DNA from: Comamonas sp. GB3 AK4-5
GTDB taxonomy: Bacteria > Pseudomonadota > Gammaproteobacteria > Burkholderiales > Burkholderiaceae_C
Assembly: GCF_041320665.1 (NCBI RefSeq)
Contig: NZ_CP166730.1
Coordinates: forward strand, 3,720,001 to 3,784,000
Length of the DNA stretch: 64,000 bases
Direction of reading: 5' to 3'
Shown: piece by piece, positions 1-64,000 of the stretch
Position numbering within the stretch: the stretch's first letter is position 1
Layout: every line of letters begins with the position of its first letter
Program-made: the position numbers and the translations under genes
Notes under the pieces: model-generated
Databases searched by the model: none
What the model saw: the letters and a program-made list of their open reading frames with translations, nothing else
What the model was told of the DNA's origin: nothing

Positions 1-209
1 TCCAGCATGCTGGAATGCACGCCCTGCCCCATGGACTGCAGCACGCGCTGGTAGGTTTCGATGCGCGTGTCCAGCGAACGGGCCACGAAGCGGGCCGCCA
101 TTTCCTGCTGGCGCCGCTCATCCCGCAGGGTGTCAACGTCGGAGAAATGGGTCAATCCACCCAGACACAACATGCAGGCCAGTGCCAGTGCCACGCCAAA
201 ACGCAGCAT
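1..209 (-). CDS. Partial membrane-anchored sensor-like protein (N-terminus only)
   Basis: The gene runs off the left edge; only about the first 69 residues are visible. The start ATG at 209 has a GAGG Shine-Dalgarno-like stretch just upstream. The protein opens with a hydrophobic segment (about residues 3-18, rich in Leu, Ala and Cys) that would be a signal anchor. A polar, Arg/Gln-rich helical stretch follows, as expected at the start of a periplasmic sensor domain (CHASE-like or similar) of a diguanylate cyclase, histidine kinase or chemoreceptor. That assignment is inference, because no catalytic domain is inside the window. Confidence 0.5.
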   Translation of the reverse strand, partial: MLRFGVALALACMLCLGGLTHFSDVDTLRDERRQQEMAARFVARSLDTRIETYQRVLQSMGQGVHSSML

Positions 210-465
210 GGACCTCGACCACCAGGAGATCGGGTGAGACTGCGTCGAGGGCCGCAAAAAAGGTCTGCGCCGCCCGCCGCTGAAAGGCGTTGTGGGTTCC
301 GACATGGACCATGGGTGTAAGAACGAACACCCACTATAAAAAAGCCTCCGCCGGTCTCTTGCAGGACGAACCCTGCACCCCGCCCCGGTTTTTCCCTAGG
401 TCCGAGGTCGCCAGAACAGGATCACACCAGAAGTCCTGAATCCGCTTCAGGCGCCGGTGCGCGCT

Positions 466-1089
466 TTAGCTCCCTGCCACCACCTGCAACGCCGAGGGAT
501 GGGGCAGATTCAGCACATTGCCGGTGCCGGCAATGAGGCCGTGCTCGCGCAGGTGGCGCAGCACGCGCGAGAAGGTTTCGGGTGCAATGCCCAGCTGGGC
601 AGCGATCAATCGCTTGCGCTGGTGTAGCGTGACCTGCATGGCCCCGTTGGAGTCATGCTGGGCATGGCGCAGCAGCCATTGGGCGCAGCGTGCTTCCGCG
701 TCCTGGGCCAGGCGGCTGACGGCGGTTTCCGTCTGCTGGCAATAGCCCTGTGCCATATCGCGCACCAGGGCCTGCACTGTGGCGGGCAAGGCCACAACGC
801 CCTGGCGGAACTCTTGCAGCGAGACCCGGCGCAGTCGCACGCGGGAATCGGCCACCATGTCCACGCAACTGGGACGTTCGGTCAGCACAAAAGCGGCATC
901 CAGCCAGGCAGGGCCTTCCACCAGACCCAGTTGGTGGCGCATCTGTCCTTCGTCACGCACACCCAGCAGCACGCGGCCGCTGTCGATGTACAGGACTTCG
1001 CGCGGGTGCTCATGCCGTTGGCGCAGCACCTGGCCGCTGGCCAGCACCTCAGCATGGGCGAACGGGTCGAAAGACGGAATGTGGAACAT
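466..1089 (-). CDS. Crp/Fnr family transcriptional regulator
   Basis: A protein of about 207 aa with an N-terminal cyclic-nucleotide-binding-like beta barrel (about residues 10-110) and a C-terminal winged helix-turn-helix (about 150-195). The recognition-helix region contains LGIAPETFSRVLRHL, typical of the Crp/Fnr family. No N-terminal cysteine cluster is present, so it is not an oxygen-sensing Fe-S Fnr. I chose the ATG at 1089; a longer reading frame opens at a TTG at 1137, but that start would overlap an FNR-like palindrome (1124-1137). It is convergent with nothing and lies downstream of puuD on the same strand. The ligand and targets cannot be read from the sequence. Confidence 0.85.
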   Translation of the reverse strand: MFHIPSFDPFAHAEVLASGQVLRQRHEHPREVLYIDSGRVLLGVRDEGQMRHQLGLVEGPAWLDAAFVLTERPSCVDMVADSRVRLRRVSLQEFRQGVVALPATVQALVRDMAQGYCQQTETAVSRLAQDAEARCAQWLLRHAQHDSNGAMQVTLHQRKRLIAAQLGIAPETFSRVLRHLREHGLIAGTGNVLNLPHPSALQVVAGS

Positions 1090-1123
1090 GTCCGGACTGT
1101 GCCCGCGCGCGCCCAGGACGGGT

Positions 1124-1137
1124 TTGAGCAAAATCAA
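1124..1137. promoter_or_regulatory. FNR/Crp-type palindrome upstream of the Crp/Fnr gene
   Basis: The sequence TTGAG-CAAA-ATCAA matches the FNR/ANR consensus TTGAT-N4-ATCAA at nine of ten arm positions. It lies 35-48 bp upstream of the chosen ATG at 1089, so the regulator could act on its own gene or be controlled by another Fnr protein. This is a single sequence match; promoter activity is inference. Confidence 0.4.
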
Positions 1138-1191
1138 ATGTTGTGCGCCCGGGCGGTGAAGGTGTGTGCCAGCTCACACCGCTCCAGGGGC

Positions 1192-2490
1192 TTATTGCAC
1201 CGCCGCACCGCTCTCAAACCAGCGCTTGAAGCTGTTGCGCTCTTCATCACTCAAAGCACCTGGGTTGCCGAAAGGCATTTTGCGCAGCTGCACCACCTGG
1301 GCGTAAATCTGCTGGGCATGGCTTTTGACGTCTTCGGGCGTGTCGAACTTCACGTTCTTTTGCGCGATGGTGGCGCTGCTGTGACAGACCACGCAGTGCT
1401 GCTGCATGATGGCGCGCACATTTTCATAGCTGCCAGCGCTTGCGGCAGCTGCGCCAGAGGTCGATTCGACACCAGATGTTGCAGGAGCGGCATCAGGCTG
1501 CTCGCCCTGCACCACCACCTGGCCCACGGGGGCCAGGCTGACGGCAGGCGTGGCCGGCTGGGGTGCGGGTTTGAGCCAAACGGCAGTGGCGATCAGCAGC
1601 AGCACGCCCACGGCGGCGTATTTCCAGGGATGGGGGTTGCGGCCCAGCTTGTAGCCATGGCGCATGACAAAGAACTGGCGGATGGCCGCACCGGCAAACA
1701 TCATCAGAATCAGCACCAACCAGTTCTGCGGGTGGTTGTTCAACCAGCCGTAATGGGTGGACAGCATGGCAAACAGCACCGGCAGCGTGAAATAGGTGTT
1801 GTGCACGCTGCGCTGCTTGCCGCGCTTGCCGTGGATGGGGTCCACGGGTTTGCCGGCCTTGAGGTCGGCTACCACGGTGCGCTGACCGGGAATGATCCAG
1901 AAGAACACATTGGCGCTCATGGAGGTCGCCAGCATGGCGCCCATCAGCAAAAAGGCGGCCTGGCCGGGGAAGAGGTGGCAGGCCAGAAAGGCCGCAATGC
2001 ACACCAGCACCAGCACCAGAGCGCCGACGATGGCATCTCCTTTTTCGCGCTGACCAAAGACGCGGCAAATGCCGTCATACAACAGCCAGAACACCACCAG
2101 AAACGCCAGCGCTGCCGCAATCGCCATATGGGGCGACATCAGCGGGTTGGCCGGGTTCACCAGGTAGACATTGGCATTCCACAGATAGGACACCGTCAGC
2201 AGCGCAAAGCCGGACAGCCAGGTGGTGTAGCTTTCCCAGAAGAACCAATGCAGATGCTCGGGCAGCTTGGGGGGCGAGACGGCGAACTTGACCGGGTGGT
2301 AAAAGCCCCCGCCATGCACGGCCCAAAGCTCGCCGCTGACGCCCTGCTTCTTGAGGTCGTCATCCACTGGCGGCGTCAGACTGCTGTCCAGGAAGACGAA
2401 GTAAAACGAGGAACCGACCCAGGCAATGGCGGTGATGACATGCAGCCACCGCAGCAGCAAGTTGGCCCAGTCGAGAATGTAGCTATCCAT
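1192..2490 (-). CDS. puuD: Urate hydroxylase PuuD (membrane protein with cytochrome c domain)
   Basis: 432 aa. The N-terminal 300 residues form a multi-spanning membrane domain of the PuuD/DUF989 type, with conserved segments such as WVGSSFYFVFLD and HWFFWESYTTW. A linker rich in Ala, Pro and Ser follows. The C-terminus carries a c-type haem site CVVCH at residues 366-370 and a probable axial Met in KMPFG near 405. In this family the enzyme oxidises urate to 5-hydroxyisourate and passes electrons to the respiratory chain. A TTGTATACAA-like operator lies about 140 bp upstream. Product and substrate fit the neighbouring uraH and ureide genes. The fusion to cytochrome c is normal for this family. 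Confidence 0.93.
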   Translation of the reverse strand: MDSYILDWANLLLRWLHVITAIAWVGSSFYFVFLDSSLTPPVDDDLKKQGVSGELWAVHGGGFYHPVKFAVSPPKLPEHLHWFFWESYTTWLSGFALLTVSYLWNANVYLVNPANPLMSPHMAIAAALAFLVVFWLLYDGICRVFGQREKGDAIVGALVLVLVCIAAFLACHLFPGQAAFLLMGAMLATSMSANVFFWIIPGQRTVVADLKAGKPVDPIHGKRGKQRSVHNTYFTLPVLFAMLSTHYGWLNNHPQNWLVLILMMFAGAAIRQFFVMRHGYKLGRNPHPWKYAAVGVLLLIATAVWLKPAPQPATPAVSLAPVGQVVVQGEQPDAAPATSGVESTSGAAAASAGSYENVRAIMQQHCVVCHSSATIAQKNVKFDTPEDVKSHAQQIYAQVVQLRKMPFGNPGALSDEERNSFKRWFESGAAVQ

Positions 2491-2626
2491 AGCGCTCTAC
2501 TCTGGCGGCGTGGGGCCGCCTGTGAGATCCAACTGCTCACCACTGCGGAGGCTCTGAGCAGAGAAAAGGGCCGCGCACCTGGGCTGGAGCGCCGGAGCAC
2601 CGCTGCGACCTGTTTTTGTAAACACA

Positions 2627-2639
2627 AAGTGTATGCAAA
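2627..2639 (-). promoter_or_regulatory. GntR-type operator upstream of puuD (variant)
   Basis: On the minus strand the site reads TTTGCATACACTT, one base away from the copies at 4953-4965 and 23429-23441. It lies about 140 bp upstream of the puuD start. It has the GT-AT-AC core typical of FadR-subfamily GntR operators, here with GC in place of GT in one arm. Assignment to the regulator at 13921 is inference. Confidence 0.55.
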
Positions 2640-2728
2640 TTGAATGCCGGCGCCACAACAAATAGGGGGCTGCCACCCCGGGCATACCCTGAGCTGCACG
2701 GTGCACCCGCCCAAGGGGTTGGCAGGGC

Positions 2729-3586
2729 TCAAAGGCTGCGGGTCTGCATCAGCTGGGCGGCCACGGCCACGGCAATCACCTCGGGCTCCTTGCCCTGCAC
2801 GCCCGGCACTCCCATGGGGCAATGCACCGCATCCACGGCCGCCGCATCCAGGCCTCTCGCGATCAAGCGGCGGCGAAAACTGGCCCATTTGCTGGCGCTG
2901 CCGATCAGCCCCAGAAAAGGCAGATCCCCCACGGCATGCTGGCGCGCCAGGCAGGCGAGCAGGATCTCCCAGTCCTCGGCATGGCTGTGCGTGAGAATGA
3001 GCACGCGGCTGCCCGGGGACAGATCGGCCACGGCATCCTGCACAGGGTCGGCCTGAACCCATGTGGCACGCGGTGCCCATGGCGCAGCCGGCTCGGCCCT
3101 GGCGTCGGTCTCTGCCCGCATGCCTGGGCGGCTGTCCACCCAGGTGGTCTGGCAGGGGAGGTGCTGCAGCAAGCGCACCAGCGCCTGGCCCACATGACCC
3201 GCCCCAAACACCGCCACCGGCATACGCGGACGCTGCAGATGCTGCCAGTGCGGCAGGTCTTGCGCCTGCACACGGGCGTAGCCCAGATGCACCACGCCAC
3301 CGCAGCACTGCCCCAGACTAGGGCCCAGCGCATAGCGCAGCACGCCGGCCTCGGCCCGGCCTTGCAAAACCGCTCGGGCATGGGCCAAGGCCTGGTATTC
3401 CAGATGGCCTCCGCCAATGCTGCCCACCAGCGCCTCCATGCGCCCCGGTGCCAGCCCCGTGGGCACGGCCATCCAGGCACCCGCTTCACGCGGTGCCGAT
3501 CCCTGTACCCGCTCCACCCACACCAGGCAGGCGGGGCCATGGACCAGGCTGGCCTGCAGTTCCTGCCATGCGTTCACTACCGTCAT
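2729..3586 (-). CDS. xdhC: XdhC-type molybdenum cofactor chaperone for xanthine dehydrogenase
   Basis: 285 aa. The N-terminal XdhC/CoxI domain has VGSIGGGHLEYQAL and the Cys-Gly-Gly segment LGQCCGGVVHLG. The C-terminal Rossmann-like domain has VAVFGAGHVGQALVRLL and the conserved LIGSASKWASFRRRL. XdhC binds sulfurated molybdenum cofactor and inserts it into xanthine dehydrogenase, which produces urate for PuuD. I chose the ATG at 3586 because AAGG precedes it; an earlier in-frame start exists at 3697 but overlaps the divergent gene. The XdhA and XdhB subunits are not in the window, so they must be encoded elsewhere. Confidence 0.92.
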   Translation of the reverse strand: MTVVNAWQELQASLVHGPACLVWVERVQGSAPREAGAWMAVPTGLAPGRMEALVGSIGGGHLEYQALAHARAVLQGRAEAGVLRYALGPSLGQCCGGVVHLGYARVQAQDLPHWQHLQRPRMPVAVFGAGHVGQALVRLLQHLPCQTTWVDSRPGMRAETDARAEPAAPWAPRATWVQADPVQDAVADLSPGSRVLILTHSHAEDWEILLACLARQHAVGDLPFLGLIGSASKWASFRRRLIARGLDAAAVDAVHCPMGVPGVQGKEPEVIAVAVAAQLMQTRSL

Positions 3587-3719
3587 ACCTTGCTGAGCCC
3601 TTACCAGAACACCTTGCCCAATGAAGTTGCCGACAGACGTTAGGATGGGTGCCTGTCTCCTGCTGCTGACAAGCAAGCCGCTTGCCAGTTGGCACACTCA
3701 CTCAGGATACCTTTACGCC

Positions 3720-4238
3720 ATGGCTGAACCTACGCCCTCCACCCCCTCGTCTTCCCCAACCCCGCAGCGCTCGGGCCGCTCCTGGCTGTGGCGCGGCCTG
3801 GCAGCCGGAGTGACCGCGCTGATGGCAGCCTGCGGCTCCGTCCCCCATCTGGGCGGCAAGCTGGGTTCGGGAGGAGGCGGCCCGTCCGCCGGCTCCAGCG
3901 CCGCATCGCGCGAATACCGTCAGGATGCCGCCCGCCATATCTATGCGCGCAACCAGCACCGTATCTACAAGGGCCAGCTGCCCCCCATGCTCTACGCCGT
4001 GGGCGTGCTGGAAGTGGAACTGGACCGCAGCGGCAATGTGCGTCGCCTGCGCTGGCTGCGCGCCCCCAGCCATGCACCCGAAGTGGTGGCCGACATCGAG
4101 CGCACCGTGCGTGCGGCCTCGCCCTTCCCTGCCCCCTCCCGCATGAGCGGCAAGCTGACCTATACCGATACCTGGCTGTGGGACCAGTCGGGACGCTTTC
4201 AGCTCGATACCCTCACCGAAGGCCAGCGCGGGGAGTAG
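3720..4238 (+). CDS. Putative lipoprotein with TonB C-terminal-like domain
   Basis: About 172 aa from the ATG at 3720. A positively charged Pro/Ser-rich N-terminus precedes a hydrophobic stretch ending in ALMAAC, a plausible lipobox with Cys near residue 37. After a Gly/Ser linker, residues about 70-165 resemble the TonB C-terminal fold, including an E-V-E-L-D-R-S-G-N-V pattern and two later strands. TonB-like domains of this small size usually act in envelope contacts rather than as full energy transducers. No operon partner is obvious; xdhC is divergent. Longer in-frame starts exist, but the chosen start gives the cleanest signal sequence. Confidence 0.55.
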   Translation: MAEPTPSTPSSSPTPQRSGRSWLWRGLAAGVTALMAACGSVPHLGGKLGSGGGGPSAGSSAASREYRQDAARHIYARNQHRIYKGQLPPMLYAVGVLEVELDRSGNVRRLRWLRAPSHAPEVVADIERTVRAASPFPAPSRMSGKLTYTDTWLWDQSGRFQLDTLTEGQRGE

Positions 4239-4240
4239 CA

Positions 4241-4356
4241 ACTCCCCCCTGAGGCGCCTACGGCGCCTTCCCCCCAGGGGGACGCTGCCAGCGCGGCGGG
4301 GCGGCCCTTGCGCGGCAGCCCTGACGTTGGGGCGCGCCAGTTTCGTAGTCCATTAG
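4241..4356 (+). repeat. Stop-codon-proximal dispersed repeat, copy A
   Basis: It begins three bases after the stop codon of the lipoprotein gene. The segment holds CCCCCTGAGGCGCC, a hairpin GGCGCC-TAC-GGCGCC, then CCCCCCAGGGGG, a GC-rich middle and the tail GGCGCGCCAGTTTCGT. The same blocks in the same order recur at 8600-8737 (minus), 18722-18965, 27498-27605 and 39655-39847 (minus), each just after a stop codon and in the orientation of that gene. Confidence 0.8.
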
Positions 4357-4546
4357 CGACCAAGAACACCCAGGTTGGCCGGAGCAAGCCTGCGCAGCAC
4401 AGCTGAACTCCAGTACCCCACCACAACGGCCAGACAGCGCTTGAGGCGCGGCGTGTGCCCGCTGACGGTACTTGCGTACGGCAAGGGCGCGCAACAAAGC
4501 ATCAAGCACTGTATGGCCGCATCAGCACGGCCCACCTACGTAAAAA

Positions 4547-4897
4547 CTAAGACCCCCGATACGTTGAATAGCTCCAGGGGCTGACGAGAAGCGGCACGTG
4601 ATAGTGCTGGTCCGCATGGGCCACACCAAAGTCCAGGCTCACCTGGTTCAGGAAGTTGGGCTCGGGCAGTTGCACGCCCTTGGCCTTGAAATAGGCCGCT
4701 ACGTTGAAAGTCAGCCGGTAGGTGCCAGGCTTCAGGCTGGCGTTGTCGAAGAGCGGCGCATCGGTGCGGCCATCGTGGTTCAGCGTCAAGGTCTGGAGCA
4801 GCGTGGCGCTGTCGCCTTGTGTGGCAAACAGCTTGACTTGCATGCCGGCGGCTGGACAGCCATGCATGGTGTCCAGAACATGTGTACTCAGGCCCAT
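4547..4897 (-). CDS. uraH: 5-hydroxyisourate hydrolase (transthyretin-like)
   Basis: 116 aa from the ATG at 4897, which has GGAGAC upstream. It starts with MGLSTHVLDTMHGCPAAGM and ends in the diagnostic tetrapeptide YRGS. The conserved His of the THVLD segment, the Arg in DGRTDAPL and the HYHVPLLVSPWSYSTYRGS end are all present. The enzyme hydrolyses 5-hydroxyisourate made by PuuD to OHCU, the substrate of the UraD domain encoded at 15650. The gene lies downstream of the peptide ABC transporter operon but has its own operator at 4953-4965, so separate control is likely. Confidence 0.96.
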   Translation of the reverse strand: MGLSTHVLDTMHGCPAAGMQVKLFATQGDSATLLQTLTLNHDGRTDAPLFDNASLKPGTYRLTFNVAAYFKAKGVQLPEPNFLNQVSLDFGVAHADQHYHVPLLVSPWSYSTYRGS

Positions 4898-4952
4898 AAA
4901 GTCTCCATTGGTTATGGCACAGGCCGCAGGATCAGGGCCTGTTTTTTCAATG

Positions 4953-4965
4953 AAGTGTATACAAA
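4953..4965 (-). promoter_or_regulatory. GntR-type operator upstream of uraH
   Basis: The minus strand reads TTTGTATACACTT, identical to the site upstream of the NCS2 permease (23429-23441). It lies 55-70 bp upstream of the uraH start codon, between the end of the ABC ATPase gene and uraH. Confidence 0.7.
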
Positions 4966-5004
4966 TACTGCACACCCATCAGCCATAAGAGCGCGTCTCT
5001 TTTT

Positions 5005-6636
5005 TTATTCGCTACGCAGAAAGGCGAAATCACGCCCCGGCGCGGCCGCCAGCAGGCTGCGCGTATAGGCATGCTGGGGTGAGGAGAACACCTGCTCCAC
5101 CGCGCCGCTTTCCACCACCTCGCCCTGGTGCATGACCAGCACATGGTCGCAGATCTGGCTGGCTACGCGCAGGTCGTGCGTGATGAACACCATGCCCAGA
5201 TCCAGTTGCTGCTGAACCTGGTTCAGCAGTTGCAGGATTTGCGCCTGTACCGACACATCCAGGGCCGAAACCGCCTCGTCGGCAATCAGCACCTTGGGCC
5301 GGCAGGCCAGAGCCCGGGCAATCGAGATACGCTGACGCTGCCCCCCCGAGAACTCATGTGGATAGCGGTGCAGCGCAGCAGGAGACAGCTGCACCAGCTC
5401 CATCAAGGCCTCCGCGTGGGCCCAGGCTTTGGCATGGGGCACGCCGAAGTTGCAAGGCCCCTCGATGATGGATGCTCCCACGGTCCGGCGCGGATTGAGC
5501 GAGCGATAAGGGTCCTGGAAGATGACCTGCACCATGCGGCGAAACGGCGACAACGCCCGCCTCTGCTGCTGCACGACGGAACACCCCTCCGCCAAAATAT
5601 CGCCGTGGCTGGGATCGATCAGCCTGGCCATGCATCGCGCCAAGGTGGACTTGCCGGAGCCGGACTCGCCCACAATCCCCACGGTTTCACCCGGTCTCAC
5701 CTGCAGCGAGACATTGCGCACCGCATGCACCACGCGCCGACGGCGCGGCCAAAAGCCCGAGACATAGGTCTTGCCCATGTTTTGCGCCTCCAGTAAAGGA
5801 TAGGGCCCAGCAGGCGAGTCTGTGACGAGGGGCCGCTTGCTTCCACCCAGCACGGGCACTGCGTTCAGCAACATGCGGGTATAGGGCCTGGCCGGCACGG
5901 TCAGCACCTGCTGTTTGCTGCCCAGCTCCACCATATGGCCTTGGCGCACCACCACCACTTCGTCGGCGATTTCGGCCACCACACCGAAGTCGTGGGTGAT
6001 GAAAAGCACTGCCGTGTGGTGCTCCATCTGCAGAGCTTGAATGAGTTTGAGGATTTCGGCCTGGGTGGTCACATCCACGGCCGTGGTCGGCTCGTCACAG
6101 ATCAGCAGTGCAGGCTTGAGGATCAGGGCCATGGCAACGCCTATGCGCTGGCGCTGGCCCCCCGAAAGCTGGTGGGGGTAGGCGGCATAAATACGCTCGG
6201 GATCGGGCAGCCGCACCCGGGCCATGATGTCCAGAATCATTTGACGCCGCTGTGCCCGTGGCATATGCAGGTGCTGGGCCAGCACTTCATCGATTTGCGC
6301 ACCACAGCGCATCACGGGGTTGAGCGCCGTCATCGGCTCCTGAAACACCATGGCCATCGCCGGGCCGCGCAGGGCGCGCAACCGCGAGGCTGAGGCACGC
6401 AGCAGGTCTTCGCCCTGCAGCACGATATGCCCTTCTGCCGGCTTCATACCCTCCGGCAGCAGGCCCATGATGGCATTGGCGATGATGGACTTCCCCGAGC
6501 CCGACTCGCCCAGCAGGCACACCGTCTGCCCTCGCTCGATATTGAAGGAAATCTGGCTGACGGCGAGCTCGCGGTCGCTGCCCTGAGGCAGGGCGATGCT
6601 GAGGTTCTGGATGGAAAGAATGGGCAGCACGGACAT
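5005..6636 (-). CDS. Peptide/glutathione ABC transporter, double ATPase subunit (GsiA-like)
   Basis: 543 aa with two complete nucleotide-binding domains. The first has Walker A GESGSGKS at residues 43-50, signature [10 protein letters not shown] and Walker B LLICDEPT. The second has GESGSGKST near 320, signature [10 protein letters not shown] and [13 protein letters not shown] single protein with two oligopeptide-type domains is the arrangement of GsiA, the glutathione importer ATPase, as opposed to separate DppD and DppF. Its ATG directly abuts the TGA of the permease at 6637. It is the last gene of a four-gene minus-strand operon (10319 to 5005). Substrate is inferred only. Confidence 0.9.
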
Positions 6637-7569
6637 TCACCTTTGGCGTTGGTTGAACTTGGGATCCAAGGTGTCACGCAGGCCATCTCCGAGCATGTTC
6701 ACAGCCAGCACGGTAAGCCCCAGAAAAATGCCGGGCAGCAACACGTTGTGCGGGTATTGGTTGAATTGCGCACGCCCCTCGGACATGAGGTTGCCCCAGG
6801 TGGCCATATCGGCCGGCAGCCCCAGCCCCAGAAAGGACAGAATGGCCTCCACCAAAATCGCCGAGGCACAGACATAGGTGGCCTGGATGATCAGTGGCGC
6901 AGCCGCATTGGGCAGGATGTGGCGCAGCAGCATCTTCCATATGGGCGTATCCAGCGCGATGGCCGCTTCCACATAAGGCTCTTCGCGTAGGCTCAACACC
7001 ACAGAGCGCACCAGGCGCGCCGTGCGCGGAATTTCGGGAACGGCAATGGCCACCACCACGGTGGGCAGGCTACCGCCAAACAAGGCCACCAGGCTGATGG
7101 CGAACATCATGCTGGGGATGGCCATGACGCCATCCATCAAACGCATCAGCACATTGCCAAGGCGGCTGAAATACCCACCCACCAAGCCGAACACCATGCC
7201 GGTCAACATCGCCAGGCAGGTGGTTGCCAGGCCCACCAGCAGCGAGACACGCGCGCCATACAGCACGCGGCTCCAGATATCGCGCCCCAGGCTGTCGCTG
7301 CCCATCCAGAACCAATGTGCAAACACCTCGCCCGACAGCGCGTGGAACGCCCCCTGGGAGCCGGGCAACATATTGGCGCTGCTGGGGTCCATGGCCGTGG
7401 GATCTATGGTGTCCAGCCACGGAGCCATGGTGGCCATCAGCACCAGCACCAGCAGCACACCGCCCCCCAGCCGAACAGAGCCATTGGCCCACATGCGCAG
7501 CCACAAGGAACGGCGCCGCCAGGGTGGGTCCTTGTCGTCCCATGGATAGCCGGACTGGGTGGAAGCCAT
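6637..7569 (-). CDS. Peptide ABC transporter permease (GsiD/DppC-like)
   Basis: 310 aa from the ATG at 7569, with GAGGTG upstream. A cytoplasmic N-terminus and one membrane span are followed by the MetI-type permease domain with about five more spans and the EAA-like loop EAAIALDTPIWKMLLRHILPN. The segment GSDSLGRDIWSRVLYGARVSL is characteristic of DppC/OppC family members, which pair with a DppB-type partner. The partner is encoded immediately upstream (7577-8518). Gene order permease B, permease C, ATPase is that of peptide/glutathione importers. Confidence 0.92.
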   Translation of the reverse strand: MASTQSGYPWDDKDPPWRRRSLWLRMWANGSVRLGGGVLLVLVLMATMAPWLDTIDPTAMDPSSANMLPGSQGAFHALSGEVFAHWFWMGSDSLGRDIWSRVLYGARVSLLVGLATTCLAMLTGMVFGLVGGYFSRLGNVLMRLMDGVMAIPSMMFAISLVALFGGSLPTVVVAIAVPEIPRTARLVRSVVLSLREEPYVEAAIALDTPIWKMLLRHILPNAAAPLIIQATYVCASAILVEAILSFLGLGLPADMATWGNLMSEGRAQFNQYPHNVLLPGIFLGLTVLAVNMLGDGLRDTLDPKFNQRQR

Positions 7570-7576
7570 AAGCACC

Positions 7577-8518
7577 TCAGTAACGAATGCGTGGATCGAA
7601 GAGCAAATAGCTCAGGTCAATCAGCAAATTGATGCAGACATAGGTCAGCGCGAAAAACAGTGTGATGCCCTGAATCAACGGAAAGTCACGCGAGAGCACG
7701 GCATCCACCGTCAGCTGCCCCAGGCCGGGGATGGCAAAAACGGTCTCCGTCACCACCACACCGCCCATCAACAAGGCCATGCCAATGCCAATCACCGTGA
7801 CGATGGGTATGGCGGCATTCGCCAGCGCATGGCGCAGCAGCAGCTGCAGCTCCGAAATGCCCTTGGCACGGGCCGTGCGGATGTAGTCTTCGGTCAATGC
7901 TTCGGCCACGGCGGCGCGGGTGACGCGGGCAATCAAGGCCATATAGATCAGGGACAAGGTGGCGGCCGGCAGCAGCAAATGGCGCAACCACGGCCACAGG
8001 CCTTCATTCAGCCTTGCATAGCCTTGCACCGGCAGCCACTGCAGATGCAGGCCGAACAGCCAGATCAGCACATAAGCAATCACAAAAGAGGGAACCGAAA
8101 AGCCCAGCGTCGAGATACACATCAAGATGCGGTCCAGCCAGCCACCACTGCGCCAGGCTGCAGCCACTCCCAAAGGAACGGCCACGCCCACGGTCAGTAG
8201 CAGCGTGATGGCGGTCAAGGACAAGCTGGCCTGCATGCGCTGGCCAATCAGCTCGGCCACTGGCCGCTTGATGAAATACGACTCCCCCAGATCACCGTGC
8301 AACAACTTGCTCCCCCAGTGCACAAACTGCACAGGCAGGGATTGGTTGAGCCCGAGCTTGTCGCGCACCTTGTCTATGTGCTCGCTGCTACCCGCATCGC
8401 CCACGATGGCCGCCACCGGATCGCCCGGCGCCAGCCGCAGCATGGCAAACACGAGAATCGCCACCACCAGCAGCACGGGCACCGTGGCCAGAACCCGCCG
8501 AATCAGAAAAGCCAGCAT
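7577..8518 (-). CDS. Peptide ABC transporter permease (GsiC/DppB-like)
   Basis: 313 aa. The N-terminus MLAFLIRRVLATVPVLLVV is the first membrane span typical of DppB/GsiC. The segment RLAPGDPV and the EAA loop ARAKGISELQLLLRHALANA complete the family pattern, with about six spans in all. The ATG at 8518 was chosen; a GTG sits one codon upstream. It follows the binding-protein gene after a 223 bp gap containing a dispersed repeat, and is separated from the next permease by only seven bases. Confidence 0.92.
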   Translation of the reverse strand: MLAFLIRRVLATVPVLLVVAILVFAMLRLAPGDPVAAIVGDAGSSEHIDKVRDKLGLNQSLPVQFVHWGSKLLHGDLGESYFIKRPVAELIGQRMQASLSLTAITLLLTVGVAVPLGVAAAWRSGGWLDRILMCISTLGFSVPSFVIAYVLIWLFGLHLQWLPVQGYARLNEGLWPWLRHLLLPAATLSLIYMALIARVTRAAVAEALTEDYIRTARAKGISELQLLLRHALANAAIPIVTVIGIGMALLMGGVVVTETVFAIPGLGQLTVDAVLSRDFPLIQGITLFFALTYVCINLLIDLSYLLFDPRIRY

Positions 8519-8599
8519 CACTCTCGCCTTTCACCAACAGAGATAAGAAGCCCGTCTCGCGGACCCAGCATCACTCAGTGATTCACAACACGACGCATA

Positions 8600-8737
8600 G
8601 AACTGGCGCCCCCCAAACCTGGGCACTGCCCTCAAAACTGGCGCGCTGCACGCCAGGGCACCGCGCAAGGGCAGTCTCGCAGCGTCGGTGCCGCCCCCCA
8701 GCGCCAGAGAGAGGGAAGACGCGCAGCGGCTCAGGGG
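8600..8737 (-). repeat. Stop-codon-proximal dispersed repeat, copy E
   Basis: In minus orientation it starts about five bases after the stop codon of the binding-protein gene with CCCCTGAGCCGCTGCGCG and ends in the AACTGGCGCGCC-like tail. This copy is more diverged than the others, and its CCCCCAGGGGG hairpin is decayed. It separates the binding-protein gene from the permease genes of the same operon, so it would act inside an operon. Confidence 0.65.
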
Positions 8738-8741
8738 TGTT

Positions 8742-10319
8742 TCATTGTTTTTTGATATTCCAAAACACATTCACCGGCGCATGCAACACGCCGCGGATGT
8801 TTTTGCGGTAAGCACTCAAAACGGTGTATTCACCTATGGGCGCGTAAATCCCGGTTTCCAGCACCTGCTGCTGGATGGCCGCGGCCAGCGACTTGCGCAC
8901 GGGCTCATCCCGGGCTGCCAGGAACTCGGATTTCAGCGACTCCAGCTTGGCATCGGTGGTCCAGCCAAACCAGCCCCGCTCACCATTACCCGTCATGGGC
9001 GCAAAAAACAGCGGATTCATGCTGTCCGCCATCCCCCAGCTGGTGATGAACATATTCCAGCCGCCTTTTTCCACGGGGTCTTTCTTGGCCCGGCGCGTGA
9101 CCAGTGTGGGCCAGTCCATGGTCTGCATATCCACATTGAAGCCGGCCTGCTTGAGCAACTGGGCCATCACCGGAGCCAGCTTGTTGAGCATGGTGAAGTC
9201 CGCAGGATGCATCAGCACCACAGGCTTGCCGTCGTAACCGGCCTCCTGGAGCAAGGCCTTGGCCTTGGCCAGCATCGGGACCCCGGTGAAGTAAGCGTTC
9301 TGGGTGGTGGCGTATTGCGAGCCGCAGGGGTAGATGGAAATGCAGCCGCTGTAGAGGGCCTTGTGCACCTGCTGGGCGCGCATCAGCGCCTCCTGGCTGA
9401 TGGCCATGATGGCGGCCTGGGCCATCTTGGGATTGGTAAAGGGGGGCACCTTGTGGTTCAGGTGCAAGGTGTACGCCCCTTTGGGCAAGGTGGGGTCCAG
9501 CACCACCTGGGCATTGGCCTTGAGCGCGGTGTATTGCTCGGCAGGCACCCACTCGATCATGTCGATCTCACCATTGAGCAGCGCATTGGCCTGGGTCTGG
9601 GCATCCTTGAGAATGACCCACTCCATACGGTCCACATACACCTGCTTTCCACCCGCTGTGCCCGAGGGCGGTTCTGTGCGAGGAATGTATTTGGTGTTTT
9701 TGACATACACCACTTTTTCCCCGGGACGGTACTCATCCTGCTTGAAGATATAGGGGCCCGAGCCCGTGGCATCATCGATCTGCTGGTCCGCAGGTGTGGC
9801 CGCCACGCGCGCCGGCATGATGAAGGGCGGGCTGGATGACGGTTTGCCCAGCGCCTCCCTCACCATGCCGAAAGGCTGCTTGAAAACCATGTGAAAGCTG
9901 CGCTCGCTCAAGGCGTCCATGCGATCGAGTGCCGCCATCATTTTTTGCCCCAGGGGGTCGCGCTGCCCCCAGCGCTGCAGCGAGGCAATCACATCGGCAG
10001 AGGTCACCGGTTTTCCATCATGGAAGGCCAGGCCTTTACGCAAGCTAAAGCGCCAGATCTGCCCATCCTCGCTGACCTCGTACTGGTCCACCATCTGGGG
10101 CTGTACCCGGCCTTGCGCATCCACGCCAAACAAGGTGTCGTAGACGTTGTAGCCGTGATTACGCGTCACAAAAGCCGTGGTCCAGATGGGGTCCAGGATC
10201 TTCAAATCCGCCTGCGGCACCACCCGCAGCACCTTGGCCCCGTCCTGGGCAATGACTGCGCTTCCCCAGGCCAAGATCAACCCTGCCACGAGCTGCGAGA
10301 GCTTTAGGTTTTTTCGCAT
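8742..10319 (-). CDS. Peptide ABC transporter substrate-binding protein
   Basis: About 525 aa from the ATG at 10319. A Sec signal peptide is visible (MRKNLKLSQLVAGLILAWG, cleavage near AVIAQ). The mature part is an SBP_bac_5 family protein: VLRVVPQADLKILDPIW near the N-terminus, GLAFHDGKPVTSADVIASL, and GSGPYIFKQDEYRPGEKV. It binds peptides or similar solutes in the periplasm and feeds the permeases encoded downstream. Two other in-frame ATGs lie 2 and 5 codons upstream; the chosen one has AAAGG at suitable spacing. Confidence 0.92.
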   Translation of the reverse strand: MRKNLKLSQLVAGLILAWGSAVIAQDGAKVLRVVPQADLKILDPIWTTAFVTRNHGYNVYDTLFGVDAQGRVQPQMVDQYEVSEDGQIWRFSLRKGLAFHDGKPVTSADVIASLQRWGQRDPLGQKMMAALDRMDALSERSFHMVFKQPFGMVREALGKPSSSPPFIMPARVAATPADQQIDDATGSGPYIFKQDEYRPGEKVVYVKNTKYIPRTEPPSGTAGGKQVYVDRMEWVILKDAQTQANALLNGEIDMIEWVPAEQYTALKANAQVVLDPTLPKGAYTLHLNHKVPPFTNPKMAQAAIMAISQEALMRAQQVHKALYSGCISIYPCGSQYATTQNAYFTGVPMLAKAKALLQEAGYDGKPVVLMHPADFTMLNKLAPVMAQLLKQAGFNVDMQTMDWPTLVTRRAKKDPVEKGGWNMFITSWGMADSMNPLFFAPMTGNGERGWFGWTTDAKLESLKSEFLAARDEPVRKSLAAAIQQQVLETGIYAPIGEYTVLSAYRKNIRGVLHAPVNVFWNIKKQ

Positions 10320-10702
10320 TGCCATGCCTTTCATGAAAGACAGAACGGATGGAGCCTGCCTTGCAGGCCTGCGGTCATGCACCCCGACCGCTGCACTGCA
10401 AACGCCTGCATATTTCATACCTGCTTTTTGCCGCCCACATAACAACAGCAAGCGCACACTTTTTATTTTTCTATTTCAGAAAGCGAGCGAGAGAACGTCG
10501 CCATATTCTTTCAGAAACAAATAACGTAAGTGCTTACCCACACAAAAAACACGGCATGACTAACCCCAGGAATCGCTTCGTAAACTGACGCGGCTTGCAT
10601 GCCTATCGTGCGCCCAGGACATGCGCCAGCGCGCAGCCTCCGTGAACGCTCGCAGCCGCCATGACGCGTTCAGTCTCTTCACCTCCACCACAAGGAAGCC
10701 AG
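10320..10702. other. Divergent intergenic region without a gene
   Basis: This stretch separates the minus-strand peptide transporter operon from the plus-strand DUF1080 gene. It contains A+T-rich runs around 10440-10560, where promoters for both directions are expected, but I see no convincing -35/-10 pair and no coding sequence. Confidence 0.5.
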
Positions 10703-11467
10703 ATGTCCATGCGCTCCTCCTGGATCGCCACCAGCTTGGCATGCGCCACCCTGGTGGCCTGTAGCAGCCCCGGCTCAGTGCCCATGCCCACAGCGCAGGC
10801 CACACCCCGCACCGTCATGCCCAGTGCATCGCCTGGGGCACCTCCATCGGATGCCATCGTGCTGTTTGATGGCCGCAACCTCAGCCTGTGGGAGGCATCC
10901 AAGGACCATGCACCGGCCCAGTGGAGCGTGCATGACGGCGTGGTCACCGTCAACAAGTCCGCTGGCAATATCCAGACCCGGCAGCATTTCACAAACTACC
11001 AGTTGCACCTGGAATGGCGTGTGCCCGAGGACATCAGCGGAGAAGGCCAGGCACGCGGCAACAGCGGTCTTTTCCTCGCCTCGACCGGGCCCAAGGACGA
11101 AGGCTATGAAATCCAGATCCTGGACTCCTGGCAGCACAGCACCTATGTCAACGGCCAGGCCGCGAGCGTGTACAAGCAAGCGCCACCGCTGGTGAATGCC
11201 ATGCTGCCGCCAGGGCAATGGCAGCGCTATGACGTGGTATGGACCGCGCCGGTATTCACCGCCCAGGGCACGCTGCAATCACCGGCTTACGTCACGCTGC
11301 TACACAACGGCGTGCTGGTGCAAAACCACACCCAGTTGGCGGGCGAGACGCTGTTCCAAGGCGAGCCCAGCTACAAACCCCATGGCGCAGCCCCCATCAA
11401 GCTGCAGGCCCATGGCGATCCCTCGGAGCCCATCAGCTTCCGCAATATCTGGGTGCGCCCGCTCTAA
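10703..11467 (+). CDS. DUF1080 / 3-keto-disaccharide hydrolase-domain lipoprotein
   Basis: 254 aa from the ATG at 10703, preceded by AAGGAAG. The N-terminus has a lipobox LVAC followed by a Ser/Pro-rich linker. The rest is a DUF1080 beta-jelly-roll domain, recognised by LFDGRNLSLWEASKD, WRVPEDISGEGQARGNSG, YEIQILDSWQHSTYVNGQAA and FRNIWVRPL. Family members hydrolyse 3-keto-sugars or bind carbohydrates; the substrate here is unknown. The TAA stop codon is also the first triplet of the 272 bp repeat that follows. Confidence 0.85.
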   Translation: MSMRSSWIATSLACATLVACSSPGSVPMPTAQATPRTVMPSASPGAPPSDAIVLFDGRNLSLWEASKDHAPAQWSVHDGVVTVNKSAGNIQTRQHFTNYQLHLEWRVPEDISGEGQARGNSGLFLASTGPKDEGYEIQILDSWQHSTYVNGQAASVYKQAPPLVNAMLPPGQWQRYDVVWTAPVFTAQGTLQSPAYVTLLHNGVLVQNHTQLAGETLFQGEPSYKPHGAAPIKLQAHGDPSEPISFRNIWVRPL

Positions 11468-11737
11468 GAACGTGTTCAATGTCTCTACGCAGGCGCGTTG
11501 GAACGCAATCGGGATGAGTTCGAAGTGATGGAGCGCAGCTTGCACCCGTGTGCAAGCAAGCTTCAGCGCGAAGAAATCGCCCGATTTCGCTCCAACCCGA
11601 AGGGCCAGTGCCTTTGCGGGCGATCTACTGTGTTGCGAATCCTCGCAATAGCACGGCTATTGCTGCGGTGTCGCGCCTTGTATCCCAATCCCGCAAAGAC
11701 GCTGGCGCGCCGCGAGGAGACTTTGAACACGTTCTAA
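11466..11737 (+). repeat. 272 bp element with terminal inverted repeats, copy 1
   Basis: The ends are AGAACGTGTTCAATGTCTC and its near-exact inverse complement (one mismatch) closing at about 11735. Internal hairpins include GCTTGCACCCGTGTGCAAGC and GCAATAGCACGGCTATTGC. A second copy of equal length lies inverted at 34519-34790, and a fragment of one end occurs at 44068-44093. No transposase is encoded. It resembles a miniature inverted-repeat element or a large mobile palindrome. Confidence 0.8.
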
Positions 11738-11970
11738 ACGCGTTTTGGCGCGCAAGGCCGGCCCTGGGCAGGGCCCGCCTTGCGCTTTGCAACATTCTGA
11801 TGCCCGGGCTTTCCCGCAGCGCGGGCGCTCTCCATGCTTGCACCATTTCGGGGCCGTCTACACTGGCCCGACACTTGCTCGCCTGCAACGCCATGACGGT
11901 GCAGGCCTGCAGCCTGAAGGGCGTGCAGCGCCGTCTGCCCCCTCAATCCCTTGTGTGAAAAGGAGACAGC

Positions 11971-13770
<1,800 letters not shown>

Positions 13771-13803
13771 GCCTGCACAGCCGGCCTTGTGCCGACTTCC
13801 CAT

Positions 13804-13834
13804 GCCGCGCCTTGAGCGCGGCTTTTTTATGCAT
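13804..13834 (+). terminator. Rho-independent terminator after ggt
   Basis: The hairpin GCCGCGC-CTTGA-GCGCGGC is followed by a T6 run, 34 bp after the ggt stop codon. Confidence 0.9.
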
Positions 13835-13892
13835 GCGGCATGTCGGACCCCGTGGATTTCCCCTATTCCTTATGCGCCATTGTTTGCAGAAA

Positions 13893-13903
13893 TTGTATAC
13901 AAA
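13893..13903 (+). promoter_or_regulatory. GntR-type operator upstream of the gntR-puuE operon
   Basis: TTGTATACAAA, a perfect 10 bp palindrome plus one A, lies 18-28 bp upstream of the regulator's start codon. Its place at the head of the operon that begins with the GntR gene suggests autoregulation. Confidence 0.75.
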
Positions 13904-13920
13904 GCAAATGACGAGTCGCT

Positions 13921-14610
13921 ATGATGAACCCAATGGACAACTCCACCACCAGCACCATCGCCGACGCGCTGACCCGCGCCATCGTCGAACACAAACTGCT
14001 GCCCGGCACCAAGCTGGCCGAGCAAAAACTGGCCGATCACTTTGGTGTCTCCCGCACCCTGGTGCGCCAGGCCTTGTTTACCCTGTCCCAAAACCGCCTG
14101 GTCACGCTGGAGCCGGCGCGGGGAGCCTTTGTCAGCACCCCGTCTGTGGAAGAGGCCAAACAGGTCTTTGCCGTGCGCTCCATGCTGGAAAGCGAGATGA
14201 CCCGCGCCTTTGTGCGCCAGGTCACGCCCGCGCAGATCAAAAGCCTCAAGGCCCATATCGCCGCGGAAAAGAAAGCCATGACCGGCAACGATGTCGGCCA
14301 GCGCACCGAGCTGCTGGGCGATTTCCACGTGGTGATGGCCGCACTCATGGGCAACCAGGTGCTGGCCATGCTGCTGGGCGATCTGATCTCGCGCTGCGCA
14401 CTGATCACGCTGATGTACCAGAGCACCAGTGCGGCCGAACACTCGCATGAAGAGCATGAGGCCATCGTCCAGGCCCTGGCCCGCAAGGACGAAGCCACCG
14501 CAGTACGCCTGATGCAAGAGCATCTTTTGCATGTGGAGCAAGGCCTGACCTTTGACCGCGACCTGCCCAGCAGCGACCTGTCCATGGCCCTGTCCTCCGT
14601 CACTCCCTGA
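13921..14610 (+). CDS. GntR/FCD family transcriptional regulator of purine catabolism (predicted)
   Basis: 229 aa. The N-terminal winged helix (about residues 10-75) contains AEQKLADHFGVSRTLVRQAL; the C-terminal all-helical FCD ligand-binding domain (about 80-215) contains the metal-ligand type His residues in GDFHVVM and HEEHEAIVQAL. It is the first gene of a run with puuE 15 bp downstream and uraD/allC next. Five TTGTATACAA-like palindromes lie before this gene and before puuD, uraH and both permease genes, so it is the natural candidate regulator. The effector is unknown; a purine or ureide is expected. Confidence 0.9.
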   Translation: MMNPMDNSTTSTIADALTRAIVEHKLLPGTKLAEQKLADHFGVSRTLVRQALFTLSQNRLVTLEPARGAFVSTPSVEEAKQVFAVRSMLESEMTRAFVRQVTPAQIKSLKAHIAAEKKAMTGNDVGQRTELLGDFHVVMAALMGNQVLAMLLGDLISRCALITLMYQSTSAAEHSHEEHEAIVQALARKDEATAVRLMQEHLLHVEQGLTFDRDLPSSDLSMALSSVTP

Positions 14611-14625
14611 TTTTCTACCCACGCC

Positions 14626-15585
14626 ATGACCTACGACGCCACCGCCCCCTACCCCCGCGATCTTGTTGGCTACGGCCGCCAGCAGCCCCATGCGCAATGG
14701 CCTGCCCAGGCCCGCGTGGCGGTGCAGTTCGTGCTGAACTACGAGGAAGGTGGCGAAAACCATGTGCTGCACGGCGATGCTGGCAGCGAGCAATTCCTGT
14801 CCGAGCTGTTCAACCCGGCCGCCTACCCCGCGCGCCATATGAGCATGGACGGCATTTATGAATACGGCTCGCGCGCCGGCGTGTGGCGCATATTGCGCGA
14901 GTTTGAAAAGCGCGGCCTGCCGCTGACCGTGTTCGGCGTGGCCACGGCCTTGCAAAAGCACCGCGAGCTGGCCCAGGCCTTTGACCAGTTGGGTCACGAG
15001 GTGGCCTGCCACGGCCTGAAGTGGATCCACTACCAGAACGTGCCCGAAGAGATCGAGCGTGCGCACATGGCCCAGTGCATGGAGATTTTTGAAGACATTT
15101 ACGGCCATGACGGCGACCACGGCCTGGGCTGGTACACCGGCCGCGACAGCCCCAACAGCCACCGCCTGGTGGCCGATGACGGCCGCTTTGCCTACGACAG
15201 CGACTACTACGGCGACGACCTGCCATTCTGGATGAAGCTGGCCAAGACCGATGGCAGCCTCCACCACCAGCTCATCGTGCCCTATACGCTGGATGTCAAC
15301 GATATGCGCTTTGCCCTGCCCCAGGGCTATTCGCATGCAGACCCGTTCTTTCAGTACATGAAGGACACGTTTGACACCCTGTATGCCGAGGGTGACCCCA
15401 GTGGTGAAAACGCCCCCAAGATGATGAGCATAGGCATGCACTGCCGCCTGCTGGGCCGCCCCGGCCGCATCACCGCGCTGCAGCGTTTCCTGGACCATAT
15501 CCAAAGCCACAGCAACGTCTGGGTGTGCCGCCGCATCGACCTGGCCCGGCACTGGGCCCAGCGCTTTCCCACACCGACGCTTTGA
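14626..15585 (+). CDS. puuE: Allantoinase PuuE (polysaccharide-deacetylase fold)
   Basis: 319 aa. It matches the PuuE family, a NodB-type deacetylase fold used as allantoinase and unrelated to the amidohydrolase AllB. Visible landmarks are RDLVGYGRQQPHAQWP at the start, NYEEGGENHVLHGD, VFGVATALQKHRELA, GHEVACHGLKWIHYQN, GWYTGRDSPNSHRL and SIGMHCRLLGRPGR. It converts allantoin to allantoate, the substrate of the AllC domain encoded next. It begins 15 bp after the GntR gene, so both are co-transcribed. Confidence 0.95.
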   Translation: MTYDATAPYPRDLVGYGRQQPHAQWPAQARVAVQFVLNYEEGGENHVLHGDAGSEQFLSELFNPAAYPARHMSMDGIYEYGSRAGVWRILREFEKRGLPLTVFGVATALQKHRELAQAFDQLGHEVACHGLKWIHYQNVPEEIERAHMAQCMEIFEDIYGHDGDHGLGWYTGRDSPNSHRLVADDGRFAYDSDYYGDDLPFWMKLAKTDGSLHHQLIVPYTLDVNDMRFALPQGYSHADPFFQYMKDTFDTLYAEGDPSGENAPKMMSIGMHCRLLGRPGRITALQRFLDHIQSHSNVWVCRRIDLARHWAQRFPTPTL

Positions 15586-15593
15586 ATAAAAAA

Positions 15594-15628
15594 AGCCTCC
15601 AGCGCTTGGTACATCTGCGCTGGAAGCT
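15594..15628 (+). promoter_or_regulatory. Hairpin between puuE and uraD/allC
   Basis: TCCAGCGC pairs with GCGCTGGA across an 11-base loop. The run of A bases lies before it and no long T run follows, so it is more likely an mRNA processing or attenuation hairpin inside the operon than a full terminator. The RBS AGGAGA of the next gene starts 12 bases later. Confidence 0.5.
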
Positions 15629-15649
15629 CATATTTTGATAGGAGACACC

Positions 15650-17419
15650 ATGGCCTTGACCCTGGAACAACTCAACGCAGCGCCCGCAGAGCAAGCCGTG
15701 GCCCTGCTGGACGGCCTGTACGAACATTCCCCCTGGATTGCCGCCGCTGCGCTGGCCCAACGCCCCTTCCAATCCCTGGCCCATCTCAAGCACGCCATGG
15801 TGCAGGTGCTGGCCCAAGCCTCTGCGCAGTCGCAGCTGGAGCTGATCCGCGCCCACCCGGAACTGGCAGGCAAGGCCATGGTCGCCCAATCGCTCACGGC
15901 CGAATCCACCAATGAGCAGAACAAGGCCGGGCTGACGGCCTGCACGCCCCAAGAATTCGCCCGCATCCAGCAGCTCAACGCCGACTACAACGCCCGCTTT
16001 GGCTTTCCCTTCATCCTGGCCGTGCGCGGCCCGCGCGGTACAGGCCTTGCCAAGCAGGAGATCATCGACAGCTTTGCGCGCCGCCTGGCCAACCACCCCG
16101 ACTTTGAGCGCGCCGAGGCGCTGCGCAACATCCACCGCATTGCCGAAATCCGCCTGAACGACAAGTTCGGCTACGAGCCCCTGCTGGGCCATGACGTATG
16201 GGACTGGCAGGAAAAACTCAGCGCCCACACCGACCCCGGCTATGCCGAGCTGGGCCAGCTCACCGTCACCTACCTCACCGACGCCCACCGCGCCTGCGCC
16301 CAGCGCATCAGCCACTGGATGCGCGACTGCGGCTTTGACGAGGTCGAAATCGACGCCGTGGGCAATGTGGTGGGCCGCTACCACCCCGCCAAGGAAAGCG
16401 GGAAATACCTGCTCACTGGCAGCCATTACGACACCGTGCGCAACGGCGGAAAATACGATGGCCGCCTGGGCATCTTCGTGCCCATGGCCTGCGTGCGCGA
16501 ACTGCACCGCGCCGGCAAGCGCCTGCCTTTTGGCATCGAGGTGGTGGGCTTTGCCGAGGAGGAAGGCCAGCGCTACAAGGCCACCTTCCTGGGCTCGGGT
16601 GCGCTGATTGGCGACTTCAAGCCCGCATGGCTGGACCAGCAGGACGCCGACGGCATCACCATGCGCGAAGCCATGCAGCATGCCGGCCTGTGCATTGACG
16701 ACATTCCCAAGCTGCAGCGCGATCCGGCCCACTATCTGGGCTTTGTCGAGGTGCATATCGAGCAGGGCCCGGTGCTCAACGAGCTGGACATTCCCCTGGG
16801 CGTGGTCACCTCCATCAATGGCGGCGTGCGCTATAGCTGCGAGATGCTGGGCACGGCCAGCCACGCAGGCACCACGCCCATGAACCGCAGGCGCGATGCC
16901 GCTCTGGGCGTGGCCGAACTGGGCCTGTATATGGAACAGCGCGCTGCGCAAGACGGCGACAGCGTGGCCACCATCGGCATGCTGCAAGTGCCCAACGGCT
17001 CCATCAATGTGGTGCCGGGCCGCTGCCTGTTCAGCATGGACATGCGCGCGCCCACCGATGCCCAGCGCGACGCCATGGTCCAAGACGTGCTGGCCAAACT
17101 GGAAGAAATTGCCCTGCGCCGTGGCCTGCAATACCAAACCGAGCTGGCCATGCAAGCCGCCGCAGCCCCCAGCGCACCGGCCTGGCAGGCCCGCTGGGAA
17201 AAGGCCGTGAAAGCCCTGGGCGTGCCGCTGCACCGCATGCCCAGCGGCGCCGGCCACGACGCCATGAAGCTGCATGAAATCATGCCCCAGGCCATGCTGT
17301 TCACCCGCGGACTGAACAGCGGCATCAGCCACAACCCGCTGGAGTCCACCACCAGCGACGACATGCAGCTGGCCGTTGACGCCTTCAGCCATGTGCTGGA
17401 GCAGCTGGCTGCCGGATAA
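15650..17419 (+). CDS. Fused OHCU decarboxylase (UraD) / allantoate amidohydrolase (AllC)
   Basis: 589 aa from the ATG at 15650 with AGGAGA upstream. Residues 1 to about 165 are an OHCU decarboxylase domain with the catalytic His69 in IRAHPELAG and the NARFGFPFILAV strand. From about 175 on it is an M20-type allantoate amidohydrolase: GSHYDTVRNGGKYDGRLGI, VGFAEEEGQRY, GFVEVHIEQGPVLN, ASHAGTTPMNRRRDA and NSGISHNPLESTTSDDM. The two activities are not consecutive: decarboxylation yields S-allantoin, PuuE opens it, then the AllC half releases ammonia from allantoate. This fusion is known in betaproteobacteria. A domain linker is visible near DVWDWQEKLSAH. Confidence 0.95.
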   Translation: MALTLEQLNAAPAEQAVALLDGLYEHSPWIAAAALAQRPFQSLAHLKHAMVQVLAQASAQSQLELIRAHPELAGKAMVAQSLTAESTNEQNKAGLTACTPQEFARIQQLNADYNARFGFPFILAVRGPRGTGLAKQEIIDSFARRLANHPDFERAEALRNIHRIAEIRLNDKFGYEPLLGHDVWDWQEKLSAHTDPGYAELGQLTVTYLTDAHRACAQRISHWMRDCGFDEVEIDAVGNVVGRYHPAKESGKYLLTGSHYDTVRNGGKYDGRLGIFVPMACVRELHRAGKRLPFGIEVVGFAEEEGQRYKATFLGSGALIGDFKPAWLDQQDADGITMREAMQHAGLCIDDIPKLQRDPAHYLGFVEVHIEQGPVLNELDIPLGVVTSINGGVRYSCEMLGTASHAGTTPMNRRRDAALGVAELGLYMEQRAAQDGDSVATIGMLQVPNGSINVVPGRCLFSMDMRAPTDAQRDAMVQDVLAKLEEIALRRGLQYQTELAMQAAAAPSAPAWQARWEKAVKALGVPLHRMPSGAGHDAMKLHEIMPQAMLFTRGLNSGISHNPLESTTSDDMQLAVDAFSHVLEQLAAG

Positions 17420-17444
17420 CCACCGCCGACAAGAGACAAACACC

Positions 17445-18719
17445 ATGACCCCAAACCGCCAAGCCACCTATGCCGCGCTGGACGCGTGGATCGACCAGCA
17501 TTTCGACGAGCAGGTGCAGTTTCTCCAGGCCCTGGTCCAAGTACCTACCGACACGCCACCGGGCAACAACGCCCCGCATGCCGAGCGCACGGCCGCGCTG
17601 ATACAGGCCTTTGGCTTTGATGCCGAAAAGCACGTGGTGCCTGCGCAAGAGGTCAAGGACTACGGCATGGAGTCCATCACCAACCTCATCGTGCGCCGGC
17701 CCTATGGCCAGCCCGGCAGCGGCAAGACCATTGCCCTGAACGCCCACGGCGATGTGGTGCCTCCCGGTGAAGGCTGGAGCAAAGACCCCTATGGCGCCCA
17801 GATCGAGGGCGGCAAGATGTATGGCCGCGCCACGGCCGTGAGCAAGAGCGACTTCTCCACCTTCACCTTTGCCGTGCGCGCCCTGGAGGCCGTGGCCAAG
17901 CCCGCCAAGGGCGCGGTGGAGCTGCACTTCACCTACGACGAGGAATTTGGCGGTGAACTGGGCCCGGGTTGGTTGCTGAAAAAAGGGCTGACAAAACCCG
18001 ATCTGATGGTGGCCGCCGGCTTCAGCTACGAAGTGGTCACCGCCCACAACGGCTGCCTGCAGATGGAAGTCACCGTGCACGGCAAGATGGCCCATGCCGC
18101 CGTGCCCCACACCGGCGTCGACGCCCTGCAGGGTGCCGTGACCATCATGAGTGCGCTGTATGCCGAGAACACGAAGTACCAGCAGATCACATCCAAGGTG
18201 CCTGGCATCAAGCACCCCTATCTCAACATCGGCCGCATCGAAGGCGGTACCAACACCAATGTGATCCCCGGCAAGGTGGTGCTCAAGCTGGACCGCCGCA
18301 TGATCCCCGAAGAAAAGCCGGCCGAAGTGGAAGCCAGCATACGCGCCGTGATCGCCCAGGCCGTGGAGGCCTTCAACCGCCAGCACGGCTACCAAGGCGA
18401 AGACGCGGTGCGCGTGGACATCAAACGCCTGCTGCTGGCCAACGCCATGACGCCGCTGCCGGGCAACGCCCCGCTGGTGGATGCTATCCAGACCCATGGC
18501 GAAGCCGTGTTTGGTGAAAAGCCGCCCGCCGTGGGCACGCCGCTGTACACCGATGTGCGTCTGTATGTGGAGCGCGGCATTCCCGGTGTGATCTACGGCG
18601 CCGGCCCCCGCACCGTGCTGGACAGCCATGCCAAGCGCGCCGACGAGCGCCTGGAACTGGAAGACCTGCGCCGCGCCACCAAGGTGGTGGCACGTTCGCT
18701 GGTGGATTGGTTGGGGTAA
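17445..18719 (+). CDS. M20 family amidohydrolase/deacylase, unusual metal site
   Basis: 424 aa. It has ALNAHGDVVPPGEGWSKDP (first metal His and Asp), the catalytic pair in TYDEEFGGELGPGW, a dimerisation-domain segment KMAHAAVPHTGVDALQGA, and a C-terminal metal-type His in TVLDSHAKRADERLEL. At the usual G-R-G-x-x-D-x-K-G position it reads GRATAVSKSDF, so the bridging Asp is Val, with an Asp three residues later. It starts 25 bp after uraD/allC and is probably in the same operon, which suggests a ureide-type amide substrate such as ureidoglycine or ureidoglycolate. That is inference; the family also holds peptidases and N-acyl amino acid deacylases. Confidence 0.75.
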   Translation: MTPNRQATYAALDAWIDQHFDEQVQFLQALVQVPTDTPPGNNAPHAERTAALIQAFGFDAEKHVVPAQEVKDYGMESITNLIVRRPYGQPGSGKTIALNAHGDVVPPGEGWSKDPYGAQIEGGKMYGRATAVSKSDFSTFTFAVRALEAVAKPAKGAVELHFTYDEEFGGELGPGWLLKKGLTKPDLMVAAGFSYEVVTAHNGCLQMEVTVHGKMAHAAVPHTGVDALQGAVTIMSALYAENTKYQQITSKVPGIKHPYLNIGRIEGGTNTNVIPGKVVLKLDRRMIPEEKPAEVEASIRAVIAQAVEAFNRQHGYQGEDAVRVDIKRLLLANAMTPLPGNAPLVDAIQTHGEAVFGEKPPAVGTPLYTDVRLYVERGIPGVIYGAGPRTVLDSHAKRADERLELEDLRRATKVVARSLVDWLG

Positions 18720-18721
18720 AT

Positions 18722-18965
18722 AAGCCCCCCTAAGTCGCCTACGGCGCCTTCCCCCCAGGGGGACGACAGCCTCGCTGCGGGGCGACCCTTGCTCGCTGTC
18801 TGCTGGCCTGGGTCGCGCCAGTTTTCATGTGCAGGGGATCTGGAGCTTGGCCCCAGCTCTTCGCTCGCTACGCTGCGCGGGCAGGGGGATGACACCGGCG
18901 CGGCGGGGCGGCCCTTGCGCGGTGTCTCTGGCCTGGGGCGCGCCAGTTTCGTACGCTGTGCTCTG
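18722..18965 (+). repeat. Stop-codon-proximal dispersed repeat, copy B (double)
   Basis: It starts two bases after the M20 gene's stop codon with CCCCCCTAAGTCGCC, GGCGCC and CCCCCCAGGGGG, and includes a first tail near 18815. A second copy of the GC-rich middle and tail (GGCGCGGCGGGGCGGCC to GGCGCGCCAGTTTCGT) follows at about 18895-18950. The double structure suggests a partial duplication within the repeat. Confidence 0.75.
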
Positions 18966-19259
18966 ATCTTGCACCCTCTCCCGCTTGCGGGAGAGGGAAG
19001 GAGTCAAGACTCATCGCCCCGAAGTCCTGCAAACGCTTGATCTTCCAGCACAGGTAGCTCACTGAATAGGAGCGCCGCAGACAAAAAATAGGCTGGCCCG
19101 CCCTCTGCCGCGAGGAGATCGCAAACACGCGCTGACCGCATTCGGCGGCCCTTGTGATGCACTCGCCACTGCACGCTCGCCCTTGCGCAAAAAACCGTGC
19201 GAACTGCGACCAGATGTCGGAAATCTGGCAGCTGATTCCCTGATGGATAGTACTCACTT
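18966..19259. other. Intergenic stretch before the NCS1 permease
   Basis: It contains a small hairpin CCCTCTCCCGC-TT-GCGGGAGAGGG at about 18973-18996, which could end transcription entering from the left. No coding sequence is convincing. The regulatory site for the permease begins at 19260. Confidence 0.5.
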
Positions 19260-19271
19260 TTTGTATACAAA
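19260..19271 (+). promoter_or_regulatory. GntR-type operator upstream of the NCS1 permease
   Basis: TTTGTATACAAA is a perfect 12 bp palindrome. It ends 64 bp before the GTG start chosen for the permease and lies inside a longer open frame, which argues for the downstream GTG as the true start. Confidence 0.75.
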
Positions 19272-19335
19272 TAGCAAGGTCAATTCGCGCAATCCTGCCG
19301 TTCTCCCCCTCGGCATCTGCAACAAGGAGCCTTCT

Positions 19336-20820
19336 GTGAGCACTGCGTCCATCCGCTCTTCTGAATCACCAAGCGCCTCACCGGCCTCAGCCCATTCCAG
19401 CACCGCACATATCAAACCCGGCTACGACCCTCGCTTGACCAATGAGGACCTGGCCCCGCTGAAGCACCAGACCTGGGGCAGATACAACATCTTTGCATTC
19501 TGGATGGCCGACGTGCACAGCGTGGGCGGCTACATCACGGCAGGCAGCCTGTTTGCGCTGGGGCTTTCGAGCTGGCAAGTCCTGGTCGCCTTGCTGGTCG
19601 GCATTTGCATCGTGCAGTTTTTCTGCAACCTCGTGGCCAAGCCCAGCCAGGTCACGGGCACACCCTATCCCGTGATCTGCCGCGCCTCCTTTGGTGTGCT
19701 GGGCGCCAACATCCCGGCCATTATTCGCGGCCTGATCGCCGTGGCCTGGTATGGCATACAGACCTATCTGGCCTCCAGTGCCTTCATGATGCTGGCCCTG
19801 CACTTCTACCCCCATCTCGCGCCCTATGCCTCGGTGGCAGAGCATGGTTTTGCCGGCCTGTCCACGCTGGGCTGGGCCGCCTTCATGCTGATGTGGGTGC
19901 TGCAGGCCCTGGTCTTTTGGCGCGGCATGGAGTCCATTCGCAAATTCATAGACTGGGCCGGCCCCGGCGTGTATGTGGTGATGGCCGTTTTGTGCGGCTG
20001 GCTGGTGTGGAAGGCAGGCTGGCGCAATATCAACCTCAACCTGGGGGGAGTGAAGTTCGCGGGCTGGGATGCGGTTCCCGTGATGCTGTCCGCCATTGCG
20101 CTGGTGGTGAGCTACTTCAGCGGTCCCATGCTCAACTTCGGCGACTTCTCGCGCTACGGCAAGAGCTTTGAGGCGGTCAAAAAAGGCAACTTCTGGGGCC
20201 TGCCGGTGAATTTTTTGTTTTTCTCCCTGCTCACCGTGGTCACCACCGCTGCCACCCTGCCGGTGTTCGGCACCCTCATCACAGACCCCGTGCACACGCT
20301 GGAGAAGATAGACAGCAGCACCGCCATTGTGCTGGGCGCGCTGACCTTCATGATTGCCACCATAGGCATCAACATCGTGGCCAACTTTGTCTCGCCGGCT
20401 TTTGACTTCTCCAACGTCTCGCCCCAACACATCAGCTGGCGCACCGGCGGCATGATTGCTGCCGTCGGCTCCATACTGATTACCCCCTGGAACCTCTATA
20501 ACAACCCCCAGGTGATCCACTACACGCTGGACATTCTGGGCGCACTCATAGGCCCGCTGTTCGGCATTTTGATTGCCGACTACTACGTGGTGCGCCAGCA
20601 AAAAGTGGTGGTCGATGACCTCTACACCCTGGACACCCAGGGCAGCTACTGGTTCACCAAGGGCTACAACCCCAAGGCCATCTGGGCCATCATCCCTGCG
20701 GCCGCAATTCCCATGCTGTGCGTACTCATTCCGGCATGGCAGGCTGCGGCCAATTACGCCTGGTTCATGGGCATGGGCCTGGGTTTTTCCATCTACACCC
20801 TGCTGAACCGAAAGCACTGA
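19336..20820 (+). CDS. NCS1 family permease (allantoin/hydantoin/nucleobase)
   Basis: About 494 aa from a GTG at 19336 with AAGGAG six bases upstream. The frame is open further left, but the operator at 19260 lies there. About 12 membrane spans are present. NCS1 landmarks are NEDLAPLKHQTWGRYNIFAFWMADVHSVGGY (read as separate short motifs: HQTWGRYNIF and WMADVHS), GTPYPVICRASFGVLGANIP, WYGIQTY and SYFSGPMLNFGDFSRYGKS. Family members import allantoin, hydantoins, uracil or cytosine with sodium or protons. The racemase 7 bp downstream and the shared operator favour allantoin or a related ureide. Confidence 0.9.
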   Translation: MSTASIRSSESPSASPASAHSSTAHIKPGYDPRLTNEDLAPLKHQTWGRYNIFAFWMADVHSVGGYITAGSLFALGLSSWQVLVALLVGICIVQFFCNLVAKPSQVTGTPYPVICRASFGVLGANIPAIIRGLIAVAWYGIQTYLASSAFMMLALHFYPHLAPYASVAEHGFAGLSTLGWAAFMLMWVLQALVFWRGMESIRKFIDWAGPGVYVVMAVLCGWLVWKAGWRNINLNLGGVKFAGWDAVPVMLSAIALVVSYFSGPMLNFGDFSRYGKSFEAVKKGNFWGLPVNFLFFSLLTVVTTAATLPVFGTLITDPVHTLEKIDSSTAIVLGALTFMIATIGINIVANFVSPAFDFSNVSPQHISWRTGGMIAAVGSILITPWNLYNNPQVIHYTLDILGALIGPLFGILIADYYVVRQQKVVVDDLYTLDTQGSYWFTKGYNPKAIWAIIPAAAIPMLCVLIPAWQAAANYAWFMGMGLGFSIYTLLNRKH

Positions 20821-20827
20821 GACTCCC

Positions 20828-21577
20828 ATGCATATTCTGATCATCAACCCCAACACCACCTGGAGCATGACCGAGAAGATCGGCGCATGCGCGCGCTCCG
20901 TGGTGCGGGCCGGCACCCAGGTCACCGCCGTCAGCCCGGCTATGGGCCCGGCCTCCATAGAAAGCCATTACGACGAAGCCCTGGCCGTGCCCGGCCTGCT
21001 GCAAGAGATTGCCAAGGGTGAGCAAAGCGGCGTGGATGGCTATGTGATTGCCTGCTTTGGCGACCCTGGCCTCAAGGCTGCCCGCGAACTCGCACGCGGC
21101 CCCGTGGTCGGCATTGCCGAGGCCGCCATGCACATGGCCAGCATGGTGGGCTCGCATTTCAGCGTGGTCACCACGCTGGGCCGCACCATGGGCCAGGCCT
21201 GGCACCTGGCTGAGATCTATGGCATGCAGCGCTTTTGCGCCAATGTGCGCGCCTGCGAACTGCCGGTGCTGGAGCTCGAAGTCCCGGGCTCCAACGCGCG
21301 CGAGCGCATCACCGACGAATGCCGCCGCGCCCTGGCCGAAGATGGCTGCGACAGCATTGTGCTGGGCTGTGCCGGCATGGCCGACCTCTGCAAGCAGCTG
21401 CAGCAGACGCTGGGCGTGCCCGTGATCGACGGCGTGGCCGCCGCCACCACCATGGTGGAGTCACTGGTGCAGCTGGGCCTGTCCACTAGCAAGCAGGGTG
21501 AGCTTGCACGCCCTTTGCCCAAGGCCATGAGCGGGGCACTGGCAGGGTTTACGCTGGCGCCCCCCAGCCGCCCCTGA
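20828..21577 (+). CDS. hpxA: Allantoin/hydantoin racemase (Asp/Glu racemase superfamily)
   Basis: 249 aa. The N-terminus MHILIINPNTTWSMTEKI is typical of hydantoin/allantoin racemases. The two catalytic cysteines are visible in VIACFGDPGLKAARE and IVLGCAGMADL. Seven bases separate it from the permease gene, so both are one operon. In this pathway the enzyme interconverts R- and S-allantoin so that imported or spontaneously formed R-allantoin can enter the allantoinase step. A hydantoin racemase role cannot be excluded from sequence alone. Confidence 0.88.
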   Translation: MHILIINPNTTWSMTEKIGACARSVVRAGTQVTAVSPAMGPASIESHYDEALAVPGLLQEIAKGEQSGVDGYVIACFGDPGLKAARELARGPVVGIAEAAMHMASMVGSHFSVVTTLGRTMGQAWHLAEIYGMQRFCANVRACELPVLELEVPGSNARERITDECRRALAEDGCDSIVLGCAGMADLCKQLQQTLGVPVIDGVAAATTMVESLVQLGLSTSKQGELARPLPKAMSGALAGFTLAPPSRP

Positions 21578-21594
21578 TCCGAACGCCTTGCCGC

Positions 21595-22392
21595 CTACAC
21601 CGCTTGCTGCTGCAAGCGATAGGCAGCCGGCGTGGCACCAAAGCTGCGGCGAAACAGGCTGATATAGCTGCTGACACTGGCATAGCCCAGGTCCAGCGCA
21701 ATGGCGGTGACGCTCTGCCCCTCGGCCAGCATCTCCAGCGAGCGCAACAGGCGCACGCGCTGGCGCCAGGTGCTGAAGTTGAAGCCGGTCTCGGTCACAA
21801 ACCTGCGGCTGAGGGTGCGCGTGCTGAGCGCTCCCCAGCTGGCCCAGGCATCGATATCGCGTGCATCGGCAGGGTTGGCAATCAAGGCCTTGGCAATGCG
21901 CAGCAAGCGGGCATCGTGGGGCAAGGGCAGGCCAAAGGCTTCTATGGGCAGGTGACGGATTTCATCCAGGATCACGGCGCAAATATGTTGCTGGGCCGCA
22001 CTGTGCGCCAATGCCGCCTCGGGAGAGGCGCTGGCCAGTCGCAGCACGGCTTCGCGCAGCAGGCCGGAGACGCGAATCGTGCAAGGCTGCTTGGGCAGGT
22101 CGGCGCAGGCAGGCTCCGCCACATAAGCGCTCCAGCCATGGTAGGGGCCGTGGGAGCGCCCCGAATGCCGGTGGCGTGGCGGCAGCCATACCGCATGGAT
22201 GGCAGGCACCACCCAGACCGCATCTTCCACCTGCACCGAAATCAGCCCCTTGAGGGAGCCAAACAACTGTCCGCGCGCATGCTGGTGCGGCTCGGAAGAG
22301 AGCTCTTGCTCCTGCCAGCGGGTGGCGGCGATCACGCTGGGCCCCTCGGCGGAATCGATGTACTGGCCCAGTTGCAGGAAAAGATCAGACAT
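21595..22392 (-). CDS. AraC family transcriptional regulator
   Basis: 265 aa. The N-terminal cupin-like sensor part includes HQHARGQLFGSLKGLISVQ and WLPPRHRHSG, a pattern of the AraC subgroup with RmlC-like ligand domains. The C-terminal double helix-turn-helix spans about 165-260, with STRTLSRRFVTETGFNFSTW and VTAIALDLGYASVSSYISLFRRSFG. It is convergent with the racemase gene and divergent from the flavin-type oxidase gene at 22487, which is its most likely target. No operator could be recognised. Confidence 0.92.
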   Translation of the reverse strand: MSDLFLQLGQYIDSAEGPSVIAATRWQEQELSSEPHQHARGQLFGSLKGLISVQVEDAVWVVPAIHAVWLPPRHRHSGRSHGPYHGWSAYVAEPACADLPKQPCTIRVSGLLREAVLRLASASPEAALAHSAAQQHICAVILDEIRHLPIEAFGLPLPHDARLLRIAKALIANPADARDIDAWASWGALSTRTLSRRFVTETGFNFSTWRQRVRLLRSLEMLAEGQSVTAIALDLGYASVSSYISLFRRSFGATPAAYRLQQQAV

Positions 22393-22486
22393 GGCGGATT
22401 TTCGCTATTCAATGTCTTGAAAATTCTATACCCGCCAAATCAAGGCGTTTTAAGCTGCCGGCATACCCATTGCACAAGGTGTGTCC

Positions 22487-23152
22487 ATGTCTTCACTCCC
22501 CCCTCCCTCCCAACCCTGGCATGCCGATGTCCCACGGGCCATCGACCTGGACAGCCTGTACCAGCCGCCCACGGAGCGGATTCAGCAAGGCGTGCTCGAT
22601 AGGTTGCAGGACTTTCACTGCGCCTACCTGGCCCAGGCCCGGTTTTTCTGCCTGGCCACCGGTGATGGCTGCGGCCTGGATGCCTCTCCGCGCGGTGGCC
22701 CTGCGGGCTTTGTCCAGGTGCTGGATGCCCACACCCTGGCCTTTGCCGATTGGCCAGGCAACAACCGGATCGCGTCGCTGCGCAATCTGCAAAGCGACAG
22801 CCGCCTGGCCATGCTTTTTCTGTTCCCCGGCCTGGAGGTTTTCCTGCGCATCAACGGCCGAGGCCGGGTCTCGACCGATGCACAGCTGCTGGACAGCTTG
22901 GGCGAAGCGGGCAAGACGCCCAAGACCGCCACCGTGGTGCGCATCGACGAGGTGCTGTTTCACTGCGGCCGCGCCGTCAACCGTGCCCAGTTATGGCAGG
23001 CCGATGCCCAACTGGACCGCAGCGACCTTCCCAGCGTAGGCCAGGTCATGGCGGCCATGGGCAAGCTGCGCGGCGAGGCCGAGCCCAGCAGCAGCGAGGT
23101 GACGCAGGCCGATGCCCACTATGCGCACGCCATGCGCCACGCGCTGTACTGA
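22487..23152 (+). CDS. Pyridoxamine 5'-phosphate oxidase-like FMN-binding protein
   Basis: 221 aa. The ATG at 22487 was chosen over a GTG two codons upstream because AAGG is then at good spacing. The domain resembles the PNPOx-like split barrel: FHCAYLAQARFFCLATGD, DASPRGGPAGFVQVLD, FADWPGNNRIASLRNLQ and LFLFPGLEVFLRINGRG. Proteins of this subgroup, about 200-220 aa, bind FMN or a related cofactor; most have no known reaction. It is divergent from the AraC regulator. Confidence 0.85.
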   Translation: MSSLPPPSQPWHADVPRAIDLDSLYQPPTERIQQGVLDRLQDFHCAYLAQARFFCLATGDGCGLDASPRGGPAGFVQVLDAHTLAFADWPGNNRIASLRNLQSDSRLAMLFLFPGLEVFLRINGRGRVSTDAQLLDSLGEAGKTPKTATVVRIDEVLFHCGRAVNRAQLWQADAQLDRSDLPSVGQVMAAMGKLRGEAEPSSSEVTQADAHYAHAMRHALY

Positions 23153-23428
23153 GCCCCCAAGCCCCGCTATCCCTCGCCGCCCGTCTGCACACCGGGCCGG
23201 CATGCCGCTTGCTTGTGGAGGGAATGTCAGAAAACACGAGGGGCTTGTCACCACGGCCCGGTGCGGATGCAGCATCGGCGCGCAGGCCCGCATTCCATGA
23301 TGCAAAAAGGCCTTTTGCTCCGCAAAATGAAAATGCGCGATCGACAGTCGATCACACCGCAACAGGGGGCAAACCCCTAGCAAATCGCGCCACAAACACG
23401 GGTGAACCCGAAACTTTTATTCACCCAT
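23153..23428. other. Intergenic region before the NCS2 permease
   Basis: No gene is visible. A+T content rises around 23290-23430 towards the operator at 23429, where the permease promoter is expected. I see no terminator hairpin after the PNPOx-like gene. Confidence 0.5.
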
Positions 23429-23441
23429 TTTGTATACACTT
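23429..23441 (+). promoter_or_regulatory. GntR-type operator upstream of the NCS2 permease
   Basis: TTTGTATACACTT is identical to the minus-strand site before uraH. It lies about 75 bp upstream of the permease ATG at 23516. Confidence 0.7.
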
Positions 23442-23515
23442 TTTGCATGGATTTCGGTCTACAACCATGTTGTCCCGGCATCCGACTCCGTCAATCAAGA
23501 AGGAAAAAGGCGTCC

Positions 23516-25003
23516 ATGCAATCGTCCGTCCACCCCGTCGATGAGATGCTGCCCACGGGCAAGCTCACCGCCCTCGGCCTGCAGCATGTGCTGGTGATGT
23601 ATGCCGGTGCCGTGGCCGTGCCGCTGATCATTGGCCGTGCACTCAATCTGCCTCCCGAGCAGGTGGCCCATTTGATTTCGGCCGACCTGTTTGTCTGCGG
23701 CCTCATCACCCTGGTCCAGGCCATGGGCACCACGCGCTGGTTCGGCATCAAGCTGCCGGTGATGATGGGCGTCACCTTTGCGGCCGTGGGCCCGATGATT
23801 GCCATGGCCCAAACCACCAGCGGCCCTGCGGGCGCGGGGCTGATCTTCGGCTCTGTGATTGGTGCGGGCGTGGTCTCCATCCTCATCGCTCCCGCCATCA
23901 GCCGCATGCTGCGCTTCTTCCCACCCGTGGTGACAGGCACCATCATTGCGGTGATCGGCATCAGCCTGATGCGTGTGGGCATCAACTGGATTTTTGGCAA
24001 CCCCGTGGGGCCGACTGCGCCCAGCGTGCCCAACCCCGAACACCTGAAGTGGTTGTCGGAAGCCCAGGCCATGGCCGGCGCTCCAGGCTCCCAGCTGGCG
24101 CCCGTTCCCAAAGGATTTTCCGTGGTGCCCAGCCTTCCCAACCCCAAATACGCCGACCTGACCGGTGTGGGCATTTCGGGTGCTGTGCTGCTGACCATCT
24201 TGCTGATCGCCCGCTTTGGCAAAGGCTTTCTGGCCAACGTCTCGGTGCTGGTAGGCATTGTGGTGGGCGGCATCATCACCGCCGCCATGGGCCTGATGGA
24301 CTTCCACAAGGTGGGCGAGGCCAAGTGGTTCGAGCTGATCCTGCCCTTCGAGATTGCGGCCCCCATCTTCGACCCCTGGCTGATCCTCACCATGTCGCTG
24401 GTGATGGTGGTGGTGATGATCGAGTCCACCGGCATGTTCCTGGCCCTGGGCGACATGACGGACAAGAAAATCTCCCAGCAAGACCTGACCCGTGGCCTGC
24501 GCACCGACGGCCTGGGTACCTTGGTGGGCGGCATTTTCAACACCTTCCCCTACACCAGCTTCTCGCAGAACGTGGGTCTGGTGGCCGTGACCGGCGTGAA
24601 GAGCCGCTGGGTCTGCGTGGCTGGGGGCGTGATTTTGCTCGTCCTGGGCTTGCTGCCCAAGATGGCGGCACTGGTCGAGTCTCTGCCCACCGTGGTGCTG
24701 GGCGGCGCGGGCCTGGTGATGTTCGGCATGGTGGCGGCCACCGGCATCCGCATCCTCTCGAACGTGGACTTCCAGCACAACCGCAACAACGCCATGATTG
24801 TGGCGGTATCGATTGGCGTGGGCATGATTCCCCTGGTGGCCCCCAATTTCCGTCAGTGGATGCCCCATGCCATTCATCCACTTATTGAATCCGGTATTCT
24901 TCTGGCCTCGCTTTGCGCCGTGCTGCTGAACATGTTCTTCAACGGCTCGCGCGGCGATAACGAAGCTGCCATCCGTGCTGCACGCCAGGCCGACGCCCAC
25001 TGA
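23516..25003 (+). CDS. NCS2 family urate/xanthine permease
   Basis: About 495 aa from the ATG at 23516, preceded by AGGAAAAAGG. A typical nucleobase/ascorbate transporter with about 14 hydrophobic segments. Landmarks are LGLQHVLVMYAGAVAVPLI, GVTFAAVGPM, ESTGMFLALGDM and the NAT signature in FSQNVGLVAVTGVKSR. The segment GTIIAVIGISLMRVGINW is close to purine (xanthine and urate) members. The shared operator with puuD and uraH supports urate or xanthine uptake. The N-terminus contains no extra domain. Confidence 0.92.
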   Translation: MQSSVHPVDEMLPTGKLTALGLQHVLVMYAGAVAVPLIIGRALNLPPEQVAHLISADLFVCGLITLVQAMGTTRWFGIKLPVMMGVTFAAVGPMIAMAQTTSGPAGAGLIFGSVIGAGVVSILIAPAISRMLRFFPPVVTGTIIAVIGISLMRVGINWIFGNPVGPTAPSVPNPEHLKWLSEAQAMAGAPGSQLAPVPKGFSVVPSLPNPKYADLTGVGISGAVLLTILLIARFGKGFLANVSVLVGIVVGGIITAAMGLMDFHKVGEAKWFELILPFEIAAPIFDPWLILTMSLVMVVVMIESTGMFLALGDMTDKKISQQDLTRGLRTDGLGTLVGGIFNTFPYTSFSQNVGLVAVTGVKSRWVCVAGGVILLVLGLLPKMAALVESLPTVVLGGAGLVMFGMVAATGIRILSNVDFQHNRNNAMIVAVSIGVGMIPLVAPNFRQWMPHAIHPLIESGILLASLCAVLLNMFFNGSRGDNEAAIRAARQADAH

Positions 25004-25028
25004 GGCCCCGACCGAGTCTGTAGCCACC

Positions 25029-25094
25029 TGCCCGGCCACCGCCGGGCCAGCGCCCCCTGGTTGATACCGCATTCCAGGGGGCTTTGGCGTTTCA
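25029..25094 (+). terminator. Hairpins downstream of the NCS2 permease
   Basis: Two stems follow the stop codon: GCCCGGC-CACC-GCCGGGC (25029-25046) and CCCCCTGG paired with CCAGGGGG over a 13-base loop (25053-25080), followed by a weak T-rich stretch. The second probably ends transcription. Confidence 0.6.
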
Positions 25095-25205
25095 ACCCCA
25101 TACAAATCAATAGTTGCTTTCCTCTGAAGCCGTACTTCCGCCAGAGCGTGTCGGCCATCAGGTAAGCTCCATGTCAGCTCCGAGTTTTTTCGTTGAGATT
25201 TCCGT

Positions 25206-27497
25206 ATGACACAAAACCTGTCCACCGCAGAACAAGCCTTGCGTGACGCCGCACGCGACTACCACCGCAGCCCCGTCAAGGGCAAGATTTCGGTGACCCC
25301 CACCAAGCCGCTGTCCAACCAACGTGATCTGTCCCTGGCCTACTCGCCCGGCGTCGCCTATCCCTGCCTGGACATCGAAGCCGATCCCAGCCAGGCCGCC
25401 GAATACACCTCGCGCGGCAACCTGGTGGGCGTGATCACCAATGGCACGGCCGTGCTGGGTCTGGGCGATATCGGCCCCCTGGCCGCCAAGCCGGTGATGG
25501 AGGGCAAGGGCTGCTTGTTCAAGAAGTTTGCCGGCGTCGACGTGTTCGACATCGAACTGGCCGAGCGCGATCCGGACAAGTTGATCGAGATCATCGCTGC
25601 CATGGAGCCCACCCTGGGCGGCATCAACCTGGAAGACATCAAGGCGCCCGAGTGCTTCTATATTGAGCAAGAACTCTCCAAGCGCATGAACATTCCGGTG
25701 TTCCACGACGACCAGCACGGCACGGCCATCATCTCCAGCGCCGCCCTGCTCAACGGCCTGGAGCTGGTGGGCAAGGACATCGGCGCCGTGAAGGTCGCCG
25801 TCTCCGGCGCTGGTGCCGCCGCCATTGCCTGCGTCACGGTGATGGTGGGCCTGGGCGTGAAGCGCGAAAACGTCTTCATGGTCGACTCCAAGGGCGTGAT
25901 CTACGAAGGCCGCCCCGGCGGTCTGGATGCCTCCAAGGCCCAGTATGCACAAAAGACCGAGGCCCGCACCCTGGCCGACGTGGTCAACGGCGCCGACGTG
26001 TTCCTGGGCTGCTCGGCCCCCGGCGTGCTGACGGCCGACATGGTCAAGACCATGGCCGACAAGCCCATCATCCTGGCCCTGGCCAACCCCGAGCCCGAAA
26101 TCCGCCCCGAACTGGCCAAGGCCATTCGCCCGGACTGCATCATGGCCACCGGCCGCTCGGACTATCCCAACCAGGTCAACAACGTCCTGTGCTTCCCCTA
26201 CATCTTCCGTGGCGCGCTGGACTGCGGCGCCACCAAGATCACCGAAGCCATGAAGCTGGCCTGCGTGCGTGAAATCGCCGCCCTGGCCAAGCAGGATGTC
26301 AGCGACGAAGTCGCTGCCGCCTACCAGGGCAAGGAGCTGAAGTTCGGCCCCGACTACCTCATCCCCACGCCTTTCGATGTGCGCCTGATTCTGCGCATCG
26401 CCCCGGCCGTGGCCCAGGCCGCCGCCGAATCCGGCGTGGCCACCCGCCCCATCGAGGACATCAAGGCCTACCGCGAAAGCCTGACCCGCTTCGTCTACCA
26501 GACCAGCATGTTCATGCGCCCGGTGTTTGCCGCAGCCAAGTCCAATGTGCAGCGCGTGGCCTATGCCGAAGGTGAAGACGAGCGCGTGCTGCGCGCCGTG
26601 CAGACCGTGCTGGACGAAGGCCTGGCCAAGCCGATTCTGATCGGCCGCCCCGGCGTGATCGAGGCGCGTATCGCCAAGGCCGGCCTGCGCATGCAGCCCG
26701 GCGTGGACGTGGAAATCTGCGATCCCGAAGACGACCCACGCTTCCGCCAGTACTACGAGGCATACCACCAGCTGATGAGCCGCGACGGCATCACCATCGA
26801 AGGTGCCAAGTCCGTGGTGCGCCGCTCCAACACCGTCATCGCCTCGCTGATGGTGCAACTGGGCGATGCCGACGCCATGCTCTGCGGCCTGGTGGGTCGC
26901 TTTGACAAGCACCTGGCCCATATCGAGGAAGTGCTGGGCCACAAGCCCGGCGTCGATCGCCTGGCTACCGTCAACGCACTGATGCTGGAAAACCGCACCC
27001 TGTTCATTGCGGACACCTACATCAACGAAGACCCGACTGCCGAAGAGCTGGCCCAGATCGCCAAGATGGCGGCCGACGAAGTGGCACGCTTTGGCCTGCC
27101 CCCCAAGGTGGCCTTCCTCTCGCACAGCAACTACGGCTCGTCCACCCGCAAGTCCGCACTGAAGATGCGCGAAGCACGCAACCTGTTTGCGGCAGCCAAC
27201 CCCGGCATCGAATGCGACGGCGAAATGCACGGCGATGCAGCCCTGGACGAGAAGGTGCGCCAGCGCACCTTGCTGGACAGCAGCCTGCACGGCGAGGCCA
27301 ATGTGCTGATCTGCCCCAACCTGGACGCGGCCAACATTCTGTTCAACGTGCTCAAGACCACGGCAGCCCATGGCACCACCATCGGCCCCATGCTGCTCGG
27401 CGGCGCGGCCGCAGCCCATGTGCTGACACCCTCGTCCACCGTGCGCCGCGTGGTGAATATGACGGCCTTGGCGGCCGCCCAAGCGCAGAAGAAGTAA
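25206..27497 (+). CDS. maeB: NADP-dependent malic enzyme with phosphotransacetylase-like domain
   Basis: 763 aa, the usual length of MaeB. The malic enzyme part (residues about 1-430) has [36 protein letters not shown] and the nucleotide-binding [11 protein letters not shown]. The C-terminal part is a phosphate acetyltransferase-like domain (about 435-755) with [20 protein letters not shown] and [10 protein letters not shown], which in this family regulates activity but does not catalyse acetyl transfer. It makes pyruvate and NADPH from malate, which may help dispose of glyoxylate-derived malate. No purine operator is seen upstream. Confidence 0.96.
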
Positions 27498-27605
27498 GCC
27501 CCCTGAGACGCTGCGCGCCTTCCCCCCAGGGGGACGGCGCCAGCGCGGCGGGGCGGCCCTTGCGCGGTGCCCCTCATTGGGGCGCGCCAGTTTCATGCGC
27601 TGTGC
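27498..27605 (+). repeat. Stop-codon-proximal dispersed repeat, copy C
   Basis: It starts directly at the maeB stop codon with GCCCCCTGAGACGC, then CCCCCCAGGGGG, the GC-rich middle and GGCGCGCCAGTTTCATGCGC. An additional short tail copy (CTGCCAGTTTTGTGCGC) follows to about 27645. Confidence 0.8.
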
Positions 27606-27714
27606 CCTTGGCCTTGGGGCCTGCCAGTTTTGTGCGCTGCGCCCCTGGCTTGATTCCCTCGCCCCTTCGGGGAGAGGGCCTGGGTGAGGGGCAACCCCGC
27701 ACTGCCCCACTACC

Positions 27715-27745
27715 AAGCCCTTGGCCTGTGCCAAGGGCTTTTTTC
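27715..27745 (+). terminator. Rho-independent terminator downstream of maeB
   Basis: AAGCCCTTGGC-CTGT-GCCAAGGGCTT followed by T4-6 forms a near perfect hairpin, 218 bp after the maeB stop codon. Confidence 0.9.
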
Positions 27746-28198
27746 ATGCTGTATGGCGCTACATAAAACAGGAGCATCCACAGCGCTTACCGTCAGTGTT
27801 TCAAATAGAAAAATATCTGAAACCCTTTCTACTCCAGCATCACAAGCTCCTGTTTTACAAGCTACGCCGCTTTTACCCAACCCAAGCTTTGCGCTATGGG
27901 ATGCATGCTGGACTGCTTCGACCCACTCCAAGCGTGATGCACGCCCCCAGCTTGCGGCCGAGCAAGCTCCACGCCAGGTGGGTGAATTGATACGCCAAAC
28001 AGACATTGGGCCTACATAGGTATCCATGTCCAAAAAACCAGCTTTCACCCCATCTCGCAGACTATGATCGCCGCGCTCCCAACAGCAAAGGGATGCTCGC
28101 AGCTTCACCAAATGGGAGCGCGCAGGCTTTCCCGCTCTTGCGTCAATATTGCTTGGCTTGCTATGTGACCAGCCCATTTACTGGCATGGAGACCATTT
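27746..28198. other. Intergenic region of lower GC before the sulfatase
   Basis: About 450 bp without a convincing gene. Base composition is visibly more A+T-rich than in the neighbours. It may hold the sulfatase promoter and could be part of a transferred segment together with that gene. Confidence 0.45.
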
Positions 28199-29566
28199 AT
28201 GTGGACCAACCGCCGCTCAGCACTGGCCTTCTTATGCAGCATGGCGGGAACAAAAGCCCTGCCGGGCTGGGTGGCCCACAGCCAACGTCCACCGAACTTC
28301 ATCATCATCCTTTGCGATGACTTGGGTTATGGCGATATACAGCCAACGGGTGGTCACCTCATCCCCACTCCGCAGCTCAACCGCATGGCGCGCGAGGGAA
28401 TGGTGCTCACCGACTACTATGCCCCCCAAAACCTCTGCACGCCCTCACGGGCAGGGCTGCTGACCGGCCGCTACCCCATACGCAGCGGCCTGGCCTGGGG
28501 AGTGATCTTGCAGCCCGATAGGCGCATCCTGCCCATGACCGAAGTGACCATTCCTGCGGCGTTGCGGCCTGCGGGCTATGCCTCCGGACTCTTCGGCAAA
28601 TGGCACCTGGGTCACCAAGGGCCTGACTGGCAACCCACCAAGCACGGATTCGATTATTTCTTTGGCATTCCGTACAGCCACGACATGCAACCGCTGCCGC
28701 TCTTCACAGACACCGGGCCTGACACTAAGCCAACGGAAGAAGCACCAGTGATGAGCGAATTGCAGCAACGCTTCTACGGCGAAGCAGAGCAATTCATCGA
28801 AACCCACAAAGATCGCCCATTTTTCGTGGAACTGGCGTTGAGTGCCCCGCACCTCGCGAACTACCCCAATGCCAGGTACCGCGACCCAAAGATGCAAAGC
28901 GCCTATGCCGAAGTCGTGGAGGAAATTGACACCATCGTCGGCCGCCTGCTCGACAAGCTGCGTCAGTTGCGGCTGGAGCGAGACACGCTGGTGATCTTCA
29001 CGTCAGACAACGGCCCCTGGTATGAGGGATCCAGCGGCGTGCTGCGCGATCGCAAAGGCGGTGCTGGCTACGATGGCGGTTACCGCGTCCCTTGTCTTGC
29101 CTGGCAGCCTGGCACGGTGCCCGCAGGAAAGCGCGGCGACTCCATTGCCATGGGCATTGACTTTCTCCCCACCTTTTGCGCCATGGCGGGGCAGACGCTA
29201 CCGGAAAGCACCTTGCTTGATGGCAAAGACATCCGTGCGGTGCTGACCCAGGGCTCACCCACGCCGCATGACGCCTTGCTGTTGTTTGATGACGAAGAGG
29301 TAGCGGCAATCCGCACGCAACGCTGGAAATACGTCGCCCAGACCCATTTTCATGGCAAACGCCTCGCTATCGATGACCACTACCCTCAGCTCTATGATGT
29401 GTCGGTCGACCCGGGGGAGAACTACAGCGTGCACCACCGCTACCCCGAGGTCCTGGCGGCCATGCAACAGCACTTGGCGCAGGCACGCAGCACATTCGGC
29501 CCCTTGAAGCGGGGCATACCAGGGTTTGGCCGCCCCCAAGAGTTGAATGTGCCGCCCAAGGCCTAA
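28199..29566 (+). CDS. Sulfatase (arylsulfatase family, Cys-type)
   Basis: 455 aa. The N-terminus has a short hydrophobic stretch that may be a signal sequence. The sulfatase signature CTPSRAGLLTGR starts at Cys80, which would be converted to formylglycine. Metal ligands are seen in ILCDDLGYGD (about residues 38-45) and FTSDNGPW; GLFGKWHLGHQGPDW carries further active-site Lys and His. GGA precedes the ATG at suitable spacing. No sulfatase-maturing enzyme is encoded nearby, so it must rely on one elsewhere. Codon use and flanking DNA are less GC-rich than the surrounding genes, which suggests acquisition. Confidence 0.9.
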   Translation: MWTNRRSALAFLCSMAGTKALPGWVAHSQRPPNFIIILCDDLGYGDIQPTGGHLIPTPQLNRMAREGMVLTDYYAPQNLCTPSRAGLLTGRYPIRSGLAWGVILQPDRRILPMTEVTIPAALRPAGYASGLFGKWHLGHQGPDWQPTKHGFDYFFGIPYSHDMQPLPLFTDTGPDTKPTEEAPVMSELQQRFYGEAEQFIETHKDRPFFVELALSAPHLANYPNARYRDPKMQSAYAEVVEEIDTIVGRLLDKLRQLRLERDTLVIFTSDNGPWYEGSSGVLRDRKGGAGYDGGYRVPCLAWQPGTVPAGKRGDSIAMGIDFLPTFCAMAGQTLPESTLLDGKDIRAVLTQGSPTPHDALLLFDDEEVAAIRTQRWKYVAQTHFHGKRLAIDDHYPQLYDVSVDPGENYSVHHRYPEVLAAMQQHLAQARSTFGPLKRGIPGFGRPQELNVPPKA

Positions 29567-29734
29567 CCCCACTCCTTTCGGACTATCAGAGTTAGGAGCA
29601 CTCACTGACTATAGGCAACAGATTTGCGTGTGTTTGAAGCAAAAAAACGAACACCAATCTGTGCGAGGCGCTCAATTTTTATCTAGTGCAAGCATGGGTA
29701 TCATGCCCTGCCTGTTTTTCAGTGGATAAAACCT

Positions 29735-30139
29735 GTGACCGTCCCGCCCCCTGCCCTCCCCGCCAAGCTGGTGCGCATAGACGCCAGCGACCTGTCCCAG
29801 GCCCGCAGCGGCCAGCCCAGCCGCCCGCTGCGCGGCCACACCACGTACAAGACGCTGGATGTGTTCAGCGGCAACAGCGGCAAGGCCCATGCCGGCGTGT
29901 GGGAGGCCACGGCCGGCGCATTTCAGTCGAATATCCAGGGCTATATCGAGTTCTGCCACATTGTGGAAGGCAGCTGCCGCCTGGTGGACCCGGACGGCAC
30001 GGTGCACCACTTCCGGGCAGGCGACAGCTTTGTGCTGCCCGATGGTTTCTGCGGCCACTGGGAAGTGGATGAGCGCGTGAAGAAAGTGTTTATCACCACC
30101 GAGGTGGATACCGCACCGACAGAGACAGCTAACGCGTGA
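29735..30139 (+). CDS. Small cupin-domain protein
   Basis: About 134 aa, starting at a GTG at 29735; the ribosome-binding site is weak, so the start is uncertain. A single Cupin_3/DUF861-like barrel is visible: GVWEATAGAFQSN, EFCHIVEGSCRLVDPDG, HHFRAGDSFVLPDGFCGHW. Such proteins include sugar or amino-acid metabolism enzymes and ureidoglycine aminohydrolase relatives, but this one is half the size of the latter. No function is assigned. Confidence 0.75.
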   Translation: MTVPPPALPAKLVRIDASDLSQARSGQPSRPLRGHTTYKTLDVFSGNSGKAHAGVWEATAGAFQSNIQGYIEFCHIVEGSCRLVDPDGTVHHFRAGDSFVLPDGFCGHWEVDERVKKVFITTEVDTAPTETANA

Positions 30140-30285
30140 AGTCATGGAGGACGCGCACCGCCAAAGTACTGCCCAGCGCTGTTTTATGTGTCGGATCACG
30201 TACCTGGCATGCGACATGCAATACCTGACGGCATGAGCACCTGCCCGGCAGGTGCCATACCTCGATTCCCCTTCAGGAGGCGCGC

Positions 30286-30810
30286 ATGAGCATCACGGTC
30301 CAGGACCAGCGTTTTTTGGGTGGACAGCCCTTGTCCGCCAGCGACACCCGGCATCTGCGCCAGGCATTTGTCTGGGCCCATGCGGCGCGTGCGCGTGGCA
30401 ATCGGCCCTTTGGGGCCGTGGTGGTTGCACAGGACGGGCGCATGCTGGCCGAGGCCTTCAGCAGCTCCTGCGAAACCGGCGACTGCACCAGCCATGCAGA
30501 GATGAATGCCATCCGCCAACTGGGCAACCCGCGTGTACCCGCCGAGGTGCGGGAACAGGCCACGCTCTACGCCTCGGCCCAGCCCTGTGCCATGTGCGCC
30601 TGCGCCATCTGCCATGCCGGCATTGGCCGGGTGGTGTATGGCCTGGATGGAGAGCGCCTGCTGCAGCTCCACCCCCATCTGCGCGGCAGCACCCTGGACT
30701 GCCGCACCGTCTTTAACAGCGCCACCTACGCTGTGCGCTGCATTGGCCCTGCCCTGGTCAGCGAAGCACTGGCGGTGTACGAAAACCACTGGCTGCCGCC
30801 CTTGCCCTGA
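30286..30810 (+). CDS. Nucleobase/nucleoside deaminase (guanine deaminase-like, zinc CDA fold)
   Basis: 174 aa with AGGAGGCGC upstream. Zinc ligands and the proton shuttle are His70-Ala-Glu72 in CTSHAEMNAI and Cys101/Cys104 in AQPCAMCACAI. The fold is that of the cytidine deaminase superfamily. Among small bacterial members, guanine deaminases and tRNA adenosine deaminases share these motifs; the position next to purine degradation genes favours guanine deaminase, which makes xanthine. This choice is inference. Confidence 0.85.
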   Translation: MSITVQDQRFLGGQPLSASDTRHLRQAFVWAHAARARGNRPFGAVVVAQDGRMLAEAFSSSCETGDCTSHAEMNAIRQLGNPRVPAEVREQATLYASAQPCAMCACAICHAGIGRVVYGLDGERLLQLHPHLRGSTLDCRTVFNSATYAVRCIGPALVSEALAVYENHWLPPLP

Positions 30811-30819
30811 CCCGGCAGC

Positions 30820-32382
30820 TCAACGCATGCGGAACACTTCCAGCGTGCGGTGCAGTGCGCCGGCGTTCTGGCTCATATGGCCGGCCGAATGGGCCGAGCC
30901 TTCGGACATGCTGGCGTTCTGCTGGGTCACGATGTCCAGCTCGCCAATGGCCTGGTCCACCTGGGCAATGCCGGCGGCCTGTTCGCGCGCGGTCAGCACC
31001 ATGGCCTGCACCATCTCGCTGACCTGGTCCACCGACTGCACGGCCTGTGCAATGGTGGCGCTGGCCTGCTGCATGCGCTCCGCCCCCTGGTGGATGCGCT
31101 GGTTGGAGCCCGAGATCAAGACCTTGATCTCCTTGGCCGCTTCGGCGCTGCGCTGGGCCAGGGTGCGCACCTCGCCCGCCACCACGGCAAAGCCCCGGCC
31201 CTGTTCGCCGGCACGGGCTGCTTCCACGGCGGCGTTCAGCGCCAGGATATTGGTCTGAAAGGCAATGCCTTCGATGGTGGTGATGATCTGCGACATCTGC
31301 TGCGAGGAGTCACGCAGCCCGCGCACCAGGTCTTCCACCTGCTGCATGGCCTGGCCGCCCTGCTGGGCCAGTTGGGCGCTGGTGCCGCTTTGCTGCAGCA
31401 CCTCTTCGGTGGTTTGCTGGGACTGGGCCACGCTGCCCGCCAGCTCGGCCATGGCGGCTGCGGTTTGCTGCAGGCGATCGGCCTGGGTTTCGGTGCGCTG
31501 CGACAGGCTGCGTGCACTGTGGGACAGGTCGCTGGCCAGGTGGCTGAATCCATCGATCTCATCGCGGGCATCACCCACCACGGCGCGCAGGTTGTAATGC
31601 ACCTGCTGCAGCTGCTCCATCAGCAACGCCATGGGGTGGCGACCCGACATTTTGGGTAGCGGCACTTCCAGCTGGCAGCGGGCCAGCTCTTTGGCCAGTT
31701 GGTAATTGGCGGCAAAAGGCAGCGTGACCGTGCGGTGCAGCCACACCATGCCGCCCACGGCCCACAGCAGCATGACCGCGATCTGTGCGGCCAACTGCCA
31801 GGGCTGCGTCCAGCCCAGCACTGCAGGCATGGCGCCCATCAGCAGCAGGGGCAGAACCACGGCGCCCAGGCGCTGGGTAAGGCTGGCGCGCTGCAGCTTG
31901 CCCAGCCGGTTGCGCAGCCCGCGCTGGCGCACATGGCCGGCATGCAGCATCACTTCGGGCCGGGGTTTGCCGCGCTCTTGCACCAGCTGGGCATAGAGCT
32001 GCTCGGCGGCCTGCACCTGCTCCCTGGAAGGCTTGGCGCGCACCGACATATAGCCCACGGGCTTGCCGCCCTGCAAGATGGGGGTGACATGGGCATGTAC
32101 CCAATAGAAACCGCCCCCTTTGCGCTGGTTCTTGATCACGCCCTTCCAGCTGCGGCCATGGCCTATGGTGGACCACATGTCCTTGAATGCCTCGGAGGGC
32201 ATATCGGGGTGGCGCACCATGTTGTGGGGCTGGCCCATCAGCTCTTCCATGCTGAAACCGCTGACCCGCACAAAGGCAGCGTTGCAATGGGTGATATGTC
32301 CTCGGCTGTCCGTGGTGGACATCAGCAGTTCATCGTCCTGCAGTGGAAATTCGTGATCGATGGCGGAAATTTGGGAACGCAT
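30820..32382 (-). CDS. Aer-like methyl-accepting chemotaxis protein with PAS domain
   Basis: 520 aa from the ATG at 32382. The N-terminal PAS domain (about residues 10-120) has [19 protein letters not shown] and [16 protein letters not shown], as in aerotaxis receptor Aer. Two hydrophobic spans follow (near 175-220), then a HAMP-like linker and the cytoplasmic signalling domain with the hairpin tip [20 protein letters not shown] and [18 protein letters not shown]. It probably senses redox or oxygen via FAD and signals to CheA. It converges with the deaminase gene. Confidence 0.93.
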
Positions 32383-32817
32383 AACGGGACGGCACGGGCA
32401 TGGAGCCCAGTGAAAAGTGGTGGAGAGGGCTGCGCCTGGCGGCATGTCACATGCATCAGCGCTGTTGCCAGGGCACTGGCAAGCGCTTGGCCGCCCAATC
32501 GGCGCAAAAAAGCGGGGTCAGATCAACATGGGGGAATGGGCTGCGCCCTGGCCGGCATTGCAACTTGCCCGAGATCCATGCCCGGCTCTGCCCTATGCCA
32601 TACCGCGATCCTGGCGGCAGAAGCATTTTCTACCGTCCGTCGTAAAAACGTATCAATATGTAAATTCTACAAAAACATTCCCCACCAGGCCTTGATGCAG
32701 CACAAGATTTTTTTGCCCGCTTGTGTGCAGGCCCGATGGCCCTCCGCCATGCAACGGCTTGTTGATTGCCTCGGCCTGTGCTTGAATGCGCACATTTTTT
32801 CAGCAACGTAAGAAAAT
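32383..32817. other. Divergent intergenic region without a gene
   Basis: This stretch separates the chemoreceptor gene from the divergent M48 protease gene. Composition turns A+T-rich around 32620-32700 and 32790-32817, where promoters are expected. No coding or RNA feature is visible. Confidence 0.5.
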
Positions 32818-33651
32818 ATGATGACATGGGGAGGGCTGCTGCGACTGGGCAGTGCACTGATCGTCGCCGCACTGCTGCAAGGCTGCGCCAACACCACCAA
32901 CACCGGCGCCATCGGCTTGCAGCGCAGCCAGTTGCTGCTGGTGTCCAGCGAAGCCGTCAACTCCCAGGCAGCCAAGGGCTTTCAGCAGCTGACCAGCGAT
33001 GCCCGCTCCAAGAAGCTGCTCAACACCGACCAGGCCATGACCCAGCGGGTGCGCAAAATCGGCCAGGACCTGATCGCCCATGTGGCCGTATTCCGCCCTG
33101 ACGCCCAGAACTGGGCCTGGGAGATCAATGTTTTCGAGTCGGACGAGATCAACGCCTTCTGCGCTCCCGGGGGCAAGATCGGGGTCTACACCGGCATTGT
33201 GCGCAAGCTGCAACTCAGCGATGACGAGCTGGCCGCCGTCATGGGCCATGAAATCGCCCATGCCCTGCGTGAGCACTCGCGCGAAAAAGTCTCGCAGCAA
33301 GTCCTATCGAATGTGCTCACCGCCACCGTGTCGGCCGCCGCTGGCATAGACAGCAGCTTGCTGGATGCGGGCTCCAATCTGCTGGTGCACCTGCCCAACT
33401 CCCGCGCCATGGAGCTGGAGTCCGATGTCATCGGCCTGGAACTCATGGCCCGCGCCGGCTACAACCCAGCGAACGCGTCCTCGACCTGGAAGAAGATGCA
33501 GCGGCTGAGCGGAGGCCAGCAAGGCGCGGGCTTTCTCAGCACCCACCCCGCCAACAACGACCGCATCACCACGCTGGAGGCCTATGTCCCCACCGTGCTG
33601 CCACTCTACGAAGCAGCGCTGCGCGCCAGGCCCCCAAGCCGCAAGCATTGA
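32818..33651 (+). CDS. M48 family metalloprotease, lipoprotein (LoiP/YggG-like)
   Basis: 277 aa. The signal sequence ends in a lipobox LLQGC (Cys23). The zinc motif is HEIAH at residues 144-148 within ELAAVMGHEIAHALREHS, and the third ligand is in RAMELESDVIGLELMARAGYNP. Proteins of this type are periplasmic or outer-membrane-anchored proteases for envelope quality control. It stands alone, with a promoter region shared with the divergent chemoreceptor. Confidence 0.92.
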   Translation: MMTWGGLLRLGSALIVAALLQGCANTTNTGAIGLQRSQLLLVSSEAVNSQAAKGFQQLTSDARSKKLLNTDQAMTQRVRKIGQDLIAHVAVFRPDAQNWAWEINVFESDEINAFCAPGGKIGVYTGIVRKLQLSDDELAAVMGHEIAHALREHSREKVSQQVLSNVLTATVSAAAGIDSSLLDAGSNLLVHLPNSRAMELESDVIGLELMARAGYNPANASSTWKKMQRLSGGQQGAGFLSTHPANNDRITTLEAYVPTVLPLYEAALRARPPSRKH

Positions 33652-33775
33652 AAAGGTCTTGCGCCCCATGCGTAGGCGCACCGCAAGGAGGTTCAACACG
33701 TGCGCAGTAGCATGGGGCTGCGCATGCTGTCACCGGGGCCAGCCCCCATAGCCGCCCAATGCAGGCCTGCACACC

Positions 33776-34501
33776 ATGGGCGGCACCATGCATGTATTTC
33801 TCCCTCGCATTCTGGCCTTCGATATTTTTGGCACCGTGGTGGACTGGCACGGCAGCATCGTGCGCGAGATGCAACGCTATTACCCGCAAGTGCCCGCCGC
33901 CGACTTTGCCCGCGCCTGGCGCGCGGGCTACCAGCCGGCCATGGAACAGGTGCGCAGCGGGGCCCGGGGCTGGGCACGCCTGGATACCCTGCACCGCCAG
34001 ATACTGGACAGCATCCTGCCCCAGTTCGGTCTGGGTCATCTGGACGAGGAGCAGCGCCAGCAGCTCAACCGGGTCTGGCAGCGGCTGGCCCCCTGGGGCG
34101 ATGCTGTGGCCGGCCTCAGCGAGCTCAAGCAGCACTTCACCATCTGCACGCTGTCCAACGGCAACCTCGGCCTGCTGACGGCCATGGCCAAGCATGCGGG
34201 CCTGCCCTGGGACTGCATTCTGAGCGCCGAGGTTTTCAGAGCCTACAAGCCCAGCCCCTCGGTCTACCTGGGCGTGGCCGACATCTTTGGCGTGGAGCCC
34301 AGTGAAGTGATGCTGGTGGCCGCCCACCACAACGACCTGGCAGCCGCGCGCGGCTGCGGCCTGCAGACCGCGTATATCGAGCGCCCGCTGGAGTTTGGTG
34401 CCGACCAACCCAAGGACGTCTCTGCCCAAGCCGGCAATGGCTGGCATGCGCGCAATCTGCTGGATCTGTCACGGCAGCTGCAAACCACCAGGACGGTTTG
34501 A
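33776..34501 (+). CDS. Haloacid dehalogenase, type II (HAD superfamily)
   Basis: 241 aa; a second in-frame ATG four codons later is also possible. HAD motif I is LAFDIFGTVVDW with the nucleophile Asp16, motif II is CTLSNGNLGL, the conserved Lys is in FRAYKPSPSVYLG, and motif IV is VMLVAAHHNDLAAARG. Type II enzymes hydrolyse L-2-haloacids with inversion; the motifs FGTVVDW and SNGN fit this group. The physiological substrate may differ. The 272 bp repeat copy 2 begins 18 bp after the stop codon. Confidence 0.88.
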   Translation: MGGTMHVFLPRILAFDIFGTVVDWHGSIVREMQRYYPQVPAADFARAWRAGYQPAMEQVRSGARGWARLDTLHRQILDSILPQFGLGHLDEEQRQQLNRVWQRLAPWGDAVAGLSELKQHFTICTLSNGNLGLLTAMAKHAGLPWDCILSAEVFRAYKPSPSVYLGVADIFGVEPSEVMLVAAHHNDLAAARGCGLQTAYIERPLEFGADQPKDVSAQAGNGWHARNLLDLSRQLQTTRTV

Positions 34502-34518
34502 TTGCGCAGGCCGCTGCC

Positions 34519-34790
34519 TTAGAGCGTGTTCACGATCTCCTCGCGACGCGCCAGTGTCTTTGCGGGATGGGATACAAGGCGCGATACCGCAGCAATAGCC
34601 GCGCTATTGCGAGGATTCGCAACACAGCAGACCGCCCGCAAAGCCACTGGCCCGAAGGGTTGGAGCGAAATCGGGCGATTTCTTCGCGCTGGCGCTTGCT
34701 TGCACCCCGGTGCAAGCTGCGCCCCATCACTTCGAACTCATCCCGATTGCGCTCCAACGCGCCTGCGTAGAGATCGTGAACACGCTCTTA
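34519..34790 (-). repeat. 272 bp element with terminal inverted repeats, copy 2
   Basis: It is inverted relative to copy 1 at 11466-11737 and the same length. The ends AGAGCGTGTTCACGATCTC and the inverse complement are perfect over 19 bp. Where this copy differs from copy 1 in one arm it usually carries the complementary change in the other arm; for instance GCAATAGC-CGC-GCTATTGC against GCAATAGC-ACG-GCTATTGC. It lies between two genes and has no ORF of its own. Confidence 0.8.
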
Positions 34791-34796
34791 GCCTAC

Positions 34797-35486
34797 CTAG
34801 GCTTTTGCAATACCCTGGCTCAAGGGGCAGGCCTGCGCCTCGGTCTGCGTGCTGTCCGCCGTGGGGCGCAGCAGATGCAGCAGCATGGCCTTGTGCCGTG
34901 GGCGCAGGGCCTCGATGTCCTCGGCACTCAGTGGATTGCCGCTGGCCAGAATCATGAACAGGCTGTGCAGCAAAGGCGTCATCAGCAGACTCCAGTCCAG
35001 CAGCTTGGAGTTGCAAGGCAGCAGACCTTGTTCAATGCCGTGGCGAATCAATCGCTCGTGGTTTTTTTCCGTCTGCTGGATGACCTGCTGGTACCACTGC
35101 TTGATGGCTGGCGGCAGGCGTGGGCTTTCGGCGAGCAGCAAGCGCAATGTAGGCAAGACACCGGGAAGGGCCAGCCGCCCCAGCGAATGCTCGACAAAGG
35201 CATCCACCAACGCTTCCAGGGTTTGCACTTCTTCGGGCCACCAGCGGAAGTTTTCATCCAGCGAATGCTCCAAAAGCCTTTCCAGCAGCGATTGCAGCAG
35301 CGCTTCCTTGGAGGCGAAATGGGCATACAGCCCGCCTTTGGAAAGGCCGGCGGCCTTCGCAATATCGTCCATGCGCGCAGCCGTATAGCCGCAGCGTGCG
35401 AACTCAGACAAGGCGGCATTCAGTATCTGGCAGATACGAAGTTCCGCAGGAAGGCGCTGCCGCAAGGCAGGGGAAGGAGCAGACAT
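34797..35486 (-). CDS. TetR family transcriptional regulator
   Basis: About 229 aa from the ATG at 35486. The N-terminal helix-turn-helix (about residues 18-65) reads ILNAALSEFARCGYTAARM and AKAAGLSKGGLYAHFASKEA. The rest is a helical ligand domain. It lies downstream of a membrane protein gene on the same strand, with 199 bp between them. The perfect TetR-type palindrome at 36514-36545, upstream of that membrane protein, is its probable operator. Ligand unknown. Confidence 0.93.
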   Translation of the reverse strand: MSAPSPALRQRLPAELRICQILNAALSEFARCGYTAARMDDIAKAAGLSKGGLYAHFASKEALLQSLLERLLEHSLDENFRWWPEEVQTLEALVDAFVEHSLGRLALPGVLPTLRLLLAESPRLPPAIKQWYQQVIQQTEKNHERLIRHGIEQGLLPCNSKLLDWSLLMTPLLHSLFMILASGNPLSAEDIEALRPRHKAMLLHLLRPTADSTQTEAQACPLSQGIAKA

Positions 35487-35685
35487 GGCAATGGGGCAGC
35501 AGTCAATTTTGGCTGCCATTCAATCACAACTTGCGTGCTTCCCACTGACTCCGCAGCAATACAGGCCTGGGCATGGCTGCGGGTGGCACCACCAACAGCA
35601 TAGGCAGCGCTGATGCGACGCCCTCCACGGCCCCGTAGCAGTACAGCGGTGCAGCCGCCGCGGCCGGGCTGCTGTGGTGAGCGGT

Positions 35686-36381
35686 CTACCTGCCTGACTC
35701 TTGCTGCACTGGTTGGCGCAAATGGAAAACCACCATGGCCTGGGCCAGCAGCAATGCCAGATAGCCCAGGGTTTCCATCAGCTCCTCCAGCACCATCACC
35801 TGCGTGCCATACCAGTCCTCCAGGCGTACAAAGCCATGCCCTTCCGCATTGGTGGCAAGCACCATGTACGCCACAAACTGCCCCAAGGCAAACAGCGGCA
35901 GGGCCCGCTCACGCGCCAGGCGCAGCAACACCTCACTCCACACCCGGTAATGCAGCCACCAATAGGCCGCAAGAAGCCCCATGGCAGCCAGCACATAGGG
36001 CACAGCGGGGCGATACCAGAGATGCTTGGAACTCCAGGACGGCCCCCACTCGGTCATCATTTCCGGCGGTACAAACACAGCCCCCCAGGCGAGCTCTCGC
36101 CCCAGAAATGCGATCCAGAACAGTGCGGCAATGGCCAGCAAGGCCTTGCTACTCGGCGTACGCAATTCGCGAACGGCCGCCATGGCGGCCAGGCCACCGG
36201 CCAGCAAAATGAAATTCTGTGCGCCTTCCAGTGGACCGCTTTCCCACGCCGTCCACTGCGGCATCAAATCCATCAAGGGGAAAGCACAGAACGCCCCCAG
36301 AAGAATCAAGAAATTCCACCACATGAAGTGAGGGGCTCGGCCATGGGCGTCTGCCCCTGCGGCTTCGAAAATTGTCGTCAT
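35686..36381 (-). CDS. Uncharacterised membrane protein under TetR-type control
   Basis: About 231 aa from the ATG at 36381, with AGG upstream. Six or seven membrane spans are visible: around HFMWWNFLILLGAFCAFPLM, FILLAGGLAAMAAV, ALLAIAALFWIAFLGREL, VPYVLAAMGLLAAYWWL, ALPLFALGQFVAYMVLA and LGYLALLLAQAMVVFHL. Acidic and aromatic residues cluster in loops (RELAWGAVFVPPEMM, VRLEDWYGTQVMVLEELMET). I do not recognise a characterised family. The TetR gene downstream and the operator upstream suggest a stress or small-molecule response. Confidence 0.75.
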   Translation of the reverse strand: MTTIFEAAGADAHGRAPHFMWWNFLILLGAFCAFPLMDLMPQWTAWESGPLEGAQNFILLAGGLAAMAAVRELRTPSSKALLAIAALFWIAFLGRELAWGAVFVPPEMMTEWGPSWSSKHLWYRPAVPYVLAAMGLLAAYWWLHYRVWSEVLLRLARERALPLFALGQFVAYMVLATNAEGHGFVRLEDWYGTQVMVLEELMETLGYLALLLAQAMVVFHLRQPVQQESGR

Positions 36382-36513
36382 AAAAACCTGTTGGGAACCC
36401 AGGCAGGCCTGCAGTCTTGCTGCCATGCCTCGCCCATCACAGGCGGCCTTGTGTGGCTGTAGCGCTCGGCCCCAGCACAGCAAGACCGCCAAAGCAGTTT
36501 GCGGTTTTGCATT

Positions 36514-36545
36514 CTATTAAAAACCGACCAGTCGGTTTTTAATAG
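36514..36545. promoter_or_regulatory. Perfect 32 bp TetR-type palindrome
   Basis: The arms CTATTAAAAACCGAC and GTCGGTTTTTAATAG are exact inverse complements around a CA centre. The core ACCGACCAGTCGGT is a common TetR family operator shape. It lies 133-165 bp upstream of the membrane protein gene (36381) and 171 bp from the end of urtE. The A/T blocks could include promoter elements. Binding by the TetR protein at 34797 is inference. Confidence 0.8.
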
Positions 36546-36716
36546 ACCTACGCCATGCCACAGCTTGTGGAGGCTATGTCGTTCTTTTGAACATCAAGCA
36601 GCCACAAATACCCCATTGCACGGGGTTGCGGTCAGGTGCTTTTGCCGAGCCGAAAAGCAGGCCGTGTCGCAAAAACTCAGGCCTGCAACATGGGCACCGG
36701 CCGAAATGGCTTGCCA

Positions 36717-37409
36717 CTACACCGCCACCAGGGATCTGATCTCGTCGGCAATATCCGGCTGAAACCGGGCCGCGTAGCGGACCGCTCCACGCTCCATCAC
36801 CACCACGTGATCGGCCAGCTCCAGGGCAAAGTCCACATACTGCTCGCACAGCAGCACGGCTAGGCCGCGCTCCTTGGCCAGCATGCGGATCACCCGGCCT
36901 ATGTCTTTGATGATGCTGGGCTGTATGCCCTCGGTGGGCTCGTCCAGAATCAGTAGTTGGGGCCCGGGTGCCAGCGCACGGGCAATGGCCAGCTGCTGCT
37001 GCTGGCCGCCCGAGAGGTCACCGCCGCGCCGCTGCAGCATCTCCTGCAGCACGGGAAACAGCTGGAACAGGTCTTGGGGAATGGGCGTGCGCCCGCTGCG
37101 ATAGGCCAGGCCCATGCGCAGATTGTCTTGCACCGTCAGCCGCCCGAAGATCTCCCGCCCCTGGGGCACATAGCCTATGCCGGAGCGGGCGCGCTCATAG
37201 GGCGTGTGCCCCTGTATGGCCTGCCCCTGCCAGCGGATGCTGCCGCTGCGCAGCGGCAACTGGCCCATCAGGCTTTTGAGCAGCGTGGTCTTGCCCACGC
37301 CGTTGCGCCCCAGCAGCACCGTGACCTGGCCGGCCTTGGCCGTCAGGCTGACATCGCGCAGTATGTGGGAGCCGCCGTAGTACTGCTGCAGATTGCGAAC
37401 TTCAAGCAT
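36717..37409 (-). CDS. urtE: Urea ABC transporter ATP-binding protein UrtE
   Basis: 230 aa, one ABC domain: Walker A GRNGVGKTT near residues 34-42, signature LSGGQQQQLAIARAL, Walker B LLILDEPTEGIQPSII. The phrase LDEPTEGIQPSIIKDIGRVI is typical of UrtE rather than LivF. It is the last gene of urtABCDE on the minus strand, 128 bp after urtD. No urease gene follows. Confidence 0.95.
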   Translation of the reverse strand: MLEVRNLQQYYGGSHILRDVSLTAKAGQVTVLLGRNGVGKTTLLKSLMGQLPLRSGSIRWQGQAIQGHTPYERARSGIGYVPQGREIFGRLTVQDNLRMGLAYRSGRTPIPQDLFQLFPVLQEMLQRRGGDLSGGQQQQLAIARALAPGPQLLILDEPTEGIQPSIIKDIGRVIRMLAKERGLAVLLCEQYVDFALELADHVVVMERGAVRYAARFQPDIADEIRSLVAV

Positions 37410-37537
37410 ATGGCACTGCCCATTCCTTTGGCGCTGGAGCGCCTTGAAAATTCATAGCATCTCTTGCTTTGAAAAAGCCAGACCCCAATGGTTTTCACCC
37501 TGAGTCGACGGCTGCAAGCGCATTGATAGCTCATTTT

Positions 37538-38425
37538 TTAGCGACCAAGGTACACCTCGATCACGCGCGCATCGGCCTGTACCTGGGCCAGAGTCCCCTC
37601 GGCCAGCACCCGCCCCTCACACAGCACGGTGACCTGCTCGCTGATGGCCTGGACAAAGCCCATGTCGTGCTCCACCACCATCAGCGAATGCTTGCCCTTG
37701 AGCGACAGAAACAGCTCGGCCGTGCGCGCGGTTTCCGCATCGCTCATGCCTGCCACGGGTTCGTCCAGCAGCAAGAGCCTTGGCTCTTGCACCAGCAGCA
37801 TGCCAATCTCCAGCCACTGCTTTTGCCCGTGGGACAGCTCGCCGGCCTGGCGCTGCAGGCTGCCTGCCAGGTGGATGGTGTGCAGCACCTCGGCCAGCCG
37901 GTCACTGTCCGCGCTGTCCAGGCGAAAGAACAGGCTGGGCCACACCGCGCGGTCTTGGCCCTTGTGCGTTTTCAGCGCCAGCTCCAGGTTCTCGAACACC
38001 GTCAGCTGCTCGAACACCGTGGGCTTCTGGAACTTGCGGCCAATACCCAGCTGGGCAATTTCAGGCTCGTTGTGGCGCAGCAGGTCGATGGTGGAGCCGA
38101 AAAACACCGAGCCGCTGTCCGGCCGGGTCTTGCCGGTGATGATGTCCATCAGCGTAGTCTTGCCCGCACCATTCGGGCCGATGATGCAGCGCAGCTCACC
38201 CGGGGCAATGTCCAGACTCAGGCCGTTGATGGCCTTGAAGCCGTCAAAGCTCACATGCACATCATCCAGATACAGGATCCGGCCATGCGTGGTGTCCAGC
38301 TCGCCCGGCGTGGCAAGGCGGCCATAGCCAGCGGCCCGCCCACCGGATTCTGTCTGTAGCGCGGCTTCGCGCTGGGCATGTGCCAGCACACGGCGTGCGC
38401 CCTCGTCCATCAAATCAGGCGTCAT
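37538..38425 (-). CDS. urtD: Urea ABC transporter ATP-binding protein UrtD
   Basis: 295 aa. An N-terminal extension of about 45 residues precedes the ABC domain, as in other UrtD proteins. Walker A is GPNGAGKTT, signature LSHGQKQWLEIGMLL, Walker B LLLLDEPVAGMSDAET. The LSHGQKQWLEIG form of the signature is specific to UrtD. It overlaps the end of urtC by 11 bp, so translation is coupled. Confidence 0.95.
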   Translation of the reverse strand: MTPDLMDEGARRVLAHAQREAALQTESGGRAAGYGRLATPGELDTTHGRILYLDDVHVSFDGFKAINGLSLDIAPGELRCIIGPNGAGKTTLMDIITGKTRPDSGSVFFGSTIDLLRHNEPEIAQLGIGRKFQKPTVFEQLTVFENLELALKTHKGQDRAVWPSLFFRLDSADSDRLAEVLHTIHLAGSLQRQAGELSHGQKQWLEIGMLLVQEPRLLLLDEPVAGMSDAETARTAELFLSLKGKHSLMVVEHDMGFVQAISEQVTVLCEGRVLAEGTLAQVQADARVIEVYLGR

Positions 38426-39566
38426 GCGGCGCCTCCTTCCTGGCTCGCAGCCTGCCGTGCAACCTGGTGTGCAATTGGCGCACCAGGCCGGCCAGCCCCT
38501 GCGGCAGCCACAGCGTCACCGCCACAAACAGCGCGCCCAGAAAATACAGCCAGACCTCGGGTGCCACCACGGTGAGCCAGCTCTTGGCCCCATTCACCAA
38601 CACGGCGCCCGCCACCGGCCCCACCAGCGTGGCACGCCCCCCCACCGCGGCCCAGACCGCTATTTCGATGGAACTGGCCGTCGACATCTCGCCCGGGTTG
38701 ATGATGCCCACCTGGGGCACATACAGCGCCCCGGCCACGCCACACATCATGGCGCTGAGCACCCAGATGCTGAGCTTGTAGGGCAGCGGCGCATAGCCCG
38801 AAAACATGAGCCGTGTTTCCGCATCGCGCAGGGCCTGCAGCACACGGCCAAACTTGCTGGCCACCAGCCAGCGCGCCAGCAGATAAAAGCCCAGCAAGGT
38901 GCAGCCCGTGATCACAAACAGCAGCATGCGCATCTGCGGCGTGGCCAGCGGATAGCCCAGGATGCGCTTGAAATCGGTAAAGCCGTTGTTGCCACCAAAG
39001 CCCGTCTCATTGCGGAAAAACAGCAGCATGGCGGCATAGGTCAGCGCCTGGGTGATGATGGAAAAATACACCCCCTGGATGCGCGAGCGAAAGGCGAACC
39101 AGCCAAAGATAAAGGCCACCAGCCCCGGCACGGCCAACACCAGCACCACCGTGGCGGCAAAGCTGTCCGACAGCTGCCAGAACCAGGGCAACGCCTGCCA
39201 GTCCAGAAACACCATGAACTCCGGCAGCGCGCTGCCGGTCTGGCGCATCAAATACATGCCCATGACATAGCCACCCAGCGCAAAAAACAGGCCATGGCCC
39301 AGGCTGAGAATGCCGCTATAGCCCCAGATCAAATCCATGGCCAGGGCGCAGATTGCGTAGCACATGATCTTGCCCAGCAGGCCCACGGCATAGTCGGACA
39401 GATGCAGTGCACTGCTGGGAGGCACCCACAGATTGAGCACCGGCGCCAGCGCGCACACCGCCAGCAAAGCCAGCACAAAAGCCGACCAACCCGCACGCGA
39501 CAGCAACGGCTTGCGCCGCGGCAGTTGCAGCCGCGGCACCGAAGCAGAAAGAGTGCTCACATACAT
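38415..39566 (-). CDS. urtC: Urea ABC transporter permease UrtC
   Basis: 383 aa, branched-chain-amino-acid type permease with about 8-9 spans. Recognisable segments are DYAVGLLGKIMCYAICALAM, DLIWGYSGILSLGHGLFFALGGYVMGMYLM, GNNGFTDFKRILGYPL and GVAGALYVPQVGIINPGEM. It pairs with UrtB. A dispersed repeat occupies most of the 281 bp between urtB and urtC. Confidence 0.95.
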   Translation of the reverse strand: MYVSTLSASVPRLQLPRRKPLLSRAGWSAFVLALLAVCALAPVLNLWVPPSSALHLSDYAVGLLGKIMCYAICALAMDLIWGYSGILSLGHGLFFALGGYVMGMYLMRQTGSALPEFMVFLDWQALPWFWQLSDSFAATVVLVLAVPGLVAFIFGWFAFRSRIQGVYFSIITQALTYAAMLLFFRNETGFGGNNGFTDFKRILGYPLATPQMRMLLFVITGCTLLGFYLLARWLVASKFGRVLQALRDAETRLMFSGYAPLPYKLSIWVLSAMMCGVAGALYVPQVGIINPGEMSTASSIEIAVWAAVGGRATLVGPVAGAVLVNGAKSWLTVVAPEVWLYFLGALFVAVTLWLPQGLAGLVRQLHTRLHGRLRARKEAPHDA

Positions 39567-39654
39567 CTCAACCCTCCATCACACGCATACAAAGGCACAG
39601 GTGCACAGCGCTGGATAAAGCGCGCTTCCGCCAGGAACACCGCGCAAAAGCCTA

Positions 39655-39847
39655 GGCCGGCCGCACCGGTGCGCCCCCTGGGGGAAAGCGCCGCAGGCGA
39701 CTCAGGGGCTCCGGCACAACACCCCGCTCCGCTTGAAACCACGACGCACAAAACTGGCACAGCTCAGACCAGAGACACCGCGCAAGGGCCGCCCCGAAGC
39801 GCCGGTGTCGTCCCCTGGGGGAAGGCGCCGCAGGCGACTCAGGGGGG
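39655..39847 (-). repeat. Stop-codon-proximal dispersed repeat, copy D (double)
   Basis: In minus orientation it begins immediately at the urtB stop codon with CCCCCCTGAGTCGCC, the GGCGCC hairpin half and CCCCCAGGGG, then the middle and an AACTGGC-type tail, followed by a second CCCTGAGTCGCC to CCCCCAGGGGG block near 39680-39705. It sits inside the urt operon between urtB and urtC. Confidence 0.75.
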
Positions 39848-41455
39848 TCATGCTCTGCCTTTCAAAGCAAACAAGCCCTGCGGCCGCTTCTGGATAAAGA
39901 CGATGATCAGCACCAGCACCGCGATCTTGGCCAGCACCGCTCCGGTCCAGCCTTCGAGGAATTTGTTCAGCACGCCCAGGCCCAGGGCGGCATAGACCGT
40001 GCCTGCCAGCTGGCCCACACCACCCAGCACCACCACCATGAAGGCGTCGACGATGTAGCTCTTGCCCAGGTCCGGCCCCACATTGCCCACCTGGCTCAAG
40101 GCGCAGCCGGCCAAGCCAGCAATACCGCTGCCCAGGGCAAAGGCCAGGGTGTCCACCCTGGCCGTGTTCACCCCCGTGCAGGCTGCCATGGCACGGTTTT
40201 GCGTCACACCGCGCACAAAAAGGCCCAGGCGGGTGCGGGCAATCAACCAGGCCACGCCCGCCAGCACGGCCAGGGCAAACAGCACAATCACCACACGGTT
40301 CAGCGGCAGCATGAGATTGGGCAACAGTTGCCAGCCCCCACTCATCCACGCCGGGTTTTCCACGCCCACGTTCTGCGCGCCAAACAACGAGCGCACCAGC
40401 TGCATCAGCACCAGGCTGATGCCCCAGGTGGCCAGCAGCGTCTCCAGCGGGCGGCCATACAAAAAGCGCAACACACCGCGCTCCATCACCGCCCCCACCA
40501 GGGCTGCCGTCAAAAAAGCCATGGGGGCCGCCACCAGCAAATAGCCGTCAAAACCGCCCGGCAAGTAGCTGCGAAACAGGGACTGCACCACATAGGTGAC
40601 ATAGGCGCCCACCATCATCAGCTCGCCATGGGCCATGTTGATGACCCCCATCAGCCCATAGGTGATGGCCAGGCCCAAGGCCACCAGCAGCAAGATGCTG
40701 CCCAGGCTGATGCCGGAAAACACCACGCCCAGACGCTCGCCCCAGGCCAGGCGGTCATCCACCTCGGCCAGCGCGCGCGTCAGCGCCTTGCCCACCTTGT
40801 CGTCGCCCTCCTCGGCCAGACGCTCGCTCAGCAGCCGCCGGGTGGCCGGCGTGGCCGCACGCGCCAACTGGGCTGCGGCGGCCATGCGCTGGCCGGCATC
40901 GCTGCTGCCCAGCAGGGCTGCAGCACGGGCCTGCTGCAGCGCGGCTTGCACGGCAGCATCGCTTTCCTGGGCCAGCGCCTGCTCCAGCAGCGGCAGGCGC
41001 TCGGGCGTAGCATCTTGCTGCAAGGCCTGGGCTGCGGCCAGGCGCTTGGCGGCTTCGGCATGGCGCAGATCCAGCGCAGCCAGGGCGGTGTCGATCTCGC
41101 TGCGTATTCGGTTGTTGCTCACCACAGCCTCGGCATCCGCAGGCATCAGCACGGCCTGGCCGGTGACGGGGTCTACCGCCTGCTTGCCCTGCACCATCCA
41201 GGCCCTGCCCTGGGCCAGCACCACCGTATCGTCGGCCAGAGCCCGCAAAAAATCTGCCGTGCGCGCATCGGGCGCCAGCACGGCGGCCTGCAAGGCGGCG
41301 ATGCGGCTGTCGCTGCCTCCGGCCGCCATGGCCTGCGCCTGCTCGGCCGTCAAGGCCTGGGCGGGGGCCGACAGCAGCCCAGCCAGCATGACAGCGCCCA
41401 GCAGGAGGCTGTGCAGGCGCAAGCGCAAGCGCAGCATTCGCCACAATTTCCACAT
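39848..41455 (-). CDS. urtB: Urea ABC transporter permease UrtB
   Basis: 535 aa from the ATG at 41455 with GGAAGA upstream; an earlier ATG at 41482 is less likely. A signal peptide and a long helical periplasmic region (about residues 25-240, Ala-rich repeats) precede the LivH-type permease domain, with LGLAITYGLMGVINMAHGEL and GITLGSILLL-type segments near 270-300. The long N-terminal region distinguishes UrtB from LivH. It follows urtA after 130 bp. Confidence 0.95.
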   Translation of the reverse strand: MWKLWRMLRLRLRLHSLLLGAVMLAGLLSAPAQALTAEQAQAMAAGGSDSRIAALQAAVLAPDARTADFLRALADDTVVLAQGRAWMVQGKQAVDPVTGQAVLMPADAEAVVSNNRIRSEIDTALAALDLRHAEAAKRLAAAQALQQDATPERLPLLEQALAQESDAAVQAALQQARAAALLGSSDAGQRMAAAAQLARAATPATRRLLSERLAEEGDDKVGKALTRALAEVDDRLAWGERLGVVFSGISLGSILLLVALGLAITYGLMGVINMAHGELMMVGAYVTYVVQSLFRSYLPGGFDGYLLVAAPMAFLTAALVGAVMERGVLRFLYGRPLETLLATWGISLVLMQLVRSLFGAQNVGVENPAWMSGGWQLLPNLMLPLNRVVIVLFALAVLAGVAWLIARTRLGLFVRGVTQNRAMAACTGVNTARVDTLAFALGSGIAGLAGCALSQVGNVGPDLGKSYIVDAFMVVVLGGVGQLAGTVYAALGLGVLNKFLEGWTGAVLAKIAVLVLIIVFIQKRPQGLFALKGRA

Positions 41456-41585
41456 GCAGAAATTCTTCCAAAATAAGAGCATGGTGTGCGCTCTGTATCA
41501 GCGTTTTAAGGCGTTTTGATCAAAACATTTTTCGAAAGCGCCGGCCGCCCACCAGAACGGCCAGAGCTCTCTCAGGCACAGGGGG

Positions 41586-42851
41586 TTACTTTTTCTCGGG
41601 CTCGTCTTTTTTCTTGTCGTTGCCGGCAATCAAAGGGCTCCAGGGCTGGGCCTTGATGGGGCCTTTGCTCTTCCACACGACGTTGAACTGGCCATCGGCC
41701 TTGATCTCGCCGATGAACACGCTTTTGTGCAGGTGGTGGTTTTTGGCATCCATCTGGCTGGTGATGCCACTGGGGGCCTGAAAGGTCTGGCCCGCCATGG
41801 CGGCAATCACCTGGTCGACCTGGGTGGTCTTGGCCTTTTCCACGGCCTGCTTCCACATGTTCACGCCGATGTAAGTGGCCTCCATGGGGTCATTGGTCAG
41901 CGGCTTTTCCTTGTGGCCGGGAATGTTCTTGGCCTTGGCATAGGCGCTCCACTTCTGGATGAAGGCCTGGTTTTCCGGGCTCTTGATCGACTGAAAGTAA
42001 TTCCAGGCCGCCAGATGGCCTACCAGGGGCTTGGTGTCCACACCGCGCAGCTCTTCCTCGCCCACACTGAAGGCCACCACCGGAACATCCCTGGCCTTGA
42101 GACCGGCATTGCCCAGCTCCTTGTAGAAGGGCACGTTGGAATCGCCGTTGATGGTGGACACCACCGCCGTTTTGCCGCCCTGGCTGAACTTTTGGATGTC
42201 GGCCACGATGGTTTGGTAGTCGCTGTGGCCAAAGGGCGTGTATTTTTCGTCGATGTCGCCGTCCTTCACGCCCTTAGCTTTGAGGTAGGCGCGCAGGATT
42301 TTGTTGGTGGTGCGCGGGTAGACATAGTCGGTGCCCAGCAGCACCCAGCGCTTGGCACCACCGCCGTCCTTGCCCATCAGATAGTCCACGGCGGGAATGG
42401 CCTGCTGATTGGGCGCGGCGCCGGTGTAGAACACGTTTTTGGAGAGTTCTTCCCCCTCATACTGCACGGGGTAGAACAACAGGCCGTTGAGCTCTTCCAC
42501 CACCGGCAATACCGACTTGCGCGACACGCTGGTCCAGCAGCCAAAGATCACGGCCACCTTGTCCTTGCTCAGCAGCTGGCGGCTGCGTTCGGCAAACAGC
42601 GGCCAGTCGGAGGCCGGGTCGACCACCACGGGCTCCAGCTTTTTTCCCAGCACGCCGCCCTTGGCGTTGATCTCGTCAATCGCCATCAACACCGTGTCTT
42701 TGAGCACGGTTTCCGAAATCGCCATCGTGCCCGAGAGGCTGTGCAGCACGCCCACCTTGATGGTGTCGGCAGCCTGGGCGGACAGGCCAAAGAATCCAAA
42801 GCCGGCAAGGGCCGCCGCTGCGGCCAGGGTTGTGAAACGACGCGGGTGCAT
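41586..42851 (-). CDS. urtA: Urea ABC transporter substrate-binding protein UrtA
   Basis: 421 aa from the ATG at 42851 with GGAGG at good spacing. A Sec or Tat-like signal (MHPRRFTTLAAAAALAG) ends near SAQAAD. The mature protein has GVLHSLSGTMAISETVLKD, FGCWTSVSRKSVLPVVE, NGLLFYPVQYEGEE and YPRTTNKILRAYL, all typical of UrtA. It captures urea in the periplasm. It is the first gene of urtABCDE; a promoter is expected in 42852-43017. Confidence 0.96.
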   Translation of the reverse strand: MHPRRFTTLAAAAALAGFGFFGLSAQAADTIKVGVLHSLSGTMAISETVLKDTVLMAIDEINAKGGVLGKKLEPVVVDPASDWPLFAERSRQLLSKDKVAVIFGCWTSVSRKSVLPVVEELNGLLFYPVQYEGEELSKNVFYTGAAPNQQAIPAVDYLMGKDGGGAKRWVLLGTDYVYPRTTNKILRAYLKAKGVKDGDIDEKYTPFGHSDYQTIVADIQKFSQGGKTAVVSTINGDSNVPFYKELGNAGLKARDVPVVAFSVGEEELRGVDTKPLVGHLAAWNYFQSIKSPENQAFIQKWSAYAKAKNIPGHKEKPLTNDPMEATYIGVNMWKQAVEKAKTTQVDQVIAAMAGQTFQAPSGITSQMDAKNHHLHKSVFIGEIKADGQFNVVWKSKGPIKAQPWSPLIAGNDKKKDEPEKK

Positions 42852-43017
42852 GAAAACCTCCAAGGCTGGTCTATCGCCCGCCGCAGCGCGACGGGTTCAG
42901 CATCTCCTTGCAAGTCGCGTGCCACTTCTTTGCACTGCAGGTACACGCAATAGACAGCTCACGCTTTTGGTTCCATCCACAGTCAGCCGCGCACCAGATC
43001 CAGGCGGCCTTGCACCA

Positions 43018-43551
43018 TCAACCCGAGGCCTGCACGGTGTTGAGCTGAAACACCATGCCCGGATGCGCTCCTTTGCTGCGCATCCACGCCCTCCAGTCAC
43101 TGGCCGCAATCACCGGTGCCTGGCGCACAGTGGCGGGCCTGGCCTCGTAAACCAGCAAGGCCATGGGCTGCTGGCCACCCTGCAGCTGCATCACCGGCAG
43201 GGTCAGCACACGTTTACGGTACTCGCCCAGGTCCTGGGGCCACAGGCCTTCTATGCCATCCATGGCCTGCTCCAGTGCATCGTCCATGGGATAGACCTCG
43301 GCCAGCACGGCCTGCTCTCCGTGCAGCACCAGGCCCGGATACCAGCCCAGGTCATACAAAGTCCCCGTCAGCAGGGTCTTGCCCTGGCAGGCGATACCGG
43401 GCCTGAGCTTGGCGATGTCGTTGATGCAGCCCGCGCGCAAAGTGCCATACACCGCCACATGGGCGGCGCCGCAAGCGCGCCACACCGGCTGCGCATGATG
43501 GACAACGCCTGGTTCATCCAAAGGGAGCGATATATCTGCAGACTTCGTCAT
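43018..43551 (-). CDS. Gamma-glutamylcyclotransferase-like protein
   Basis: 177 aa. The AIG2/GGCT signature VYGTLRAG is near residue 34, followed by TLLTGTLYDLGWYPGLVL and a conserved acidic segment VLAEVYPMDDALEQAMDGIEG containing the presumed catalytic Glu. GGCT enzymes turn gamma-glutamyl amines or amino acids into 5-oxoproline. The gene converges with nothing and is divergent from the small monooxygenase gene. A link with ggt at 11971 is possible but distant. Confidence 0.85.
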   Translation of the reverse strand: MTKSADISLPLDEPGVVHHAQPVWRACGAAHVAVYGTLRAGCINDIAKLRPGIACQGKTLLTGTLYDLGWYPGLVLHGEQAVLAEVYPMDDALEQAMDGIEGLWPQDLGEYRKRVLTLPVMQLQGGQQPMALLVYEARPATVRQAPVIAASDWRAWMRSKGAHPGMVFQLNTVQASG

Positions 43552-43710
43552 GAGGCTTCATCCATTCCAGTGGCACACAGCGCAGGCACACGCAAAAAAC
43601 ACACCCATCCAGTCTGCAAGCCGTTTCTGGATGAGAACAGACACTCTTTTTTACGGAGCACGGCCCTCCGACGCCTATGCTTTGCCTTTCCGCCACTCGC
43701 CATTCCCGCC

Positions 43711-44070
43711 ATGCTCCCGCTGTTTGCACAAACACCCCCACCGCCCTATTACGCGGCCATCTTCACCTCGCAACGCACGGTAGGGGAGCGGGGCTATAAC
43801 GACATGGCCAACCACATGGCCGCACTCGCCAGCCAACAGCCCGGCTACCTGGGCGCTGAGAGCACACGCGATACCGACGGCTTTGGCATCACCGTGTCGT
43901 ATTGGGAGAGCGAAGCCGCCATTCAGCAATGGAAGCGCAACGCCGAACACCAGGTCGCCCAGCACAAAGGGCATCGCATCTGGTATCAGCACTTTGAGCT
44001 GCGCATCGCCAAGGTCGAGCGCGCCTACGGCATGGGGCACGAGCCCAGGGCCATCGCAGCCAGCAGCTAA
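43711..44070 (+). CDS. Antibiotic biosynthesis monooxygenase (ABM) domain protein
   Basis: 119 aa from the ATG at 43711; the same frame is open much further upstream, but the longer part overlaps urtA and the cyclotransferase gene. The ABM ferredoxin-like fold is visible in YYAAIFTSQRTVGERGYND, QPGYLGAESTRDTDGFGITVSYWESEAAIQQWKRN and HRIWYQHFELRIAKVERAYG. Many such proteins are stress-linked haem or quinol monooxygenases; some lack known activity. The TAA stop is the first triplet of a 272 bp-repeat fragment. Confidence 0.85.
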   Translation: MLPLFAQTPPPPYYAAIFTSQRTVGERGYNDMANHMAALASQQPGYLGAESTRDTDGFGITVSYWESEAAIQQWKRNAEHQVAQHKGHRIWYQHFELRIAKVERAYGMGHEPRAIAASS

Positions 44071-44093
44071 GAACATGTTGATGGTCCCTACGC
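44068..44093 (+). repeat. End fragment of the 272 bp repeat
   Basis: TAAGAACATGTTGATGGTCC and the following CTACGC match the first 26 bases of the 272 bp element with a few changes. As with copy 1, the element's first TAA serves as the stop codon of the preceding gene. The remainder of the element is absent. Confidence 0.55.
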
Positions 44094-44162
44094 CCCCATG
44101 TGGGCGCACGGTTGGCGCCCAAGCGCAAAACCCCGATGCGCTTGTGTAGAATCGCAGCTTCC

Positions 44163-44252
44163 GGAGGTTTGGGTGAGTGGTTTAAACCAGCAGTCTTGAA
44201 AACTGCCGAAGGAGTGATCCTTCCGTGAGTTCGAATCTCACAGCCTCCGCCA
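44163..44252 (+). tRNA. tRNA-Ser (anticodon TGA)
   Basis: A complete class II tRNA: acceptor GGAGGTT pairing with AGCCTCC, anticodon stem GCAGT/ACTGC with loop CTTGAAA (TGA at 44197-44199), a long variable arm AAGGAGTGATCCTT, the T-arm GTGAG-TTCGAAT-CTCAC, and CCA encoded. The phage-like element begins right after it, so its 3' end is the likely attachment site. Confidence 0.97.
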
Positions 44253-44265
44253 GCACACTAGGAAA

Positions 44266-44292
44266 CAAGCGCCTTTCAGGCGCTTTTTCTTT
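44266..44292 (+). terminator. Terminator of tRNA-Ser
   Basis: AAGCGCC-TTTC-AGGCGCTT followed by TTTCTTT, 14 bp after the tRNA. If the attachment core is the tRNA 3' end, this terminator was brought by or restored with the element, or the core extends through it. Confidence 0.85.
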
Positions 44293-44405
44293 CCTACCCA
44301 TCAATCTACCCATCATTGATGAAGGTGCTTAAATTGCCAGAAATTCACACCTCATCATCCGTCTGGTAAACACCATCACCGCATCGAGCGCTGTAGCATT
44401 TGCGC

Positions 44406-44684
44406 ATGACAGATGCTCTTCCTGATGAAGCAGAACTACGCCTCCTTGCAGCCAAAGAAGAAGGCCGCCGGGACTATCACAGAATGCGCGGCGAGTTCCG
44501 CCCGCCTTATCCGTTTGGCACCAGAGAGTACAACGCGTACGAGAACGAGTGGAAGCAGGCGCTGAAGCGCGCAAGCTCGGCGTACGGCTGCTGGACTGCT
44601 GATCAATATTGGTGCCCAGAACCTCCGGAGCCGACACTCTACAAGGCCCCAAAGGAGAATGAGTACGCGCGGCGTAAGGGCTGA
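44406..44684 (+). CDS. Small hypothetical protein at the element's left end
   Basis: 92 aa from the ATG at 44406. The composition is that of a folded, mostly helical protein rich in Arg, Glu, Tyr and Trp, for example REYNAYENEWKQALKRA. No domain is recognised. It lies between the tRNA and the terminator of the phage operon and is transcribed towards it. It may be accessory cargo or a remnant. Confidence 0.55.
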   Translation: MTDALPDEAELRLLAAKEEGRRDYHRMRGEFRPPYPFGTREYNAYENEWKQALKRASSAYGCWTADQYWCPEPPEPTLYKAPKENEYARRKG

Positions 44685-44726
44685 TTTTCATTAGCGTGCG
44701 GGTTTATCTGCCCCATCTGTAAAACG

Positions 44727-44770
44727 AAAAAAATGCCCCCAGGCAACCCGGTGAAGGGCGCCTGGGGGCG
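44727..44770 (-). terminator. Terminator closing the phage structural operon
   Basis: On the minus strand GCCCCCAGGCGCC and GCCTGGGGGC form a long stem followed by ATTTTTTTCG. It lies 30 bp after the last structural gene (44801) and marks the true end of the operon, with no lysis or tail-fibre genes after it. Confidence 0.9.
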
Positions 44771-44800
44771 TGTTGGTTTCAGGGATGGGAGACTTGCTCG

Positions 44801-45157
44801 CTAGCGCAGGTACTCAAAGGTCACACTGCGCTTGGAGACGGCATAACCACCGTGCTGCGGCTCCAGCGTGCCAATGTCGGCATTCTTGAAGCGGGCCGAG
44901 CGAGGCAGGCCGGTGCGTGCATCGGGGATCGTGAAGAAGCCGATGCGGCGGATGGTGTTGAAGTACCAGTCCTCAAAGGCCAGCGAATCCTCCGCCGTCT
45001 TGAACTGCAGCACCGCTGCTTGCTCCACCACCACGCGGTGCTGGCCCACCCGCATCTTGGACAGGCCCTTCTCCATTTCCGACTGGATGATGCCGGGGTC
45101 AAACTTCTCGCTGGACCCCGAGTAGAGGACGTTCACATATTCAGGCAGTTGTGCCAT
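44801..45157 (-). CDS. Phage tail-associated protein following the tape measure gene
   Basis: 118 aa from the ATG at 45157 with AAGGAGA upstream. It has an aromatic-rich pattern (FEDWYFNTIRRIGFFTIPD, VTFEYLR) resembling small minor tail proteins that follow tape measure genes in siphophages, the position of lambda M. I cannot assign a family with certainty. It is the last gene of the structural operon. Confidence 0.6.
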   Translation of the reverse strand: MAQLPEYVNVLYSGSSEKFDPGIIQSEMEKGLSKMRVGQHRVVVEQAAVLQFKTAEDSLAFEDWYFNTIRRIGFFTIPDARTGLPRSARFKNADIGTLEPQHGGYAVSKRSVTFEYLR

Positions 45158-45218
45158 TGTTTTCTCCTTGTTCACGATTGATTTGCGCTGGATGACGCCC
45201 GCCATACCGGGCTGCCAT

Positions 45219-48200
45219 TTACATGCCCATTTGCTTTCTGGCGCGCATTGCTTGACCTATTTGCCCGCTGTCGGTGCTCAGCTGACTGGCTACTGCACCC
45301 ACAGCCTGCTTCACAAACACATCGATGATTTCCGCCCCGCCCGGCCCACGGCGACTGGTCTGCTCAGTCGTAGTTCCTGGGGCGGTATGAATATTGACAA
45401 TGGTGCCGCCCATCCCCCCGGAAGATGAGCCCGGTGTAGATGGGCGTGCTGCTCGGGCTATGACGGGGCCGCCGTTCGCATACCCACGCAGCCCTCGCCT
45501 CATGGCCTCGACAGTGGCCACCCCACCAGCCCTGGCCACATCCTCCTGAGACCAGACCACCTCGCCGCGGTGCACAACACCGGCAGCCTCGTACTTGCCG
45601 CCGTCCCCGGTGTAGCCCCCTGTGGCCCAGCTCCCCGGCTTGAGCCCCTGGGCAGCATTGCCACCAGAAGCACCAGCAGCGCCAGCAGCACCTCCACCGA
45701 AGAAGCCGCCGAGCACCGAGCCCAAGAAGCCGACCACGGCCTTTTGCATCTGAATGCGGATCAGGTCGGCAATCACGCTGTTGGCGAAGTCCTTGAAATT
45801 CAGCTTGCCGGTCATGGCGAAGTTGACCAGCGCATCCTCCATGCCACCAAGCATCTTGGTGGCGAACTGGTTGGACTGCTGGTAGGCGTTCTGGGCGTTC
45901 TCGACATAGGTGTTGAACGCAGATTGCGCCCCCGAAGCCCAGTCCCTCTCCTTCTGTCGCTTACGCTCCAGGGTGCCTTCAAACATCTGCACCTCCTTGT
46001 CCTGGGCATCCTTGATGACCTGCAGGCGTTCGGCGTACACGTCGCGCACACGCTGCACCTCGTCCTTGGTGTTGGCCTTGGCCAGCGCACTGGTCTGCTC
46101 GGACTGCAGCTTGCGCAGCTCGGCCTGGTGCTGCTGCATCAGCTGGATGCGCTCGCGCAGATCCGCTGCGGCCTGGTCGCCCATCCCGTAGGTGGAGAGC
46201 TCCAGGTCGTACTGCTGCTGGCGGGCAATCAAACGCTCCTGAGCCTCGAACAGGAAGTTCTGCCGCTCCAGCTCGTCCGAGCGCTTTTTCTCCTTGTCCT
46301 TGGCCTCGTCTGCCTGCCGTGCCAGCCCCTGGGCCTTTTCCAGCTGCTCGCCCGACAGCTTCACCACCCCGCGCTTGAGGTCGCTGACCAGCTTTTCATA
46401 GACCGTCAGGTGCTGGGTCTTGTCCAGCTGATCCTCCAGCTGCTTGAGGTACTGGGCCGCCTGGGTCTTTTGCTGGTTGGCAGCAGACTCTGAGGCCGAG
46501 GCGTATTTCTTCTGCGCGTCCTCACGCTTTTTCATAGCGTCCAGTTGGTCCGCCAACCCAAGCAAGTTCTTTTCCTGCTCGGGGGAAATGTCTTTGTAGG
46601 CGCCTTTGTCGCCCAGGCTCAGCTCGTACCGGATTTCTGCGCCCGTGTTTTGCTTTCCGAACAGCGCCACACGCTTTTGCAGATCTGCAATGGCCTTGCC
46701 GGCCTGCTCGCTGTAGGTCTGCAGGCCCGAGCCCGCCCCCGTGGTGGCTGCCTGCACGCCGAGGATCGCAGCGGCCAAATCACGGGCGCGGTCTGCCGCA
46801 TTCTTGGAGGCTTGCTCCGAATCGCTGACCCGGCCCGCGTACTGAATCCAGCTGCTCAGCACATCAGGGCGGATAACGGCACGGGTAGAAAACCGCTCGA
46901 TGACCTCAGACAGTGAGCCGCCAGCGGCCCGCGCACGGTCCAGCTCTTGGCGCAGCTCCTGGGTAATGCCATGTCCCAGGCGATCACGGAAGCCCCGGGC
47001 CACGGTGTCCACGAAGCCGGCAAAGGTGCTGTCTGCCTCCTTGGCCGCGTCGGCGGCCTGCTTCGTAGCATCCGCCAGCGCCGCCTTTTGCTGGTCGCGT
47101 GACAGCTCCTTGAGTTTGGCGCTCAAGGTCTCCGAGGAGCCGGATAGCTCGTCCAGCTTGGACTTGGCCCCTTCGGACTTATCGCCCATGGCAACAAAGG
47201 ACATGGCCACCAGGCCCGCGCTGATAGCCAGGCCAGCAGGCCCACCCAGGATGCCCAGGGCTGCACGCCCGATGGAGGTGTAGGCACTCTGCGCAATCGT
47301 CAGCCGCTTGACTGCGGCCTCGTGGGCCAGCGTGGCCGCTGTCACCTGGGCAGTCTTGGAGGTCAAAGAGTGCATCGCCTGCACCTTGGCCAAGGCTGCA
47401 GCGGTCGCAGCAACGGCGGCACGGGCATCTTGCAGCTCAGCTGCCGCCTTGCGCTGCCCCTCACGCGCCGACAGGGCCGAGGCTCCTGCGGCAAAGGTGG
47501 CGCCGGCAGCGTAGCGGGCTGTGCCCACCGTCACGGCCGCAATGGCACCTACAGCCAGAGTGTTGAAGCTGCCCCCCAGCAGGTTGATGCCATCGACCAA
47601 GGTACTGGTAACGCCAAGGGCCTGGTTCTGCTGCCCGATGAACTCCTGGTAGGCGTTGCGCAGATTGCCCAAGGCATCCGCCACGCTGGTGGGCATGGCC
47701 GCCACCCGCTTCATGGTGGGCTCGTACTGCGACACCAGGGTGTTGACCAGCTCATTGATGCCAACCTTTCCGGACACCCCCAGGGCTCGGATTTCAGCGG
47801 CGGTCTTGCCCGTCGCTTCGGCAAGCGCGTCCACGATGGTGGGCATGGTGCCGGCAATCGAGTTCCAGGCGTCAGCATCGACCTTGCCCTTTTGCAGCGA
47901 GGTCGATAGCGCCGCCATCGCATTCTTGCCCTTGTCGGCACTGGCAGAGTTGACCACCAGCAGGCCGCTAAAGGTGTCGATGGCGTCAATGGACTGGTCC
48001 AGCGACAGGCCCATGCTGCGCAGCGCCGGGGACATTTGAATGAAGCCCTCGCGGGTTTCGTTGACCGCCCGAAACGTGACGGCAGCAGACTCGACCATGC
48101 GCTGCTGGGCGTGGTTGTACTCATCGGCGCTCTGGGTGGCCATCTCCATGCGGCTGGCGTACTGCCCCCAGGTGTCCGCCGTATCGATCATGCTGGCGGC

Positions 48201-48488
48201 ACTGGCCCCGGCAAACACTGCGGCAAATGCTCGCTGTGCGATCTTGGCGGCGTTGGCCGACTGGTCCCCGAGCCTGGTGATCTTCACACCAATGCTCTCG
48301 ATGCTGTCGCCCGAGTCGCGGGCCATCTGCTGCCATGCTCTGGCCGACTCGCTCGCGTACTTGCGCTGGTTCTCCGCAATGGTGCGGGCGCGGCGTTCGC
48401 CTACCCGCTCCGCAGCCGTCATGCCCTGCTCAAAGCCGGCATACCGCGCCACCAGGTCCACGGTGAGCGTTCCCAGGGAACGGGACAT
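45219..48488 (-). CDS. Phage tail tape measure protein
   Basis: About 1089 aa from the ATG at 48488. The N-terminal tape-measure domain has GTLTVDLVARYAGFEQGM, then NEL-type and SVADALGNLRNAYQEFIGQ segments. A hydrophobic section (AALGILGGPAGLAISAGLVAMSF, read from about residue 410) and long coiled coils (about 620-900, rich in Gln, Glu, Lys, Arg) follow. The C-terminus is Gly-rich with ATGGYTGDGGKYEAAGVVHRG. The protein sets tail length in siphophages; at about 0.15 nm per residue it suggests a tail in the usual range. A terminator-like hairpin lies just upstream. Confidence 0.93.
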   Translation of the reverse strand: MSRSLGTLTVDLVARYAGFEQGMTAAERVGERRARTIAENQRKYASESARAWQQMARDSGDSIESIGVKITRLGDQSANAAKIAQRAFAAVFAGASAASMIDTADTWGQYASRMEMATQSADEYNHAQQRMVESAAVTFRAVNETREGFIQMSPALRSMGLSLDQSIDAIDTFSGLLVVNSASADKGKNAMAALSTSLQKGKVDADAWNSIAGTMPTIVDALAEATGKTAAEIRALGVSGKVGINELVNTLVSQYEPTMKRVAAMPTSVADALGNLRNAYQEFIGQQNQALGVTSTLVDGINLLGGSFNTLAVGAIAAVTVGTARYAAGATFAAGASALSAREGQRKAAAELQDARAAVAATAAALAKVQAMHSLTSKTAQVTAATLAHEAAVKRLTIAQSAYTSIGRAALGILGGPAGLAISAGLVAMSFVAMGDKSEGAKSKLDELSGSSETLSAKLKELSRDQQKAALADATKQAADAAKEADSTFAGFVDTVARGFRDRLGHGITQELRQELDRARAAGGSLSEVIERFSTRAVIRPDVLSSWIQYAGRVSDSEQASKNAADRARDLAAAILGVQAATTGAGSGLQTYSEQAGKAIADLQKRVALFGKQNTGAEIRYELSLGDKGAYKDISPEQEKNLLGLADQLDAMKKREDAQKKYASASESAANQQKTQAAQYLKQLEDQLDKTQHLTVYEKLVSDLKRGVVKLSGEQLEKAQGLARQADEAKDKEKKRSDELERQNFLFEAQERLIARQQQYDLELSTYGMGDQAAADLRERIQLMQQHQAELRKLQSEQTSALAKANTKDEVQRVRDVYAERLQVIKDAQDKEVQMFEGTLERKRQKERDWASGAQSAFNTYVENAQNAYQQSNQFATKMLGGMEDALVNFAMTGKLNFKDFANSVIADLIRIQMQKAVVGFLGSVLGGFFGGGAAGAAGASGGNAAQGLKPGSWATGGYTGDGGKYEAAGVVHRGEVVWSQEDVARAGGVATVEAMRRGLRGYANGGPVIARAARPSTPGSSSGGMGGTIVNIHTAPGTTTEQTSRRGPGGAEIIDVFVKQAVGAVASQLSTDSGQIGQAMRARKQMGM

Positions 48489-48497
48489 AGAAGCTCC

Positions 48498-48522
48498 AAA
48501 AAAGAAACCCGCACGGGGCGGG
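48498..48522 (-). terminator. Hairpin with T run directly upstream of the tape measure gene
   Basis: On the minus strand CCCGC-CCCGT-GCGGG is followed by TTTCTTTTTT, ending 10 bp before the tape measure start codon. It is one of several similar hairpins inside the structural operon. Confidence 0.75.
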
Positions 48523-48551
48523 CAGGGAAATACCACCCACTGGGCGGTGCG

Positions 48552-48884
48552 TCAGCGCCATGTCTCCATGGCGGTTTGCAGGTCTGGAGCCACCTCCTGG
48601 GCAGGCTCCGCCGCGCGCTCATACATGAGGAAGGTTTCCAGCGCCGGGGGCTTGCTGCCCTTCTCGCGGGGAACCGTGCAGCTCACGGTGTGGGCAACCA
48701 CGGCGGCGGCATGCTCGATGCGGCGGGCACAGTCCAGGGGGCCGTGCTTGTCGCGGTATGCCATCCAGGCCAGAAACTCGGCGTAGGAGATGTTTGCCTT
48801 CGCCTCTGTGATGGTTCGCCCACCAATGCCGGCCAGCACAAGCTCGTGCCAGACCTCATCAGCGGGCGACAGCTCGCGGGGCGT
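48552..48884 (-). CDS. Tail assembly chaperone, frameshifted extension (T part)
   Basis: The frame is open from 48884 and shares 26 bp with the end of the upstream gene. Read from there it continues NAPRELSPADEVWHELVLAG and so on to a stop at 48552. The first ATG-like start gives only 95 aa and lacks a good ribosome site. This is the classic arrangement of the siphophage G/GT chaperone, in which a small share of ribosomes shift frame. Here the second frame is +1 (or -2) relative to the first. Candidate shift sites are GCC-CCG-CGA and the CGC-TGA stop context at 48859-48864. Confidence 0.7.
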   Translation of the reverse strand, partial: TPRELSPADEVWHELVLAGIGGRTITEAKANISYAEFLAWMAYRDKHGPLDCARRIEHAAAVVAHTVSCTVPREKGSKPPALETFLMYERAAEPAQEVAPDLQTAMETWR

Positions 48885-49203
48885 TCACCTCATCGATCAC
48901 CCCCACCATGGCCCAGGCCGCCGAGGGGTTGAGCCCATAGGCCTGCTCATAGGTCAGCTGCTCGCTGGCGTCTTCCCCGAAGCGGATGCACAGGGAAATC
49001 ATGTGAGCCAGCGCGGCCCGGTCCTTGACGGCGTCCTTGTCCATCAAAGACTTCTCCACCACACCAAAGGGCTGGCGCACCACGAAGAGTTCCCCGGAAT
49101 GCACCTCACCTTTTTCGTCAGTCCACTCGATGGACTTCTTGACGGGGTGCGGGTCCACAAAGCCCCCGCGCTCTTGGAAGGAAGAAAGCTGCAGCATGTT
49201 CAT
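48859..49203 (-). CDS. Tail assembly chaperone (G part)
   Basis: 114 aa. It follows the tail tube gene with an ATGA overlap (49200-49203) and precedes the tape measure, the position of lambda G. Acidic and helical composition (WTDEKGEVHSGELFVVRQPF, LCIRFGEDASEQLTYEQAYG) fits tail chaperones that bind the tape measure. The last 26 bp overlap the T frame. Confidence 0.75.
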   Translation of the reverse strand: MNMLQLSSFQERGGFVDPHPVKKSIEWTDEKGEVHSGELFVVRQPFGVVEKSLMDKDAVKDRAALAHMISLCIRFGEDASEQLTYEQAYGLNPSAAWAMVGVIDEVNAPRAVAR

Positions 49204-49688
49204 TGCTCCTTGCGCACCCAGTCGGATTCACCCGAGCGGCGGATGGTGATGGTGGACTTCACCACCGAGTTGCCCTCCAGGTTGAAGGGGAAGGTCTTCA
49301 CATGGCCATCGAAGATGAACCAGGTGCGGGTCTTGGGCAGCACCAGCTTGCCGTCGCCGCTCGTTGCGGGCGCGGTGGGGGGCTCCGTGCCATCCGACCA
49401 GCCCACGGCCCACTGCAGGGGCACATTGCGCAGCTCGTACAGGCGCACATGCGAAGGCACACGGGGGTCAGCCTGGATAGTCAGCGTGGCCTCGGCCGGC
49501 GTCTCCAGGCCTGGCAGATAGGTGCGGGACTTGCGCGCAGACAGCGGCGTGGTCTCGATGTCGTCGGCACTGTCCGCGCCGGGGTCGAACTCGGTGGCGT
49601 CATCGATGACGATCACCTCCAGTTGTGTGGGGTCGTCCTTCTTTGGGACCAGGGCGTACACCTCGGTGCCTTGAGTAAGCAGGGCCAT
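49200..49688 (-). CDS. Phage major tail (tube) protein
   Basis: 162 aa from the ATG at 49688 with AGGA upstream. Sequence elements MALLTQGTEVYALVPK, SRTYLPGLETPAEATLTIQ, LRNVPLQWAVGWSDGTEPP and an Ig-like beta-rich profile fit the lambda V/HK97-type tail tube. It sits between the tail completion gene and the chaperone. Two terminator-like hairpins lie in the 67 bp upstream. Confidence 0.85.
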   Translation of the reverse strand: MALLTQGTEVYALVPKKDDPTQLEVIVIDDATEFDPGADSADDIETTPLSARKSRTYLPGLETPAEATLTIQADPRVPSHVRLYELRNVPLQWAVGWSDGTEPPTAPATSGDGKLVLPKTRTWFIFDGHVKTFPFNLEGNSVVKSTITIRRSGESDWVRKEQ

Positions 49689-49702
49689 TTTTTCAGTCCT
49701 AT

Positions 49703-49765
49703 GAAATAAAGAAACCGCCTCTGGGGCGGTCGTTGGTGGAAAAAAGAAAACCCGCTCAGGGCGGG
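49703..49765 (-). terminator. Tandem hairpins upstream of the tail tube gene
   Basis: First hairpin, minus strand: CCCGC-CCTGA-GCGGG followed by TTTTCTTTTT (49746-49765); its 5' arm is also the end of the upstream gene. Second: ACCGCC-CCAGA-GGCGGT followed by TTTCTTTATT (49707-49730). Both could terminate or slow transcription just before the highly expressed tube gene. Confidence 0.75.
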
Positions 49766-50142
49766 CCGGGTGGCGTGGTGCGCAGCGTGATCCAGGAGAC
49801 CTCCAGGGTCTGGCGAAAGCTCCCCGTCTCCGGGTCGCGCCGCTGGCCAAAGGACTGCACGGTGCCGCGCAGCTCCAGCGCGTGCTCCAAAGCATCGACC
49901 ACGGCCTCCATCGAGTCCTGGGACTGCGCCCACACATCCAGGCGGATCTGTGCCTGGCGGTGTGTGGGCCGGCCTGCCAGCAGATTGCCGCGTGTGCCTG
50001 CCGCCTCGTAAAAGGTCACATAGGGGTAGATCCTTGGGTCGTCGGGGTTGTGGCCCATGGGGTGGATGCGGGGCGGATCGCCCAGCAGTTCGGTCACGCC
50101 CGGGTCAGCTGCGGCGGTTTCGTAGAGCGTTCGGTTATCCAT
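49756..50142 (-). CDS. Phage tail completion protein (DUF3168-like)
   Basis: 128 aa. DUF3168 features are MDNRTLYETAAADPGVTELLG at the start, a conserved YPYVTFYEAAGTRGNLLAGR region and VVDALEHALELRGTVQSFGQ. These proteins close the head-tail junction on the tail side in SPP1/HK97-like phages. Six bases separate it from the gp10-type gene upstream. Confidence 0.8.
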   Translation of the reverse strand: MDNRTLYETAAADPGVTELLGDPPRIHPMGHNPDDPRIYPYVTFYEAAGTRGNLLAGRPTHRQAQIRLDVWAQSQDSMEAVVDALEHALELRGTVQSFGQRRDPETGSFRQTLEVSWITLRTTPPGPP

Positions 50143-50148
50143 ACGGCC

Positions 50149-50682
50149 TCACTTCAAGGCATTGCGAACGTCTGCCGCCTTGGCCTGGCGCCGGATGGCC
50201 CGGTCCAGAACCTTGTCCAGGTTGGAGGCAAAGGACTCAACAATGGCCGCCTCCTTGCTGGTCACGCTGGGCAGTAGGAAAGGCTGGGCTGGCATGTTCT
50301 CGGTGCCGAACTCCAGCATGCGCCAGTACCAGGTGCTGCCCCCTGTCTCGAAGACCTTGCCGACGCGGCGCTTGCGCACGTTCTCCTTGGTGTTGGCATA
50401 GGAGGCGGCGCCACCGGCCACCCCCAGCCGCAGCTTGAGGCCTCCCGCCCGCATCTCCGAGCGCTTGGAAGAGGAGCGAATGACGATGTTCTCCCAGATC
50501 TTGTGCATCGGGGTGTCGGGGTCGTCCAGCTCCTGGGCACGTCGCACAGCCTCGTCCTTGGCGATGGTGAAGGCCGTGCGCATCGCCCGCCTGGTGGCCT
50601 TGGCCGTGCCCAGGGCACCCAGCGCCCGCATCTTCTTTTGCAGGTCTTCCAGCCCTTGCAGGCTGGTTTCGGTTTTAGCCAT
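50149..50682 (-). CDS. HK97 gp10 family head-tail protein
   Basis: 177 aa. It starts with LQGLEDLQKKMRALGALGTA, then KATRRAMRTAFTIAKDEAVRR, and ends with RMLEFGTENMPAQPFLLPSV, the FGT-x-x-MPAxPFLxPA-type signature of the HK97 gp10 (tail completion/stopper) family. It overlaps the next upstream gene by eight bases (50675-50682). Confidence 0.9.
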   Translation of the reverse strand: MAKTETSLQGLEDLQKKMRALGALGTAKATRRAMRTAFTIAKDEAVRRAQELDDPDTPMHKIWENIVIRSSSKRSEMRAGGLKLRLGVAGGAASYANTKENVRKRRVGKVFETGGSTWYWRMLEFGTENMPAQPFLLPSVTSKEAAIVESFASNLDKVLDRAIRRQAKAADVRNALK

Positions 50683-51010
50683 TAGCCACCCCCGTCGAGC
50701 ACATCAGCGTCAGATACTCCAGGCCGGTGTCCTTGTCGGGCAGCACAGCGTGGATGGTGTAGACCTTGCCCCGGTACTTGATGCGCAAGGTGTGCGTCAC
50801 ATCGTCCCGGTAGTAGATGGTCATGCGCACATCCACCTTGGACTGCACAGCCGCAGCGGCGATGAAGTCCCTGCCGCTCAAGGGCTCCAGGCTGGCCCAG
50901 ACGCTGGCATGGTCCACCCAGGTGTGCAGGGTTTCGCCATTCTTCGGATCACGGGTGGTCTGCTTGCGCTGGAGCGTGATGTGGTGTTGCAGCTTGCCGG
51001 TGTCGATCAT
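50675..51010 (-). CDS. Phage head closure protein (SPP1 gp16-like adaptor)
   Basis: 111 aa. The profile MIDTGKLQHHITLQRK, then TWVDHASVWASLEPLSGRD and a late DKDTGLEYLTLMCS is that of the head closure/head-tail adaptor family. It seals the portal-connector channel after packaging. It overlaps both neighbours slightly, in keeping with translational coupling. Confidence 0.9.
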   Translation of the reverse strand: MIDTGKLQHHITLQRKQTTRDPKNGETLHTWVDHASVWASLEPLSGRDFIAAAAVQSKVDVRMTIYYRDDVTHTLRIKYRGKVYTIHAVLPDKDTGLEYLTLMCSTGVANG

Positions 51011-51237
51011 CGCGCCCCCAGGAACTGCGGGGCAATGGGCTTGCCGCTCAGGTAGGTGGCGGGCGGCGAACCGTCCCCATCGTCGTCATCGACCATGGAG
51101 GCGGCCACCACGGACACCAGGCGGTCAATGCTCTGGGCCTGCGCCTGGATGGCCGCAGCCAATGCATGGTTGGAGTCGGCCACATCCTTGTTGCTCAGAA
51201 TGACCAGTTCGGCCCAGTCGGGCATGGGTGTGCTCAT
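51007..51237 (-). CDS. Small phage protein between connector genes
   Basis: 76 aa. An Ala/Gln-rich helical middle (SNHALAAAIQAQAQSIDRLV) and an Asp-rich stretch (MVDDDDGDG) are visible. It starts 13 bp after the connector gene and overlaps the head closure gene by four bases. No family recognised. Confidence 0.65.
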   Translation of the reverse strand: MSTPMPDWAELVILSNKDVADSNHALAAAIQAQAQSIDRLVSVVAASMVDDDDGDGSPPATYLSGKPIAPQFLGAR

Positions 51238-51249
51238 GATTTCCTCATC

Positions 51250-51615
51250 TCAGTGAACCCCGGGCCGGCGCATGCCAAAGAGCATGCTGGTGGCGGCCTG
51301 GGGAAGTGCGAAGCCGTAGCCGTGCTGCGGGTCCACGCGGTTGGCCTGGGAGCCGTCACGCTCGCGGTACAGGTAGTTGACCGTCACCAGGGTGGCCATC
51401 TGCACCTTGGGCGGGATGCCTTTGGGCTGGCCCTGGTCGTCGGTGGGCACGCTGCCATCCTCGGCAAGAAACGGGCGGCCATGCCGCCCCAGGTAGTCCA
51501 GCACCATGTCCGAGGCTGCGGCGATCTTCAATCGCAGGTCATCGTCGTCAGCCGTCACATCGGGGCCCTGGCGCAGCTGGGCGCGGGCCTGTTTCAGTGT
51601 CACAAGCAGTCTCAT
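51250..51615 (-). CDS. Phage head-tail connector (gp6-like)
   Basis: 121 aa. It matches the gp6-like connector pattern: MRLLVTLKQARAQLRQ at the start, DDDDLRLKIAAASDMVLDYLG, and VQMATLVTVNYLYRERDG. The protein docks to the portal ring. ATGA-type overlap with the portal gene (51612-51615). Confidence 0.87.
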   Translation of the reverse strand: MRLLVTLKQARAQLRQGPDVTADDDDLRLKIAAASDMVLDYLGRHGRPFLAEDGSVPTDDQGQPKGIPPKVQMATLVTVNYLYRERDGSQANRVDPQHGYGFALPQAATSMLFGMRRPGVH

Positions 51616-52886
51616 GCGTCCTCCGTGATCGCCTTGGGCGCCGGCAGGGTGTTGTGGCGGATCTGCTCGATTGGGTAGTCCTGCTGCTGGCGGTAGACCG
51701 TCTCGCCTCCGGGAATCGGTGGCAAGTTCAGGCGCTTGCGGGCGTTGTTGATGGTCAGGATGCTCCCGTCCACGCCGACCTTGAGCGTGTCCATCTGGGT
51801 CTTGCTGTCCATGCGCACCAGGGCGCCCACGTCCAGCTCAACACCGGCCACCTTGCCGTCAAAGCCCAGCCCACGGTCCAGCACCGCCTCCATCTCTTCG
51901 ACCAGGATCTGAATGCAGTCCGAGTAGTAGGCCCGCTCCCGGCCCTCGATGTTGCTGTGCGTCGGCTCCTGGCCCACGCCGACCTTGAAGCCGGGGACAT
52001 GGAAGACCGAGCACACGCGCTCATCGGACCATTTCAGGGTCTCGATCAGCTGTGCATCGACCGCTGACATGCTCATGGGGATGAATTTCCAGTCACCCTC
52101 CACCACGGCCACACCACCGGCTTTATCGCCTGCGTGGCCGCCGTCCCACTGCTGCTGCAGCTCCTCGGCCTGGCCATCCTCCAGGGCGCCGGGGGCAATC
52201 AGCAGGCCTCCAGGCTGGGCCTTGTTCGTGAAGAACTGCAGCATGTTGTCCTGGATCTTGGTGGCGATCCCGGAAGCGATAGCCGCGGCCATCAACGGCG
52301 AGATGCCCACCAGCGGGTGGAACATGCAGTTGGTGCGGTCGTGGATGATCTCGCTGGCGGGAACCGTGACCCCATCCACACGCAGCCCGGCCAGGTTGTC
52401 CGAGCCCAGCTGGTAGAACACCGCGCCGTTCTCAGCCACCAGGGGCAGCACCTTCCATGGGTCCAGTACATGCAGCGCCTTGACGCGGCCGCCTCCATCT
52501 CGCTCCTTGAGCGCATAGGTATTGCCGGCCTTGAGCTTGGACATGATCCACCACTGGCGGAATTGCACAGCGGTCTGGTAGTCGTTGGGAACGCTCAGCA
52601 CATCGGCCCGCGCATCTGCAGTCTCTTCCCAAATATCGCCTTCCACCTTGGCGGCCAGGTAGGCCCGCATCTTGCCCACGTCGTTGGCAATCAGCGTCAT
52701 GCAGGCAAAGACGATGGGAGAGAAAAGCGTCTGCTCATCTCTTGGTCCCGTGGTGCGATGCTGCCAGGCACCCGCAAATGGCTCGGTAATGCGGCGCCAC
52801 AGACCTGGCCGCCCAGGCGCTGGTGCCGGCGTGGCGGCCTTGGTGCCCAGCATGCGGCCCAGGAATCGGGGCATTGCCAGTTTCAT
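51612..52886 (-). CDS. Phage portal protein (HK97 family)
   Basis: 424 aa from the ATG at 52886. HK97-type portal features are FACMTLIANDVGKM, the WWIMSKLKAGNTYALKERD strand, EIIHDRTNCMFHPLVGISPLMAAAIA, FTNKAQPGGLLIAPG and KVGVGQEPTHSNIEGRERAYYSD. The portal forms the dodecameric DNA channel. It overlaps the 60-aa gene upstream by four bases. A longer reading frame upstream of 52886 is a frame artefact. Confidence 0.95.
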   Translation of the reverse strand: MKLAMPRFLGRMLGTKAATPAPAPGRPGLWRRITEPFAGAWQHRTTGPRDEQTLFSPIVFACMTLIANDVGKMRAYLAAKVEGDIWEETADARADVLSVPNDYQTAVQFRQWWIMSKLKAGNTYALKERDGGGRVKALHVLDPWKVLPLVAENGAVFYQLGSDNLAGLRVDGVTVPASEIIHDRTNCMFHPLVGISPLMAAAIASGIATKIQDNMLQFFTNKAQPGGLLIAPGALEDGQAEELQQQWDGGHAGDKAGGVAVVEGDWKFIPMSMSAVDAQLIETLKWSDERVCSVFHVPGFKVGVGQEPTHSNIEGRERAYYSDCIQILVEEMEAVLDRGLGFDGKVAGVELDVGALVRMDSKTQMDTLKVGVDGSILTINNARKRLNLPPIPGGETVYRQQQDYPIEQIRHNTLPAPKAITEDA

Positions 52887-53065
52887 GCCTGCCCTTTCTT
52901 GGCCTTTGGTGTGGCTGGTGCACGGCGACGGGGCGGCGCCTCGCTCGGCACCTCGGCGGCTTCCGTGGTCAGAAACTGCCCATGCCCCAGCAACTGCAAG
53001 ATGGTGGCCTGCTGGCGGTCCATGCGGCGCTGCTTGCCGTTCTTGTAGGTGAATATGACTTTCAA
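52883..53065 (-). CDS. Small basic phage protein upstream of portal
   Basis: 60 aa from a TTG start with a strong AAGGAGA site nine bases upstream. N-terminus KVIFTYKNGKQRRMDRQQA, C-terminus Ala/Pro/Lys-rich (PPRRRAPATPKAKKGQA). It overlaps the portal gene by ATGA. Function unknown; small proteins at this place occur in many HK97-like phages. Confidence 0.75.
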   Translation of the reverse strand: MKVIFTYKNGKQRRMDRQQATILQLLGHGQFLTTEAAEVPSEAPPRRRAPATPKAKKGQA

Positions 53066-53084
53066 GGGCTTCTCCTTTCGCCAT

Positions 53085-53114
53085 GAAAAAAGGGACTCCC
53101 TTTTGGAAGTCCCC
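53085..53114 (-). terminator. Hairpin between capsid and portal genes
   Basis: Minus strand GGGACTTCC-AAAA-GGGAGTCCC (one mismatch) followed by TTTTTT, 19 bp after the capsid stop codon. Confidence 0.8.
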
Positions 53115-53132
53115 TGTCGCCTAGCGACGCAA

Positions 53133-55139
53133 TCAGCCGCCTGTTTGGCCCCACTTCACGCCGGTCAGCAACTGCACGGCGCTGTCGCGGCGCTTGGCCC
53201 AGTTCAGCTCACGCTGGGCCAGGAAGGCCACGGACCGGGTCTGCCACATGCTGACCAGCTCGGCCGACTTGGGCGTGGTGCTGTCGTGGCCGGGGTCGTT
53301 CGCCATTTCCAGCGAGGCCTGGTCGGACTGGTCGATGGTGAAGCCACCCTCGTCGGCAAAGTACACGTCCGAGGCGTTGACCAGGGCCACCACGCCCTCG
53401 GGCACGTAGTCCGACACCAGAACCGGCATGCCCTCGAAGATGCCGCCCGCCATACTGACTTCCGGGAACTCGCGGCCACCCAGAGGGTTGCGCATCATCG
53501 ACAGTGCCAGCGCCGTCATGCTGCCCATGATCCAGACGCCAGACTTGGGCGGGTTCTTGGCGGCCAGGAACTTGGCCAGCACCGCCTGCACATCCTTGCG
53601 CACGGCCTCAACATCCACACCGCTGGAGGCAATCGGCGTCACGCCATGGGTGATCGAGGCAGGCGAGATTCCGGCCACCTCTGCCTTGTCGGGGTTGATG
53701 AAGTCCATGTCCAGGCGCTCGGACAGGGAGGCCACCAACTGGTCACGCAGCATGGTGTCGGCCTTGACCGAGGCGCGCTCCATCAGCTTCTTGGACAGCA
53801 CCGCGATATTGCCCACCATCAGAGGCTGCAGAGTGCCGGTGTTGTAGCCGTAGTTGGTCAGCGGAACGGCCTTGCCTTCGCCCACCCAGTAGCCGGCGCC
53901 GCCCGAGGTCTGGATCAGCGACGGCGTGTTGAACAGGGCCGGATGCAGGGAGGGAATGCCGTTCAGGCCGAACTGGCCCAGCAGCATGGCTGGGCGCAGG
54001 AAATCCACGAAGTCGAAGAAGAAGTTGTTCTGCAGCACCAGATTGCCCGCCCACTCGGGATTCATCGTGCTTGCACCAGGGACTGCCGCCTTGGCCATGG
54101 CCAGCACGCGGGGGTCCAGATCGCCAGACTGCGATTCCGCCAGTTGGGCGGCATAGACCGTGTTGCCCTTGGCCTGGAACTGCAGGCGCACCCACTGGGC
54201 CAGGGCCAGGCCTTTTTCGGCATGGTTGTGCTGCACGGTGATGTGCGGGGTGCGGGTGGCTGCGGCCGTAGTGGTAGAGCGGGAGGCTGCGGCAGCCTTC
54301 TCGCTGGTGCCGTGCACGGGCTTGGCGCCGGCAGCCAGCTCGGTCTCCATCACGCGCAGGTCAGCAATCTCTTGGTCGATGGCCGTCATCTCCACGGTGA
54401 TGGCGCCAAAGCGTGCCTGCTCCTCAGCCGACTTGGTGCGGCCCTCGCCGGCGGCCTTGGTCTGCAGCTCGGTGCGCTCGCTCGACAGCGTGGTGCGCTT
54501 GGTTTCCAGCTTCTGGATTTGCTCTTGGATGTTCATGGATTTGCCTTGTGTTTGGGCATAAAAAAACCCGCCAGCGGCGGGTGCTTCGGAAGTGCCCGAA
54601 ACGGGCGGCGGTGGATTCCCCGGACTGGGGACGCCATCGCGTGGCAGGCCCGCAGGCAAGCCACCTGCAGACTTGATCGAGGTAATGGAGGCGTCCTGGT
54701 TGGCCGGGATGGGCACCACGGACAGCTCCTGCCAGTCCCAGGCCCGCACCAGCAGGCCGCCTGTGCCCAGCTGGGTGCAGTCCTCCATTCGGTACTGGTA
54801 GCCAACAGACAGGCCGCGCACCAGCCCGGCCTTGATGCTTTGCCAGGCCTCCTCCAGCCGTGCAGCCATCTGGCTGGGCATGTCGGCGGTGGGCTTGGCC
54901 AGCTTGGCCCGGATCTCGATGCCGGTGGCGGTGACAGTGGCGGCGATGACCTGGCCCACCGGCTGCTCGCGGTCGTGCATCCACAGCAGCGGAAGCGGCA
55001 GGCGGAACTCAGCGCCAGCCGGGTCCACAATGTCGCCGTCCCGGTCGGTGCCGATGGTGCTGGCAATGCCGGTGATCTCTCGGGCGTCTTCATCGGCGCT
55101 CTTGAGCACCACCGCGCCATACATGTGACTTGTTTGCAT
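53133..55139 (-). CDS. Fused prohead protease - major capsid protein ORF
   Basis: 668 codons in one frame. Residues 1 to about 175 are an HK97-type prohead protease: GIASTIGTDRDGDIVDPAGA, LLWMHDREQPVGQV, LVRGLSVGYQY and SVVPIPANQDA. From about 202 on it is an HK97-fold capsid protein, with the delta-domain coiled coil (MNIQEQIQKLETKRTTLSS) and the mature shell segments AGNLVLQNNFFFDF, GGAGYWVGEGKAVPLTNYG and GMPVLVSDYVPEGVVALVNA. An internal ATG at 54536 with AAGG upstream would give a free 467-aa capsid protein. A hairpin with a T7 run lies in the linker coding sequence. Whether the protein is made as a fusion, separately, or both is open. Confidence 0.9.
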   Translation of the reverse strand: MQTSHMYGAVVLKSADEDAREITGIASTIGTDRDGDIVDPAGAEFRLPLPLLWMHDREQPVGQVIAATVTATGIEIRAKLAKPTADMPSQMAARLEEAWQSIKAGLVRGLSVGYQYRMEDCTQLGTGGLLVRAWDWQELSVVPIPANQDASITSIKSAGGLPAGLPRDGVPSPGNPPPPVSGTSEAPAAGGFFYAQTQGKSMNIQEQIQKLETKRTTLSSERTELQTKAAGEGRTKSAEEQARFGAITVEMTAIDQEIADLRVMETELAAGAKPVHGTSEKAAAASRSTTTAAATRTPHITVQHNHAEKGLALAQWVRLQFQAKGNTVYAAQLAESQSGDLDPRVLAMAKAAVPGASTMNPEWAGNLVLQNNFFFDFVDFLRPAMLLGQFGLNGIPSLHPALFNTPSLIQTSGGAGYWVGEGKAVPLTNYGYNTGTLQPLMVGNIAVLSKKLMERASVKADTMLRDQLVASLSERLDMDFINPDKAEVAGISPASITHGVTPIASSGVDVEAVRKDVQAVLAKFLAAKNPPKSGVWIMGSMTALALSMMRNPLGGREFPEVSMAGGIFEGMPVLVSDYVPEGVVALVNASDVYFADEGGFTIDQSDQASLEMANDPGHDSTTPKSAELVSMWQTRSVAFLAQRELNWAKRRDSAVQLLTGVKWGQTGG
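54560..54581 (-). terminator. Terminator-like hairpin inside the protease-capsid ORF
   Basis: Minus strand CCCGCC-GCT-GGCGGG followed by TTTTTTT. It is translated in the fused ORF as the PAAGGFF segment and lies 24 bp before the internal ATG and RBS of the capsid part. Confidence 0.7.
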
Positions 55140-55141
55140 AC

Positions 55142-56641
55142 CTACCTTCTGAGAAAGCGGATTTTGAGTTTCTGGGGTGCCGCCTTGCGGTGCGGCATGA
55201 CCCCGATGGCCATGGCCAGGGACACCATCCCGTCGATGCGCCCTGAGGTCTTGGCCTTGGTGAATTTGCGATTGCCTGCCGCATCGGAGACCGTGACGGC
55301 GTTCTTGGCGCAGGTCTCCAGCACCGGGTGGCCGCCGTGCTTAAGCTTGGCGCCCAGCAACCAGGCCTCCAGCTCGCGCAGTGCCGGCGACATGGAGATG
55401 AAGCCCTGGCCGAAGTCAGTGAAGCGCTCCAGTTCCTTCTCCGTGAAACCGGCCTCCTCAAGGTGCCGGCGCAGGTGCCGCATGTTGTAGCGGTCAAAGC
55501 CCAGCGCCTGCACGTCGTAGGTGTCGAACACCACGCGCAGCCGGTGGGCCACAAAGGCGTATTCCACCGTGCGCCCGGGTGTGGCCTCCAGATAGCCTTG
55601 CTTGGCCCACAGGTCATAGGGCACACGGTCAGCGCGGGACTTCTCAGCCAGGCCATCACCGGGCAACCAGAAGGTGGGCAGCGTGCTGCCGTCCTCGCCC
55701 ACCAGCACCAGGGCCGTGAGGTCGTTGACGCTGGACAGGTCCAGGCCGCCCCACACTTTTTTGCTGCGCAGGTCAGCAGGCTCGCCGGCGTTCTCGCGCC
55801 AGATGGCTGGAGCCACAAAGGGGCTGCGCGCCTCCACTCGCTGGTTCAGGATCAGGTTTCGGTACTGCGCCTCACGGCTGGGCAGGCGCTTGGCCGCCTG
55901 GGCCTGCTGGCGCACCTCCTCCTGGTTCATGAAGGCGTCAAAGTGCGGATTGGCCGCACGGATGGCCTCATCTGAAAACGGGTCCATCTCCAGCGGTGCC
56001 GTGTGCAGCGCCACCTTCAGCCGAGGATCTGCGCCGGTCAGGGCGTCATCGATCAGCAGGCTCAGCAGGTCGGCATCCGTGGGTGCCTGGGTGCTGATGA
56101 TGATGGAGAGCGGGCTGTCGTGGGCGGCCGAGGCCGTCTCCATCGCCTCGAAAAGCTGTGAGGATGGGCCTTTGACCTGGCCCAGCTCGTCGTGGACCGT
56201 GAACACGGGCGACAGGCCGTAGGCCGTGGCGGCGTCAGCAGACAGCGCACGGTAGGTAGTACCCAGCTCCACGCAGACCAGCATCTTGGCCGAGTCCTTG
56301 ACCTGCACCACCTCAACCAGGCCGGGCGACATGCGCACCACCTTGGAGGCGTAGCCAAACAGGATGGCGGCCTGGTCACGGGACTGGGCCGCGCTGTACA
56401 GCTGGCTATTGGGCCTGGCCTCCGGGCCGCAGGTGTGCAGCAACAGCAAGAAGGCACTGGTCGCGGTCTTGGCGTTCTTGCGCCCCATGGACAGGATGAA
56501 GGTCCGCGTCGGCGTGTCGTAGAGCTGCCGAATCCAGCCCTTTTGCGCATCGGTCAGCCGCACGGGCTGGCCCACCAGCTTGCCATCCGGGATGCGGCAC
56601 CAGGCCTCAATCCATTGGATGTTGCGCTCTCCTCTGGTCAC
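55142..56641 (-). CDS. terL: Terminase large subunit (HK97 type)
   Basis: 499 aa. ATPase motifs: Walker A-like SMGRKNAKTA near residues 51-60, Walker B FTVHDELGQ. C-terminal nuclease acidic residues are likely in WGGLDLSSVNDLTALVLVG and ALGFDRYN. The family is Terminase_1, used by cos phages such as HK97. It starts within the stop of the small subunit gene (56638-56641) and ends two bases before the protease-capsid ORF. Confidence 0.95.
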   Translation of the reverse strand: MTRGERNIQWIEAWCRIPDGKLVGQPVRLTDAQKGWIRQLYDTPTRTFILSMGRKNAKTATSAFLLLLHTCGPEARPNSQLYSAAQSRDQAAILFGYASKVVRMSPGLVEVVQVKDSAKMLVCVELGTTYRALSADAATAYGLSPVFTVHDELGQVKGPSSQLFEAMETASAAHDSPLSIIISTQAPTDADLLSLLIDDALTGADPRLKVALHTAPLEMDPFSDEAIRAANPHFDAFMNQEEVRQQAQAAKRLPSREAQYRNLILNQRVEARSPFVAPAIWRENAGEPADLRSKKVWGGLDLSSVNDLTALVLVGEDGSTLPTFWLPGDGLAEKSRADRVPYDLWAKQGYLEATPGRTVEYAFVAHRLRVVFDTYDVQALGFDRYNMRHLRRHLEEAGFTEKELERFTDFGQGFISMSPALRELEAWLLGAKLKHGGHPVLETCAKNAVTVSDAAGNRKFTKAKTSGRIDGMVSLAMAIGVMPHRKAAPQKLKIRFLRR

Positions 56642-57081
56642 GCAGGCAGCTCCCAGGGCTTGGGCGTGCGCACCAGCCCGGCTGCGCTACGGCCCACGGT
56701 CTTGGGGTCCGTGGTCGCCTGCCGGGTGATGCGCAGCCGCGTTGCCAGCGATGACGCAGAGCGCACCTCACGCTCACGCATGGCCAGCAGCTTGTCGTAG
56801 CGCTTGAGGCCGTCATCGGTCCGCAGCCACTCCCGCTCAAAACTCTGCAGCTCGTCGGCCAGCACCTGGGCTTGCACCACATGCTGGCAGTACATCTCCA
56901 ACATTTGCCGGTGCGTCTCCGTGAAGGCTGCAGCCGGTTGGTCATTCACCAGCCGCGCCCACACCGCCTGCTCCGCATCGCTCAGATGCATGGATGGCGT
57001 CAGCCGGCTCTCGCTCACCAATGGCCCTACCTGGGCCGCCACTGCCACAGAGGCAGCGGACTTGCGGCCTCTTGTGGCCAT
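56638..57081 (-). CDS. terS: Terminase small subunit
   Basis: 147 aa from the ATG at 57081. P27-type small terminase features are MATRGRKSAASV, LSDAEQAVWARLVNDQPA, a long central helix HRQMLEMYCQHVVQAQVLADEL and ATRLRITRQATTDPKTVGR. It recognises the packaging site and recruits TerL. HNH nuclease and TerS/TerL together fit a cos packaging system. Confidence 0.88.
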   Translation of the reverse strand: MATRGRKSAASVAVAAQVGPLVSESRLTPSMHLSDAEQAVWARLVNDQPAAAFTETHRQMLEMYCQHVVQAQVLADELQSFEREWLRTDDGLKRYDKLLAMREREVRSASSLATRLRITRQATTDPKTVGRSAAGLVRTPKPWELPA

Positions 57082-57243
57082 AACTTTTTTACCTTTTTTC
57101 TGGACGTTTTTGAAAGGAAAGAGTGGGGGGTGGCTTTTCACCCGACCCCTTCGACTTTTTCCGACCACGCCCCCCGGTTTAGAGCACTCTCCAAGACCAC
57201 CAGAGGCCCCTGTGGCGCTTCATTTGCCTGGGTGCATGGGGTA

Positions 57244-57504
57244 TCAACCCTGGACAGCCTCGGGCTCTGCATCCACTGGAGTCTCCACAGCGATGCTCAC
57301 ACGCATGTTCACCTTGCGCCTGGGATTCGCCTCGGGACTCACGCTGGTTTCAAACTGCAGCCTCACGCCAGCGGCATCCAGATTGATGCCCTGCTGCTCG
57401 GCAATGAAGTTGGCCGCCAACTGCTCCAGCAGTGGCTGGCTAAAGGTGGCGCTGTAGACGTCACGCAGGTGGCGTTCAGTCTCAATCACAAGGGTCTGGG
57501 TCAT
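57244..57504 (-). CDS. Hypothetical phage protein
   Basis: 86 aa. Beta-rich with a mid helix (QPLLEQLAANFIAEQQGINLDA) and an acidic tail. It overlaps the gene upstream by ATGA and ends about 160 bp before terS. No family recognised. Confidence 0.6.
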   Translation of the reverse strand: MTQTLVIETERHLRDVYSATFSQPLLEQLAANFIAEQQGINLDAAGVRLQFETSVSPEANPRRKVNMRVSIAVETPVDAEPEAVQG

Positions 57505-57737
57505 TGGCTCACCTCGGCATTGGTCGCGGCACGGGCACGCATTGCAGATACCAGCTCACCCGCAGGGCTGTGCATCTGCGCTTGCCGGATGGCTTCATGC
57601 ATACGGTCAGCACGGGCTTGGCGCTCTTCACTCTTGCGCAGCAATGCCAGCATCTCGGACAGCATCTGGTTCTGCTTGTGCACCGCCTGCTCCAGCTGGC
57701 TCAGGCGTTGGTCATTGGTTTCATTGCTCATGGTCAT
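57501..57737 (-). CDS. Hypothetical coiled-coil phage protein
   Basis: 78 aa. Residues 8-50 form a coiled coil (RLSQLEQAVHKQNQMLSEML and on). A second ATG two codons in is an alternative start. Four-base overlap with the next gene. Confidence 0.6.
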   Translation of the reverse strand: MTMSNETNDQRLSQLEQAVHKQNQMLSEMLALLRKSEERQARADRMHEAIRQAQMHSPAGELVSAMRARAATNAEVSQ

Positions 57738-57756
57738 TCTTTCTCGGGTCTATGGA

Positions 57757-58062
57757 TCACCACACCACGCGGCCATCCGGTGTGAAGGTAGAACGTGGAG
57801 TGCTTCCGTTCTCGATGCGCTGCTTGTCTGAGCTGTGGCATGTCTGGCACAGGGACTGGAAGGGGCCTCGCCAAAACTTGATCAGGTCACCACGGTGGGG
57901 CTCGGTGTGGTCGCACACCGTGGCCACCTCCACATAGCCCTTGGCCTGGCAGAAAGCACACAGTGGGTCTCGCTGCAGCTGCTGCTTGCGGATGGCTCGC
58001 CAGCGGGGCGTGGTGTACCAGGCAGAGAACTGGCCAGAACGTCCTCTGGTTCGTTGGTTCAT
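57757..58062 (-). CDS. HNH endonuclease
   Basis: 101 aa from the ATG at 58062; the frame is open to a TTG at 58194, but no ribosome site supports that. It carries a CxxC/HNH layout: DPLCAFCQAKG, VCDHTEPHRGD and FQSLCQTCHSSDKQRIENG. Small HNH nucleases next to terminase are needed for cos cleavage in HK97-like phages. Confidence 0.9.
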   Translation of the reverse strand: MNQRTRGRSGQFSAWYTTPRWRAIRKQQLQRDPLCAFCQAKGYVEVATVCDHTEPHRGDLIKFWRGPFQSLCQTCHSSDKQRIENGSTPRSTFTPDGRVVW

Positions 58063-58386
58063 GGTGTTGGAGCTGCCGCCAGGCCCCCTCCCGCGTGGCA
58101 GTGCGCGGGCAACCTGGAGACTTGGCGGCAGCATTCGAAAATGGGGGATGGCCTCGGGCTGGCCGAGGTCGTCAAGGGAGGTGATGTATCGCAACTGACC
58201 CGATAACTCGGGTGAGTGGATGAAGTGCAGCTTTTACCCTGCATTGGGCAGGGTGCGATTTCAAATCCGACCCTTGCCAGGCAGGCCACCGCTTCAGGTG
58301 TCTGCCCAAGGGGTGGGTCTCGACGCCCAGAACGGGTGCCCAGCTTGCCGCGAGGTTGCCCCGCTACACCCACCGCTTGGCATGCA
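58063..58386. other. Non-coding or weakly coding stretch upstream of HNH
   Basis: The HNH frame extends to 58194 without a good start. The rest has no convincing gene. Short stems around 58205-58285 resemble tRNA arms, but no complete cloverleaf forms. Confidence 0.4.
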
Positions 58387-58412
58387 TGAAAAAGCCACCC
58401 GGAGGTGGCGTT
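58387..58412 (-). terminator. Terminator after the DUF2158 gene
   Basis: Minus strand GCCACC-TCC-GGGTGGC followed by TTTTTC, about 22 bp beyond the stop codon of the small gene at 58434. Confidence 0.8.
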
Positions 58413-58433
58413 TAATTGAACGGAGGGCCCTGC

Positions 58434-58616
58434 TTAGTCCTGCCCGTCCAAAACCTCAACACTCATGAGCGCATTGGCGGGAAAACCATGGTGCAGCGGA
58501 GCTGCATCAATGTCTGGAAACCATTCGCAGGAGACACTACCCCTCTCGCCAAGATAAGTCACGGTCATTGACGGACCACCGCTTTTCAGCCGAACTACAT
58601 CGCCAACTTGAAACAT
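58434..58616 (-). CDS. YodC-like small protein (DUF2158)
   Basis: 60 aa from the ATG at 58616 with GGAG upstream. MFQVGDVVRLKSGGPSMTV followed by VSCEWFPD is the DUF2158/YodC signature, a small SH3-like fold of unknown role that is frequent in mobile elements. It has its own terminator. Confidence 0.8.
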   Translation of the reverse strand: MFQVGDVVRLKSGGPSMTVTYLGERGSVSCEWFPDIDAAPLHHGFPANALMSVEVLDGQD

Positions 58617-58733
58617 ACTTACTTCTCCTCTGTTTGCCAATATCGACAGATATCAAATGGAGATGCAACCGATGGTTTCAATAGCAGCTCCGAAATAATA
58701 AGATAGTGCCATCACAGAGTGACGCCCCTAAAA

Positions 58734-59033
58734 ATGCAATCAACAACCAACTTCGATTCGTGGCTTGATGAGATCAACATTTCCGATCCTGCGGATGTTT
58801 ATGCCCTACACACAGCAATTGATGGAGAAACATGGTTCGCAAGCTTTGAGGCGAAACGTGCTCCAAATGGGAAGTTAATAGTCACTGCGCCCGGAGAGTC
58901 AACAGCATTAGTTCTTGTTTCTGATCATGCCAAGGAAAGCTTTCTAAACCTACTCTGTGCTCAGTACGTTGAAGGAGGCATGGGCATCGGTGCCTGGTAT
59001 GCCATGCATCAAGGCTTATCCTCCGATGACTGA
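58734..59033 (+). CDS. A+T-rich accessory gene on the plus strand (moron candidate)
   Basis: About 99 aa from the ATG at 58734; a GTG at 58719 is an alternative. It is opposite to the phage operons and visibly richer in A+T than all neighbours, with AAT, ATT and TTA codons otherwise rare here. The protein is acidic with no signal peptide (FDSWLDEINISDPADVYALH, then VLVSDHAKESFLNLLCAQYV). No family recognised. Position, strand and composition suggest independently expressed cargo. Confidence 0.65.
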   Translation: MQSTTNFDSWLDEINISDPADVYALHTAIDGETWFASFEAKRAPNGKLIVTAPGESTALVLVSDHAKESFLNLLCAQYVEGGMGIGAWYAMHQGLSSDD

Positions 59034-59298
59034 GAGAGGGGTGACAGACCTCAACCATAGGACTTACGGCACGCGCCGCTGGCCGAGTGCCTTTTGCTAA
59101 TCCCCAGCTCCGCTATAGCTCGCGGTCGAAAGAGACTGCGCGTCCCGCCCTTGTCGCGCAGTCCTCGGCTGGTTCGAGGTCAATAAAAAAGCCCCGCACT
59201 TGCCGAGGCTTGATGTGGATGAGTCATGAAGGAGCGGAGCTCAGGCTCCGGATGGCATACGATCAATCCCTCATGCAATCATCGCCAGGAGGGCGGAA
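59034..59298. other. Short intergenic stretch between two cargo genes
   Basis: 265 bp with no convincing gene. It holds a minus-strand terminator-like hairpin (59184-59209). Confidence 0.4.
59184..59209 (-). terminator. Minus-strand terminator
   Basis: Minus strand GCCTCG-GCAAGTG-CGGGGC followed by TTTTTTATT. It would stop transcripts coming from the early region on the right unless antiterminated. Confidence 0.7.
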
Positions 59299-59508
59299 AT
59301 GAAGTACACGACAGAAGAACTCATACTTGCCGCACTTGTTAGAGAAAGGGCAGGAGAGATCTTTGACGTCAAATATGACGATGCGAAGGAGCGCGGCGAT
59401 GATATGGATCGCTGGATTAAAAATCACTCGCCTTATGACTTTGTCGAAAACGCGACAAAGGACTTCGAGGGAGTCGCCGAACAAATCCGACAAAGCCGCA
59501 CTAAATAA
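59299..59508 (+). CDS. Small A+T-rich accessory gene on the plus strand
   Basis: 69 aa with a strong GGAGG site seven bases before the ATG. A helical, charged protein (KYTTEELILAALVRERAGEI, WIKNHSPYDFVENATKDFEG). Low GC relative to the phage genes, plus strand, its own terminator at 59549. No family recognised. It is a good small cargo candidate. Confidence 0.7.
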   Translation: MKYTTEELILAALVRERAGEIFDVKYDDAKERGDDMDRWIKNHSPYDFVENATKDFEGVAEQIRQSRTK

Positions 59509-59548
59509 AGTCGACTAGGCAAACCAACCTACTCCCCAAAACAAACAA

Positions 59549-59580
59549 AGCCCGCAGGCGAACCTAGCGGGCTTTTTCTT
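59549..59580 (+). terminator. Terminator after the small accessory gene
   Basis: AGCCCGC-AGGCGAACCTA-GCGGGCT followed by TTTTCTTT, 40 bp after the stop codon at 59508. Confidence 0.9.
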
Positions 59581-59654
59581 TGGTCACACCTCCGGCTACC
59601 ATAGGGCAACCGGGACGCACGACTCGGTGTCGCGGAGTATTGCGCGATTGTGCA

Positions 59655-60050
59655 TCACCTTGTCAAGTGGTGCAAGCGGTACACGTTCCAAAACATGCGC
59701 AGTCCCTCGATGCGGGTCTTGATCCAGGTCGTTGTGGGGATCTTGAGCTGGCGGCGGATAGCGTGCTGCGGCAGGCGCTGCGGGATATAGAAGGCGTGCA
59801 GAACGCGGCGGTACGGCGCGGGCACCTCGTTCAGCGCACGATGCACGTTCATGGCACTCCAGTCCGGGATGAAGGGCGCCAGCGGCTCCTCGCGCTCGGC
59901 ATCCGGCACAGGTGGCGGCGTGTAGCGGCCCTCGGCACTGGCGCAGCGGCGCTTCTTGTAGCGGTCCTGGGCCCAGGCTCCGTACTTCTCCAGCAGCTCC
60001 TCGGCTTGGCGCAGGTCAGCGGGCACGGTCAGATTCGGGTCTCGGCGCAT
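59655..60050 (-). CDS. Putative phage late-gene regulator (Q/DUF1133-like antiterminator)
   Basis: 131 aa. The layout resembles antitermination Q-type proteins: an N-terminal helix AEELLEKYGAWAQDRYK, a Pro-rich middle with RYTPPPVPDAEREEP, and a sigma-like helix-turn-helix with PYRRVLHAFYIPQRLPQHAI and LKIPTTTWIKTRIEGL. It lies at the end of the early minus-strand operon just before the structural operon, the expected place for a late regulator. Several terminator-like hairpins in the structural operon would make such a factor useful. The assignment is by position and resemblance. Confidence 0.55.
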   Translation of the reverse strand: MRRDPNLTVPADLRQAEELLEKYGAWAQDRYKKRRCASAEGRYTPPPVPDAEREEPLAPFIPDWSAMNVHRALNEVPAPYRRVLHAFYIPQRLPQHAIRRQLKIPTTTWIKTRIEGLRMFWNVYRLHHLTR

Positions 60051-60075
60051 CAGTTGTTCTCTTTCTTCAATTTGG

Positions 60076-60399
60076 TCAGCGGTATTGCTTGCGCAGGTGG
60101 TTCAGCAAGTCAGCGCGAAGGTGTGGCGGGGTATTCAGCAGGGCTTGGCGCATCTGCTCGCGGGCGGCAGGGCTGTCGCCCCAGTGGTCACAGGCTCGCT
60201 TGGCGGTCTGCAGCAGTTGCTGGGTGATGCGGCTGGACTCCAGCACCAGCCGGATCAGCTCTGCCTTGTGCTTTCTCACCAGGGTGCGCTGGCGGTCTGT
60301 CAGGGTGTCGGCGGGGGCCGTCAGGGTCTTGCCATCTGGCGTGCATTCCAGGTCAATGCCCTGGGCCTGCAGCTCCTCAAGGATTGCGCGGGCGGTCAT
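60076..60399 (-). CDS. TubC N-terminal docking domain-like phage protein
   Basis: 107 aa. Residues 1-52 match the TubC_N docking domain (ILEELQAQGIDLECTPDGKT and LTDRQRTLVRKHKAELIRLV). In phages and plasmids such domains occur in replication-associated proteins. The rest is helical. It overlaps the stop of the ATPase gene upstream by one base. Confidence 0.7.
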   Translation of the reverse strand: MTARAILEELQAQGIDLECTPDGKTLTAPADTLTDRQRTLVRKHKAELIRLVLESSRITQQLLQTAKRACDHWGDSPAAREQMRQALLNTPPHLRADLLNHLRKQYR

Positions 60400-61697
60400 C
60401 AGAACGCCTCCTTGGGGCCGGGCTTGATCGGCACGACGTTGGAGGCCTGGTTCTGGCCGTTTTCAGATTCCGCCAAGGTTCCAAGATTCCAAGATTCCGC
60501 GTTTTGAACATTGGAGCCTTGGGAATCTTGGGTGGAATCTTGGGAATCTTGAGCCCCAGGAGGGAGCCGCCAGTACCAACCATCACGCGGGCCGTCCTCG
60601 CCCTTTTTGCGAATAACGTTTAGCTTCTTGGATGCGGACCAGACCTGCTTCTTGCTGAAACCAGCTCGCAGAAGGCCACGCTGCGCGGTGTCCACCGGCG
60701 TCCAGCAATCGGCAGTCAGAGCCTCACGGAGCATGTCGCAAATGTCCTGTGCGTTGTCCTCTTCGTCGCCTTCTGGATCGGTCAGCAGGTCACGGGCATT
60801 CCCTTGCACGGCCTCGCCCCAGGCAATGCGCGATGCCTGAATGCCTGAGAGCGGCTCGCACTGCTCCAAGTGGTAGTTGAAGCCGCCCTCATCCGGGCCG
60901 ATGTTGGACTTGCTTCGTGCCAGGATGCGGGCGTCCTGGCCGTCTTCCAGGCTCTTGACCTTGGCGGCCACCAGCACCACGCGGGCCACGGCGGTAAACG
61001 CCACACTGCCCACCACGCGCTGGGCTGGGTCCGTGCCCTGACCACCCTTGGCAAAGTGGGTGATGCCCAGCACCGCGCAATCGCAGGCCGTGGCCAGGTT
61101 GACCAGGGGTTGCAGCGCCCGCCGCACCTCGGTGTTTTTGTGGCTGTCACCCGTGACGGCCGACACCACGGGGTCGATCACCAGCAGGCGGATGCCGCCA
61201 ATGTGCTGGATGGCCTGCAGCAGCCCAGGCAGATCACGGGATGGGTCAAAGGGTTGCACCTCTCCATCCTCTGTGCGCGCTCCCTCGATGAAGTAACAGC
61301 GGCTGCGCTCAGCGCCAGCAGCAAGCAGCCGGGGCAGCAGCGTGTCGCCCGGGTCGTCCTCACCGCTCCAGATCAGGATGTTGCCTGCCTCGCACTGGCT
61401 GCCATCAGGCCAGGCCCCGCCGATAGTGATGGTTGCGCCCATGGTCAGCGCCAGAGTGGTTTTGCCCTGGCCAGGGGCGCCGGCCAGGATGTGCAGCTTG
61501 CCCAGCGCCAGCCAATCCTTCCACAGCCACCGGATGGGCTCGGGGTTCAGGTCAGTCCCGCAGGTCAGCAGCACCTGCGTGCCCTGGGCCTGGGGTGGCG
61601 GTGCCTCGGGGAAGTCATCCAGCTGCGGGAAGGTTGGAGGGTTGCGGGCAATGTCCGCATCCACTGCAGCAAAGGCCGCGTCTGTTCGTGCATTCAT
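60399..61697 (-). CDS. RepA-like AAA ATPase/helicase (AAA_25)
   Basis: 432 aa. Walker A GAPGQGKTT at residues 73-81, a conserved ILIWSGEDDPGDTLLPRL, Walker B RLLVIDPVVSAV and sensor ITHFAKGG with QRVVGSVAFTAVARVVL place it with RepA/RSF1010-type hexameric replicative helicases found in phages and plasmids. A C-terminal winged-helix-like segment (CWTPVDTAQRGLLRAGFSKK) follows. Residues about 379-408 are a Ser/Gln/Asp-rich stretch encoded by an array of 8-bp repeats, as in phage replication genes that contain their own origin. It overlaps the CHC2 gene by ATGA. Confidence 0.85.
   Translation of the reverse strand: MNARTDAAFAAVDADIARNPPTFPQLDDFPEAPPPQAQGTQVLLTCGTDLNPEPIRWLWKDWLALGKLHILAGAPGQGKTTLALTMGATITIGGAWPDGSQCEAGNILIWSGEDDPGDTLLPRLLAAGAERSRCYFIEGARTEDGEVQPFDPSRDLPGLLQAIQHIGGIRLLVIDPVVSAVTGDSHKNTEVRRALQPLVNLATACDCAVLGITHFAKGGQGTDPAQRVVGSVAFTAVARVVLVAAKVKSLEDGQDARILARSKSNIGPDEGGFNYHLEQCEPLSGIQASRIAWGEAVQGNARDLLTDPEGDEEDNAQDICDMLREALTADCWTPVDTAQRGLLRAGFSKKQVWSASKKLNVIRKKGEDGPRDGWYWRLPPGAQDSQDSTQDSQGSNVQNAESWNLGTLAESENGQNQASNVVPIKPGPKEAF
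60473..60552. repeat. Iteron-like repeat cluster inside repA
   Basis: Three tandem units of CCAAGATT (first has G for A) at 60473-60498, a spacer GCGTTTTGAACATTGGAGC, then three inverse units GGAATCTTGG at 60522, 60534 and 60543. The 51 bp from 60481 to 60531 reappear inverted at 63327-63377 with two changes in the spacer. Confidence 0.85.
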
Positions 61698-62149
61698 TGG
61701 TACACCTCCGCGATGCGCAGCACTCGCCCAGCGGCTTGCATCAGGCGTGTGCGGTCGTTGTTGGAAAGGGTCACGCCCTGGGCCACATTGCCCGCAGCTA
61801 TGGCGATCAAGTTCACCTCGGTCATCAGGACGTCCAGGGCCTGGCGCGGGGTGAATGGGGCCGGGTTGGTGGGGGCAGGCCTGCCGTCATCCACCCAGGC
61901 GCCCAGCTCCTGGGCCGCCTCGATGAATTCCAGGCCGTGGAGGGCCATGTGGTAGGCCAGCACGTCCCCGCCCTTGGCATTGCAGGCCATGCACACCCAT
62001 GCACCGGAGTGCAGGTTGATGCGCATGCTGTCGCTGCCACGGTGGAAGGTGCAGGCCGTGGTGACCCACTTCTTGCCTCGGCCCAGCTTCAAACCCTGGG
62101 CCTCGAAATAGCTCTGCGGGTCGGGCAGGCGGTCGCGTTCAAAGCCCAT
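61694..62149 (-). CDS. CHC2 zinc-finger (primase-type) protein
   Basis: 151 aa. A DnaG/CHC2-like zinc finger is seen in TTACTFHRGSDSMRINLHSG and WVCMACNAKGGDVLAYHMAL, with Cys-x2-His and Cys-x2-Cys ligands. No TOPRIM domain is present, so it is a separate primase-type zinc-binding protein, likely a partner of the RepA-like helicase it overlaps by four bases. Confidence 0.85.
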   Translation of the reverse strand: MGFERDRLPDPQSYFEAQGLKLGRGKKWVTTACTFHRGSDSMRINLHSGAWVCMACNAKGGDVLAYHMALHGLEFIEAAQELGAWVDDGRPAPTNPAPFTPRQALDVLMTEVNLIAIAAGNVAQGVTLSNNDRTRLMQAAGRVLRIAEVYQ

Positions 62150-62150
62150 G

Positions 62151-62507
62151 TCAGCAGCCCCCCTGGTTCCAGCGCATCAGGTAGCCAATGGCATTGGCAC
62201 GCAGCTCAGCCGCCTTCTCTGGCGTGCGGTGCGGGGAGTTCGCCAAGTCCAGACACAAGACGGCTTCGGAGATTTCAATCCAGGCACGGATAAACAGGTG
62301 CTCCATGTCATCCATGGCAGAGACCAGCGCCAGCGCGTCAGGGGCATTGAACTGCTGGTCCCAGGCGCGCACCTCGTTGACCAGGCGCCTGGCTTCGCGG
62401 TTGGTGACCGGATCGCCTTCCCAGCTTTTGCCCACCGGTGTGGTGACCAAGGGCGCAAACTTTGGGCAAGGCGCCGCCTGCGCGGGTGTAGCCATAACTT
62501 CGTTCAT
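62151..62507 (-). CDS. Hypothetical early phage protein
   Basis: 118 aa from the ATG at 62507. Helical and acidic (MDDMEHLFIRAWIEISEAVL) with a C-terminal RANAIGYLMRWNQGG. It overlaps the gene upstream by ATGA and ends one base before the CHC2 gene, so it belongs to the replication operon. No family recognised. Confidence 0.65.
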   Translation of the reverse strand: MNEVMATPAQAAPCPKFAPLVTTPVGKSWEGDPVTNREARRLVNEVRAWDQQFNAPDALALVSAMDDMEHLFIRAWIEISEAVLCLDLANSPHRTPEKAAELRANAIGYLMRWNQGGC

Positions 62508-62815
62508 GCTGCACCGCCTTCCTTGATGGCCTGCAGCATCTCCCCATGCGAGCAGTCCGCCAGGTTCGCCATGTCCGCAGCAAGGTATGCACCCATCCGT
62601 GCCAAGGTGCGAATGCGCACGGTGCCACCGTCGTCGTCTGCAATGGTCAGAAAGAGCTTTTCCATCCAGTCGAGTGCGTCCGCAGCAGTGCGGGTTGGTG
62701 CAATCACATCCTCGGGCCACTTCACGCCAAAGACGGCACTGCAATCCATGTGAGCCAGTTTTTGGCAAGGCTCCGCCATCACTGCCACTTGGGCAGCGTT
62801 TTTCTTGGTCGTCAT
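62504..62815 (-). CDS. Hypothetical early phage protein
   Basis: 103 aa. An N-terminal Lys-rich start is followed by a mid-region with DALDWMEKLFLTIADDDGG and Met-rich helices. Four-base overlap with the next gene. No family recognised. Confidence 0.65.
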   Translation of the reverse strand: MTTKKNAAQVAVMAEPCQKLAHMDCSAVFGVKWPEDVIAPTRTAADALDWMEKLFLTIADDDGGTVRIRTLARMGAYLAADMANLADCSHGEMLQAIKEGGAA

Positions 62816-62818
62816 GGT

Positions 62819-63022
62819 TTAGCCCTCCAGGCTCAGGTCGAGCCCACGCAGGGCGGACAGGGCTTGCACGGCTTTGCGGCGTGCAGCGGCGATATTGGCC
62901 TGGGGCTGGCTCAGGTAGTGCAGCGCCATAGCCATGGCGTTATGCGCCTGGGCGTGCAGCTGGATAGGGTCAGGGGTGCCCGTGGTGGGCGATGCGGTGC
63001 GGATGGCTGTGGTGCTGGTCAT
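62819..63022 (-). CDS. Small protein translated from the C4-like leader
   Basis: 67 aa from the ATG at 63022 with AAGGA upstream. Helical C-terminal half (AHNAMAMALHYLSQPQANIA). It is the first gene after the C4-like RNA region and would be the direct target of antisense control, as with the leader-encoded small ORFs of phages P1 and P4. The open frame continues upstream through the RNA region, but that part does not look like protein. Confidence 0.6.
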   Translation of the reverse strand: MTSTTAIRTASPTTGTPDPIQLHAQAHNAMAMALHYLSQPQANIAAARRKAVQALSALRGLDLSLEG

Positions 63023-63059
63023 GGACAGGATTCCTTCGAGAGAATCAAGGGGGCCACCG

Positions 63060-63115
63060 TTTGCGTTCTTACGCGCATCGGGTGGAGTGTGGTGGTTAAG
63101 AACACGCTCGAAGAC
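63060..63115 (-). promoter_or_regulatory. Leader target of the C4-like RNA
   Basis: The forward strand holds GTTCTTACGCGCATCGGG at 63065 and TTAAGAACACGCTCGAAG at 63096. In the transcript the second block is complementary to the block at 63241-63260 (9 + 7 bp), and the two blocks also pair with each other (GTTCTTA/TAAGAAC). It lies 40-90 bases before the start codon at 63022. Confidence 0.6.
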
Positions 63116-63184
63116 GTGCGGCAGTCCTTGCGGATATGCCCCACCACACCCCGTAACCATGGCGGATGGTGCATGCGAGCGCAC

Positions 63185-63270
63185 CAGCCTCAAAAAAATG
63201 GGCGTGACAAAACCCCGCTTGACGGTGGGGGTTGCAACCTCTTCGAGTGTGGTGTTCTTACGCACCGGGC
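63185..63270 (-). ncRNA. C4-like antisense RNA (phage immunity type)
   Basis: Read on the minus strand, the block TAAGAACACCACACTCGAAG (63241-63260) is followed by a stem AACCCCCACCGTCAAGCGGGGTT and a conserved GTCACGCCCATTTTTTTGA segment. The first block is complementary to the leader further downstream in the same transcript. This is the architecture of C4 antisense RNAs of phages P1, P7 and P4, which are processed from their own leader and block expression of the downstream operon. Sequence and position fit; expression and processing are not shown. Confidence 0.6.
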
Positions 63271-63326
63271 CTCTCGGCTTGCGGTCAATGTAGCACGACT
63301 GGCAGCTCGATGTGAAGGAGTCAGGT

Positions 63327-63377
63327 CCAAGATTCCCAATGCTCCAACGTTCAAAACGCGGAATCTTGGAATCTTGG
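63327..63377. repeat. Iteron-like repeat cluster upstream of the C4-like region
   Basis: One CCAAGATTCC at 63327 and two overlapping GGAATCTTGG at 63360 and 63368 around the spacer AACGTTCAAAACGC. It is the inverted counterpart of the cluster at 60481-60531 inside repA, 2.8 kb away. Confidence 0.85.
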
Positions 63378-63417
63378 GCACACAGGGGATGTTGATGACT
63401 CGGGTAAACGCTCATCT

Positions 63418-63732
63418 TTAGTTGCCTCCCACCGCTCTCAGCAGCTTCGCTTGCGCACGGCGCTCGCGTGCCTTTGCGCTCAACAATGCACGATATTCAG
63501 GCTTTGTCGCCCCCATCATGGCGATCCATTCCCGCGAGTTGCGGTCGATGTCCGTGTGCTGGTTGCCCGTTTGGCTGCGCCACTGGATGTAGGCTTCTTG
63601 CAGCCTCAGCTTGGCGCTCTTGGCTTTTTTGACTGCCTCGACATAGTTGGCAGCTTGCTCGCAGACTTTCACGAGAGTGCTCACGTAAATCAGGTCTGCG
63701 CCATCGATCTGTGAGGTGGGCGATTTACTCAT
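63418..63732 (-). CDS. Hypothetical early phage protein
   Basis: 104 aa. A helical, Lys/Ala-rich protein (NYVEAVKKAKSAKLRLQEAY, then WIAMMGATKPEYRALLSAKA). One-base overlap with the AlpA-like gene upstream. No family recognised. Confidence 0.6.
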   Translation of the reverse strand: MSKSPTSQIDGADLIYVSTLVKVCEQAANYVEAVKKAKSAKLRLQEAYIQWRSQTGNQHTDIDRNSREWIAMMGATKPEYRALLSAKARERRAQAKLLRAVGGN

Positions 63733-63923
63733 TACTTCACCTCTACTTGAGCATCACGCCAGGCAATGAGCTGGTCACCAGGGATGACCGTACAGCGCGG
63801 AGATAGGCGAATGGGCTGAGGGAAGCCGGGGCGGGTCTTGATCCAGCGCCAGAGAGTTGCGGTGCCAATGCCCAGCAGCTCAGCGGCTTGCTTCGGTCGA
63901 TAGGACTGGGAAAATGAGGCCAA
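63732..63923 (-). CDS. AlpA/Vis-like DNA-binding protein
   Basis: 63 aa from a TTG start with GGAG six bases upstream. YRPKQAAELLGIGTATLWRW followed by RPGFPQPIRLSPRCTVIPGD and QLIAWRDA is the AlpA/HTH_17 pattern, as in phage excisionases and in P4 Vis. It is the most upstream early gene visible. An integrase gene is expected beyond the right edge. Confidence 0.88.
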   Translation of the reverse strand: MASFSQSYRPKQAAELLGIGTATLWRWIKTRPGFPQPIRLSPRCTVIPGDQLIAWRDAQVEVK

Positions 63924-64000
63924 TGTTCACTCCATCTAATCCCGCGTTGCATCAGTACTGCGGTATGGGAGTGAGTAGAAAAGTTCTGGTTTTTTTTCGC
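63924..64000. other. Upstream region of the early operon (edge of window)
   Basis: 77 bp remaining at the edge, A+T-richer than the coding DNA, where a promoter for the minus-strand early operon is plausible. No promoter can be called with confidence. Confidence 0.35.

Follow-up and report, generated by a model that had tools for sequence, protein, structure and literature searches.

A repeat array at the 3' end of repA as a probable replication origin for its own AAA_25 helicase

Introduction

In the 64-kb stretch of DNA analysed here (the window), a short repeat is clustered twice, once inside the 3' end of the helicase gene repA, as originally predicted, and once in an intergenic region (Table 1). 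The locus raises the question of what such repeats do within a coding sequence. Comparison with relatives indicates that the cluster within repA, array 1, probably consists of iterons read by the winged helix at the C-terminus of RepA, with RepA itself the likely binder, and would be the replication origin of a dormant phage.

Table 1. Positions of the features of the repA locus in the window
Feature	Position	Strand	Description
repA-like gene	60399..61697	-	RecA-fold AAA_25 helicase, C-terminal winged helix, disordered tail
Array 1	60473..60552	no strand	facing sets of ~9-bp units inside the repA 3' end; proposed origin
Array 1 spacer, 14 bp	60499..60512	no strand	read by eye in the sequence; geometry from relatives
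Winged helix codons, residues 313-377	60567..60761	-	predicted H-H-H-strand-strand
Recognition helix codons, residues 349-358	60624..60653	-	residue 350 has the top covariation with the unit
CHC2 zinc-ribbon protein, primase-like	61694..62149	-	Pfam PF01807, E 5.3e-7, above cut-off
Structured leader, presumably C4-like	63050..63293	-	predicted pairs with two-sided changes
Promoter-like site	63287..63316	-	TTCACA, 18, TACATT, TG preceding the second hexamer; 10 bp from array 2
Array 2	63327..63377	no strand	intergenic; inverted copy of the array 1 core, 49/51 identical

Two clusters of facing arrays

The repeats are real. Seven exact copies of CCAAGATT occur in the 64-kb window, four at 60481-60543 and three at 63327-63377, a number never reached in 100 shuffles (mean 1.29). 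The first cluster had been described as three forward and three inverse copies, a count that holds with one mismatch allowed, the mismatched copies being CCAAGGTT at 60473-60480 and one inverse copy at 60545-60552, whereas exact copies number two each way; the second has one forward and two inverse copies, all exact, as predicted. A 51-bp core at 60481-60531 returns inverted at 63327-63377, and of the two changes, which had been placed in the spacer, one lies there and the other in a degenerate unit. Outside the core the similarity ends: extending it by 5 bp per side brings in 9 mismatches in 10 bases. Relatives conserve a unit of ~9 bp (CAAGATTCC in the window), correcting the 8-bp unit described before, and each cluster comprises two facing arrays separated by a 14-bp spacer (60499-60512 and 63346-63359) that is not a long AT-rich region. 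GC skew did not flip at either array.

The sharp ends of this near-exact 51-bp copy, together with further copies in the related loci L027 and L040, would fit a mobile or dispersed repeat that lies in repA by chance. We find that scarcely credible. The 18-mer CCAAGATTCCAAGATTCC, with up to two mismatches, has three matches in its own 5.05-Mb genome, all in these two clusters, to which the doubled unit is likewise confined, and it is present in 1 of 200 family genomes, its own. Furthermore, the array has a fixed place behind the winged-helix codons and its unit covaries with the protein, as described below.

RepA and its disordered tail

RepA had a sole Pfam match, AAA_25 (PF13481, E 3.1e-38), and in Foldseek its model matched RecA (5jrj, E 2.0e-6) and RSF1010 RepA (1nlf, E 7.8e-6, TM by target 0.56); taken together, these matches identify a RecA-fold AAA_25 ATPase domain. 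A PDB sequence-profile search with RepA found no chain, and structures of P4 and SaPI were absent among the fold matches listed, which carries no weight against either. The predicted winged helix, a domain that was also modelled alone, had a pLDDT mostly near 90. Array 1 comes after its codons, in a stretch originally thought to encode a linker, and tail residues 387-432 are indeed predicted to be disordered (pLDDT <50).

The three reverse units of the window are translated in three different frames, and the stop codon of repA falls within the array in L019, L027 and L075 and before it in L195. A comparison of repeats with linker residues, suggested along with the original prediction, revealed that relatives keep the array and not the tail residues. 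Selection at array 1 on the DNA, and not on the peptide, is supported by such comparisons.

Place and geometry are kept among relatives

The array 1 site was the strict inverted-repeat maximum in 48 of 71 non-redundant loci, the window counted in, and in the other 23 the strict maximum was not at this site. Near copies had been dropped (L005, L006, L013, L022, L025, L035 and L037), L077 and L078 stood outside the tail analyses, and L061 had no downstream sequence. A unit-pair search detected a facing pair in 42/72 loci compared to 4/1192 control windows. Among the 42, the inner spacer measured 14 bp in 23 loci, 13 bp in 7 and 12 bp in 3, was one unit longer in 6, and was 6 or 9 bp in 3. The unit pattern found no pair in 30 of the 72 loci, including the window itself, which was missed because the pattern takes TCCC into a 10-mer. 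This search replaced a spacer estimate by blind arm matching, which was uninformative because tandem units allow the centre to slide. The ~9-bp unit varies between elements, and both arms co-vary around the 12-14 bp spacer.

Since the facing arms are able to pair and their complementarity is kept, they might also be read as a hairpin in repA mRNA acting as an attenuator or in stability or translation control. We regard such an RNA element as highly improbable: direct units recur within each arm, arm lengths are unequal, spacer length is almost fixed, array 2 precedes a promoter-like site, and a hairpin leaves the variation of the unit with a recognition-helix residue unexplained. Rfam matches of mir-4650 and MIR477 on array 1 were below the gathering score and were dismissed as chance hairpin matches.

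The recognition helix covaries with the unit

Residue 350 agreed with the unit type in 33/33 scorable loci (Fisher 8.6e-10; 41 loci, 8 of them without a score), under helix and unit rules drawn up after the sequences had been seen. A blind ranking of 335 columns, in which 12 of 68 loci carried no unit label, placed residues 350, 357, 353, 363, 347, 351 and 349 on top, all of them in or beside the recognition helix; ATPase columns had a mean excess information of 0.03 and a maximum of 0.23. Well-supported branches provided just 4 independent pairs (p 0.125). The helix analyses omitted L062 and L066 (helix pattern mis-hit), L074 (no hit) and L020 (too short, tree only). C-terminal columns are tied to the array by position, which counts against the covariation argument.

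The ATPases of the window and L007 are 89% identical, yet their helix and unit are unlike, and the pairs L017/L026 and L023/L011 present a similar picture, as expected from exchange. By computation, the array has a fixed place and geometry, covaries with the recognition helix and is exchanged with it as a unit. Because the sites lie directly behind the reader-domain codons, reader and site would be inherited and exchanged as one cassette, and the origin type could therefore switch between close relatives. In the code we propose, residue 350 and the helix face to which it belongs would match the variable half of the 9-bp unit.

In the mechanism that we infer for array 1, RepA subunits would occupy the ~9-bp units in two facing sets, placing the RepA helicase rings head to head across the short spacer. 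The rings would then load, the duplex would open, and synthesis would be begun by the neighbouring CHC2 primase-like protein together with host factors.

A second array upstream of the leader

The promoter-like site beside array 2 was the one consensus match where 0.5 were expected, and CTACA at its second hexamer is invariant in 5 aligned loci. In the leader, 20 of 60 predicted pairs were changed on both sides and still paired in at least one of 5 sequences. The region beside the second cluster had been called C4-like, a name that we presume to fit; the structured leader was borne out, and Rfam returned no match to C4. The Rfam family sRNA-Xcc1 was rejected for the leader, scoring below the gathering score (33.9 of 53 bits).

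The original prediction read the clusters together as a candidate two-part origin, with P4 as the model; in such an origin neither array would suffice alone, the two acting as ori and crr with the initiator bridging them. The arrays do agree in unit and geometry, and the window and L027 each carry array 2 as a reversed copy at one and the same place, ahead of the promoter-like site and leader. As a general feature this arrangement found no support, and we judge it very unlikely: a strong second array was present in just 3/78 loci and in 2/5 of the aligned loci that share the leader, with none ahead of the leader in L008, L024 and L038. When 29 whole records or genomes were searched, a further array at another place turned up for L027 and L040 only, with patterns that failed to find even the first array in some of the records.

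Array 2 of the window and that of L027 each resemble array 1 of their own element (49/51; 67/73) more than the other element's array 2 (39/49, with gaps). The caveat that the second cluster is a transposed copy stands because it is a near copy of the first in both, and array 2 may have arisen from array 1 in this way. As an inverted copy placed ahead of the promoter-like site and leader, it appears as likely to act in autoregulation or titration as in a two-part origin; it would probably be an extra copy serving RepA autoregulation or titration, or an auxiliary origin.

Both arrays could also be RepA operators or titration sites only, controlling RepA expression or copy number while replication starts elsewhere. 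Array 2 sits 10 bp upstream of the promoter-like site ahead of the early genes, and in plasmid RA3 an upstream repeat titrates the initiator (PMC9455977). However, array 1, the conserved one, lies at the gene end far from the promoter-like site, and the origins described for RA3 and PICIs are located at the 3' terminus of the initiator gene or just behind it. Array 1 also stands alone in most loci, and we consider control without an origin unlikely.

Comparison with known systems

Array 1 is best read as a type-specific origin that would work as SaPI/PICI rep-ori or lambda O do, with a helicase of a different class. SaPI Rep belongs to the AAA+ class, whereas RepA here is AAA_25 with the fold of RecA and RSF1010 RepA. 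In lambda, the initiator O is separate from the helicase; here, the array-bearing gene encodes a helicase whose C-terminal domain is the proposed reader. P4 alpha, a primase fused to another helicase class, is an initiator-helicase that reads iterons via a winged helix, with ori and crr apart. RepA would share with it the iteron-reading winged helix and sites at two places, but the two-site arrangement is not kept among the loci compared.

SaPI/PICI elements and SCCmec Cch2 encode a helicase with a C-terminal origin-reading domain and carry short iterons directly behind the gene, with SaPI Rep apparently forming two hexamers and an AT-rich region between two iteron sets in PICIs, as described in two papers (PMC7581432, PMC6092414). 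The putative iterons of the window likewise lie directly behind the helicase's last domain. They differ in that the array is usually within the coding sequence and that the gap between its two facing sets is 12-14 bp in 33/42 paired loci, with no long AT-rich stretch. Lambdoid O genes contain iterons inside the initiator's own gene (PMC7466680), and the original comparison with lambda O is apt, array 1 being within repA.

The DNA-binding part of RepA in PLE satellites of Vibrio cholerae has varied jointly with the origin and been swapped with it as a module (PMC8263062). Putative reader part and proposed origin change jointly here as they do there, although PLE has a RepA_N initiator, an intergenic origin and three iterons of ~30 bp. 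The repB-oriV region of IncU plasmid RA3 resembles our locus in having oriV at the 3' terminus of the gene for the initiator and in its further upstream repeat (PMC9455977); its repeats are different, the accessible text describes no facing sets, and the comparison is one of locus layout. Kazlauskas et al. suggested that C-terminal winged helices, some behind RepA-type helicases, recognise the origin, a suggestion made for PrimPol/helicase proteins with neither named sites nor a helix-to-base rule in the part available (PMC5862659). A literature search, mostly outside subscription journals, found no description of an AAA_25 origin inside its own gene.

More broadly, we lean towards the view that widespread phage and plasmid AAA_25 helicases read their own origin through the winged helix by a simple amino-acid-to-base code, with the origin in the codons of the disordered tail, so that reader and site form a cassette by which phages would switch replication type. 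The AAA_25 RepA family would thereby gain a testable role as a self-recognising initiator helicase, origins in many prophages and plasmids would become findable from sequence alone, and natural variants would offer a ready series for the co-evolution of winged helix and site. The same variants would also bear on why phages diversify origins, whether to evade origin-directed nucleases, as happens with PLE, or through prophage incompatibility.

Other phages, plasmids and loci

Several other observations concern a neighbouring gene and further phages, plasmids and loci. First, a RepA C-terminal motif (E.[LIVF]-stop or E[VI]EL-stop) and a downstream TubC_N-type gene were both present in 31 of 67 loci and both lacking in 27, with the motif alone in 4 and the gene alone in 5; Pfam recognised TubC_N in 7 of 10 submitted proteins (E up to 0.05). 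We rejected the motif as evidence of docking because its GAG GTn codons double as the Shine-Dalgarno sequence (GGAGGT) of the next gene. Second, and counting against the proposed origin, no array was found behind the gene in Mycobacterium phages Larva and Rando14 and a Brevundimonas phage, or in the stretch inspected of a Microbacterium-type locus (L101). Plasmid L093 has a truncated AAA gene next to a transposase and no array. Third, the inverted repeat past the stop in a Streptomyces plasmid (L090) was set aside as resembling a terminator. Fourth, the small plasmid pCG2 also has an array behind its AAA ATPase gene, which is supportive of the proposed origin. Lastly, facing repeats were seen by eye in Subdoligranulum and Campylobacter plasmids (L092 and L094), where the scan gave them no rank.

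The two repeat clusters in the prophage early region

The two inverted clusters of an 8-bp repeat described in the original prediction are present as described and far above chance: exact CCAAGATT occurs 7 times compared to 1.29 expected, and 0 of 100 shuffles reached 7. The 51-bp core of the first cluster (array 1), at the 3' end of repA, recurs inverted in the second (array 2) with 49 of 51 bases identical and unrelated flanks. Matches to the doubled unit with up to 2 mismatches were confined to these clusters in the organism's own 5.05-Mb genome, and the exact doubled unit was found in 1 of 200 family genomes, its own. The end of the window is a prophage early region, read on the minus strand in the order AlpA-like gene, small gene, array 2, leader, small genes, CHC2 zinc-ribbon gene, repA and TubC_N-type gene, beyond which lie what we take, from their translations, to be terminase and head genes. 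A gene for a TubC_N docking-domain protein follows repA here, and a profile built from that protein detected one behind repA in 36 of 67 loci checked. Past the window end, locus L084 contains a 395-aa gene that, in our estimation, resembles a P4-type tyrosine integrase, so the prophage boundary is probably close to it.

Coordinates of features in the window and in loci of RepA relatives
Feature	Locus	Position	Strand	Remark
TubC_N protein gene	window	60076-60399	-	
repA	window	60399-61697	-	RecA-fold helicase (AAA_25), predicted C-terminal winged helix
Array 1	window	60473-60552		Facing ~9-bp units
Array 1 core	window	60481-60531		
Leader	window	63050-63293	-	
Array 2	window	63327-63377		Intergenic
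Integrase-like gene	L084	1726-2913	-	Window 64726-65913
Tandem arrays	L034	7050-7250		
Non-coding array	L195	after 4044		
Further array copy	L040	12820-12925		

Arrays at a fixed place in RepA relatives

Computation across RepA relatives places the arrays at a fixed position with a fixed geometry. Two scans yielded 80 loci (19 virus contigs and 61 species genomes). Judged by record title, most belong to Burkholderiales; the others include Alpha- and Gammaproteobacteria and a single member of Desulfuromonadaceae. In most repA tails inspected, two facing sets of ~9-bp units stood immediately 3' of the aromatic motif closing the winged helix; L071 showed a single arm, L079 had no array, and the stretch displayed for L080 was too short to judge. 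The unit varies among elements (CAAGATTCC, GAAGATTCC, CAACTTGCT, CAACTTGTC, CAACTTGGC, GAAGATGCC, CAAGGGTGC, GAAGGTGGC and others), and within one element the forward and reverse arms share the same unit. The repA stop falls within the array in L019, L027 and L075 and ahead of it in L195, indicating that translation of the array is dispensable.

Counting inverted 7-mers in 130-bp windows over a non-redundant set of 71 loci, the window included, the repA 3' end was the strict locus maximum in 48; the maximum was not there in 23, among both close and distant relatives. With a stricter unit pattern, a facing pair was detected in 42 of 72 loci compared to 4 of 1192 control windows, with an inner spacer of 14 bp (n=23), 13 bp (n=7), 12 bp (n=3), 22–23 bp, one unit extra (n=6), or 6 or 9 bp (n=3). 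A further scan returned 23 loci, and all 4 new ones (L185, L194, L195 and L196) carried an array. The helix was cut in two of these, while L194, the sole new locus with a complete helix of known class (EKQLR), had the expected GCC unit. L195 has a non-coding array of GAAGGGAGCG units 3' of the repA stop and a helix type, KEHQL, absent from the other loci read. Two complete arrays of unlike units, GAAGGGAGC then GAAGATTCC, stand in tandem behind one helicase in L034, as if a cassette had landed next to an older one, and L010 has two dyads built of one unit.

Covariation of unit and recognition helix

By eye, KKQ[VI]W helices paired with ..TTCC units, KKQ[VI]R with ..GCC, W[AS][TS] with ..GCT, ERT with ..TGC and WRT mostly with ..GTC or ..GGC; L062, a WRT locus left out by the helix pattern, has a ..GCC unit. 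Residue 350 of the recognition helix (A/S vs R/H) was concordant with the unit in 33 of 33 scorable loci, split 16 and 17, under a unit rule of trinucleotide counts that ignored the protein and left 8 of 41 loci unscorable, both patterns having been composed with the sequences already inspected. On a quick ATPase-domain tree of 67 rows, in which 11 of the 63 inner branches had good support, there were 11 changes of helix class and 11 of unit class. The supported branches gave 4 independent pairs, all concordant (p 0.125), too few for significance alone.

As a residue-independent check, mutual information with the unit was used to rank each of the 335 variable, well-filled columns, over the 56 of 68 loci that had a unit label. 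The top seven (residues 350, 357, 353, 363, 347, 351 and 349) fall in the recognition helix, apart from one in the preceding turn and one in the following strand, and ATPase columns showed a mean excess of 0.03 (maximum 0.23). Because the array adjoins the C-terminal columns, linkage accounts for part of their excess, but not by itself for a single helix face ranking top. Helix and array are also exchanged as a unit: the ATPases of the window and L007 are 89% identical, yet their helices and units differ, as in the similar cases L017/L026 and L023/L011. RepA is predicted to bind the array, which would load helicase rings and make the array a candidate origin at which replication starts.

The C-terminal domain of SaPI Rep recognises iterons that lie just downstream of the rep gene, with the protein apparently acting as two hexamers, and SCCmec Cch2 is similar (PMC7581432). 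Lambdoid phages have iterons within O (PMC7466680), in PLE satellites the reader domain and the origin are swapped jointly (PMC8263062), a study of mobile-element primases proposed C-terminal winged helices of this kind as origin readers (PMC5862659), and a 2022 paper states that this RecA-fold helicase class has no described function (PMC8965321). The present system would act like these, and its helicase class places it outside the SaPI family.

Array 2 and the proposed two-part origin

A promoter-like site 10 bp downstream of array 2 (one consensus match vs 0.5 expected) opens a leader common to the window, L008, L024, L027 and L038. An array lies upstream of this leader in 2 of the 5, the window and L027, and in none of L008, L024 and L038. 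Each array 2 is a reversed copy of its own array 1 (49/51 in the window, 67/73 in L027), and the two array 2 sequences are less alike (39/49 with gaps), so that both arrays of one phage stay similar, through copying, through conversion or because a single reader selects them. In L040, a further copy lies 5.8 kb downstream of the first, in ambiguous orientation (53/62 same sense, 46/55 reversed). By eye, this copy is near an apparent tRNA-gene 3' end, a possible attachment site.

A strong second array (at least 19 own-unit 8-mer hits per 120 bp) was detected in 3 of 78 loci, near copies included, with at most 6 kb of sequence on each side and often less; the next-highest locus had 6 hits. Two class patterns applied to 29 whole records or genomes found an array apart from the first only in L027 and L040, with lone one-mismatch hits elsewhere and likewise in the reversed control; they overlooked even the first array in L004, L005, L011 and L044. 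The original prediction had read the clusters as a candidate two-part origin resembling ori and crr of P4. The second array in the window agrees with this, but the arrangement is not general, and we retain it as a rival. Second arrays are rare, and those of the window and L027 are reversed own copies upstream of a promoter-like site; it is at least as likely that array 2 controls the early promoter or titrates RepA.

The structured leader resembles C4 antisense RNA but had no C4 match in Rfam; 20 of 60 predicted pairs were changed on both sides yet kept in at least one of the five sequences. Its boxes, GTGCGTAAGAACACC / GTGTTCTTAAC / GCGTAAGAACGC in the window, change in concert among phages.

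Wider occurrence

None of the 86 phage records matched by this RepA reached 60% identity. By eye, facing TCACAAGTG-like sets stand 3' of a winged-helix-like stretch of the primase/helicase in the Microbacterium phage Fizzles and in the related loci L096-L099; the stretch read of the Microbacterium-type locus L101 had none. Mycobacterium phages Larva and Rando14 and a Brevundimonas phage had no array at the corresponding place. An array ~180 bp behind the AAA ATPase gene of the 6758-bp plasmid pCG2 is the top inverted-repeat window within the 4.5-kb stretch read.
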